A stretch of DNA of 36,367 nt. Origin: an uncultured Prevotellaceae bacterium (GTDB taxonomy: Bacteria > Bacteroidota > Bacteroidia > Bacteroidales > Muribaculaceae). Below the pieces are notes generated by a model. It was not told where the DNA came from. It searched no databases and saw nothing but the letters and a program-made list of their open reading frames with translations. The DNA lies in NCBI GenBank assembly GCA_900314215.1, contig OMUK01000068.1, positions 1 through 36,367 of the forward strand, written 5' to 3'. Below, piece by piece: positions 1 through 36,367 of the stretch; position 1 is the first letter of the stretch; every line of letters starts with the position of its first letter. A program made the translations under genes and the position numbers.

Positions 1-913
1 TGTCTTGCAGAGCCTTGAGCAGCAGGGTGGGCGTGCCGGTGGAGTACCAGTAGTTGTCGAAGATTTTGCTTGAGAAAGCTTTCAGCAGGCTGAAAGGGTT
101 GTAGACGCCTTGGTCTCTGCTTGAAAAATGATAGCCATCGTACCATTTTTTCAGTTCGCCCAGCGTCGTTTTATAGTCAAGTTCGTTGTATTCGCCCAGT
201 TGCTCAATAGAATCCTTGAAGTCATATTCCATCTCCTCCTCGGTGATGCCGCAAATTGTGGCGTAGGCCGGGTTCAACGAGATGTCGTCGAGGTTGTTGA
301 GGTCGCTGAAGATGCTCACGTGGGAGAATCGGCTCACTCCCGTGAGCAGGGCGAAGCGTATGTACCGGTCGCACGACTTAAGCACACCGTAGAAGCCCTT
401 AAGTATCGTGCGGTATTCCTCGTCGAGATTTTCGTTGCCTATGGCAGCGATGAGCGGCTTGTCGTACTCGTCCACCAGAATCACCGCCTGGCGGCCCGTC
501 ATCTCACAGGCACGGGCGATGACCCCTGCAAAACGTCTGGCAGGACCCTCTTCGCTTTCCTCACGGCCATAAATATCCTCCTGTTTGCAAACGAATTCAT
601 TCAGTATAGAGAGCAAGTCTTTTTCCTCCTGGTAGGATTGTGCATTGAGGTCGAGGTGAAAAACTGGGTATTGGACCCAATCTTTCTCAAGCTTCTCGAT
701 AGCGAGACCTTTAAAAAGGTCTTTCTGCCCCAGGAAATAGCTCTCGAGCGTGGAGATGAGCAGGCTCTTGCCGAAGCGGCGCGGCCGCCCCAGGAAGTAG
801 CAGTTGCTGTTCTGGGCAAGATTCCAAATGAGCTCGGTCTTGTCGACGTAAACATAACCGTCTCTTCTTAACTTTTCAAACGTCTGTATACCTATAGGAT
901 ATTTCTTTGCCAT
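1..913 (-). CDS. AAA-ATPase-like / PD-(D/E)XK nuclease family protein, 3' end outside the window
   Basis: The first 304 residues are visible; the gene runs off the left edge. The ATG at 913-911 gives MAKKYPIGIQTFEKLR, the usual opening of the large Bacteroidota AAA-ATPase-like family. A P-loop-like GRPRRFGKS lies at residues 42-50, a Walker B-like VILVDEYDKP at about 144-153, and a LLTGVSRFSHVSIFSDLNNL segment follows near 190-210. Family members are about 520 residues and usually end in a PD-(D/E)XK nuclease domain, which here would lie outside the window. They are common, multicopy and of unsettled role, often seen in mobile or defence-rich regions. The gene follows the M16 operon on the same strand but has its own -7-like box, so I treat it as a separate unit. 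Family call confident, biological role unknown. Confidence 0.85.
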   Translation of the reverse strand, partial: MAKKYPIGIQTFEKLRRDGYVYVDKTELIWNLAQNSNCYFLGRPRRFGKSLLISTLESYFLGQKDLFKGLAIEKLEKDWVQYPVFHLDLNAQSYQEEKDLLSILNEFVCKQEDIYGREESEEGPARRFAGVIARACEMTGRQAVILVDEYDKPLIAAIGNENLDEEYRTILKGFYGVLKSCDRYIRFALLTGVSRFSHVSIFSDLNNLDDISLNPAYATICGITEEEMEYDFKDSIEQLGEYNELDYKTTLGELKKWYDGYHFSSRDQGVYNPFSLLKAFSSKIFDNYWYSTGTPTLLLKALQD

Positions 914-944
914 GGCTGAAAAAGGAGCTTTTGTACTCAATATG

Positions 945-952
945 CAAACTTA
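945..952 (-). promoter_or_regulatory. Putative -7 box for the ATPase-like gene
   Basis: On the minus strand this reads TAAGTTTG, matching the Bacteroidota -7 consensus TAnnTTTG, 31 bases upstream of the ATG at 913. I see no convincing -33 TTTG at the expected distance, so the call rests on the -7 box alone. Confidence 0.45.
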
Positions 953-1087
953 CGCAATTTTTCTGAATTTCGGGCTTTTTTGCGGTTGAATTTAGGTCGT
1001 GGCAGTGATAAAGATAAACCCTGAGGGATGGACTCGCGTCCTGCCCCAGGGCATGCTTATAATAATATATAGAAGAAAGTGCTTTTG

Positions 1088-1111
1088 TTGCGCGCGCGCA
1101 CGTGCGCGCAA
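1088..1111 (-). terminator. GC-rich hairpin downstream of the M16 operon
   Basis: TTGCGCGC at 1088-1095 pairs with GCGCGCAA at 1104-1111, and 1094-1109 is a perfect 16-base palindrome. It lies 12 bases past the stop of the M16 gene, where a terminator for the minus-strand operon is expected. Read on the minus strand it is followed by CAAAAGCAC rather than a clean T run, so intrinsic termination is only possible. Confidence 0.4.
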
Positions 1112-1123
1112 GTGGAAAGGGTC

Positions 1124-2470
1124 TTATTTCTTAGGTGTCATCATCAAGTTGAGTTGGTGACCATCGTTGAGCAGGTGGCTTACGAAGGCACGCACGTCGG
1201 CACGGGTGATGCTCGAGAGGGTGCTCTCGTAGGGGGTGTGGAAGTCGAGACCGTCGTTGAGCACGTAGTTCTGCAGCATGCTCATCCAGTAGCTGTTGTC
1301 TTGCATGCTCTCCTTGTGCATGCGGCGGTAGTAGTCCTTCTGCTCCTTGAGCTGGGCGGCGGTGATGCCTGTGGCGCCGGCTCGCTTGAGGTCGGCAAGC
1401 ACGATTTCTCGAGTAGCCTCGCCCTTGCCGGCAGTGACGGTGGCGTTGAAGGGGAAGAACACCACGGGGTCGCTGTCGCCGTTGTCGCTGTCGACCACGC
1501 TGCAATGGCTGTCGATGTGCTTGGTCCAGCCCCGCTTCTCGCGCAGGTCGTTGAGCCAGATGTCGCTCATGATGCGCCCGGTGAGTTGTGCGGTGAGATA
1601 ATTCTTGAGGGTGTATTTCACATTGGCGGTCCAGAAGAAATACACCTTGTCTTGCGGCTCGGCCATCTCGCCGGTGAAGCGCGAGGTCTTGGTGCTGTTG
1701 AAGAGGTGGTAGCCTATGTCCTTGGGTTTCTCCACACGACCATGGCTGGGCAGGGTGGCGATGTATTTCACTACCATGGCCTTGAGTGAGTCGACGTTGA
1801 AGTCGCCTACCACAAAGACGCTCATGTCGCCCAGGTCGCTGAAGCGGTCGCGATACACGCGCAGCACGCAGTCGTTGTCGAGATGGTCGAGGTCGTAGTC
1901 CGACACTTTCTCCGACCCAATGGGGTGGTGGCCAAACACATTGGAGAAGATGGAGTCGGCAAAGGCGAACTTCGGGTCTTGGTGCTTGGCATTGGCTTGC
2001 TTGTTGATGCGCACGTACTTATTGACGGCGGCAGTGTCGATCTGCGGATAGAGCACCTTGAGTTGCATCACCTTGAGGGCCGTCTCAAGGCCGGTGTTCT
2101 TGCAACGGCCCTGGAAGCCTTCCTCCTCTTTCTCAGCATAGGTGCGCATGCGGGCGCTGTCGGCCCTGAGCATCCTGCCCAGCTCTACGGCCGACTTGCC
2201 AGCGGCCCCCGACACGGCAATCACGGTGTTGAGCTGCTTGAGCGAGGGTGCATCCTCGGGGCGGTAGTTCTGCGACAATCCGCCTGGCGACACGCCTTGT
2301 ATCGAGAGCCAACCCGGAGTGAGCTTGGTTGCCTTCACGTAGACGTTGATGCCGTTGCTCAGGGTCCAGTGCTGGGCGCCGTACACGCCCAGCGGTTCTT
2401 CTTTCACGATGCTTTGTGCACTTGCCACGAGGCAGCCCAAAGCCAGTATTGCTACAAATAGTTGTTTCAT
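1124..2470 (-). CDS. M16 (insulinase-fold) protein, single half, no zinc-binding motif
   Basis: This 448-residue protein opens with a signal peptide (MKQLFVAILALGCLVASAQS). It resembles the C-terminal, non-catalytic half of PqqL-type M16 proteases: LSNGINVYVK near residue 37, a SPGGLSQ segment near 60-67, an M16_C-like FVVGDFNVDSLK near 220, and LREKRGWTKHID near 310, the region that holds the R/Y-type substrate-contact residues in inactive M16 subunits. I find no HxxEH zinc motif anywhere, so it should not cleave alone. Full PqqL-like proteins are about 930 residues; this is one half with its own export signal. It is the last gene of the operon, 6 bases after the DUF6850 gene. Periplasmic location is inferred. 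It could bind peptides passively or pair with a catalytic half encoded elsewhere. Confidence 0.8.
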   Translation of the reverse strand: MKQLFVAILALGCLVASAQSIVKEEPLGVYGAQHWTLSNGINVYVKATKLTPGWLSIQGVSPGGLSQNYRPEDAPSLKQLNTVIAVSGAAGKSAVELGRMLRADSARMRTYAEKEEEGFQGRCKNTGLETALKVMQLKVLYPQIDTAAVNKYVRINKQANAKHQDPKFAFADSIFSNVFGHHPIGSEKVSDYDLDHLDNDCVLRVYRDRFSDLGDMSVFVVGDFNVDSLKAMVVKYIATLPSHGRVEKPKDIGYHLFNSTKTSRFTGEMAEPQDKVYFFWTANVKYTLKNYLTAQLTGRIMSDIWLNDLREKRGWTKHIDSHCSVVDSDNGDSDPVVFFPFNATVTAGKGEATREIVLADLKRAGATGITAAQLKEQKDYYRRMHKESMQDNSYWMSMLQNYVLNDGLDFHTPYESTLSSITRADVRAFVSHLLNDGHQLNLMMTPKK

Positions 2471-2476
2471 TGTTGT

Positions 2477-4003
2477 TTAAAATAAAAATGCTATTGATGA
2501 GTAAAATTGATTGGAATGAATGTCGTTGTGATATGCGTCATATTGCCAGTCGATACTGGCCTTGATGGCGTAGCGGTCGTTGAGCCGCACGTGGGTTGCC
2601 CAGCCCAGCGAGAGTTGCCAGCGGTCCTTGCTCAGCCAGTTGTGCTCGCGCTCGATCACGCGTTGCAGGCCCATGAGCTCGGCCGAGGGTTCGCTCAGTT
2701 GCAACTGGCTTTTTGCAGGATTGGTAAATCCCACACGGGCCGAGAGCACATGATAGGTGCTGCCTATCGTGGCACTTCCCTTCAGCTTCAAGGCATAGGT
2801 GAGGTCGTTGTAGAGCAGGCGGCTCACAGGGTCGGCATAGAGCACGTTGTGGTGGTTGTAGTCGATGCCGGGGCGCACGGCCAGCCCGTAGCCTCCCCAC
2901 TGGTGTTGCCACACGCCTGTGGCGCCCAGGGCAAAGCGGTTGTCGTAGAACATGTCGAGGCTGCCTATCTTGAGGTACACGCCTCCCATGGGGTCGCCAA
3001 ACACGTTCTCACTGCCCACGCGGCGAGATGCCTGCATGTGGGCCTGAATGCCCCATCCAGCGGCGAGCCAGCCAGCCTCGGCGGCAATGGCGTTGTGGCT
3101 CACGTGGGCCATGGGGAGCTTGTTGAGGCCGGTGAGCACATTGTTAAGGGTGAGGCGCTTCGCCTCCACGCTTGCCGAGAAGCCACGGTTGTGGGTCGCA
3201 TGCAGGTTGAGCGAGGCGCCCCACTGGTGACCGTTGTAGTAGGTGTCGTAGCCAGTACCTCCAAATCGGTTGTACTCGTTGGCCAGGCCTGTGAGGTGAA
3301 ACATTTTTTCTGCGCCCAGCTCGCTGTAGAAGTCCACATTGTTGGTCTGCTTGTATTTCACGAATCCGATGCCCAGGGCGCCCACATAGTTGCCCCCGAG
3401 GCGGTAACCGATGCCTGTCTCGAGGTCGAGGTGGGCGGTGACGTTGCGCGGACGCGGGTCAACGTTGCGGTAGTAGAGCCCGGCTGTGTAGGCCACTTGG
3501 GCGCCCCACGACAGGCGGCCGCGGTGAGAGGCATAGCCGCCGCCGAAGCTGTAACGCTCCACATTCATTTTCTTGCCGCCCACGCTGTCGGCCAGCAAGT
3601 AGGGATACACGATGTCGACGTCGCTGGTCTCGTTCCAGGTCATGTTGTTGATGCGGCCGTTGTTGTAATAGGCACGGCCCCACAGCGTCTGGTCTTTGTA
3701 TTTGATGTAGCTCGTGGCGTCGAAGGCCCATGTGCGGTCGCCGTCGCCCAGCTGCGCGCGCAGGGCGGTGCTCTCTTGCCGCGAGGCAAACGACACAGCA
3801 ACGCTGCTCAGCGAGTAGCTGTGTCGATACTGGTTGATGACCGGGTTTTGCCATGCCAGCGAGAGCAGGCTTTGCGACTCGCGGTTGCTCAAGTCGATGC
3901 GTTGCATCACGGTGGCGGCGCTGTCGGCAGGCAGTGCGCTCCCGGTGGCAGTGGCGCTCGCTGCTGTGGCTGCGATTAGTATTGATAAAATTGCTCTTGT
4001 CAT
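2477..4003 (-). CDS. DUF6850-type outer-membrane beta-barrel protein
   Basis: I chose the ATG at 4003, which gives MTRAILSILIAATAASATA, a clear signal peptide; an upstream in-frame extension would lack one and overlap the previous gene. The mature part (about 490 residues) is a run of short alternating strands rich in Gly, Tyr and Trp, and the protein ends in FYSSIAFLF, the aromatic terminus typical of outer-membrane barrels. The sequence and position match what I remember of DUF6850 family outer-membrane beta-barrel proteins, found next to DUF4876 lipoproteins and TonB receptors in Bacteroidales. The gap to the DUF4876 gene is 17 bases and to the M16 gene 6, so the genes are surely co-transcribed. 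Substrate unknown; a second pore or assembly partner for the receptor is an inference. Confidence 0.75.
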   Translation of the reverse strand: MTRAILSILIAATAASATATGSALPADSAATVMQRIDLSNRESQSLLSLAWQNPVINQYRHSYSLSSVAVSFASRQESTALRAQLGDGDRTWAFDATSYIKYKDQTLWGRAYYNNGRINNMTWNETSDVDIVYPYLLADSVGGKKMNVERYSFGGGYASHRGRLSWGAQVAYTAGLYYRNVDPRPRNVTAHLDLETGIGYRLGGNYVGALGIGFVKYKQTNNVDFYSELGAEKMFHLTGLANEYNRFGGTGYDTYYNGHQWGASLNLHATHNRGFSASVEAKRLTLNNVLTGLNKLPMAHVSHNAIAAEAGWLAAGWGIQAHMQASRRVGSENVFGDPMGGVYLKIGSLDMFYDNRFALGATGVWQHQWGGYGLAVRPGIDYNHHNVLYADPVSRLLYNDLTYALKLKGSATIGSTYHVLSARVGFTNPAKSQLQLSEPSAELMGLQRVIEREHNWLSKDRWQLSLGWATHVRLNDRYAIKASIDWQYDAYHNDIHSNQFYSSIAFLF

Positions 4004-4020
4004 TTTTTTTTCGTGATTGC

Positions 4021-5307
4021 TTATTTGGGCGTTACGCCATCCCAAGTCTCGGTGGTGCACTTGGTGCCGTCGACATTCATGACGGTGTGCTTCCGCTCAA
4101 TCTCGCTGGCTATGCTGTAGGGGTTGAAGTCGGCGGTCGAGTTGTTGGTGTCCTTGAGCACAGGGTGGCCGTCCTTGAGGTAGAGCATCTTGCGGCGCAC
4201 GCTGTGGAAGTAGCGCGTCTTGTCCTTGTCGATGTTGCCGCAATAGCTCCAGCCGCGGTCCAGACTCGGGTCGGTCACATTCCACGTGTAGTTGCTGGCC
4301 ACGCTGCAATTCACGGCGTCGACGATCCACTCGTTGGGGATGTAGTACTTGGTCTGCGACATGGGGAAGCTGCCGGCCTCGAGCACAATGTCGTAGGTGA
4401 AAGTGTAGAGGTAATTCTTCAGGTAGGTCGCCTTGTCGATGGGGATGCGGGCCAGCGCCCAGGCTTTGAAGCCGCGGTTGTGGAGCACCCAGAACGATAG
4501 GGTGTAGCAGTACCACTTGTCGAGGTTGGGCACGGTGGGGCTGTCGATGTCGAGGTGAGCGGGCATGGTCGACACGTCGTACCACTCAAAGTCGGCGTCG
4601 CTCAGGTCAAATGAGTTTGGGTTGGCCACGCGGTGGTCGATGCCGGTGTCGACGATGCGCAGCTCGCCGCCAGGTTGCACGGGGTGGTCATGGCCGTTGC
4701 CCGGTATCGTGTAGATGGCTTGCACGGTCATGGCGCGATTCATGATGTTGGGGGTGTAGTTGTACTTTTGCGTAGTGAGGAAGTAAGACTCGAGTATCGA
4801 GAGGCCGTCGGCATAAAGCACGTGGTCGGTGTTGTTGTAGATTTTGATGTAGTCGTCGCCATAGTACTGGTTGCCCGAGGGCTGCAGGGTGCCGGTGAAG
4901 AACACCTCCGAGATGATGAAGTCGTCGTTGTCGTTGCTCTCAAAGGCGGTCAACTTCACCGTGGAGTTGCTGTGGGTGAGTTCCACGTTCTGGCTGAAGA
5001 CGGTGATGCGGTGCTCTACGCTGTCGCCGGGCACGGCCACCTCGCCGGTATAGGTAAAGTCGTAGAGGCCGGTTTTCAGGCTCACGTCGGCCTCGCCGGC
5101 ATAGGTGGTGGTGCGGCCTGTCGACACATTTTTCACCTCGATGGTGGCGCTTGTGACTTTGCCGCCCAGGCTGTCGAGGTTGGCAGGCAACGTGATTTCA
5201 AATTTCGGCATGATGCTGTCATTGTCGCCCACGTCCTGTGGCGTGTCGTCGCAGGCCGTGATGCCGAGTATGATGCCAATCAAAAATAGATATAAAATTC
5301 TTTTCAT
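4021..5307 (-). CDS. DUF4876-type surface lipoprotein with lamin-tail-like segment
   Basis: The start at 5307 gives MKRILYLFLIGIILGITACDD, a type II signal peptide with lipobox GITAC and acidic residues just after the lipidated Cys19, as in many exported Bacteroidota lipoproteins. An in-frame extension upstream would lie inside the TonB receptor gene and is not real. The 428-residue protein starts with an Ig-like strand region (about 30-135). A segment of the lamin-tail-domain kind follows (DFIISEVFFTG, then DDYIKIYNN and LYADGLSI, about 140-200), then a long region without a named motif. Together these match DUF4876. It sits 26 bases after the receptor, the usual place for the substrate-capturing lipoprotein of a TonB receptor pair, but it is not a SusD homologue. 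Ligand unknown. Confidence 0.75.
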   Translation of the reverse strand: MKRILYLFLIGIILGITACDDTPQDVGDNDSIMPKFEITLPANLDSLGGKVTSATIEVKNVSTGRTTTYAGEADVSLKTGLYDFTYTGEVAVPGDSVEHRITVFSQNVELTHSNSTVKLTAFESNDNDDFIISEVFFTGTLQPSGNQYYGDDYIKIYNNTDHVLYADGLSILESYFLTTQKYNYTPNIMNRAMTVQAIYTIPGNGHDHPVQPGGELRIVDTGIDHRVANPNSFDLSDADFEWYDVSTMPAHLDIDSPTVPNLDKWYCYTLSFWVLHNRGFKAWALARIPIDKATYLKNYLYTFTYDIVLEAGSFPMSQTKYYIPNEWIVDAVNCSVASNYTWNVTDPSLDRGWSYCGNIDKDKTRYFHSVRRKMLYLKDGHPVLKDTNNSTADFNPYSIASEIERKHTVMNVDGTKCTTETWDGVTPK

Positions 5308-5333
5308 CTCTATGCTGTATTTTTTTTGATTTT

Positions 5334-8117
5334 TTACAAACTGAAATTGAGCTCCATGCCGAAGTATGGGTCGGTGATGCGCCTCACGGTGAGGCCGTTG
5401 CTCTTGTAGTCGGGCAGGCAGTCGATGAGGCGGTTGGCAAAGACGGCGATTTTCAAGTGCTTGCCTATCTGCTTGGTTGCCTTGAGGTTGACATACATGG
5501 CGATGGGTGTGGTCTGCTTCTTGTAGGTGGCCTCGTTGTAGCTTTTCACCAGGAATTGCAGCATGGGGTCGCTGCGCATCTCCTGGGTATAGGGGTGCAG
5601 CTGGCCGTCGGCAGCGCTCAGGTAGTAGTCGGGCACGCCGTTCTGCCACAGCTTGCGGGTGCTGGAGTACCACATGCACTGTAGCGAGGTGGAGAAGATG
5701 AGGCCCCAACGGGTGATTTGGGTGTCGAACATGAAATTGGTGTTCATCTGCTCGTTCACGCGGCCGTTGTTGCAGTCGTAATAGCCCACGTAGTAGTCGC
5801 TCACGGCCCGGTTGTCGACCACCTCGGTCACGGGGTCGTAGAGCATGAGCGAGTTGCTATAGGTGCTGCGGAACCAAGCTCCGGTGATGGTGAGGGCTGT
5901 GGCCAGCGGCCGCCAGCGGGCGGTGTTGATCACAAACTCGATGCCCTGCTTGTCGAGGCGGCTGCCATTGGCCGGCGAGGTGTAGCCGTCGAGTATGCGC
6001 ATGTCCTGATAGGGTAGGGCATCGAGACTCGGCGGCCCCGTGAGGGCAGTGGCATCGATGGCGCTGGCGTCGTACTTGCGGTACTCGTAGGGCTGATATA
6101 CCGACGAGTAGCGGAAGCCCGAGGTCATCTTCTCGTTGAAATAATCAATCGAGAAATGGTTCTTGCCAATCGACCATCCCAATCTGATTTCCCACTTGTG
6201 GTTGATTGCGGGCTTCAGGTTGTAGTTGGTGCGGTCGTTGATGTAGGTGCGCAGGTTGACGCGGCTGTACTCGGTGGGGTGGTTCACGTCGTAGTAGGTG
6301 AGCTGGACGAAGTCGCTGTAGTGCACCTGCGGGTACAGGTAGTCGGTGGTGGGCATCTTGGTGGTGATGCCGTAGCCGCCGGCAAGAAACACTTCCACTT
6401 TGTGCCCAGCCAGGGTGAATGTGGGTAAAGTCCACTTGCCGTTGAGGCGCGGGTCGAGATAGGTGCGGCCGCTCATGCTGTACTTGCTGTTGAGGCCTGG
6501 CATCGAGATGGTGCGCAGTCCCAGTTGCAGTTCCACCTTGTTGCGGCCCAGTCGGGTGGTGAGATTGTCCTCGGCATAGAGCGAGAGCGTCTGCAAGGCG
6601 GGTATGTCCTTATAGGCGCGCGGGCGGGTCACCCACGAGGCCGAGAGTGGGCGGGTGAGGTCGTAGACCTGGCCGTCGCCGCGGTTTTTAGCGTAGTTCC
6701 AGTCGCCGCCCAGCTTGTAGTCGTGCTTGACGATGCCCGTTTCGGCCACGCCTTCACCCTTGAGTTTCAGGAAGATGTTGACGGGCTTGCCGTCGCTCAC
6801 GTAGTAGGCTATATACTCGCTGAGCAAGTACTGGCCGTCGTGCACACCTGCCTCCATGCTGGTGGGGGCCACGCTGGCGCGCTGCGGTGCCACCTGCTTG
6901 CGGCGCTCCAGGCGGTTGCTCTCGTAGCTCACGCTCGTGTTCAGGTTCACGTGGTTGAGCCAGCGCATCTTCAAGAAGTTCAGGTTCAGGTCGTTGGTAT
7001 AGGCAATGCGGTTGTAGTTGCTTTTGTACTCATTCACCTTGGTGGCGCTGATGTCGGGGTCGGTCTTCACGTTGTCAAACGAGCCGGTGTAGTCGATGGC
7101 TGCCACCCAGCTCGTCTTGAGCGACGGCCGCTCCCACTGGAAATTGAATCGGGCCGACAGCGTGGCGCGCTTGTAGTTCTCCAAGTTGTTGCGCGGGTCA
7201 ACTTTTGAGTCCAGGTAGCTGCCGTCGACGTTCATGATGTGATTGCTGTGGCCCAGGAAGAAGCCCTTGCCGGCACTCACGAGCTTGCTGTACTCGTCGG
7301 CCTTGAAGCGTGCAGTGAAGGGTGAGGCGCCACGCTTGCGCTTGATGTTGACCAGACCGCTGGTGAGGTTGCCATACTCGGCCGAGGGGATGCCGCGCAC
7401 GATTTCTACGCTCTCGATATTGTCGGTCGAGATGGTGCGCATGTCTACACCGCGGTTGGTGGCATCGCGCTTGTACTCGGGCGAACTCTGGTCGGTCGTG
7501 GCGGTGGGAATGTTTTGCAAGTTGGCGTCTTCGTTGATGGGCGCGCCGTCGACCATGAAGAGCGTTCCTAGTGAGCTGATGGCGTAGTCGTCGTTGCGCG
7601 TCTTAGCGCCTGTGGCGCCCATGGTGCCGGTCTCGCGCAGCTGTATGGTGTTCACGTTGCCCATGTCGGGCGTCTGGCTCACGTTGCCGGGCAAGAGCTC
7701 AAGCAGATCGGTGAAGCTGGTGGGTTGCAGGTGGGTCATGGCGTCGCGGTCGATGCGCGTGGTGCTCCTCAGGCCGGTCTGCTCCTTGGCGGTCACCACC
7801 ACTTCTTGCAGCACTTGGCTGTTCTCCTTGAGCTTGATGGTCACCTGCCTGTCGGCATTGACTGCAATGGTTGTCGCGCTGGTGGTGTAGCCCACCATCG
7901 ACACCGCCAGCCGATAGCTGCCAGCCTCTACCTTGAAGTGGAAGCGGCCGCTGGCATCGGTCTGCTGGGCCTGCGCGCCAGGTTTCAACGTCACTGTGGC
8001 AAATTCGATTTTCTCGCCGCTGCCGGCGTCGACCACGATGCCCTGCAGCGTGTACTGTGCAGCTCGGGTGATAGTCGTGCTCAAGAGTAGCAACGAGAGT
8101 AACAGGATTTTCTTCAT
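5334..8117 (-). CDS. TonB-dependent outer-membrane receptor
   Basis: This 927-residue protein has a signal peptide (MKKILLLSLLLLSTTITRA). A carboxypeptidase-regulatory-like domain covers about 22-105 (IVVDAGSGEKIEFATVTL, then YRLAVSMVGYTT). Next come a TonB-box-like LQEVVVTAKE, a plug domain (about 115-265, with LFMVDGAPIN and IESVEIVRGIPSAEYG), and a long barrel ending in FGMELNFSL. It drives active uptake across the outer membrane using TonB energy. The plug-to-barrel transition NLTSGLVNIKRKRG is intact and I see no break. It is the first gene of a four-gene operon with a lipoprotein, a second barrel and an M16-like protein. No SusD partner is present, so it is unlikely to be a standard glycan receptor; a peptide, protein, haem or metal-chelate ligand is more likely but not shown. 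Confidence 0.92.
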   Translation of the reverse strand: MKKILLLSLLLLSTTITRAAQYTLQGIVVDAGSGEKIEFATVTLKPGAQAQQTDASGRFHFKVEAGSYRLAVSMVGYTTSATTIAVNADRQVTIKLKENSQVLQEVVVTAKEQTGLRSTTRIDRDAMTHLQPTSFTDLLELLPGNVSQTPDMGNVNTIQLRETGTMGATGAKTRNDDYAISSLGTLFMVDGAPINEDANLQNIPTATTDQSSPEYKRDATNRGVDMRTISTDNIESVEIVRGIPSAEYGNLTSGLVNIKRKRGASPFTARFKADEYSKLVSAGKGFFLGHSNHIMNVDGSYLDSKVDPRNNLENYKRATLSARFNFQWERPSLKTSWVAAIDYTGSFDNVKTDPDISATKVNEYKSNYNRIAYTNDLNLNFLKMRWLNHVNLNTSVSYESNRLERRKQVAPQRASVAPTSMEAGVHDGQYLLSEYIAYYVSDGKPVNIFLKLKGEGVAETGIVKHDYKLGGDWNYAKNRGDGQVYDLTRPLSASWVTRPRAYKDIPALQTLSLYAEDNLTTRLGRNKVELQLGLRTISMPGLNSKYSMSGRTYLDPRLNGKWTLPTFTLAGHKVEVFLAGGYGITTKMPTTDYLYPQVHYSDFVQLTYYDVNHPTEYSRVNLRTYINDRTNYNLKPAINHKWEIRLGWSIGKNHFSIDYFNEKMTSGFRYSSVYQPYEYRKYDASAIDATALTGPPSLDALPYQDMRILDGYTSPANGSRLDKQGIEFVINTARWRPLATALTITGAWFRSTYSNSLMLYDPVTEVVDNRAVSDYYVGYYDCNNGRVNEQMNTNFMFDTQITRWGLIFSTSLQCMWYSSTRKLWQNGVPDYYLSAADGQLHPYTQEMRSDPMLQFLVKSYNEATYKKQTTPIAMYVNLKATKQIGKHLKIAVFANRLIDCLPDYKSNGLTVRRITDPYFGMELNFSL

Positions 8118-8139
8118 CTTTCTTCTTTATAAGCTATTG

Positions 8140-8207
8140 CAAAATTACTGTAGCACAAGTGAGGGGTAAATCCCCACTTTGTGGTAATTTCGCGGCCATG
8201 CATCCCC
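8140..8207 (-). promoter_or_regulatory. Promoter of the TonB/M16 operon with GGGGAT-type direct repeats
   Basis: Minus-strand order: GGGGATGC (8207-8200), 24 bases, GGGGATTTACC (8175-8165), 17 bases, then the -7 box TAATTTTG (8147-8140), which ends 22 bases before the ATG at 8117. The TTTA inside the second repeat is exactly 19 bases before the -7 box, at the -33 position, so a protein bound there would touch RNA polymerase. The two GGGGAT cores are 32 bases apart, about three helical turns. The same arrangement recurs at 12609-12690. The regulator is unknown. Confidence 0.7.
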
Positions 8208-8305
8208 ATTTGTTACGATATGTGATGGCCTGCTTGGCCCGCATGATTCACACCTCGCACATTGTGCAATCGTCGATTTTTTTTCAAAAAAAATGCTAAT
8301 TGGTG

Positions 8306-8336
8306 TTGTGGTGAGGGTGAAAGTGGCTTAAATTTG
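8306..8336 (+). promoter_or_regulatory. Putative promoter of the divergent secreted-protein gene
   Basis: A TTG at 8306-8308, 20 bases of spacer, and TAAATTTG at 8329-8336 match the Bacteroidota -33/-7 pattern. The box ends 24 bases before the ATG at 8361, so the leader would be short. No GGGGAT-type repeat lies on this side. Confidence 0.6.
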
Positions 8337-8360
8337 TAAGCAGTATTTTTACTTAAGGCG

Positions 8361-9332
8361 ATGAAGCGAATTTTGACTGCCATATTGCTGCTGGCTGCTG
8401 TTGCTGCCTGGGCCCAGGACAAAGGCGACACTTTGCCCGCGCTCAAGTTTAAAATCGACGTGCCGCAGCTCCAGCTTCAGCCTTTTAAACCGAGCCTCAC
8501 GACCATCTCGCCCAACATCGTTGCGCCACCCACCTTCAACTACCGCCCGCTCGAGACGCCCACGGTGGGCAACAACTTGAGCGGCCTGAGCGACGAGATG
8601 CGCGCCTTGCCCGAGATTCACACGGCCCGTAACCCTTACTACTACCCCGTGACGCCGCGCTACAATTTTGTGATGGACCCCTATGGCCGCGACTGGAGCG
8701 CCAGCGGCGTGATAGCCCGCGACGGCAACGCCTATATTACCGCCAGCGGCAGCTACACCACCTTGCCAGCCATGGGCACGATAGGCTCGGCCACGGTGGG
8801 ATTTACTGGCGTGAGCAACGAGCGATTCACAATCTCGGCAGGAGTGAGCGGCATGAAGTATCACATCGACCGCGACGCCTGGAACGACTTCGGTGTCTAT
8901 GGCAACGCCAGCTACATGCTCAATGAGCGGCTGAGCCTGAACGTCTTTGGCCAGTACTACCTTGACCCGCGCTTCCACTCGATAGGCTCGATGTATTACA
9001 TACAGAATGCTGGCTATGGCGGCACGCTCAACATCAAGATGAGCGACAACTTCGGCCTCGACTTGGGGGCACAGCGATACTACGACGCCTATGCCCACCG
9101 CTGGCGCACGCTGCCTATCGTGGCCCCTGTCATCAATATCTTTGGCCAGCCCCAGTCGTTCGATGTGGGCGGCCTCATCTATGAGCTTATCGACAATTTG
9201 ATCGAGAATCATCGCAACAAGCGCTTCTCGGGTGGCGATTACGGCCCATGGCCGGGCGGGCGGGCACCTGCGGGCAGAGTCACACCCGTCGACGTGAATC
9301 GGCGGGCAGCCGGCGGCACCGTTGGGCATTGA
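8361..9332 (+). CDS. Secreted protein of unknown function, probable outer-membrane or surface beta-structure
   Basis: This 323-residue protein starts with a signal peptide (MKRILTAILLLAAVAAWAQ). I recognise no family. A proline-rich linker (about 30-95) is followed by many short alternating Gly, Tyr and Phe-rich strands, for example GNAYITASGSYTTLP, FTISAGVSGMKYHI and LSLNVFGQYYLD, between about 125 and 260. This pattern fits a small outer-membrane barrel or a surface beta-sheet protein. The C-terminus (about 285-323) is Gly, Pro and Arg-rich and ends in GGTVGH, without the aromatic last residue of a classical barrel. It is transcribed away from the TonB operon from a shared 243-base intergenic region. 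An IS1380 transposase ends 60 bases downstream on the other strand. The ORF is complete; function unknown. Confidence 0.6.
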   Translation: MKRILTAILLLAAVAAWAQDKGDTLPALKFKIDVPQLQLQPFKPSLTTISPNIVAPPTFNYRPLETPTVGNNLSGLSDEMRALPEIHTARNPYYYPVTPRYNFVMDPYGRDWSASGVIARDGNAYITASGSYTTLPAMGTIGSATVGFTGVSNERFTISAGVSGMKYHIDRDAWNDFGVYGNASYMLNERLSLNVFGQYYLDPRFHSIGSMYYIQNAGYGGTLNIKMSDNFGLDLGAQRYYDAYAHRWRTLPIVAPVINIFGQPQSFDVGGLIYELIDNLIENHRNKRFSGGDYGPWPGGRAPAGRVTPVDVNRRAAGGTVGH

Positions 9333-9371
9333 TGCGGTTTCTCAATCTGCGGTGTGTGTGTGAAAGTCGTG

Positions 9372-9393
9372 GATTTTAGATATACCTAAAATC
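9372..9393 (-). terminator. Small hairpin at the stop codon of the IS1380 transposase
   Basis: GATTTTAG at 9372-9379 and CTAAAATC at 9386-9393 form a perfect 8-base stem with a 6-base loop overlapping the TGA at 9394-9392. It is AT-rich and lacks a T tract, so it may be a weak terminator or part of the element's end. Confidence 0.35.
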
Positions 9394-10762
9394 AGCAGGG
9401 AGTGCCGATAATGTTTGACACACTGGCGTATGCTTTGTTCTCCGAATAGATATTCAGAACATATTGTCTGGCGGTCTTCACCCATTTGGCCGGTACCGTG
9501 ACAAAGCGGAAGACGAAAGCCTTGACACGGCTGGTGGCCTTCAGTCCGTAAGCCTTCAGATCATGTCTGCTGATGAGCAACTGATAAAAGTTCCTGATGA
9601 GTGCCGTGAGGATGAGGAAGACGGCATTCTCCGCCATGAACGACCTCGGCAGCCTCTTCCATCCGAAGCCATTGTCAAGGTCGTCGAAGATGCGCTCCTT
9701 CGCTCCGCGCTGGTTGTAGAACTCCACCACATCCCGGTCTGTGGACTCGCAGTCATTGGTGATGATGCAGCGGTAGGTGTACTCACCCTCCCAGATGTCA
9801 AGCTCCTCGCCCGACATTCTTCTCTGTCGCTGGACGACGAGCCTGCACGGCATCCCCTCCCATTTTGCCGTTCTGATGGAGCAAAGCTCAAACTCTATTC
9901 CGTTGATTTCCTCACGCTTCCATCCACGCAAGGCAAAGATGTCGTTGTACATGGCCTGACAGCGGTTGCCGCGGATATAATAGTGATTGCAGTGTCTTGC
10001 CACTGTCTCGACAATATCCCTCGAGCAGGAACCGCAGTCCATCCGCGCACGGTCAATGCGGACACCGCGACTTTCTAGTCTGGTGAACATTCTCTCAAGC
10101 GTATCCTGCTGGTGAAACCTCACGTTGGCATTACCGTCACGGTTCTCTATGCCGACGACCAAGTTCCCAATGACACCCACGCCAGGGCTGTATCCAAGGA
10201 ACTTCTTGTAGGTGCGCTTGGCGTCGTACTTCTCCGTTTCAAGAAACTCATGGTCAAAATCGAAGTCGTATTCCTCACCTGCCTTCAGTTGCCCGGTAGC
10301 AAGCAGAGCTTCTACAAGCAGGTCGTTTAGCCGGTCAGCCGTGTTGAAGTTGTAGTTTTTGCCAGCATCAGATGTATAGGTTACATTATCTTCCTTGAGC
10401 TCACCCATGATACGAAGCACTGTGTCAGAACTACATGTGCGCAGACGGGGATGCTGGGACAGATGCTGAGGAAGATGAGATGACAAATCTGCGACGCAGG
10501 AGCCTCTGCACAGGTAGACGCACATCAGCGAGCAGAAGATCTCGCTGCATTGATCACCGAACGTCTTGCAGCGCCGGCCGAGAACTTTGCCTGTAACTGG
10601 AGCCGACTGGTGGTTAAAATACTGCATGATGGGAAAGATTCCGCCAAAAGGTGGCAGTTTCTCATATTTTATTTGCTGTTTAAAAAACTCTCCCAGGGAA
10701 TGGCCTCGGGAGAGTTTTGTTTCTTTGTGTCGGGCCTGCTTGATGATAGGTGCAGGCTGCAC
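9392..10762 (-). mobile_element. IS1380-family transposase gene (insertion sequence, ends not resolved)
   Basis: The translated protein has the IS1380-type DDE transposase layout: KLPPFGGI near the start, DFDHEFLETEKYDAK with FLGYSPGVGVIGN in the middle, RARMDCGSCSRDIVE, and the C-terminal YNQRGAKERIFDDLDNGFGWKRLP region that holds the catalytic glutamate. The frame is open to the TGA with no internal stops. The start is unclear. The only upstream start in frame is a GTG at 10762; the first ATG (10627) would drop the conserved KLPPFGGI stretch. Typical proteins are about 425 residues, between the two options (456 and 411). Base composition differs from the GC-rich neighbours. I could not find convincing terminal inverted repeats or a target duplication, so only the transposase gene is placed. 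Activity unknown. Confidence 0.85.
10682..10718 (-). terminator. Rho-independent terminator, probably of the secreted propeller gene
   Basis: On the minus strand AAAACTCTCCC, a 13-base loop and GGGAGAGTTTT form an 11-base perfect stem ending in a run of six T. It is about 60 bases past the stop of the 10778-12511 gene. It also lies within the N-terminal extension of the transposase frame, so it could instead be a read-through guard of the insertion sequence. Confidence 0.7.
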
Positions 10763-10777
10763 GTGGAGTTGAAAATC

Positions 10778-12511
10778 TTATTTCAACATCTTCACGGCCT
10801 CGCGGCTGCCGTCGCTGTAGGTGGTAACCTTGATGTTGAGGCCATCGTGGGGCACGGCGCTCTCCATGCCTTGCAGGTTGTAGTAGCGCACGGCCTTCAC
10901 GGTCTTCTCCACATTCACATCGTTCACGCCGGTCACAACCGACTTGAAGGGCAGGGTATAGGCCGAAATCAGGCAGGCAAAGCCAGTAGAGCTCACCACA
11001 AATGGAGCCTTGGCGGGAGCCTTAGAGCTCAGGTTGCTACCCTTGAAGCGGGTCATTGCATAGAGGTTGGAGCCGTCGGTCACCATGTTTTGCACAGTCG
11101 ACGTGTTGGGGAATAGTTGCACTTCGTCTTGCAGGGTGAGGGTTGCTTGGTCGTATTTCCTGATCTTGAGCGGGCCCAGCAGCGAGAAGTAGCCCACATA
11201 GAGGTTTTGGTTGGCATCCTCAAAGGGGCTGAAGAAGCCCGATTGGTTGGTGGCATCGGCGATGCCGCCCTCGAGCTCGCCCGTTGCAGCATTCACCTTG
11301 AGCAGCATGGCATTGCGGGTCTTGGTGGTCGAGATGGTGGTCTCGCCTGCGGTCACAGTGTTTTTAGCTTGGCCCATGAGGTAGACGTAGTTGTCGTTGA
11401 CATACATGTTGGGGATGTTGATGGCGCTGCCGCTAAGCGTTGACTCGTAAACCTTGAAATAGTCGACCGTGCCCAGGTCGAGGCTCACCTTGGCCAGAGC
11501 CCAGCTGGAGTAGGTGCCAGTGGTGGTTGCGCTCTTGTCGCCCAGGGTGATGGTGGAATTGGCAAGACCGCTTATCACGCCGCATGCATAGATTTTGCCA
11601 TTGTTGATGATGAGCTGGCGCAGGTTCTCGCAAGTGGCCGAGCCGCCGCTCACCAGGCTGTTCACATAGTTGCCATTGGCGTCAAGCTTCACCAGGTAGA
11701 GGCTGCCCACGCTCTTTTGTGCGTCGCCAGTCCAGCCCTCCACGTTGTGGGCCACGATCTTCACCGTGTCGCCATTGGCGCGGGTGAAATACATGGTGGT
11801 GCACACGCGGCCGCTCAGGTAGATGTTGTCTTGGTTGTCTACAACCAGGCCATAGAGGTAGGCGCCGGTTCCGGTGTTGTCTTTGTTGCTCTCGCTGGCG
11901 TTGGGTTGCGGGTCGTGGTTCACGTCGATTTGCTTAATCCACGAGATTTCGCCGTCGGCGGTCACCTTCATCACCAGCAAGCGGTAGTAGCGGGCAGTGG
12001 CGTCGGCGCCCAGGGTCCAGTTCAACCGGGTGGTGTCGCCCTTGGCGTCGACAAAGGCCAGGTCGTCGTTCAGGCGGCCATAGGTGTGGCGCACCTTGAA
12101 GGCAGCGATCACGCCGCCGTCGCTCGTCTTTGCGCCCCACTCCTCGCCAGAAGCAATCTCACCCACGGTGCTCTTCACCGTCCAGAGCACGCTGCCGTCG
12201 GTGGCATTGAGCTTCGAGAGCACGAAGTCGTGGTTGTAGGAGGTGCTGGTGTTTTGTGTGCCAGTGCCAATCTGTGTGTCGCCATAGGTGATCACATCGC
12301 TTGAGCTCTTGGTGCCGGCGTCGGCCAGCATGTAGAGTGTGCCGCCATCGCCTTTCACCAGGCTGCCACCTATCGTGGTGGTATTTGTGCCGCTACTCAC
12401 CAGAGCTTTGCCCCATTGCGACTCCACGCGGCTGAGGCTGTCGATAGTTTGTGCGCCTGCCAGCAGTGTCGATGCCAGCAGTGCAACTGCGAGAATGTAA
12501 TTTTTTTTCAT
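10778..12511 (-). CDS. Secreted propeller-like protein with type IX secretion-type C-terminal sorting tail
   Basis: This 577-residue protein has a signal peptide (MKKNYILAVALLASTLLAGAQ). Repeated units such as DFVLSKLNATDGSVLW, LYLVKLDANGNYV and AMLLKVNAATGELEGG recur across residues 80-430. Each places a strand with LxKxN/D before a glycine turn, the look of bacterial seven-bladed propeller (SBBP-like) repeats. The last about 40 residues (AVRYYNLQGMES, then DGLNIKVTTYSDGSREAVKMLK) resemble the type A C-terminal sorting domain of type IX secretion substrates, so surface attachment or release is expected. No catalytic motif is visible. It is a single-gene unit, with its own promoter sharing the GGGGAT-type element of the TonB operon and a strong hairpin after it. 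A cell-surface binding role is an inference. Confidence 0.75.
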   Translation of the reverse strand: MKKNYILAVALLASTLLAGAQTIDSLSRVESQWGKALVSSGTNTTTIGGSLVKGDGGTLYMLADAGTKSSSDVITYGDTQIGTGTQNTSTSYNHDFVLSKLNATDGSVLWTVKSTVGEIASGEEWGAKTSDGGVIAAFKVRHTYGRLNDDLAFVDAKGDTTRLNWTLGADATARYYRLLVMKVTADGEISWIKQIDVNHDPQPNASESNKDNTGTGAYLYGLVVDNQDNIYLSGRVCTTMYFTRANGDTVKIVAHNVEGWTGDAQKSVGSLYLVKLDANGNYVNSLVSGGSATCENLRQLIINNGKIYACGVISGLANSTITLGDKSATTTGTYSSWALAKVSLDLGTVDYFKVYESTLSGSAINIPNMYVNDNYVYLMGQAKNTVTAGETTISTTKTRNAMLLKVNAATGELEGGIADATNQSGFFSPFEDANQNLYVGYFSLLGPLKIRKYDQATLTLQDEVQLFPNTSTVQNMVTDGSNLYAMTRFKGSNLSSKAPAKAPFVVSSTGFACLISAYTLPFKSVVTGVNDVNVEKTVKAVRYYNLQGMESAVPHDGLNIKVTTYSDGSREAVKMLK

Positions 12512-12608
12512 TGCGATTGAAATTTTATATTTGAAAATTTTCTTCTATAATCAATAATTGTGTATGTGTCAAGCTTGCAGGCTCGCATGTAGCCTTCAAT
12601 TCCAATCG

Positions 12609-12690
12609 CAAAAATACACTTGCCCCTCGTCATGGTAAATCCCCAAAAATTACGATTTTTCCATTTCTGCATCCCCCCGATTGGGGATGC
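12609..12690 (-). promoter_or_regulatory. Promoter of the secreted propeller gene, second copy of the GGGGAT-type element
   Basis: Minus-strand order: GGGGATGC (12676-12669), 24 bases, GGGGATTTACC (12644-12634), 17 bases, and the -7 box TATTTTTG (12616-12609). Repeats and both spacings equal those at 8140-8207. Here the leader to the ATG at 12511 is longer (97 bases). A third copy in the opposite direction (12683-12690) turns the distal site into a perfect 8-base inverted repeat with a 6-base centre (12669-12690). Confidence 0.7.
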
Positions 12691-12848
12691 CGGGAGAAAC
12701 GAAGCAGGCCTAAAAGGCTAATAGATAGGCCCCCATCACCCTGCCCACTATATCCCTTATAAGGAAAAGGCCAGGTCATACGATAAAGATTGAAATGTTT
12801 TCAAAGCAGTTTTCAAATTTCATCAAAAATATTTGGAGACATGAATCC

Positions 12849-12904
12849 TGTTCACTAACATTTACAATGTTCATATATTATGAACATCGATAAAATCGTG
12901 AACA
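12849..12904 (+). promoter_or_regulatory. Nested palindromic operator of the AbiEi/NTase/PP2C cassette
   Basis: ATGTTCATA (12867-12875), TAT, TATGAACAT (12879-12887) is a perfect inverted repeat with 9-base arms. Outer copies of the half-site, TGTTCA at 12849-12854 and TGAACA at 12899-12904, flank it almost symmetrically (19 and 18 bases out). The core ends 20 bases before the antitoxin ATG at 12908. AbiEi-family antitoxins are known to bind inverted repeats in their own promoter, so autoregulation is the simplest reading. Confidence 0.65.
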
Positions 12905-12907
12905 GAT

Positions 12908-13891
12908 ATGGAGAACAAACAGATGACCATGGACAAGGCTCTTTCCAACCTGCAGCAGGCAGCAAGCCTAAATGCTGTCAAGCGGGAATGGAAAGATGGC
13001 AATGGAAAGACTGCCATTGTCAGCATCAAAGATGTGCGGTTTGCGGTCATGGTTGTCGGACAGGTCAACAAGACCAATGTCTTGAACACCGTCAAGGCTG
13101 TTAAGGAACTGCAGGAGGACAGCAGAATGCCCACTCTGCTAATATGCACTTATGCCTCTCCGACGACCATTCCGACAATCGTCAAGGAGAATATCAGTAT
13201 TCTTGATGCTGCTGGCAACTGCCGTATTGCAGGCAAGGATCTTTTCATAAACATACAAGGCAGAAAGCCGGAAGAAGTTAATGGGACAAATACCAAAGGC
13301 CTGACCGAGGCCGGAACGAAACTGGTTTTCTATTTCCTGCAGGACAAAGGCAATGTGGAAAAAACTTACCGGCAGATTAACAAGGATACGGGACTGTCGT
13401 TGGGACTCATAAAAAACACCATTGAGAGTTTAAAGGCAAACAAGTTCGTCACGCTTCACAAAGGCAGACGTGTACTCGTCAACAGGGACGAGCTGGTTGA
13501 AGTCTGGCAACAAGCCTACAACACTACCTTGAAGCCCAAGCTCTTCATTGGCAATTTGAGGTTTGTTGACCAGGAGGCAAGAAATGGCTGGAGGGATATG
13601 GCCCTTCCACCTGATTCGCATTGGGGAGGAGAAAGCGGTGCCAATCTGTTGGACGGCTATCTTTCGCCAGAGAAGTTCACTGTCTATACCAAGGGCACGT
13701 TGATGGATTTTCTGGCAACACACAAGATGATTCCTGCCGGCACTGGAGAGATCGCTCTTTACCATACATTCTGGACTGATGCTGATGACAACGCTACCGT
13801 GCCCAATCTCATCATTTACGCGGACCTGATGGGCAGCGGCGACAGCCGTTGTCTCGAGGCCGCCCAAAGACTGAAAGAATATGGATTATAA
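12908..13891 (+). CDS. AbiEi-type (type IV toxin-antitoxin) antitoxin / transcriptional regulator
   Basis: This 327-residue protein matches the AbiEi_2-like layout. An N-terminal alpha/beta domain (about 25-115, with MPTLLICTYASP and ISILDAAGNCRIAG) precedes a winged helix (about 130-185, GLTEAGTKLVFYFLQ to GRRVLVNR). The C-terminal region contains LKPKLFIGNLRF, the characteristic WGGESGANLLDGYLSPE, and VPNLIIYADLMGSGDSRCLEAA. These proteins repress their own operon through the winged helix and neutralise an AbiEii nucleotidyltransferase. The ATG at 12908 sits just after the palindromic operator. The stop overlaps the start of the next gene by 11 bases, showing translational coupling. The gene looks intact although its partner is damaged. 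Composition is visibly AT-richer than the flanking genes, suggesting horizontal transfer. Confidence 0.82.
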   Translation: MENKQMTMDKALSNLQQAASLNAVKREWKDGNGKTAIVSIKDVRFAVMVVGQVNKTNVLNTVKAVKELQEDSRMPTLLICTYASPTTIPTIVKENISILDAAGNCRIAGKDLFINIQGRKPEEVNGTNTKGLTEAGTKLVFYFLQDKGNVEKTYRQINKDTGLSLGLIKNTIESLKANKFVTLHKGRRVLVNRDELVEVWQQAYNTTLKPKLFIGNLRFVDQEARNGWRDMALPPDSHWGGESGANLLDGYLSPEKFTVYTKGTLMDFLATHKMIPAGTGEIALYHTFWTDADDNATVPNLIIYADLMGSGDSRCLEAAQRLKEYGL

Positions 13892-14506
13892 GATAACGAA
13901 GCGGCAATTGGGCAACGACCTGTTGTACGACACTTTATGGGCACTGGAGTTTGGAGGTGTGGAAGATGACGAGCAGATAAAATGGCGCCCCGAAGGAGTG
14001 CCCGTCATGTCTGTAAAATGCTTCAAGGATGTTCTGTCCCATGCTGTGGAAATCAACATAAATGACAGATTCTCTGTCCGTACGGCTCCTCTGTGCGGCC
14101 AGTTCCTTATCAAGCTCGACGCATGGACAGACCGCCATGACAGGGTGAACAAGGATGCATACGATATGCTGTACATGCTAAGCAAATACTTCATGACGAA
14201 GCTTATGGCATCCACTGAGATTCCGCCGGATGTGGATTTTGAGCATGATACGACTATCGACAACCTTATCTCAGGTGCGCAGTGGATTGCCAGTGATTTG
14301 AAGGAGCAACTCACAACAGAGCATCTCAGATATTATATCGGGCCGTAGATGCAGAATTGGATCAGGGTTCTGAAAGCAAGCTGGTTGGCCAGTTAGTTCA
14401 TTTCATGAATGATGATGACGAGGACGCTGTTGAGACCGTTATATCAATATGGAAGAGCTTCCGTGATGTCTTCCAGCAGGAATTAAAAAGAAGAGGCAAT
14501 GATTGA
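13881..14506 (+). pseudogene. AbiEii-type nucleotidyltransferase, catalytic core missing and frameshifted
   Basis: The ORF from 13881 stops at 14348 (155 residues). Its first about 22 residues (MDYKITKRQLGNDLLYDTLW) look like the family's N-terminus. It then jumps to FGGVEDDEQIKW, which in AbiEii-like proteins follows the nucleotidyltransferase core. The GS-type motif and the two metal-binding aspartates of that core are absent, an apparent in-frame loss of roughly 90-100 residues; this figure is from my memory of family length. The C-terminal half with PLCGQFLIKLDAW and DRHDRVNKDAYDMLYML is well preserved. After the stop, another frame continues from about 14342 with AVDAELDQGSESKLV and a long acidic, helical tail to a TGA at 14504-14506. 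A one-base indel near 14330-14341 explains this. The restored end overlaps the next gene's start. Confidence 0.7.
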
Positions 14507-15137
14507 GATTCATAACTACAGCATCAGAGGAAATAAGGAAGTCAACGAGGATGACGTTAAGATTGCCATTATTGATGATGATCATTCTATTGTTGCCGTA
14601 GCTGACGGAATGGGAGGCTTGGAATGCGGCGATGTCGCCTCAAAGATAGTATGTAACAGTCTTGTAGGATACATCAGGGAGCATTTCTCCGGCCAAACGG
14701 TAGAGCAACTGATGACCGATGCCTTTGATTTCGCGGATCAAAAATTATCCAGAGAGATGGATATAATGCATACGAATATGGGTACTGCTGCATTGTTGGC
14801 AATAATTACTCCGAGGCTGTTATATTTCAGTTGGCTGGGGAATGTCAGACTCTACCATGAGCATAACGGCATTATCTCGCAACTAAGCTCAGACCATTTG
14901 GTTGACACGGGATATGGCGATAAAAGGCTGACGAGATGTGTCAAAGGTAAGGGACTAAGAAAGCCACTGCCTTATAAAGAATGCAAGATTTATCCAAGCG
15001 ATAGATTATACATCTGCACGGATGGTTTCTACATGCAGTATGCTTCATTGACGGGTTCTCAAGAACTATCTCAGGAAACATTTGAAAGCCAGGCTAAGCC
15101 TGAAGACGACGCTACTATTGTAACGATCAACGTATGA
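14499..15137 (+). CDS. PP2C-family (PPM) serine/threonine protein phosphatase
   Basis: This 212-residue cytoplasmic protein carries the PP2C motifs in order. NED at residues 16-18 and DGMGG at 36-40 are metal-ligand motifs. GTAALLAII lies near 103, WLGNVRLYHEHNG near 115-128, LSSDHLVDTG near 134, CTDGFY near 172, and DDAT at 203-206 holds the last metal aspartate. All metal-binding acids are present, so activity with Mn or Mg is expected; it is a little shorter than typical stand-alone members (about 240-250). The ATG at 14499 overlaps the original end of the nucleotidyltransferase frame by 8 bases, so it is the third gene of the cassette. No kinase is in view. A role in toggling the toxin or antitoxin by dephosphorylation is speculative. 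AT-rich composition like its two partners. Confidence 0.85.
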   Translation: MIEIHNYSIRGNKEVNEDDVKIAIIDDDHSIVAVADGMGGLECGDVASKIVCNSLVGYIREHFSGQTVEQLMTDAFDFADQKLSREMDIMHTNMGTAALLAIITPRLLYFSWLGNVRLYHEHNGIISQLSSDHLVDTGYGDKRLTRCVKGKGLRKPLPYKECKIYPSDRLYICTDGFYMQYASLTGSQELSQETFESQAKPEDDATIVTINV

Positions 15138-15204
15138 AAAGAAAATAGATGAAGCAAAAAGGCGCCGTTTTGAGGTATTTTTATCGACACCGTGCGTTTG
15201 ACCT

Positions 15205-15229
15205 GTAGGGGCCGGTCTTGTGCCGGCCC
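15205..15229. repeat. REP-like palindromic repeat
   Basis: GTAG followed by GGGCCGG (15209-15215), a 7-base loop and CCGGCCC (15223-15229). The GTAGGGGC start and strong palindrome resemble dispersed REP-type repeats of many Bacteroidales genomes. Only one copy is in the window, so repetitiveness is inferred. It lies in the 293-base gap between the convergent PP2C and glycosidase genes; the rest of that gap (to the hairpin at 15351) shows nothing I recognise. Confidence 0.5.
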
Positions 15230-15350
15230 ACAACAATGTCGTCTCCTATTTTGTTGATAATGAAATGATTGTGACCGCATTTGTAGACCAGCACAAGATT
15301 GGCTGCTACAATTCGGTATCATGACGTCGATGCAGAGCGGCATAATAAAG

Positions 15351-15387
15351 CAAGGGGGCAAGACGCGTTGATGGTCTTGCTCCCTTG
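15351..15387 (-). terminator. Terminator of the seven-gene minus-strand run
   Basis: CAAGGGGGCAAGAC (15351-15364) pairs with GTCTTGCTCCCTTG (15374-15387), 13 of 14 positions, with a 9-base loop. On the minus strand it is followed by CTTTATTATG, a moderately T-rich tail. It begins 44 bases past the stop of the glycosidase gene. Confidence 0.7.
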
Positions 15388-15430
15388 GGTGCTGTTGTGC
15401 GTGGCGTCGGCGTGTGGGTGACCGGTGATG

Positions 15431-16891
15431 TCACTTCTTCACGCCGGTCGACTCGTTGTTGCAGTGGTCGACGGCGGTCACCACATAGGTGAACTTGCCG
15501 GGGTCGTCCTCGATATAGGTTGTCTCGTCGCTTATCTGCACGATGGCGTCGGCACGCTTGGTGTCGGGCTTCTCGCCTCGCTTGAAGCGGTATACCACAT
15601 ATTTCACAGCCCGCTGCATCTCGTCGCTGGCATGGGGTGGCTCCCAGGTGAGCATGTTTTTTTTCTTTTTGAGATGGCGCACGTCGGCAGGGGCCTGGTT
15701 GTCAAGCCAGGGGTAGGCGGGCGGCAAGGCCAGGGTCGACTGCTGGTGGGTCATGAGCGAGTCGGCCACGCCCTTGTAGTTGCCGGTGAGGTCGTAGCAG
15801 GGCCACCACACCACGCCGCCCACGTGTGGCAGGCTGCGCATCTTGTCGAGTTTCTCGCCCAGCTGGGTGGGGATGCTGGGGTTGTGGGTGTCGGCATAGT
15901 TCATGGTGTTGCGTATGGCCAAGCCGTAGTACATGTCGCGGCCGTTGGCATTGTCGTTCCACCAGTCCATGAGCACCGAGTCGCTGGCAGCCTTGTGCTC
16001 CATCTGCCAGTAGAGCTGGGGCACCATGTAGTCGACCCAGCCCATGCGGGTCCACTTGGGGCAGTCGGCATAGAGGGCGTCGTAGCACTGCAGGCCGTTG
16101 GTGTTGCTGCCCTTGGGGTCGGTCTTCTTGTTGCGCCATATGCCGAAGGGGCTGATGCCGAAGCGCACCCAGGGCTTGATGCTGGTGATGGTGCGGTGCA
16201 TCGAGGCGATGAGCGAGTCTACGTTGGCCCGGCGCCAGTCGCCCTTGTCCTGGCCGTGGCCGTAGAGGGCATAGCTGGTGGTGTCGGGAAACTCAGTGTC
16301 CTTGATGGGATAGGGGTAGAAGTAGTCGTCCATGTGCAGGCCGTCGATGTCGTAGCGTGTCACGATGTCGGCCACCACGCGGTTGATGAAGGCGCGGCAC
16401 TCGGGATAGGCCGGGTCGAAGTAGTATTGCTTGCCATATTTCAGAAACCACTCGGGATGCTGGCGTATGAGCGCGCTGTCGGCAATCTGCGCCTCCGAGC
16501 CCACACGGTAGGGATTGATCCAGGCGTGCAGCTCCAGGCCGCGCTTGTGGGCCTCGGTCACCATAAATTGCATGGGGTCCCAGTAGGGGTCGGGGGCTTG
16601 GCCAGGCTTGCCGCTCAGCCACAGGCTCCACGGCTCAAGCCGGCTGGGATAGAAGGCGTCGGCCTGCGGGCGGCAGTGGAAGATGATGACGTTGCAGTGG
16701 GTGAGCTGGGCGCTGTCGAGGATGTTGAGCAAGTAGGCCTGATTTTCCTCGGTGGTGTGGTTTTGGTAGTAGCGGTCGCCCACGGTGGGCACCCACACGC
16801 CGCGAAACTCGTGTTTGGGGTTCTGGGCCGCCATGGGCATCGTGGTGGCCCAGGCGGCAATGAGAATGAATAGAAGTGTAGTTAGTTTCAT
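15431..16891 (-). CDS. Secreted GHL10/DUF187-type glycoside hydrolase (YngK/DigH-like)
   Basis: I chose the ATG at 16891, which gives a signal peptide (MKLTTLLFILIAAWATTMPMAAQ); the open frame continues upstream into fmt but lacks a leader. The 486-residue protein begins with EFRGVWVPTV, then VIIFHCRPQADAFYPS, LELHAWINPYRV, DIDGLHMDDYFYPYP, WVRFGISPFGIWR and VDYMVPQLYW, a TIM-barrel GHL10 (PF02638) pattern over about 28-370. The acidic residues in DIDGLHMDDYF are the likely active-site region. A fibronectin type III-like domain fills the last about 85 residues. E. coli DigH of this family acts on denuded peptidoglycan glycan strands, so a cell-wall role is plausible, but dietary or surface glycan is not excluded. 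It is the last gene of the minus-strand run, 46 bases after fmt. Confidence 0.85.
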   Translation of the reverse strand: MKLTTLLFILIAAWATTMPMAAQNPKHEFRGVWVPTVGDRYYQNHTTEENQAYLLNILDSAQLTHCNVIIFHCRPQADAFYPSRLEPWSLWLSGKPGQAPDPYWDPMQFMVTEAHKRGLELHAWINPYRVGSEAQIADSALIRQHPEWFLKYGKQYYFDPAYPECRAFINRVVADIVTRYDIDGLHMDDYFYPYPIKDTEFPDTTSYALYGHGQDKGDWRRANVDSLIASMHRTITSIKPWVRFGISPFGIWRNKKTDPKGSNTNGLQCYDALYADCPKWTRMGWVDYMVPQLYWQMEHKAASDSVLMDWWNDNANGRDMYYGLAIRNTMNYADTHNPSIPTQLGEKLDKMRSLPHVGGVVWWPCYDLTGNYKGVADSLMTHQQSTLALPPAYPWLDNQAPADVRHLKKKKNMLTWEPPHASDEMQRAVKYVVYRFKRGEKPDTKRADAIVQISDETTYIEDDPGKFTYVVTAVDHCNNESTGVKK

Positions 16892-16937
16892 CGTTACGTA
16901 TTGAAGTTGATAGTTTGTTGTTAATAAAATAGTCTGG

Positions 16938-17906
16938 TCAATTGCAGTGTGCACCTTCAATCCTGAAGCCGCGCAGAAAAGCGTCGGTGGGCATGCTTTT
17001 CTTGCCAGCCACTTGCAGCTGCTTGATCTCGAGGCGGCCGTCGCCACACGCCACCCACATGCGGCGCCCGTCGCTGGTGATGGTGCCGGGTCGCTCGCTC
17101 TCGGGCTTAGGCTCGGGCTCGCCGGTGGCATATACCTTGGTCGAGTGCTCCTTACCGGTGGCGTCGACAATCGTGGTCCAGGCGGCAGGGTAGGGCGAGA
17201 GGCCGCGCACGTGGTTGTAGAGTGCCTCGGCCGGCCGCGACCAGTCGATGTGGCAGGTGTCTTTGAAGATCTTGGGGGCCGGCGTGGGCTGCTCGCCGGC
17301 GGTGAGCATCTGGGCTTGCGGCGTGGTCTTAACCGTGCCGTTGAGTATCGACTCCACGGTGTCGATGACCATGCTGGCGCCCAGCAGCATGAGGCGGTCG
17401 TGCACGTCGCCCACGTTGTCGTGGCGGCCAATGGCCACCTTGCGTTGCTCGATGATGTCGCCGGTGTCGATCTCGTGCTTGAGGAAGAAGGTGGTGACGC
17501 CCGTCTCGGTGTCGCCGTTCATCACCGCCCAATTGATGGGAGCCGCGCCGCGGTATTTAGGCAGCAGCGAGGCGTGCAGGTTGAAGGTGCCCAGGCGGGG
17601 CATGGCCCACACCACCTCAGGCAGCATGCGGAAGGCTATGACAATCTGCAAGTCGGCATGCAGGTTGCGCAGCTCCTCGACGAATTCCTCGTCCTTCAGC
17701 TTCACGGGTTGCATGAGATGCAGACCCTGTTGCAGGGCGTAGCGCTTCACGTCGCTCTGATACATGTGGTGGCCGCGGCCAGCGGGCTTGTCGGGCATGG
17801 TGACCACGCCCACAATGTTGTAGCCGCCCTCTACGAGCCGCCGCAGGCTCTCGACGGCAAACTCAGGCGTGCCAAAAAATACGATTCTTAAATCCTTTTT
17901 CTCCAT
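16938..17906 (-). CDS. fmt: Methionyl-tRNA formyltransferase
   Basis: This 322-residue enzyme transfers formyl from 10-formyltetrahydrofolate to initiator Met-tRNA. The N-terminal Rossmann-like domain starts with RIVFFGTPEFAVESL. The formyl-transfer loop NLHASLLPKYRGAAPINWA contains the conserved SLLPxxRG and catalytic His, and is followed by GVTTFFLKHEIDTGDII. The C-terminal tRNA-binding domain follows a linker and includes HIDWSRPAEALYNHVRGLSPYPAAWT. Length is typical (about 310-325). It begins 6 bases after the SGNH-like gene on the same strand. From memory, in Bacteroidales fmt often lies near a ClC channel and a Sua5 gene, as here, but with three extra envelope genes in between. No anomalies seen. 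Confidence 0.96.
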   Translation of the reverse strand: MEKKDLRIVFFGTPEFAVESLRRLVEGGYNIVGVVTMPDKPAGRGHHMYQSDVKRYALQQGLHLMQPVKLKDEEFVEELRNLHADLQIVIAFRMLPEVVWAMPRLGTFNLHASLLPKYRGAAPINWAVMNGDTETGVTTFFLKHEIDTGDIIEQRKVAIGRHDNVGDVHDRLMLLGASMVIDTVESILNGTVKTTPQAQMLTAGEQPTPAPKIFKDTCHIDWSRPAEALYNHVRGLSPYPAAWTTIVDATGKEHSTKVYATGEPEPKPESERPGTITSDGRRMWVACGDGRLEIKQLQVAGKKSMPTDAFLRGFRIEGAHCN

Positions 17907-17912
17907 GTTCTC

Positions 17913-18854
17913 TTATTTCTTTGTTTTCTTGTTGTCGATAAATAATTGTGGCCGCGCTTGCTTGGCCAGGTGTATCATCTGGCTGGTAAACACACGCGCG
18001 CCGCGGTCGTTGAGGTGGCCGGCGTCGTCCCAATAGATGGGCTTGCCCACGAGGGCGCTGTCTTGTGCCAGGTAGATAAACTGCACATGGTAGCGGGCAA
18101 AGAGGTCGACGACAGGCTGGTGCACCGCTCTCATGTCGGGCTGGGGCTCATAGTAGGGCGAGGTGGCCACAATGAGCCTTGAGCCGCACTCGGCAGCCAG
18201 TTTCTTGAGGTAGCCCAGTTTCTTCCCGCTCAATGCGCGCGTATAGGTGGCGTAGCTCTCGTGGTGCCGCTTGATGACGTGGAATTGCGGCACATAGCCA
18301 TGGTCGGCCAGCGCGTTGTTGTAGGGGCTGTTGTGGCGGTTGCTGGCCAGCACGATGTCGGCAAGGAGCGAGTTGTAGGGGTAGATGGCCGAGAGCATGT
18401 GCACGCGTTCCATGGGGTCGATGTCGCACAGCAGGCTGTCGCGGCACTTGAGCTGCCACAGCGGCCGCACCTTGTTGATCGAGGGGTTGGGCGCATCATA
18501 GCGCATGGCATCGTAGCCGTAGTGAAACTCATAGATGATCACGTGTGGCTTGTAGCGCTGCAGCACCGTGCGCAAGAGGGCGTAGTCGAGATAGATATTG
18601 CCTGCCTCGATGCCGCAGTTGTAGCACGAGAGCCCAGTGGAGTCGGTGATGATGCTGGGCACGTAGTGGTGCAGTGCCCGCGACGAGCCAATGATGATCA
18701 CACTGGTCCGGGCGCTGTCGGCGATATAGTTGAGCTTGCCTATCTCGTCGTATCGCACATGGCTATAGGCATGGCGCAGGGCGCGGCCCACCAGCTGGTC
18801 GGCTGCCGCGATGACCAGGAGCACAATGACTGAGATGACAATAAATCGTTTCAT
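17913..18854 (-). CDS. Membrane-anchored SGNH-hydrolase-like protein, partner of the MBOAT gene
   Basis: This 313-residue protein has an N-terminal hydrophobic segment (FIVISVIVLLVIAAADQLVG), a signal anchor, followed by a periplasmic SGNH-like domain. Block I is IIGSSRALHHY with Ser57/Ser58 as the candidate nucleophile, and block V is DDAGHLNDRG near 276-285 with the D/H pair. Such proteins often accompany MBOAT O-acyltransferases (as in alginate and D-alanyl-teichoic acid systems) and move or place the acyl group on a cell-surface glycan. The next gene upstream, 5 bases away, is an MBOAT, which supports that reading. It ends in a Lys-rich tail (NKKTKK). The glycan acylated is unknown. Family call is from motifs and context. 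Confidence 0.75.
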   Translation of the reverse strand: MKRFIVISVIVLLVIAAADQLVGRALRHAYSHVRYDEIGKLNYIADSARTSVIIIGSSRALHHYVPSIITDSTGLSCYNCGIEAGNIYLDYALLRTVLQRYKPHVIIYEFHYGYDAMRYDAPNPSINKVRPLWQLKCRDSLLCDIDPMERVHMLSAIYPYNSLLADIVLASNRHNSPYNNALADHGYVPQFHVIKRHHESYATYTRALSGKKLGYLKKLAAECGSRLIVATSPYYEPQPDMRAVHQPVVDLFARYHVQFIYLAQDSALVGKPIYWDDAGHLNDRGARVFTSQMIHLAKQARPQLFIDNKKTKK

Positions 18855-18859
18855 GACCG

Positions 18860-20254
18860 TTAAAACCTAATGTATATAAATTGCCCGCCGTCGAAGACGC
18901 CGATGAGCAGGATGAGCATCACAATCACGATGTAGCCCGCCAGCGAGGCCGGCCGGCTCACCTTCACCACCTTCCACTCGGCCTGCACGTCGCGCAGCAT
19001 CACGACGACGAAGGTGAAAGCCATATACCACAGCACGCTCTCGGCGTGTATCGAGACGGGCGCTTTCAGGCAGAATGCGCCAAAGGCGGCAGTGAACTCC
19101 TGGGTGAAAATTTCCACATAGTTGGGCTGGAAAAACGTCAATCCCAGCGCAAGCAGCATGAATGTGGCAATCGACACCACCACGCGGGTGGGCACATTGC
19201 GCTTCCACCGCTTGATGGGCAGCAAGTGGCTCACCACCACAAGCACGCCGTTGTAGAGGCCCCACGACAAGTAGGCGATATTGCCGCCATGCCAGCAGCC
19301 GGTGGCCAGAAACGTGATCATGATGTTGAGGCTGGTGCGGGCCTTGGAGCAATGGCTGCCGCCCAGCGGGATGTAGACGTGGTCGCGCATCCACCCCGAG
19401 AGCGCCATGTGCCACCGGTGCCAGTACTCGCCCGCGCCCATGGCAAAAAACGGCTGCCTGAAGTTGTCCTTGAGGTCAACGCCCAGCAGCCGCCCGCAGC
19501 CTTGGGCAATATAGGAGTAGCCTGCAAAGTCGCAGTACATCTGGAAGAGATAGCACACTTGCGCAAAGAGCAGCGAGAAGCCGTTGTACTGGCCGGCATG
19601 AGCCAGCACGCTCACGGTGTAGACGCTGAAGCGGTCGGCCACGGCCACCTTGAGAAACATGCCCCACACCACGAGCCGGGCGCCCGAACCAGCCAGCGAG
19701 GGGTTGAAGCCGAAGCGGCGCTCCCTGATTTGCGGCATCAGGTCGAATGAGCGGTTGATGGGGCCCGAGAGCACCGTGGGAAAGAAACTCAGATAGAGGG
19801 CGTGGTTGAGCAGCGACTGCTCGCGCGGCACCTTGCCGCTGCGCACGTCCACGACGTAGCCTATGGCCTGCAGGGTGTAGATCGAGAGGCCGGCGGGTAT
19901 CACCCAGTTGAGCCCGTGGAAGTCGATGCCCAGCCCCAGGGCATGCAACGCCGCCAGCGCGACGGCATTGATGGGGTCGAGAAACTTGAAAAACGCCAGT
20001 GGGCCAAGCAGCAGCACGATGCATGCCACCAGGCTTGCCTTGCGCCTTAGCCCTTGCGCCTCGACCTTGCGGGCGCCCAGGTAGCTCACGCCCGTCACCC
20101 ACAGCAGGAAGACGGTGCACACGGGCCGCCACATGGTGTAGAAGGCCAGGCTCACTACAAGCAAAAACATATTGCGCCACCTGCGCGGCAACAGCCATGT
20201 CACGAGGCACACGCAGGGGAAAAACAATATGAATTTGAGTGTATTAAAAGCCAC
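18860..20254 (-). CDS. MBOAT-family membrane O-acyltransferase
   Basis: This 464-residue integral membrane protein has many hydrophobic helices and clear MBOAT signatures: FFPTVLSGPINR near 155-170, QMYCDFAGYSYIAQGCGRLLG near 240-260, a WHRWHMALSGWMRDHVYIP stretch near 285, and GCWHGGNIAYLSWGLYNG with the presumed catalytic His322. It moves acyl groups, often acetyl, across or at the membrane to an extracellular acceptor; related enzymes are AlgI and DltB. The SGNH-like gene 5 bases downstream is the likely partner. The gap to the upstream ClC gene is 73 bases, wider than others in the run but without an obvious terminator. The acceptor could be the surface polysaccharide started by the nearby sugar-phosphate transferase; this is inference. 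Confidence 0.92.
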   Translation of the reverse strand: MAFNTLKFILFFPCVCLVTWLLPRRWRNMFLLVVSLAFYTMWRPVCTVFLLWVTGVSYLGARKVEAQGLRRKASLVACIVLLLGPLAFFKFLDPINAVALAALHALGLGIDFHGLNWVIPAGLSIYTLQAIGYVVDVRSGKVPREQSLLNHALYLSFFPTVLSGPINRSFDLMPQIRERRFGFNPSLAGSGARLVVWGMFLKVAVADRFSVYTVSVLAHAGQYNGFSLLFAQVCYLFQMYCDFAGYSYIAQGCGRLLGVDLKDNFRQPFFAMGAGEYWHRWHMALSGWMRDHVYIPLGGSHCSKARTSLNIMITFLATGCWHGGNIAYLSWGLYNGVLVVVSHLLPIKRWKRNVPTRVVVSIATFMLLALGLTFFQPNYVEIFTQEFTAAFGAFCLKAPVSIHAESVLWYMAFTFVVVMLRDVQAEWKVVKVSRPASLAGYIVIVMLILLIGVFDGGQFIYIRF

Positions 20255-20327
20255 GTCGATAGTCTAATTCTATTTTTTTCGGTTGAAAATGCCACATGAT
20301 ATAGGCTCGCTGCCATCGCAGCGGGGG

Positions 20328-22142
20328 CTAATCGTAGCTGTAGTGCTTGAGCACCTGCCTGTAGGAGTTGAAAATCTTGGACTTGGATACAAAGCCCACA
20401 TATTTTCCCTTGTCGACCACCGGCAAGTTCCAAGCATTGGTCTTGTCAAACACCTTCATCACCTGCTCCATGGGCGTGCCCAGCTCCACCTTGGCAGGCG
20501 GCATCGACATGAAGCGCTCCACCTTCATGCGGCGATACAGGTCGGGGCGGAACATGATGTTGCGTATGTCGTCGAGCAGCACGATGCCCAGCAGGTTGTT
20601 GTCGGCATCGGTTACCGGGAAGAGGTTGCGCTTGCTCTTGGAGATGACGTCGACCATCTCCTTGAGGCTCATCTCGGGGTGCACCGGGATAAAGTCGGTC
20701 TCGATCACACTGTCCATCTTGAGCAGGGTGAGCACCGTCTGGTCCTTCTGGTGGGTGAGCAGCTCGCCGCGGCGTGCAAGACGCTTGGTGTAGATGCTAT
20801 AGGGGTTGAAGATGCGGCATGTGCCATAGGAGATGGCCGACACGATGAGCAGTGGCAAAAACAGGGAGTAGCCGCCCGTCATCTCGGCGGTGAGGAAGAT
20901 GGCCATGAGCGGCGCGTGCATCACGCCGGCCATCACGCCAGCCATGCCCAGCAGGGCAAAGTTCTTGGTCGACAGCGGCACGCTGGCATCGACCATGCCC
21001 ACGGCGTTGAGCATGTAGGCAAAAAAGAAGCCGGCCATGCAACCCACATATAGCGACGGGGCAAAGGTGCCGCCCACGCCACCGCCGCCATTGGTGGCAC
21101 TGGTGGCAAACGACTTGAGCAGGCACAAGCCCGCCACAAAGAGCAGGGTGGAGAACACATTGTTGCGGAAGCCGTAGAAGAGGCTGTTGTTAAAGATGGC
21201 CGACACGTCGCCGTTGAGCAGGTTGTTGATGGCTCCGTAACCCTCGCCGAAGAGCGGCGGAAACAGGAAGATGAGCACACTCAGCATGATGCTGCCCAGC
21301 AGGAAGCGCTGCCTGTGGCTCTTGATGCGGGCAAAGGTGTCTTCCATCATGCCTATCGTCCTGGTGAAATAGAGCGATACAAAGCCGCAAAACACACCCA
21401 GCACAATCACATAGGGGATGCGCGAGGCATAGAACGGCTCGCTCTGCGTGAAGAAGAACTCCACATTGTAGCCGGTGAACACATAGCTCACCGTGGCGCC
21501 GGCCACCGAGGCCAGCATGAGCGGCGTCACACTGCCCGCCGTGAGGTCGAGCATGAGCACCTCGACGGTGAAGAGCACGCCCGCTATGGGGGCCTTGAAG
21601 ATGCCGGCGATGCCCGCTCCGGCTCCACAGCCCACGAGCATCATGAGCAACTGGGGCGAGAGGCGGAACGCCTGACCCAGGTTGCTGCCTATGGCAGCGC
21701 CGGTAAACACGATGGGACCCTCGGCACCCACCGATCCGCCGCAGCCTATCGTGAGCGACGAGGCCACCAGCGAGGCATACATGTTGTGGGGCTTCAATCG
21801 GCTCTTCTTCTGGGCTATGGCATAGAGCACGCGCGTCACACCGTGCGAGATGTTGTCGCGCACCACATAGCGCACGTATACACCGGCCAGAAAGATGCCC
21901 ACAATAGGAAATATCAAGTAGTAGTAGTTGGCCTGAGTGGTCACGCCCACGCTGTTGACCACATTAGAAATGGTGGCAATCAAGAACTTGAGCAGCACGG
22001 CTGCCAGTCCCGAGGCGATGCCGATGACGATGGCGAGAATCACCACAAAGGTCTTCTCGGGGATGTGCTTCTCGCGCCAGGTGATGAGGCGCAGATACCA
22101 TCTGTTCTGCTTGGCTTCTATTGTTGCGTTAGTCTCACTCAT
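20328..22142 (-). CDS. ClC-family chloride channel or H+/Cl- exchanger with CBS pair
   Basis: I use the ATG at 22142 (604 residues, MSETNATIEAKQNR); a GTG at 22160 would add six residues. The membrane domain (about 25-440) contains the ClC signatures GCGGSVGAEGPIVFTGAAIGS, where the Glu is the gating glutamate of the GxEGP motif; GAGAGIAGIFKAPIAGVLF; and GGGGVGGTFAPSLYVG, the GxFxP motif. Two CBS domains follow in the last about 125 residues (IPVHPEMSLKEMVDVISKSK, then VELGTPMEQVMKVFDK), probably a nucleotide-binding regulatory module. With the gating glutamate kept, exchange or gated anion movement is possible; the mode cannot be decided here. It is 21 bases after the sugar transferase gene. 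No breaks seen. Confidence 0.93.
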   Translation of the reverse strand: MSETNATIEAKQNRWYLRLITWREKHIPEKTFVVILAIVIGIASGLAAVLLKFLIATISNVVNSVGVTTQANYYYLIFPIVGIFLAGVYVRYVVRDNISHGVTRVLYAIAQKKSRLKPHNMYASLVASSLTIGCGGSVGAEGPIVFTGAAIGSNLGQAFRLSPQLLMMLVGCGAGAGIAGIFKAPIAGVLFTVEVLMLDLTAGSVTPLMLASVAGATVSYVFTGYNVEFFFTQSEPFYASRIPYVIVLGVFCGFVSLYFTRTIGMMEDTFARIKSHRQRFLLGSIMLSVLIFLFPPLFGEGYGAINNLLNGDVSAIFNNSLFYGFRNNVFSTLLFVAGLCLLKSFATSATNGGGGVGGTFAPSLYVGCMAGFFFAYMLNAVGMVDASVPLSTKNFALLGMAGVMAGVMHAPLMAIFLTAEMTGGYSLFLPLLIVSAISYGTCRIFNPYSIYTKRLARRGELLTHQKDQTVLTLLKMDSVIETDFIPVHPEMSLKEMVDVISKSKRNLFPVTDADNNLLGIVLLDDIRNIMFRPDLYRRMKVERFMSMPPAKVELGTPMEQVMKVFDKTNAWNLPVVDKGKYVGFVSKSKIFNSYRQVLKHYSYD

Positions 22143-22163
22143 GCTCTTTAGCTTTTTCACATG

Positions 22164-23582
22164 TTAAACACCTCGGCCCGTGAACACGATCTTGATGGTA
22201 TACACGATAATCTTCAAGTCGTTGAGCAGCGACATGTTCTCAAGATAGAGCAAGTCGAAGCGCAGGCGCTCGAGCATCTCGTCGACCGTCCTGGCATAGC
22301 CATATTTCACCATGCCCATCGAGGTGATGCCGGGCCTGATTTGGTGCACGAGCGAGTAGGCTGGCTCGCGCTCGAGTATCTTCTGGGCATAATAGCGGCG
22401 CTCGGGGCGCGGTCCCACGAGCGACATGTCGCCCCGCAGCACATTGAAGAATTGCGGCAGCTCGTCGATGCGGTATTTGCGCAGGTAGTGGCCCACACGG
22501 GTGATGCGCGGGTCGTTGTCGCTCGAGAGCTGGGGCTTGCCTTCCTGCTCGGCGTTCTGTATCATCGTGCGAAACTTGATGATCTTGAATGGCTTGTTGT
22601 GGCGTCCCAGGCGCTCCTGGAAGTAGAACACAGGCCCCCTCGAGTCGCTCTTGATAATGATGCCCACGATGATGTAGACCGGGATGAGCACCACCAGGGC
22701 GATGCACGATATCACCACGTCGCAGAATCGCTTCATGTTTTGCCCGCCGGCGCTCATGTTGCTGCCCGAGATGTCGATGAGCGGGTCGCCGTAGAGGTCG
22801 CTCAGCCGGGCGCGCGAGAGCAGGATGTTGTATTTGTCGGGCGTGATCTTGATGGGCAAGTTGAGGGCAAAGAGGCGGTTGATGGCCGCAAGCAGGGTGG
22901 CCGAGTCTTGCTTGGTGGGCACCACGATGAGCTCTTGCACGCCCTGGTCGGCGCACACGGCGGCCACCTCGTCGAGTTTGTAGCGAGGTTTCTCGATGTC
23001 CTTCACGCCGTTTTCGCCAGGCATGTGCACATAGCCCACGATGTCGTAGCCCAGCGAGGCGCGCATGCGTTCGAGCTTGTTGACAAAGGCATAGGCCGCG
23101 GCGCCGTCGCCCACAATCAGGGTCTTGAAGCTCCACTGGCGGCTCTTGATCTTGTGCGAGGTGTAGCCTGTGATGATCGCCCTCACGATATAGGTGAGGA
23201 AGAAGAGCAGGGCAAGCAGCACGAGCACGCTCTCGTTGTTATACATGCGGTTGTCGGTCATCATGTCGTTCATGAGCGCTATCAAGAAGGTGATGAGGGC
23301 ATTGATGCACGACGACGAGAAGGTGGTGGTGACCTCGCTCAGGCGCGACTTGCGAAACACCTCGTTGTAGTAGCCCGAGAGGTAGTACACACCCATCATG
23401 ATGAGCGGGAACACCGCCTGCTCGAGCAGCACGGTGTCGCTGGTGAGGAAGGCCTTGAGCGACTGGTAGCCGCGCACGCCGCCCATGGCGAAGCGGGCGC
23501 AGTTGTAGCTCACCCACGCCAAGTTGGCCGTGAGGTAGTCGCCTATCACATATTTCAGCCGCTGTAGTCCCTCGCTTATCAT
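22164..23582 (-). CDS. Polyprenyl-phosphate sugar-1-phosphate transferase (WcaJ/CpsE-like)
   Basis: This 472-residue membrane enzyme has the standard layout of exopolysaccharide-initiating transferases: N-terminal hydrophobic helices with a CoA-binding-like domain (about 130-260, LIVGDGAAAYAFVNKL), then the bacterial sugar transferase domain in the last about 190 residues. Signatures are a hydrophobic helix (VVISCIALVVLIPVYIIVG), GPVFYFQERLGRHNKPFKIIKF, KYRIDELPQFFNVL and MSLVGPRPERR. It attaches sugar-1-phosphate to undecaprenyl phosphate, the first step in making a capsule or exopolysaccharide repeat unit. No other glycosyltransferases are in the window, so it is a lone initiator. It starts 10 bases after Sua5. 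The MBOAT and SGNH genes two genes downstream could acylate the product. Confidence 0.92.
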   Translation of the reverse strand: MISEGLQRLKYVIGDYLTANLAWVSYNCARFAMGGVRGYQSLKAFLTSDTVLLEQAVFPLIMMGVYYLSGYYNEVFRKSRLSEVTTTFSSSCINALITFLIALMNDMMTDNRMYNNESVLVLLALLFFLTYIVRAIITGYTSHKIKSRQWSFKTLIVGDGAAAYAFVNKLERMRASLGYDIVGYVHMPGENGVKDIEKPRYKLDEVAAVCADQGVQELIVVPTKQDSATLLAAINRLFALNLPIKITPDKYNILLSRARLSDLYGDPLIDISGSNMSAGGQNMKRFCDVVISCIALVVLIPVYIIVGIIIKSDSRGPVFYFQERLGRHNKPFKIIKFRTMIQNAEQEGKPQLSSDNDPRITRVGHYLRKYRIDELPQFFNVLRGDMSLVGPRPERRYYAQKILEREPAYSLVHQIRPGITSMGMVKYGYARTVDEMLERLRFDLLYLENMSLLNDLKIIVYTIKIVFTGRGV

Positions 23583-23592
23583 GAGTGTCCTG

Positions 23593-24153
23593 TTATCTCA
23601 ATATCTTGAAAGTGCCGTCGTTGCTCAGCATGATAATGTTGGAAGCCTCGTGTGGGGCAGTGTCGTCCTGGCGGTATTTCACCACATAGTCTACTCCCTG
23701 CTTGATCACGGGGTTGACTTGGGCAAAGGTGGGTGCCGAGGGCTCGCCGCTCAGGTTGGCCGAGGTCGATACGATGGGCTTGCCGAAGCGGGCGCACAGC
23801 ACTTGCGAGAATTTCTCGTGCGAAATCCTGATGCCCACGCTGTCGTTGTCGCCCAGCAGGTTGGGGGCCAGGTTGTAGGCTCCCTCATAGATGATGGTGA
23901 GCGGCTTCACGGCCACGTCGATGAGCTCGCGAGCCATCTCGGGCACGTCGACCACATAGTGGTCGAGATGCTCGGGGCTGTCGAGCAGCACGATGAGCGC
24001 CTTGTTGTCGGCACGCCGCTTCAATTGGTACACTTTTTTCACGGCTTCGGGGTTGGTGGCGTCGCAACCTATTCCCCATATTGTGTCGGTGGGGTAGAGG
24101 ATGAGCCCGCCACGATTAAGCACCTCGATACACGATTTTATATCTTCTTCCAT
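23593..24153 (-). CDS. L-threonylcarbamoyladenylate synthase (Sua5/YrdC/TsaC family)
   Basis: This 186-residue cytoplasmic enzyme makes threonylcarbamoyl-AMP from threonine, bicarbonate and ATP for the t6A modification of ANN-decoding tRNAs. Visible signatures are LYPTDTIWGIGCDATN near 19-34, KVYQLKRRADNKAL near 40-53 (the KRxxxK substrate-binding region), and PIVSTSANLSG near 124-135. It is the short YrdC/TsaC form without the extra Sua5 C-terminal domain. It is the first gene of the seven-gene minus-strand run and has a well-formed -7 box at 24200-24207. Nothing unusual seen. Confidence 0.93.
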   Translation of the reverse strand: MEEDIKSCIEVLNRGGLILYPTDTIWGIGCDATNPEAVKKVYQLKRRADNKALIVLLDSPEHLDHYVVDVPEMARELIDVAVKPLTIIYEGAYNLAPNLLGDNDSVGIRISHEKFSQVLCARFGKPIVSTSANLSGEPSAPTFAQVNPVIKQGVDYVVKYRQDDTAPHEASNIIMLSNDGTFKILR

Positions 24154-24199
24154 TCAGTTTATTCTTGCTTTCTGCACTTGTATTTAGCAATACAATTAA

Positions 24200-24207
24200 C
24201 AAAGGTA
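24200..24207 (-). promoter_or_regulatory. -7 box of the Sua5-led gene run
   Basis: Minus-strand TACCTTTG, a perfect TAnnTTTG, 46 bases before the ATG at 24153. A run of A (T on the minus strand) stands 19 bases upstream at the -33 place. Confidence 0.6.
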
Positions 24208-24326
24208 ATCGAAAACTGAATATAAAAAAAGTAAATTTTGCTTTTTCCTACTTTAATTAACAGTAAAAATGTTAAATTAATAAATCACCCGCCGCCACGT
24301 GTGGCGCTCACTCCAGAATATTGTGC

Positions 24327-24334
24327 TACCTTTG
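24327..24334 (+). promoter_or_regulatory. -7 box of the FMN-binding protein gene
   Basis: TACCTTTG followed by CAC, the typical Bacteroidota start region. The leader would be about 85-90 bases and includes a 9-base hairpin (24345-24353 with 24362-24370, one G-T pair). No clear -33 box is present. Confidence 0.55.
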
Positions 24335-24428
24335 CACTGCCGCTGGCGAGCGATGGCATCGTCGCTTGCCGGCGGGCATGAAAAGTCGACACATAAAGTC
24401 AGATGGTTAATATATAAAAAAATAAGAA

Positions 24429-24845
24429 ATGAAAAGTATTCTATCGGTTGCCATGGTCGCACTGCTCGCAGTAGCCGCAGCAATGCCTGCTATGGCTCAA
24501 AGCAAAGTCATTTACACCGGCGACATTGCCAGCAAGGTGATGGGCTACCAGGGCCCCACGCCCCTCAACATCACCATCAAGAATGGCAAGATTGCCAGCA
24601 TCGAGGCGCTCAGCAATCAGGAGTCGCCCAAGTTCTTCAACAAAGCCAAAAACGGCATTTTCCCTAAATATATAGGTAAGACGGTGAGCGAGGCGCTCAA
24701 GATGCACGTCGATGCCGTGACTGGCGCCACCTATTCCTCCAAGGCTCTGCTGCAAAACATCAAGCTTGGCTTGGAGCAGGCCAAGAAGTTGACCACCAAG
24801 AAGTCGACGACCAAGAAAGCGCGCAGCAAGCGTCGCCGTAGATGA
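24429..24845 (+). CDS. Secreted FMN-binding-domain protein with polybasic tail
   Basis: This 138-residue protein has a signal peptide (MKSILSVAMVALLAVAAAMPAMAQ) and one FMN_bind-type domain (PF04205). The motif D95-A-V-T-G-A-T-Y-S103 fits the DxxSGATxS/T signature in which the final Ser/Thr is covalently linked to FMN by the ApbE flavin transferase, so Ser103 is the candidate site. It would work as a periplasmic or surface electron carrier. After the domain the last about 20 residues are highly basic (KKLTTKKSTTKK, then SKRRRR), unusual for such a small protein and suited to binding an acidic surface, nucleic acid or membrane phosphate. It stands alone on the plus strand, with a hairpin after it. 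No apbE or partner redox protein is in the window. Confidence 0.85.
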   Translation: MKSILSVAMVALLAVAAAMPAMAQSKVIYTGDIASKVMGYQGPTPLNITIKNGKIASIEALSNQESPKFFNKAKNGIFPKYIGKTVSEALKMHVDAVTGATYSSKALLQNIKLGLEQAKKLTTKKSTTKKARSKRRRR

Positions 24846-24869
24846 GATTTAAACGATAACAATCAAAAC

Positions 24870-24916
24870 AGCAATGGCGCAGCTCTCTCTGTCTCATAGA
24901 GTTCTGCGCCATTGCT
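24870..24916. terminator. Bidirectional terminator between the FMN-binding and C10 protease genes
   Basis: AGCAATGGCGCAG (24870-24882) and CTGCGCCATTGCT (24904-24916) are a perfect 13-base inverted repeat with a 21-base loop, lying between two convergent genes. On the minus strand it is followed by GTTTTGATTG. It can serve both directions. Confidence 0.8.
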
Positions 24917-24943
24917 ATATCTTGATGCGAGGTGCCACGGTGG

Positions 24944-27343
24944 CTACTTGCTGAGCAAGATGTTGCCCAGGGTGGTGGTGTCGCTCACGTCGAGGGTGCC
25001 GCTGCCGTCGGCATCGGCCTCGTTTTGGTCAAAGGGATACACGTCGTTGCCCAAGATGGCATTGTTGAGCGCGGTGATGTCGGTCACATCAACCGAGCCA
25101 TCCACATTCACGTCGCCGGCCAGTGGGGCGGTGACGGTGAAGTTCACGTAGGTGCCCCACACGTAGTTTTTTGTCAGGTTGTTGGGGTTGCGCAGCACGA
25201 TGCGGTATTGCGTGCCCACCTCGCCGCGGGTGAAGGTGCCCACGAGGCGCACGGTCTTGGTCTCGCCTGCCGCCATGGTGATGAAGTCGCTATACACGCG
25301 GGTCAGGATAGAGCTCGACCCCATGGGCTGAATCATGGCCTCGATGCGCCCGGCATACGGGCCGCCGTTGTTGGTGAGGGTCGCTTTTCCCTCGATGTGG
25401 GTGGTGGGCAGCTTGCTTGCCGCCAGCGACAACGACTTGGCGATTGCCAACTTGATTGCGGCGGGCTCGGCGGCAATGGTCAGGCTCTTTTGCGCGCCGG
25501 CCACCACGGTGCTGTCGGCGGCATACACCACAGCCAGCTGGTAGCTGCCGGCGGCAGTGGGCGTGACGGTGGTCTCGAGGGTGGCCTCGCCGCCCGTGGT
25601 GATGTCGACGCTCTTGGGCACGCTTGCGGCAGCCACATGGCCTGCCGAGTCGAGCAGGGCGATGCGCAGGTTGCCGTTGTACTCGTTGCCGGTGTTGGCG
25701 ATGGTGGCTTTCACATCGATGGGCCGGGTGGCGGCCAGCACGCTGCTGTTGTCATAGCTTTTCACGCTCAGCTGCGGGGCGTTGTCGGGGTAGGAGAAAT
25801 AGGCGTAGAGGCCGTCGACCACCATCTTGATGCGCTGGTTGGTCGTGAGGCTCACGTCCATTTTGGTGTAGTCGGTGCTGTTCACGGGAGCCACCATGGG
25901 CACGATGTAGTAGGTGCCGGCACTGAGCGAGGTGGGCACTTGCATCTTCCAGGTATAGGTGTATAGATAGCCAAGTTTGAAGTAATTGGTCACGTCTCGG
26001 TAGGCGCCTATCTGCACCACGTTGCCACTGTCGTCGGTGATGGCGAGAGCCAGGCGTGCGCTGGCGTCGCCCTCGGCAGTAGAGATCACGTTGTAGTATT
26101 TCCACGTTATCGACGCGTTGAGGCCTTTCAGCACCTTCTCACTGCTGGTGGTGAATGCGCTGAGGTGCCCCACGAGGCCGTCGGTGGTGGTGCCCTGGTT
26201 GGGCATGAGGTGGTAGAGCATGCCTTGGCTCTGGTTGTAGCCACCCTCGCTCGAACCTATGCCCTGGTCGGCGGGCGTGAGGTCGGTGAGCAGGAAATAT
26301 CCGTTGGAGGCTCCGCCCCAGCCCCAATTCATGTGGTAATAGCCGCTTGTGTTGCAGCCGTCGACCACAAAGGCATGACCGCCGCTCGAGCTGCGACCGC
26401 TGTAGAGCACTGGGCGCTGGCTGGAGAGTTCGCCGTTGATGATGTCGAGCCAGGCGTCGAGGGTGTAGGCGTCGCGGTAGATGAAGCGCAAGCTCTTGTC
26501 GTAGCCAAAATGCACGGCCATCTTGTTCATGGTGCTGCTGGTATAGGCGCTGCTCGACGAGCCATAGTTCATGTTCACGGCCACGCCGCAGTCGCTCATG
26601 AGTTTGGCCACGGCGTTGTTTTGCGCCTCGGTCTCACTGCCCGAGTAGCTGGGCAGCATGTTGTTCCAGTCATAGTGGCTCTGGCCGAAGTCTACGCTCA
26701 GTTGCAGGGTGCTGTCCTTCTGGCCGTTCAATATGGTGGTATAGGTGTTGCTGCTCGAGCCGTCGATGGGCCAGCGGTGATAATACATGAGCTGGGCCAT
26801 GGCGGTGGCCACGCAGCCCGTGACGGCGCGCTTCACCGTGCCGCTCGAGTTGGTGTAGGTGGGGCACAAGTTGTTGTAGGGGGCACCCTGGTTCCACTTG
26901 ATGTTGCCCAGCAGGGGATACACATTGCCGGCGGTGTGAGAGGTCGAGGCCGAGATGCGCGCGCCGCTGTGGCTCTGCACATAGCGCACCTGCTCGGCAT
27001 AGTCGTCGAGCCACTCTTGCATGTTGGCTGGAATGTTGCTGGGGTCAAACTCGCCCTCGTCGCTGTAGCCCAGCACGGCGGGCAGGCAGTCGTCGCCCGC
27101 CACGAGCACGTAGCCCCCTCCGCTAGTGGCATTGAAGGCGTAGTACGCATTGCCCTTGGCGGCATAGACCAGCCGCAAGCTGGCATTGCCAGGTGCTCTC
27201 TTGCTGCCGGCGGTGGCGTGCTGGCTCAGGAAACTCAGGGCCTGCTGGCGGGCCTGCAGGCTGTCGACGGGAGCTGCCATGGCGCCACCGGCAACCAGCA
27301 GGGTTGCCAGCGCCACGATGGCATGGAAATATTGCTTGATCAT
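24944..27343 (-). CDS. Secreted C10 (streptopain-like) cysteine protease with dockerin-like C-terminus
   Basis: This 799-residue protein has a signal peptide (about 1-23). A Spi-type inhibitory pro-region follows (about 24-130, YYAFNATSGGGYVLVAGDD). The C10 catalytic domain covers about 150-385, with the nucleophile in AVTGCVATAMAQLMYYHRW (Cys177), the histidine in GGHAFVVDG (His323) and a downstream NWGWGG. Two or more Ig-like segments fill about 395-735, such as NTGNEYNGNLRIALLDSAG. The last 59 residues carry two calcium-loop repeats of dockerin type (DVNVDGSVDVTDITALNNAI and DADGSGTLDVSDTTTLGNIL). C10 proteases are often virulence-linked or gut-adapted enzymes in Bacteroidota. A dockerin implies binding to a cohesin, not visible here. 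A (AT)10 tract abuts its start. Confidence 0.9.
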   Translation of the reverse strand: MIKQYFHAIVALATLLVAGGAMAAPVDSLQARQQALSFLSQHATAGSKRAPGNASLRLVYAAKGNAYYAFNATSGGGYVLVAGDDCLPAVLGYSDEGEFDPSNIPANMQEWLDDYAEQVRYVQSHSGARISASTSHTAGNVYPLLGNIKWNQGAPYNNLCPTYTNSSGTVKRAVTGCVATAMAQLMYYHRWPIDGSSSNTYTTILNGQKDSTLQLSVDFGQSHYDWNNMLPSYSGSETEAQNNAVAKLMSDCGVAVNMNYGSSSSAYTSSTMNKMAVHFGYDKSLRFIYRDAYTLDAWLDIINGELSSQRPVLYSGRSSSGGHAFVVDGCNTSGYYHMNWGWGGASNGYFLLTDLTPADQGIGSSEGGYNQSQGMLYHLMPNQGTTTDGLVGHLSAFTTSSEKVLKGLNASITWKYYNVISTAEGDASARLALAITDDSGNVVQIGAYRDVTNYFKLGYLYTYTWKMQVPTSLSAGTYYIVPMVAPVNSTDYTKMDVSLTTNQRIKMVVDGLYAYFSYPDNAPQLSVKSYDNSSVLAATRPIDVKATIANTGNEYNGNLRIALLDSAGHVAAASVPKSVDITTGGEATLETTVTPTAAGSYQLAVVYAADSTVVAGAQKSLTIAAEPAAIKLAIAKSLSLAASKLPTTHIEGKATLTNNGGPYAGRIEAMIQPMGSSSILTRVYSDFITMAAGETKTVRLVGTFTRGEVGTQYRIVLRNPNNLTKNYVWGTYVNFTVTAPLAGDVNVDGSVDVTDITALNNAILGNDVYPFDQNEADADGSGTLDVSDTTTLGNILLSK

Positions 27344-27361
27344 ATATATATATATATATAT
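27342..27361. repeat. (AT)10 dinucleotide repeat adjoining the C10 protease start codon
   Basis: Twenty bases of alternating A and T run into the ATG of the C10 gene (the AT of its ATG is part of the run). Such tracts slip during replication; a change here would alter leader length or start context but not the reading frame of the protein. Confidence 0.85.
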
Positions 27362-27389
27362 CCCTTTCAGTTTAAAATAATCTAAGCCA

Positions 27390-27397
27390 CAAAGTTA
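27390..27397 (-). promoter_or_regulatory. Putative -7 box of the C10 protease gene
   Basis: Minus-strand TAACTTTG matches TAnnTTTG, 46 bases before the start codon. No clear -33 box at 19-20 bases. Confidence 0.45.
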
Positions 27398-27556
27398 TCA
27401 ATTTTCCCGCTCACCATGAAATTTGCAACCCTATTTTTAAATAGGCCTGCCTAACGTTGCGGGGGCAGTGTGGGCTGGCGCGGCAGCGGGGCGGCTGTGA
27501 GACGAAATTAATTATCAATTAAAGTTAAAGGGCAGGGGGAATTTGAAATTTATTGC

Positions 27557-27564
27557 TATCTTTG
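27557..27564 (+). promoter_or_regulatory. Putative -7 box of the acyltransferase gene
   Basis: TATCTTTG matches TAnnTTTG and ends 29 bases before the ATG at 27594. It overlaps a longer upstream in-frame extension, which is therefore probably not translated. No clear -33 box. Confidence 0.5.
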
Positions 27565-27593
27565 AAAAAATGTTACATAAGAATATATGGATT

Positions 27594-28772
27594 ATGGAAA
27601 ACGAAAACATTGCCATGCCGGCTGAGTTTGCCGACATTTGTCCTATTGCCGACAAGGATTTCCACAACGAGATGTCGATTTTGGTCGAAGAGCCCATGTT
27701 TAAGCAGATTGTGCGCATGGTCATGCCCGACCAGAAGTACTCGCAGCTCGTGCGCATCCTGCTGAGCCTGAACACCAAGCTGGAGTTCCAGCAGAAGATC
27801 ATGAAGCCATTTATGAAAGGTGTGCTTGCCAAGACCACCAAGGGTCTCGACTGCGACGGCCTCGACGAGCTGCCCAAGGACACGCCCAACCTCTTTATCA
27901 CCAATCACCGCGACATCGTGCTCGACTCGGCGCAGTTGAGCTATCTGCTCGTGGAGCACGGGCGCGACACGTGTGAGATTGCCATTGGCAACAACCTGCT
28001 CATCTACGACTGGATTACCAAGCTGGTGCGCCTCAACAAGAGCTTTATCGTGAAGCGCAACCTGGGCCGCGTGCAGACGCTGGCCGCCGCCATACAGCTG
28101 TCGCGCTACATCCACTTTGCCATCACGCAGAAGAAGGCCTCGATATGGCTGGCACAGCGCGAGGGCCGCTGCAAGGACAGCAACGACCGCACGCAGGAGA
28201 GCCTGCTCAAGATGCTCACCTACGGCAAGCGCGACGTGTCGTTTGTCGACAGCCTCAAGGAGCTCAACATCACGCCCATAGCCATCAGCTATGAGTATGA
28301 CCCCAACGACTACCTCAAGGCTCGCGAATTCCTGCTCAAGAGCAAGGACCCCAACTACAAGAAGACGCAGCTCGACGACCTCACGAGCATGAAGGTGGGC
28401 ATCATGGGCTACAAGGGCCATGTGCACTACCAGTTCACGCAGTGCATCAACGATGAGCTCGACCTCATTCCTGCCGACCTCGACAAGCTGCTCACCGTGC
28501 GCCGCGTGTGCAGCATCATCGACCACGCCATCCACACGGGCTACAAGATATTCAAGACCAACTATATAGCCCACGACATGCTCTTCGACGAGAAGGAATT
28601 TGCCGACAAATACACGCCTGAGGAGTATGACGCCTTTGGCAAGTATCTCGCCGGCCAGGTAGCCAAGGTCAACGATATCCCCGTCAACGACACCGACCGC
28701 AGCTACATGCTCAACCGCATGCTGCAGATGTATTCCAATCCGCTCACCAATCAGCTCGAGGCCCTCAGGTAA
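27594..28772 (+). CDS. PlsC-like (LPLAT) acyltransferase family protein
   Basis: I chose the ATG at 27594 because a -7 box lies 30 bases upstream; the frame is open further upstream to 27543. The 392-residue protein carries the acyltransferase block FITNHRDIVLDSAQLSYLL (NHxxxxD-like, about 99-117) and the second block WLAQREGRCKDSNDRTQ (EGR, about 186-200). These are typical of glycerol-3-phosphate and 1-acylglycerol-3-phosphate acyltransferases that add fatty acyl chains to glycerol phosphate or a related lipid. It is longer than classical PlsC (about 240), with an extra C-terminal helical region of unknown purpose (about 240-392). No transmembrane helix is obvious. It is followed 16 bases later by a metallophosphoesterase. 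Exact substrate uncertain. Confidence 0.75.
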   Translation: MENENIAMPAEFADICPIADKDFHNEMSILVEEPMFKQIVRMVMPDQKYSQLVRILLSLNTKLEFQQKIMKPFMKGVLAKTTKGLDCDGLDELPKDTPNLFITNHRDIVLDSAQLSYLLVEHGRDTCEIAIGNNLLIYDWITKLVRLNKSFIVKRNLGRVQTLAAAIQLSRYIHFAITQKKASIWLAQREGRCKDSNDRTQESLLKMLTYGKRDVSFVDSLKELNITPIAISYEYDPNDYLKAREFLLKSKDPNYKKTQLDDLTSMKVGIMGYKGHVHYQFTQCINDELDLIPADLDKLLTVRRVCSIIDHAIHTGYKIFKTNYIAHDMLFDEKEFADKYTPEEYDAFGKYLAGQVAKVNDIPVNDTDRSYMLNRMLQMYSNPLTNQLEALR

Positions 28773-28787
28773 ACTCATTGCCGCTGC

Positions 28788-30002
28788 ATGACGCTCTACT
28801 GGATACCCGGCTTGATAGGTATCGCGGTGCTTCTGCTTGTCGATTATGTGATATATCGCAGGCTCAAGCACAGCGAGCGGTTGCCTCATGGCTTGGCCCG
28901 CTTGCACGTGGGCCTGGCCGGGTGTCTCTATGCCCTGCTGGCTGTGGCGGTGTGCATCCCCAGCCACCGTTGCAGCAACGCGATGCTGGTGTTGCAGATG
29001 TGGCTGCTCTATGTGGCATTTGCCATCCCGGCATGCAAGATGCTCTTCCTGCTCTTCTACTCGGTGTCGTGGATTAGGCGGCTGCCCGGTGGGGTGAAGT
29101 GGGCCTTCCGCGTCATCGGCGTCGTGGTGGGCATCGCCGCCGTGGTAGAGTGCGCGCTGGGTGTGCTGGTCAATCCCTATCGCCTGCAGGTGAACCGTGT
29201 CACCATCGAGAGCGACCGCTTGCCACAGGAGTTCGACGGCTACCGAGTGGTGCAATTCAGCGACTCGCACTTGGGCACCTACAATGGCGACACGGCATTT
29301 GTATCGCGCTATGTCGACACCATCAACGCCCTCAAGCCCGACTTGCTGTGCTTCACCGGCGACATCGAGAACCGGCTCAACAGCGAGGTAGTGCCCTATA
29401 AGCCCATCCTGAGCCGCCTGCGTGCCCGCGACGGGGTGTACTCGATACGCGGCAACCACGATGTGGGCGTCTACTACAAGTGGCCCTCTAAGCTGGTGAC
29501 CGATTTCCAGGGCGGCATCATGCTCAGGCAGATGGAGGCTGACTTGGGGTGGACATTGCTCACCAACAGCTCCTGCTACATCCATCGAGGCTCAAGCAAG
29601 ATTGCCTTGATAGGCATCGACGGCTTTGGTAATAAATATGGCGATATCCCGCCCGACGGCAACCTGCACATGGCCTACCCGACGTATCGCGACAGCATCT
29701 TCAAGATCGTGCTGCACCACAGCCCCGAGTTGTGGAGCGACACCTTCAGGCGCAACACCCGCATCGACTTGATTCTGTGCGGCCACACCCACGCCATGCA
29801 GATGATGGTCACCATCGCCGGCCACCGCTTCTCGCCAGCCATGTTCCAGTACCCGCAGTGGGGCGGACTCTACACCGATGCCAGCGGCGAGCGCAACATG
29901 TATGTCAACATAGGCCTGGGCGAGGTGGGCATGCCGGGGCGGCTGGGCAGCGCCTTGCCCGAAATCACGGTCATCACCCTCAAGCGCAAGCCCTTGCGAT
30001 GA
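28788..30002 (+). CDS. Membrane-anchored metallophosphoesterase (YkuE/YaeI-like)
   Basis: This 404-residue protein has about four hydrophobic N-terminal helices (residues 1-135) and then a calcineurin-like phosphoesterase domain. The metal-ligand motifs appear in order: FSDSHLG near 162, TGDIEN near 190, RGNHDVG near 220, LHHSPE near 300 and GHTHAM near 325. Related proteins such as YaeI/YkuE are surface-facing or periplasmic phosphodiesterases acting on lipids or nucleotides. It starts 16 bases after the acyltransferase, so the two are probably one transcription unit; a lipid-remodelling pair is an inference. A short AT-rich stretch follows before tex. Nothing broken seen. Confidence 0.85.
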   Translation: MTLYWIPGLIGIAVLLLVDYVIYRRLKHSERLPHGLARLHVGLAGCLYALLAVAVCIPSHRCSNAMLVLQMWLLYVAFAIPACKMLFLLFYSVSWIRRLPGGVKWAFRVIGVVVGIAAVVECALGVLVNPYRLQVNRVTIESDRLPQEFDGYRVVQFSDSHLGTYNGDTAFVSRYVDTINALKPDLLCFTGDIENRLNSEVVPYKPILSRLRARDGVYSIRGNHDVGVYYKWPSKLVTDFQGGIMLRQMEADLGWTLLTNSSCYIHRGSSKIALIGIDGFGNKYGDIPPDGNLHMAYPTYRDSIFKIVLHHSPELWSDTFRRNTRIDLILCGHTHAMQMMVTIAGHRFSPAMFQYPQWGGLYTDASGERNMYVNIGLGEVGMPGRLGSALPEITVITLKRKPLR

Positions 30003-30058
30003 CGTGAGCAGCCGAACTGAATAACATAAAACTATTACATTATATATATACTTATATC

Positions 30059-32194
30059 ATGGTTGATAAAGTCACAACCCTCATATCGCAGGAACTCAAC
30101 ATTCCCCTCAATCAAGTGGCAGGCACCGTGGGCCTGCTGCGCGACGACAACTCGATACCCTTCATAAGCCGCTACCGCAAGGAGGCCACTGGCGGGCTCG
30201 ACGATGTCGCCATCCAATCGATCGACGCCAAGCTGAAATATTACAACGAGTTGCAGAAGCGCAAGGCCACCATCCTCAAGTCGATTGAGGCACAAGACAA
30301 ACTCACCGACGAGCTGAGCGTGAAAATCGCCAATTGCTGGAACGCCAATACGCTCGAGGACATCTACTTGCCCTACAAGCCCAAGCGGCGCACGCGCGCC
30401 GAGGTGGCTCGCAACCGCGGGCTGGAGCCGCTGGCCAAGATTATCATGGCGCAGCATGGCGACAACATCGACGAGCGTGCCAAGCAGTACACGGGCGATG
30501 AGGTGCCCGATGCCCAGGCTGCCATTGCCGGAGCCCAGGACATCATTGCCGAGTGGGTGAGCGAGAACCAGGCTGTGCGCAACAGCGTGCGCCGCGCCTT
30601 CCGCCACGACGCCGTGCTCACCTCCACCTTTGTGAAAGGCAAGGAGATAGAGGGCCGCAACTATGAGAACTACTACGACTACAGCCAGCCGCTGCGCCGC
30701 GTGTCGTCGCACCAGCTGCTCGCCATCAGGCGCGGCGAGAAAGAGGGTTACCTGAAGGTGGCCATCAACATCAACGACGACCGCGCCATCGACAACATCT
30801 GCCGCATTGTGGTGCATGGCCGCGGGCAGTCGGCGAGCTTGGTCGAGGAGGCCGTCGAGGACAGCTACAAGCGCCTCGTCCGCCCCTCGATCGAGACCGA
30901 GTTTGCCGCCCACTCCAAGGCTGTGGCCGACGACGAGGCCATCGAGATGTTTGCCCGCAACGCCCGCGAGCTGCTGTTTGCCCCGCCGCTTGGCCACAAG
31001 CACATCCTGGCTGTGGACCCGGGCTTCCGCACCGGTTGCAAGGTGGTGTGCCTCGACGAGAACGGCAACCTCAAGCACCACACGGTGATTTATCCCACAG
31101 CTCCGCACTACGACATCGACGGCGCCACAGCCACCATGCAAGAGCTGGTGCAGAAATACAACATCGACGCCATTGCCGTGGGCAACGGCACGGCCAGCCG
31201 CGAGACCGAGCGCTTCTTGAAGCGTGTGGACTACGGCGGCAAGCAGGTGAACGTGTACGTGGTGAGCGAGAACGGAGCCTCGATCTACTCGGCCTCGCAG
31301 ATTGCCCGCGACGAGTTCCCCGATGAAGACGTGACCGTGCGCGGCGCCGTCTCGATAGGCCGCCGCTTGCTCGACCCGCTTGCCGAGCTGGTGAAAATCG
31401 ACCCCAAGTCGATAGGTGTGGGGCAGTATCAGCACGATGTGGACCAGACCAAGCTCAAGGAGGCCCTCAACTTCACCGTCGAGAGCTGTGTGAATAGCGT
31501 GGGTGTGAACATCAACACCGCCAGCAAGGAGCTGCTCACCTATGTGGCCGGTCTGGGCCCCGCACTGGCGCAAAACATCGTGGACTACCGCAAGGAGAAT
31601 GGCGACTTCCACTCGCGCCGCGAGATTATGAAGGTACCCAAGTTGGGCGTGAAGACCTTCACCCAGGCCGCCGGCTTCCTGCGTGTGCCCGAGAGCGACA
31701 ACCCGCTCGACAACTCGGCCGTGCACCCCGAGCGCTACGCCCTGGTGGAGCGCATGGCGGCCGACTGCGGCTGCACGGTGGCGCAACTCATCACCAGCGA
31801 CGAGGCGCGCAAGAAAATCGACGTGAAGCGCTACGTGAGCCCCGAGGTGGGATTGCCCACGCTTGCCGACATCATGCGCGAGCTCGAGAAGCCCGGCCGC
31901 GACCCGCGCTCTACGGCACAGGTGCTGGAGTTTGACGACAATGTGCACGACATCAGGGATTTGCGCAAGGACATGGAGCTCAATGGCATCGTGACCAACG
32001 TCACCAAGTTTGGCGCCTTTGTCGACATCGGCATCCACGAGAACGGACTGGTGCACATCTCGCAGCTGGCCGACCGCCGCGTGAGCGATCCCTCGCGTGT
32101 GGTGCACATCAATCAGCACGTGCGCGTGCGCGTGATCGACGTCGACCTCGACCGCAAGCGCATCTCGCTCTCGATGAAAGGAGTGCGGCAATGA
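30059..32194 (+). CDS. tex: Tex-family RNA-binding transcription accessory protein
   Basis: This 711-residue protein has the full Tex layout: an N-terminal helical region (about 1-190, with SIPFISRYRKEATGGLDD), a YqgF/RNase H-like domain starting near 318 (VDPGFRTGCKVVCLDE), paired helix-hairpin-helix region (about 490-560, VGVNINTASKELLTYVAG), and a C-terminal S1 domain from about 640 (LNGIVTNVTKFGAFVDIG). Tex binds nucleic acid and influences transcription and expression of some virulence genes in other bacteria. The leader just upstream is AT-rich. The stop TGA overlaps the next ATG by four bases, so folK is translationally coupled. No anomalies. Confidence 0.95.
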   Translation: MVDKVTTLISQELNIPLNQVAGTVGLLRDDNSIPFISRYRKEATGGLDDVAIQSIDAKLKYYNELQKRKATILKSIEAQDKLTDELSVKIANCWNANTLEDIYLPYKPKRRTRAEVARNRGLEPLAKIIMAQHGDNIDERAKQYTGDEVPDAQAAIAGAQDIIAEWVSENQAVRNSVRRAFRHDAVLTSTFVKGKEIEGRNYENYYDYSQPLRRVSSHQLLAIRRGEKEGYLKVAININDDRAIDNICRIVVHGRGQSASLVEEAVEDSYKRLVRPSIETEFAAHSKAVADDEAIEMFARNARELLFAPPLGHKHILAVDPGFRTGCKVVCLDENGNLKHHTVIYPTAPHYDIDGATATMQELVQKYNIDAIAVGNGTASRETERFLKRVDYGGKQVNVYVVSENGASIYSASQIARDEFPDEDVTVRGAVSIGRRLLDPLAELVKIDPKSIGVGQYQHDVDQTKLKEALNFTVESCVNSVGVNINTASKELLTYVAGLGPALAQNIVDYRKENGDFHSRREIMKVPKLGVKTFTQAAGFLRVPESDNPLDNSAVHPERYALVERMAADCGCTVAQLITSDEARKKIDVKRYVSPEVGLPTLADIMRELEKPGRDPRSTAQVLEFDDNVHDIRDLRKDMELNGIVTNVTKFGAFVDIGIHENGLVHISQLADRRVSDPSRVVHINQHVRVRVIDVDLDRKRISLSMKGVRQ

Positions 32195-32589
32195 GCCACG
32201 AGCCCTTGTCGGTGGCCGTGCTCAGCCTGGGCAGCAATGTGCCCGACAGCCGTGAGCAGGTGCTGGGCGCCCTGGCCTGGCTGCGCGAGCGTGTGGCACG
32301 GGGACTGCGCTGCTCCGAGCTCTACTCCACGCCCGCCTTGCGCCCCGGCAAGCCCCGCTACCTCAACGCTGTGGCGGTGGCCGAGACCGCAATGCAGCTG
32401 GCCGAGCTCAACGCCGCCCTCAAGCAGCACGAGGCAGCCTGTGGCCGCGACGAGGCAATGCGCCGGCAGGGGCTGGTGCCCATCGACCTCGACGTGGTGA
32501 TGTGGAATGGCGCGGTGCTGCGCGACAAGGATTACAATCAACAATATTTCCAGATAGGCTGGAAGCTAATCAACAATAGCAAGATATGA
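32191..32589 (+). CDS. folK: 2-amino-4-hydroxy-6-hydroxymethyldihydropteridine diphosphokinase (HPPK)
   Basis: This 132-residue protein starts with AVLSLGSNVPDSREQVLGAL, the HPPK opening. It continues with CSELYSTPAL, YLNAVAVAET, ELNAALKQHEAACGR and the PIDLDVVMWNG segment holding the two metal aspartates. It transfers pyrophosphate from ATP to 6-hydroxymethyl-dihydropterin in folate synthesis. At 132 residues it is shorter than E. coli FolK (about 159) but close to other Bacteroidota versions. The conserved GPR before the DLD motif is LVP here, a divergence from the E. coli pattern. It overlaps tex by four bases and the next gene by four bases (ATGA at both). Confidence 0.8.
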   Translation: MSHEPLSVAVLSLGSNVPDSREQVLGALAWLRERVARGLRCSELYSTPALRPGKPRYLNAVAVAETAMQLAELNAALKQHEAACGRDEAMRRQGLVPIDLDVVMWNGAVLRDKDYNQQYFQIGWKLINNSKI

Positions 32590-32909
32590 AGCAAATCAGT
32601 TTTCAAGACAGTGACGCGCACAACGCCGGCAAGCCCTCGCGATTGCTCAAGCTATACCGTGTGATATCGGTGGTGCTGCTCGTGGGCGCCATTGCCTATA
32701 TCGTGATGCCCTACGACTTCGACTCGATGGGGTGGATGGGCTATATCGACGACTTTTTCCTCTTTATGGCCGCCTTCACCTTCTTCAACGGCAGTTTCCA
32801 GAAGGCCGCCCGCCACACCATGCGGCGCCAGCTCTACATGATAGCCTTGCTCTTCTTCATCATGGCCGTGGTGTGGGTGCTGGTGCTCAACATGCTGGGC
32901 ACAACGTGA
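32586..32909 (+). CDS. Small DUF1232-like (YkvA) membrane protein
   Basis: This 107-residue protein contains the DUF1232 pattern: VVLLVGAIAYIVMPYDFD, then WMGYIDDFFLFMAAF near residues 50-65. The proline-tyrosine-aspartate and YIDD residues correspond to the SPxD...GYxDD signature. Further C-terminal helices (about 70-105) suggest three membrane segments in all. The function of the family is not established. It overlaps folK by four bases and so is part of the tex-folK unit. After the stop at 32909 comes a short T-rich stretch before the glnS promoter. Confidence 0.7.
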   Translation: MKQISFQDSDAHNAGKPSRLLKLYRVISVVLLVGAIAYIVMPYDFDSMGWMGYIDDFFLFMAAFTFFNGSFQKAARHTMRRQLYMIALLFFIMAVVWVLVLNMLGTT

Positions 32910-32971
32910 CATTTTTTTGCCCCATTCTTCATTTTTGAGGCCTGTTGAAAGCAGATGTGCACTTTTTTTAG

Positions 32972-32979
32972 TAAATTTG
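32972..32979 (+). promoter_or_regulatory. -7 box of glnS
   Basis: TAAATTTG followed by CAC, 29 bases before the ATG at 33009. No convincing -33 box at 19-20 bases. Confidence 0.55.
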
Positions 32980-33008
32980 CACTTTCAATATTGATAAATC
33001 ACAACGTT

Positions 33009-34730
33009 ATGGCTGAGAACAAAGTAGAAAACCCTCAGAATGAAGAAAAGAAAGCTGGACTGAACTTCGTTCAGCAAATTGTTGCCGACGACTTGAAAGC
33101 CGGGAAAAACGGCGGACGCCTTAACACACGCTTTCCACCCGAGCCCAACGGCTATCTGCACATTGGCCATGCCAAGGCCATCTGCATGGACTTCGGTGTT
33201 GCCGAGATGTTTGGCGGCACCACCAACTTGCGTTTCGACGACACCAATCCTGTGAAAGAGGATACCGAATATGAGCAGGCCATCATGCGCGACATCCACT
33301 GGCTGGGCTATGACTGGGGCGACCGCCTGTACTATGCAAGCGATTACTTCCCCAAGCTCTTCGATTTTGCCATCGACCTGATTAAGCGTGGCCTGGCCTA
33401 CGTCGACGACCAGAGCGCCGAGGAGATTGCCGCCCAGAAGGGCACGCCCACCACGCCGGGCCAGAACAGCCCCTACCGCGACCGCACACCCGAGGAGAAC
33501 CTCGACCTCTTCTTGCGCATGAACAAGGGCGAGTTTCCCGAGGGCAGCCGTGTGCTGCGCGCCAAGATCGACATGGCCAGCGACAACATGCACTTCCGCG
33601 ACCCCATCATGTATCGCATCATCTTGAAGCCCCACTGGCGCACGGGCGACAAGTGGAAGGTGTATCCCATGTATGACTTCGCCCACGGCCAGAGCGACTA
33701 CTTCGAGGGCGTGACCCACTCGATATGCACCCTCGAGTTTGTGCCTCACCGCCCGCTCTACGACTACTTTGTGCACCTGCTTGCCGGCGACACTGCCGAC
33801 CAGTACTGCCCGCGCCAGATCGAGTTTAACCGCCTCAACCTCACCTATACCGTGATGAGCAAGCGCAAGCTGCGCCAGCTCGTCGAGGAGCACACCGTGA
33901 GCGGCTGGGACGATCCCCGCATGCCCACGCTGTGTGGCTTGCGCCGCCGCGGCTACACCCCGCAATCGATCAAGAATTTTATCAACGACATAGGCTACAC
34001 CAAGTATGAGGCGCTCAACGACATCAGCCTGCTTGAGCACGCCATACGCGAGGACCTGAACAAGAGCGCCACCCGCGTGTGCGCCGTGCTCGATCCCGTG
34101 AAGGTGGTGATCACCAATTATCCCGACGACAAGGTGGAGCTCCTCGACATGGACAACAACCCCGAGCAGGAGGATGCAGGCACCCACAAGATGCCATTCA
34201 GCCGCGAGATCTACATCGAGCGCGCCGACTTCATGGAGAATCCTCCCAAGAAGTTCTTCCGCATGACTCCCGGCAAGGAAGTGCGCCTCAAGGGCGGCTA
34301 CATCATCATGTGCACCGGCTGCACAAAGGACGACCAGGGCAACGTGACCGAGATACAGTGCACCTACGACCCCGACACGCTGAGCGGCATGCCCGGCAGC
34401 AACCGCAAGGTGAAAGGTACCCTGCACTGGGTGAGCGCCCGCCACTGCAAGGATGCCGAGGTGAGGCTCTACGACCGCCTCTTCGCCGTCGAGAACCCCA
34501 GCGCCGAGACCGAGCGCGACTTCCGCGAGCTCCTCAATCCCGACTCGCTCAAGGTGATCGACAACGCCAAGATTGAGCCCTGGCTCGCCGAGAACGCCAA
34601 GGTGGAGGACAAGTTCCAGTTCCAGCGCATTGGCTACTTCTGCGTCGATCCCGACTCTACGCCCGGCAAGCTGGTATTCAACCGCACCATCACCCTGAAG
34701 GACAGCTGGGCCAAAGCTCAGAAGAAGTAA
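33009..34730 (+). CDS. glnS: Glutaminyl-tRNA synthetase
   Basis: I chose the ATG at 33009 because it follows the -7 box; an earlier in-frame ATG (32955) lies upstream of that box. The 573-residue class I synthetase has [16 protein letters not shown] with HIGH at 51-54 and a KMSKS-type VMSKRKL with Met283. The catalytic domain covers about 35-350 and two anticodon-binding beta-barrels follow in the C-terminal part (for example [23 protein letters not shown]). It charges tRNA-Gln with glutamine. The N-terminal extension before the catalytic core is short, as in bacteria. A strong terminator follows. No anomalies. Confidence 0.97.
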
Positions 34731-34759
34731 TCCCAGGGCTGCAATTGCTCAAGCTCACA

Positions 34760-34806
34760 GGGGCTGTGCCACAATGCACATCGCGTGGCGCAGCCCCTGC
34801 CTTTTT
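34760..34806 (+). terminator. Terminator of glnS
   Basis: GGGGCTGTGCCAC (34760-34772) pairs with GTGGCGCAGCCCC (34785-34797), 13 pairs including one G-T, followed by TGCCTTTTTC. A classical intrinsic terminator. Confidence 0.85.
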
Positions 34807-34858
34807 CATTGCAAGTGGCGCGCCGTGCATGACGATGATGTAAAATACAGGCTATTGC

Positions 34859-34889
34859 TTGCCAGTTGGCCAAAAATGTTGTTACTTTG
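34859..34889 (+). promoter_or_regulatory. Putative promoter of the panC-panD unit
   Basis: TTG (34859-34861), 20 bases, and TTACTTTG (34882-34889), followed by CAC. The -7 box has one mismatch to TAnnTTTG. It ends 23 bases before the panC ATG. Confidence 0.5.
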
Positions 34890-34912
34890 CACTGCTAAAA
34901 GAGAGACATGCT

Positions 34913-35791
34913 ATGAAAGTATTCAAAACGAATGTTGAACTTCAGAACGAGCTCTTTGAGGCCCGCAAAGAAGGCAAAAAAATTGGCTTGGTGCCAACTA
35001 TGGGTGCGCTGCATGAAGGTCACGCCTCACTCATCAAGCGCAGTGTGAAGGAAAACGGGGCGACAGTGGTATCGATTTTCCTCAACCCCACCCAATTCAA
35101 CGACAAGGGCGACCTGGAGCGCTATCCGCGCACGCTCGACGCCGACGTCAAGTTGTGCGAGGCCTGTGGTGCACAATATGTCTTTGCCCCCTCGGTAAAA
35201 GAAATGTATCCCACTCCCGATACACGTCACTTCGATTTCCCGCCGCAGACTACCGTGATGGAGGGCGCCAAGCGTCCCGGCCACTTCAACGGCGTGTGCC
35301 AGGTGGTGAGCAAGCTCTTCTATATGGTGAAGCCCGACCGCGCCTACTTCGGCGAGAAGGACTGGCAACAGATAGCCGTGATCAAGCGACTGGTGAAATA
35401 CATAGGCTACGACAAGCTCATCACCATCGTGGAGTGCCCCATCGTGCGCGATGCCGACGGCCTGGCCAAGAGTTCGCGCAACTCGCTGCTCTCGCCCCAG
35501 GAGCGCGCCATTGCCCCTGGCATCTACAAGGCCCTCAAGGATAGCCTCGACTATGCCAAGAGCCACACGGTGGCCGAAACCCACGACAAGGTGGTCGACA
35601 CCATCAATGCTATCGACGGCCTCGAGGTGGAATACTTCGAGATTGTAGACGGCGACACGCTGCTCGATGTGAAGAGCTGGGACGACAGCGACTACATCGT
35701 GGGTTGCATCACGGTGTATTGCGGCGCTACGCCCATCAGGCTCATCGACCACATCAGGTACAAGTCGCCCGCGAGCGAGCAACAAGCATAA
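34913..35791 (+). CDS. panC: Pantothenate synthetase (pantoate-beta-alanine ligase)
   Basis: I chose the ATG at 34913, after the promoter; the frame is open a little further upstream. The 292-residue enzyme carries [15 protein letters not shown] with the HxGH motif at 34-37, FLNPTQFN near 62-69, [12 protein letters not shown] near 123-135, GEKDWQQ near 150, and a KMSKS-type [10 protein letters not shown] near 185. It joins pantoate and beta-alanine using ATP. The gene is followed by panD, which supplies the beta-alanine, 32 bases later. Length is typical. No anomalies. Confidence 0.97.
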
Positions 35792-35823
35792 TAAATATAG
35801 ATAATTACCCCCACATCACAGCT

Positions 35824-36168
35824 ATGCAAATAGAAGTACTCAAGAGCAAGTTACACTGCGTCACCGTCACCGATGCCAATCTGAAATACATAGGCAGCAT
35901 CACTATCGACGAGGACTTGATGGATGCTGCCAACATGATTGCTGGCGAAAAAGTGCAAATCGTCGACAACAACAACGGCGAGCGCTTCGAGACCTACATC
36001 ATCAAGGGCGAGCGCGGCTCAGGCTGCATCTGCCTCAACGGCGCCGCAGCGCGCAAGGTGCAAATTGGCGACACGGTCATCATCATCTCCTATGCCATCA
36101 TGGACTTTGAAGAGGCCAAGACCTTCAAGCCCACAGTGGTCTTCCCCAAAGCGGGCAACAAGCTGTAG
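35824..36168 (+). CDS. panD: Aspartate 1-decarboxylase, pyruvoyl enzyme
   Basis: I chose the ATG at 35824, giving 114 residues and the native N-terminus [20 protein letters not shown]; the longer frame upstream overlaps panC. The self-cleavage site KYIGSITID has Gly24-Ser25 exactly where the pyruvoyl group forms. [29 protein letters not shown] is the conserved C-terminal part. The enzyme decarboxylates aspartate to beta-alanine for PanC. Co-transcribed with panC. No anomalies. The 199 bases after it hold only AT-rich sequence and a weak inverted repeat (36200-36210 with 36267-36277). Confidence 0.97.
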
Positions 36169-36367
36169 AGTAGCTGTCGACAAGCAGTTGAAAATTTATA
36201 AAAGGAGAAATTTCTTCCATGTGCAACTCTGTCTCCTGTGAGCAGAAGCGCGATCAATCGGGAGTTTTTCTCCTTTTTATCTTGGAAAAAAATATTTGGA
36301 TTTTTATTAATTTTCTGAGTTTTGCGTCTTCTTGTACTGCTAATAGTTATCATCTTTCGTAATTCTT

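Follow-up and report, generated by a model that had tools for sequence, protein, structure and literature searches.

The window, that is, the whole stretch of 36,367 nucleotides that was analysed, carries the same two-site element on its minus strand before two transcription units whose genes are unrelated, which raises the question of what signal the element serves and which protein binds it. The original prediction saw in it an activator site of an envelope and secreted-protein regulon. The question bears on the Bacteroidales at large, which are major gut bacteria and include pathogens of the mouth, and an operator with a fixed geometry would make the iron regulon readable from their genomes.

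Architecture of the element

Both 68-base elements were present as originally claimed when the letters of the window were re-read, with GGGGAT repeats and N24 and N17 spacings that are identical: on the minus strand, site 1 (8207-8140) reads GGGGATGC-N24-GGGGATTTACC-N17-TAATTTTG and site 2 (12676-12609) reads GGGGATGC-N24-GGGGATTTACC-N17-TATTTTTG. The coordinates first given for site 1 were right, whereas the second GGGGATGC begins at 12676 and not at 12690; the letters at 12690-12683 (GCATCCCC) are its partner arm in a perfect inverted repeat (8+8). The pair GGGGATGC-N20..28-GGGGATTTACC occurred twice in the window vs 0 times in 100 dinucleotide shuffles, and under a scoring matrix built from same-genus relatives only, the two sites (31.9 and 26.9) were the only places in the window to score at least 8, with none in five shuffles. 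An Rfam scan of the window yielded no family reaching its gathering score, and a tRNA search of the window found none.

Each GGGGAT forms the right-hand half of an inverted repeat of 18 bp; every element has two such repeats, 32 bp apart, the nearer ending 22 bp upstream of TAnnTTTG and overlapping -33. The left arms, which were unused in the search, match in aligned relatives at a spacer of 6 (79% for the distal and 46% for the proximal repeat; other spacers at most 38%), and the direct-repeat reading was therefore dropped in favor of two inverted repeats; the GGGGAT pair 32 bases apart with its second member over -33 was correctly seen, but as a direct-repeat unit it missed half of each repeat. 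The parts of the two sites are as follows:

8202..8219, minus strand: distal 18-bp inverted repeat of site 1, ATCGTAACAAATGGGGAT, matrix score 16.8, right arm GGGGAT at 8207-8202
8170..8187, minus strand: proximal inverted repeat of site 1, TTACCACAAAGTGGGGAT, over -33, 32 bp from the distal repeat, its end 22 bp before the -7 box
8140..8147, minus strand: -7 box TAATTTTG of the receptor operon promoter
12669..12690, minus strand: distal inverted repeat of site 2, GCATCCCC-N6-GGGGATGC, 18-bp core at 12671-12688
12639..12656, minus strand: proximal inverted repeat of site 2, ATCGTAATTTTTGGGGAT, over -33
12609..12616, minus strand: -7 box TATTTTTG of the secreted-protein promoter

The core of the element is an 18-bp inverted repeat of about ATMCCYA-N4-TRGGKAT. 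The proximal repeats of the window fit this order-wide consensus weakly, a search with up to three mismatches recovering site 1 and missing site 2. The NarL consensus is TACYYMT-N2-AKRRGTA; read as A-[TMCCYAH]-WW-[DTRGGKA]-T, the core has the 7-2-7 layout of NarL-type sites. The Bacteroidales -33/-7 promoter consists of TTTG, 19-21 bp and TAnnTTTG, and the element resembles it in the -7 box and its position, while -33 is here covered by the repeat, whose right arm provides the T at -33, 22 bp 5' of TAnnTTTG. A second repeat lies 32 bp (three turns) further upstream in some promoters, those of this genus among them. The fixed spacing could also result from a repressor site overlapping -33.

Genes behind the two sites

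Downstream of the two sites, the following reading frames were found:

5334..8117, minus strand: TonB-dependent receptor with a CarbopepD domain, first gene of the operon
4021..5709, minus strand: frame of a DUF4876 protein, its true start probably just below 5334
2477..4060, minus strand: DUF6850 protein
1124..2470, minus strand: M16-type peptidase (PF05193), end of the gene run
10778..12511, minus strand: secreted protein of 577 aa with a T9SS-like tail by eye

Exact boxes precede kin of the window receptor in Phocaeicola vulgatus (L143; 41% over 929 aa) and in a Tannerella sp. MAG (L216; 52% over 910 aa), and orthologs of the secreted protein (35-41%) in three genus relatives each stand behind the same element. 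The sorting tail first ascribed to this protein is plausible from its C-terminus by eye; Pfam and NCBIfam searches with the window protein gave nothing in favor of a propeller. In work on Porphyromonas gingivalis, PG1019-22 (a DUF4876 and TonB receptor group, likened to the window operon by annotation) is 20.8-214.5-fold induced in low iron and PG0495, with a T9SS tail, is up 87-fold; some low-iron genes of this species are induced more than 100-fold.

Regulon in the genome and genus

When the window's own genome was searched for the proximal repeat with up to two mismatches plus the -7 box, six matches were obtained vs none in the reversed control, and their targets are FeoAB, a hemerythrin-LuxR operon, a TonB receptor, flavodoxin, the secreted gene of the window and Nramp. 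One promoter element common to both transcription units had been proposed, and a third copy in the genome, with identical spacings, agrees with this; further copies turned up as single-repeat versions in the same genome and as copies in relatives. Across the genus, the element was detected in 27 of 61 genomes (37 rows; control 1), and the 27 loci of relatives with an ORF include FeoAB (14), orthologs of the secreted protein (3) and of the receptor (1). The genus consensus was drawn from 23 of the 37 rows, leaving out five from the window's genome, four without a locus, and L014, L016, L021, L032 and L037, which looked spurious or unclear.

The expected envelope and secreted-protein theme was not borne out: FeoAB, flavodoxin, Nramp, TonB receptors and hemerythrin-LuxR are the genes of iron starvation, and this gene content behind the boxes displaced the envelope reading. 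Many of the iron genes behind the element encode outer-membrane receptors.

Conservation across Bacteroidales

A flavodoxin match was present in 67 of 119 genomes, and the loci of 30 genomes, the window's own included, were examined. Of 29 flavodoxin promoters from beyond the genus, 15 scored at least 12 at a spacing of 22 (shuffles 0/580, reversed 0/29), and at other spacings 0-7 of the 29 reached the threshold, a sharp preference for 22 bp. The other 14, which include the sole further genus of this family, scored under 12 (13 of them under 8), which counts against an iron-starvation operator-promoter of Bacteroidales. A gene-blind scan of a sample of at least 120 stretches gave at least 122 box places, and the 81 of 122 listed places from which an ORF of 90 aa or more lay no further than 130 nt were scanned for what follows them. 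Among these listed boxes, 34 of 81 precede FeoAB, hemerythrin or kin of the window receptor vs 1 of 78 control genes (p = 4e-11), and the Pfam domains found behind the 81 among the matches listed include TonB Plug (23), FeoB_N (13), Hemerythrin (7) and GerE (5). Among the matches listed, 31 of 78 loci in Bacteroidales precede such genes (p = 3e-6), as do 0 of the 33 listed loci in other Bacteroidota. Some targets in P. vulgatus and in one further genome (G119) have no evident iron link by eye (a CysK-like protein, enolase, lipoproteins) and count against an iron-starvation regulon. Since FeoAB, flavodoxin, hemerythrin and receptor kin recur behind the boxes, the element is, as judged from gene content, a predicted order-wide iron-starvation operator-promoter of Bacteroidales and not an envelope operator.

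Candidate regulator

The regulator is most likely a CdhR-type LuxR/NarL protein partnered with a di-iron hemerythrin, with binding to the box predicted from genomic context. The LuxR protein has a GerE helix-turn-helix domain (PF00196, 1.3e-16) and shares this domain with NarL/NarP, whose sites are likewise inverted repeats around two central bases. Its gene is adjoined by a hemerythrin-domain gene in 24 of 30 LuxR loci, the window's genome included; the 30 loci hold 18 boxes vs 0.5 in shuffles. At threshold, a box precedes the hemerythrin-LuxR operon in nine of the 24 loci having one, and the CdhR-type LuxR's own operon carries a box in nine families, with 8 of the 122 box places listed in the gene-blind scan leading into a hemerythrin gene. 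In Prevotella and its kin the hemerythrin and LuxR parts are fused; fused hemerythrin-GerE proteins stand behind exact boxes at five loci and, in Prevotella multiformis, behind a box with three mismatches. In 4 of the 30 genomes, against an expectation of 0.11, the LuxR gene is found no more than 6 kb from flavodoxin. This linkage, the boxes at nine of 24 operons and the fusions behind exact boxes together single out the CdhR-type LuxR.

Several observations count against it. The other 15 of the 24 hemerythrin-LuxR operons have no box at threshold in the stretches examined, one of them (L106) being borderline; G171 (86% complete) has a box, and a CdhR-type LuxR was not found in it; and G115 holds the strongest flavodoxin box, yet its LuxR gene has no hemerythrin neighbor. 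Across 29 genomes, presence of a CdhR-type LuxR (typed by eye) did not differ significantly between those with and without the flavodoxin box (14/15 vs 10/14, p = 0.17).

All 33 hemerythrins examined retain four His and two Glu (H, HxxxE, H, HxxxE), which we take to be the di-iron ligands of RIC proteins. The partner resembles the RIC proteins YtfE and ScdA in these residues and in profile matches against the PDB (ScdA 1e-10, YtfE 9e-8); it differs in falling below the NCBIfam RIC cut-off (53.1 vs 204.7 bits) and in being tied to a DNA-binding protein. By eye, two of the 26 split partners keep the usual acceptor Asp of the receiver, and the other 24 have Asn (21), Ser (two, with uncertain alignment) or Glu (one) in its place; the mostly replaced Asp, the di-iron partner and the iron regulon set the protein apart from the NarL/FixJ type.

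In the P. gingivalis low-iron list, PG1019-22, flavodoxin and hemerythrin/response-regulator genes appear, and PG1236-38 forms one low-iron-induced group with a response-regulator gene and a hemerythrin-domain gene. PG1237 is named CdhR, is cited as a regulator of the hemin genes hmuYR and is called a transcriptional activator in a title; it is likened to the LuxR-hemerythrin pairs by gene order and annotation rather than sequence. The titles, abstract openings and passages searched do not mention a binding motif, a regulon spanning the order or a fusion to hemerythrin for CdhR and contain neither this operator nor a hemerythrin-LuxR iron sensor; the motif, which the original prediction had not recognized, matched no published one there.

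Alternative explanations

The gene content behind the sites is that of a classical Fur regulon, and the sites could be Fur boxes of a divergent Bacteroidales Fur, with Fe-Fur on the proximal repeat blocking -33 until low iron frees it. A relative of the Fur homolog of the window's genome occurs in 25 of 30 genomes (75-residue probe), and PgFur is reported to bind the hmu promoter in vitro, though not the E. coli Fur box (PMC6613475), and the same P. gingivalis homolog, Har, is reported elsewhere to bind hemin (PMC4222909). We nevertheless consider this unlikely and did not retain Fur as the binder: PF01475 (E up to 0.001) was not found in the box-bearing genomes G115 (98% complete), G147 (99%) and G152 (74%). 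Of the 29 flavodoxin promoters, those of G115 and G152 carry the two strongest boxes, and in G147 there are boxes at the hemerythrin-LuxR operon. The window's genome has three Fur-family genes, and the 6-7 kb surrounding them contained no palindrome with up to two mismatches; full-length PgFur is reported to bind no iron, manganese or heme (PMC6613475). A PF02742 (C-domain) search for DtxR in the window's genome (90% complete) gave no match. The element is like the Fur/DtxR systems in regulon content and different in its operator.

Regulons often include other regulators, and the hemerythrin-LuxR operon could be merely one target of another box-binding protein, of the CRP/FNR or another LuxR/NarL type. 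In the window's genome, the start of a CRP/FNR-like ORF lies by eye some 0.4 kb away from the flavodoxin box, and there are up to 11 LuxR matches per genome; the flavodoxin linkage, the boxed operons and the fusions favor the CdhR-type LuxR, and we hold a different regulator to be rather improbable. That the element is a chance or lineage-specific repeat devoid of regulatory meaning is very improbable: the loci listed from other Bacteroidota indicate that exact matches with a common -7 box do arise by chance, but the enrichment among the listed Bacteroidales loci and the recurrence of spacing and gene content in many families speak against this, and that enrichment and the flavodoxin promoters already contradict it.

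Proposed mechanism and significance

The element, its spacing, regulon and conservation, the linkage and the fusion are observed here at the level of sequence, and from them we infer LuxR binding, activation and iron sensing by hemerythrin. We think it probable that the element is an iron-starvation operator-promoter to which the CdhR-type LuxR with its hemerythrin partner binds, activating in low iron. With iron plentiful, the partner and its di-iron center would hold the LuxR protein off the DNA or inactive; with iron short, a LuxR dimer would occupy the proximal repeat at about -43, contact RNA polymerase in substitution for good -33 contacts, and turn on FeoAB, TonB receptors, flavodoxin and its own operon. 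An activator replacing -33 contacts had been predicted, and the site is found at a fixed distance over -35/-33, as for a class II activator; activation itself is conjectural, and a repressor might act from the same place.

The wider proposal, that Bacteroidales sense iron through a di-iron hemerythrin coupled or fused to a phosphorylation-independent LuxR activator at one promoter geometry, in place of Fur/DtxR repressors, is one to which we give even odds. It offers a candidate sensor, a hemerythrin di-iron center wired to a LuxR protein, and suggests a role in iron starvation for box genes of unknown function, namely DUF4876, DUF6850, the M16 peptidase, the T9SS-tailed protein, GGYGE porins and small His-rich proteins.

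Two elements in the window and the architecture of the site

Both minus-strand elements of the original prediction, with their repeats and spacings, are present in the window, ahead of the TonB-dependent receptor gene (5334-8117, minus) that opens an operon and of a secreted-protein gene (10778-12511, minus):

8207-8140, minus strand: element 1, repeats and spacings checked in the sequence
12676-12609, minus strand: element 2, repeats and spacings checked in the sequence

The two-box pattern never arose in 100 shuffled versions of the window, which is contig 99 in a genome of 2.88 Mb (140 contigs, 90% complete). Element 2 stands, with its start corrected: the second GGGGATGC comes 14 bases downstream of the predicted position, 12690, and the 14 bases in between supply the opposite arm that completes a perfect inverted repeat, GCATCCCC-N6-GGGGATGC. 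An unknown ORF (8349-9329) and a DDE transposase (9392-10762) separate the two box-controlled units, within 8349-10762, and at 12908-15137 an AbiEi-like antitoxin gene points away from the secreted-protein promoter, and a PP2C phosphatase follows further along.

The repeat unit had been taken to be GGGGAT. In 23 sites from relatives, chosen out of 37 rows of the genus search, the left arms, unused in that search, pair with the right arms: with a spacer of 6, 79% of positions were complementary for the distal repeat and 46% for the weaker proximal one, and with other spacers at most 38%. Every GGGGAT therefore makes up one half of an 18-bp inverted repeat, and the two repeat centres are 32 bp apart. 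Among the matches listed in the gene-blind scan described below, a second repeat (score ≥8) lay 32 bp upstream of 5 of 120 exact single boxes and at any other distance from 18 to 74 never more than once; the double site is therefore optional, with 32 bp as the preferred distance. The combined consensus, from 15 flavodoxin sites and 10 of the 18 boxes from LuxR loci, is ATMCCYAHWWDTRGGKATT(G/T), and parsed as 7-2-7 it matches what we take to be the layout of NarL-type sites. If transcription starts about 5 bases past the -7 box, the proximal centre falls near -43, where a class II activator sits.

The regulon in the genus

The further copies expected by the original prediction exist; the finding holds, and its interest goes beyond the first statement of it. 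Across the whole own genome, GGGGAT-N26-GGGGAT returned the two window sites and a third on contig 32, where TAATTTTG stands at the same 22-base distance though absent from the search pattern. Of 61 genomes, the own and those of 60 relatives, four have the exact pattern with its -7 box, and every one of these four belongs to the window's genus (reversed control 0). With up to two mismatches it turned up in 27 of 61 genomes of that genus, in 37 rows against 1 for the control. The loci show an ORF at thirty box places, of which 3 are own and 27 come from relatives; among the latter, the box preceded the FeoA-FeoB ferrous iron transporter in 14, an ortholog of the window's secreted protein in 3 (identities of 35-41%) and an ortholog of the window receptor (66%) in 1. 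A GGYGE porin-like protein followed in three relatives (by eye); this family, a candidate iron-starvation outer-membrane protein, recurs behind boxes of several genomes, at loci L020, L029, L033, L174, L185, L194 and L275 (by eye).

When the own genome was searched for the proximal half together with the -7 box, six sites were hit (control 0); they precede FeoAB, the hemerythrin-LuxR operon, a TonB receptor, flavodoxin, the secreted protein and a metal transporter of the Nramp type. Flavodoxin, FeoAB and Nramp behind boxes point to an iron-starvation regulon. Divergent from the Nramp gene is a 101-aa receiver-like fragment (locus L047, 3094-3399, plus) with no Pfam match and a box-like repeat of its own at 3038.

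The window operon (receptor, DUF4876, DUF6850, M16 peptidase) resembles, by annotation only, PG1019-22 of P. gingivalis, which was induced 20.8- to 214.5-fold in low iron (PMC10434189). A table of the same source, setting low iron against colitis, includes B. thetaiotaomicron BT_3631-3633 (DUF4876 and TonB receptor), whose ratios are 112-128 and 15-19 in its two columns, taken here without assigning either to a condition; the terms Fur box and motif are absent from its main text.

Conservation across the order

A search for flavodoxin genes covered 119 genomes within the order, each from another genus; 67 matched, and loci were taken from 30 genomes, own included. A scoring matrix trained on the 23 genus sites only reached ≥12 at spacing 22 in 15 of 29 non-own flavodoxin upstreams, 28 of which belong to other families, and stayed below 12 in 14; at that threshold shuffles gave 0/580, reversed sequences 0/29 and spacings of 12-34 other than 22 gave 0-7/29. 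The observation leads to an iron-starvation operator used across the order. Its element, inverted repeats, spacing, regulon and order-wide conservation are established at the level of sequence, as are the self-linkage and the fusion of the hemerythrin-LuxR pair described below.

The exact consensus ATACCTANNNNTRGGKATT-N21-TANNTTTG, scanned without regard to genes against genomes of 84,980 species, matched at least 120 stretches, and the 120 listed were sorted by title, by eye, into 78 Bacteroidales, 33 other Bacteroidota and 9 unclear. Among these listed matches, FeoAB, hemerythrin or window-receptor kin lay downstream in 31/78 Bacteroidales, 6/9 unclear and 0/33 other Bacteroidota loci (31/78 vs 0/33, p 3e-6), so box matches in other classes look like chance. 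The same kinds made up 34 of 81 close downstream ORFs vs 1 of 78 control ORFs at the same loci (p 4e-11, among the matches listed). Pfam families in the 81 were TonB Plug (23), FeoB_N (13), Hemerythrin (7), GerE (5), DUF4876 (3), Kelch (2) and Por_Secre_tail (2); in the control ORFs, Plug, FeoB, Hemerythrin and GerE each had fewer than 2 members, and DUF6850 (4) and DUF4876 (2), probably further genes of box-controlled type operons, were present (both among the matches listed).

Single genomes scanned with up to three mismatches, a control beside each (gene names assigned by eye)
Phocaeicola vulgatus ATCC 8482: 15 sites, control 1
Genome G119: 13 sites, control 0
Prevotella multiformis: 5 sites, control 0
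Parabacteroides sp.: 5 sites, control 1
Porphyromonas MAG, incomplete: 1 site, control 1
Own genome: 5 sites, control 0

Targets in P. vulgatus ATCC 8482 included a TonB receptor, porin, the hemerythrin-LuxR operon, flavodoxin and AhpC, and part of them had no evident iron link (by eye). Small His-rich, membrane-like proteins of 110-117 aa, perhaps serving metal handling, lie directly behind boxes at L300 and L302 (P. vulgatus), L307 (G119) and L236, three of the four with HSHPF or HSHPY. Two near-identical lipoprotein genes of P. vulgatus (G179, C1 3153172 and 3160215) follow ATACCAATTAATTGGTAT repeats, possibly a different palindrome picked up by the pattern.

The candidate regulator

Iron-responsive repressors were weighed as binders of the boxes. 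The own genome has three Fur-family genes and no match to the DtxR C-domain, and P. gingivalis Fur (PgFur) binds the hmu promoter; the E. coli Fur box is not recognised by the same protein, which reportedly binds no iron (PMC6613475), hemin binding by the P. gingivalis Fur homolog being reported elsewhere (PMC4222909). The box-bearing genomes G115, G147 and G152 yielded no Fur-family match. Together with the PgFur binding data this makes Fur unlikely as the general binder, and it may have a part in P. gingivalis.

The hemerythrin-LuxR pair is a likely sensor-activator pair. The contig 32 box-controlled operon encodes a LuxR protein with a GerE domain that was matched in 30/30 genomes tested, a broad family. 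Of the 30 best LuxR loci, 24 have a hemerythrin-domain gene next to the LuxR gene, as in P. gingivalis PG1236-38 by annotation. These 30 loci hold 18 boxes vs 0.5 in shuffles; nine of the 18, from nine families including the window's, precede the hemerythrin-LuxR operon itself. In 4/30 genomes, vs 0.11 expected, no more than 6 kb separates the LuxR gene from flavodoxin. We consider it quite likely that the LuxR protein binds the boxes; binding would probably activate rather than repress, and that the hemerythrin senses iron is an even call. Counting against a simple picture are the non-significant co-occurrence of LuxR and flavodoxin boxes across genomes, the many hemerythrin-LuxR operons without a box in front (30 LuxR loci) and the fact that the window's own proximal repeats match the order-wide consensus weakly. 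PG_1237 of P. gingivalis bears the name CdhR and is cited for regulating hmuYR; the Wu et al. 2009 title reportedly speaks of a "novel transcriptional activator". The finding is an extension of CdhR and of protein families that were already known.

The hemerythrin-partner profile is related to RIC proteins (ScdA 1e-10, YtfE 9e-8), and the window genome's own protein falls below the RIC cut-off. H89, H134, E138, H166, H210 and E214 (window-genome numbering), which we take to be the RIC ligand set, are kept in 33/33 hemerythrin sequences. A recognition-helix core, T-[VIA]-x-[ST]-H-R-[RK]-[NK], is common to 32 LuxR partners (26 split, 6 fused), and the acceptor position lacks Asp in 24 of the 26 split partners, with Asn in 21 (by eye). 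Besides the self-linkage of the pair, five loci (among the matches listed) have an exact box followed directly by a single protein of 317-331 aa that joins the hemerythrin and LuxR domains, and P. multiformis has a fused protein behind a 3-mismatch box. A structure model of one fusion (seven sequences; mean pLDDT 79, pTM 0.62) is all-helical: the hemerythrin part has long helices, of which the final one reaches residue 243, and four short helices of the DNA-binding part come after it.
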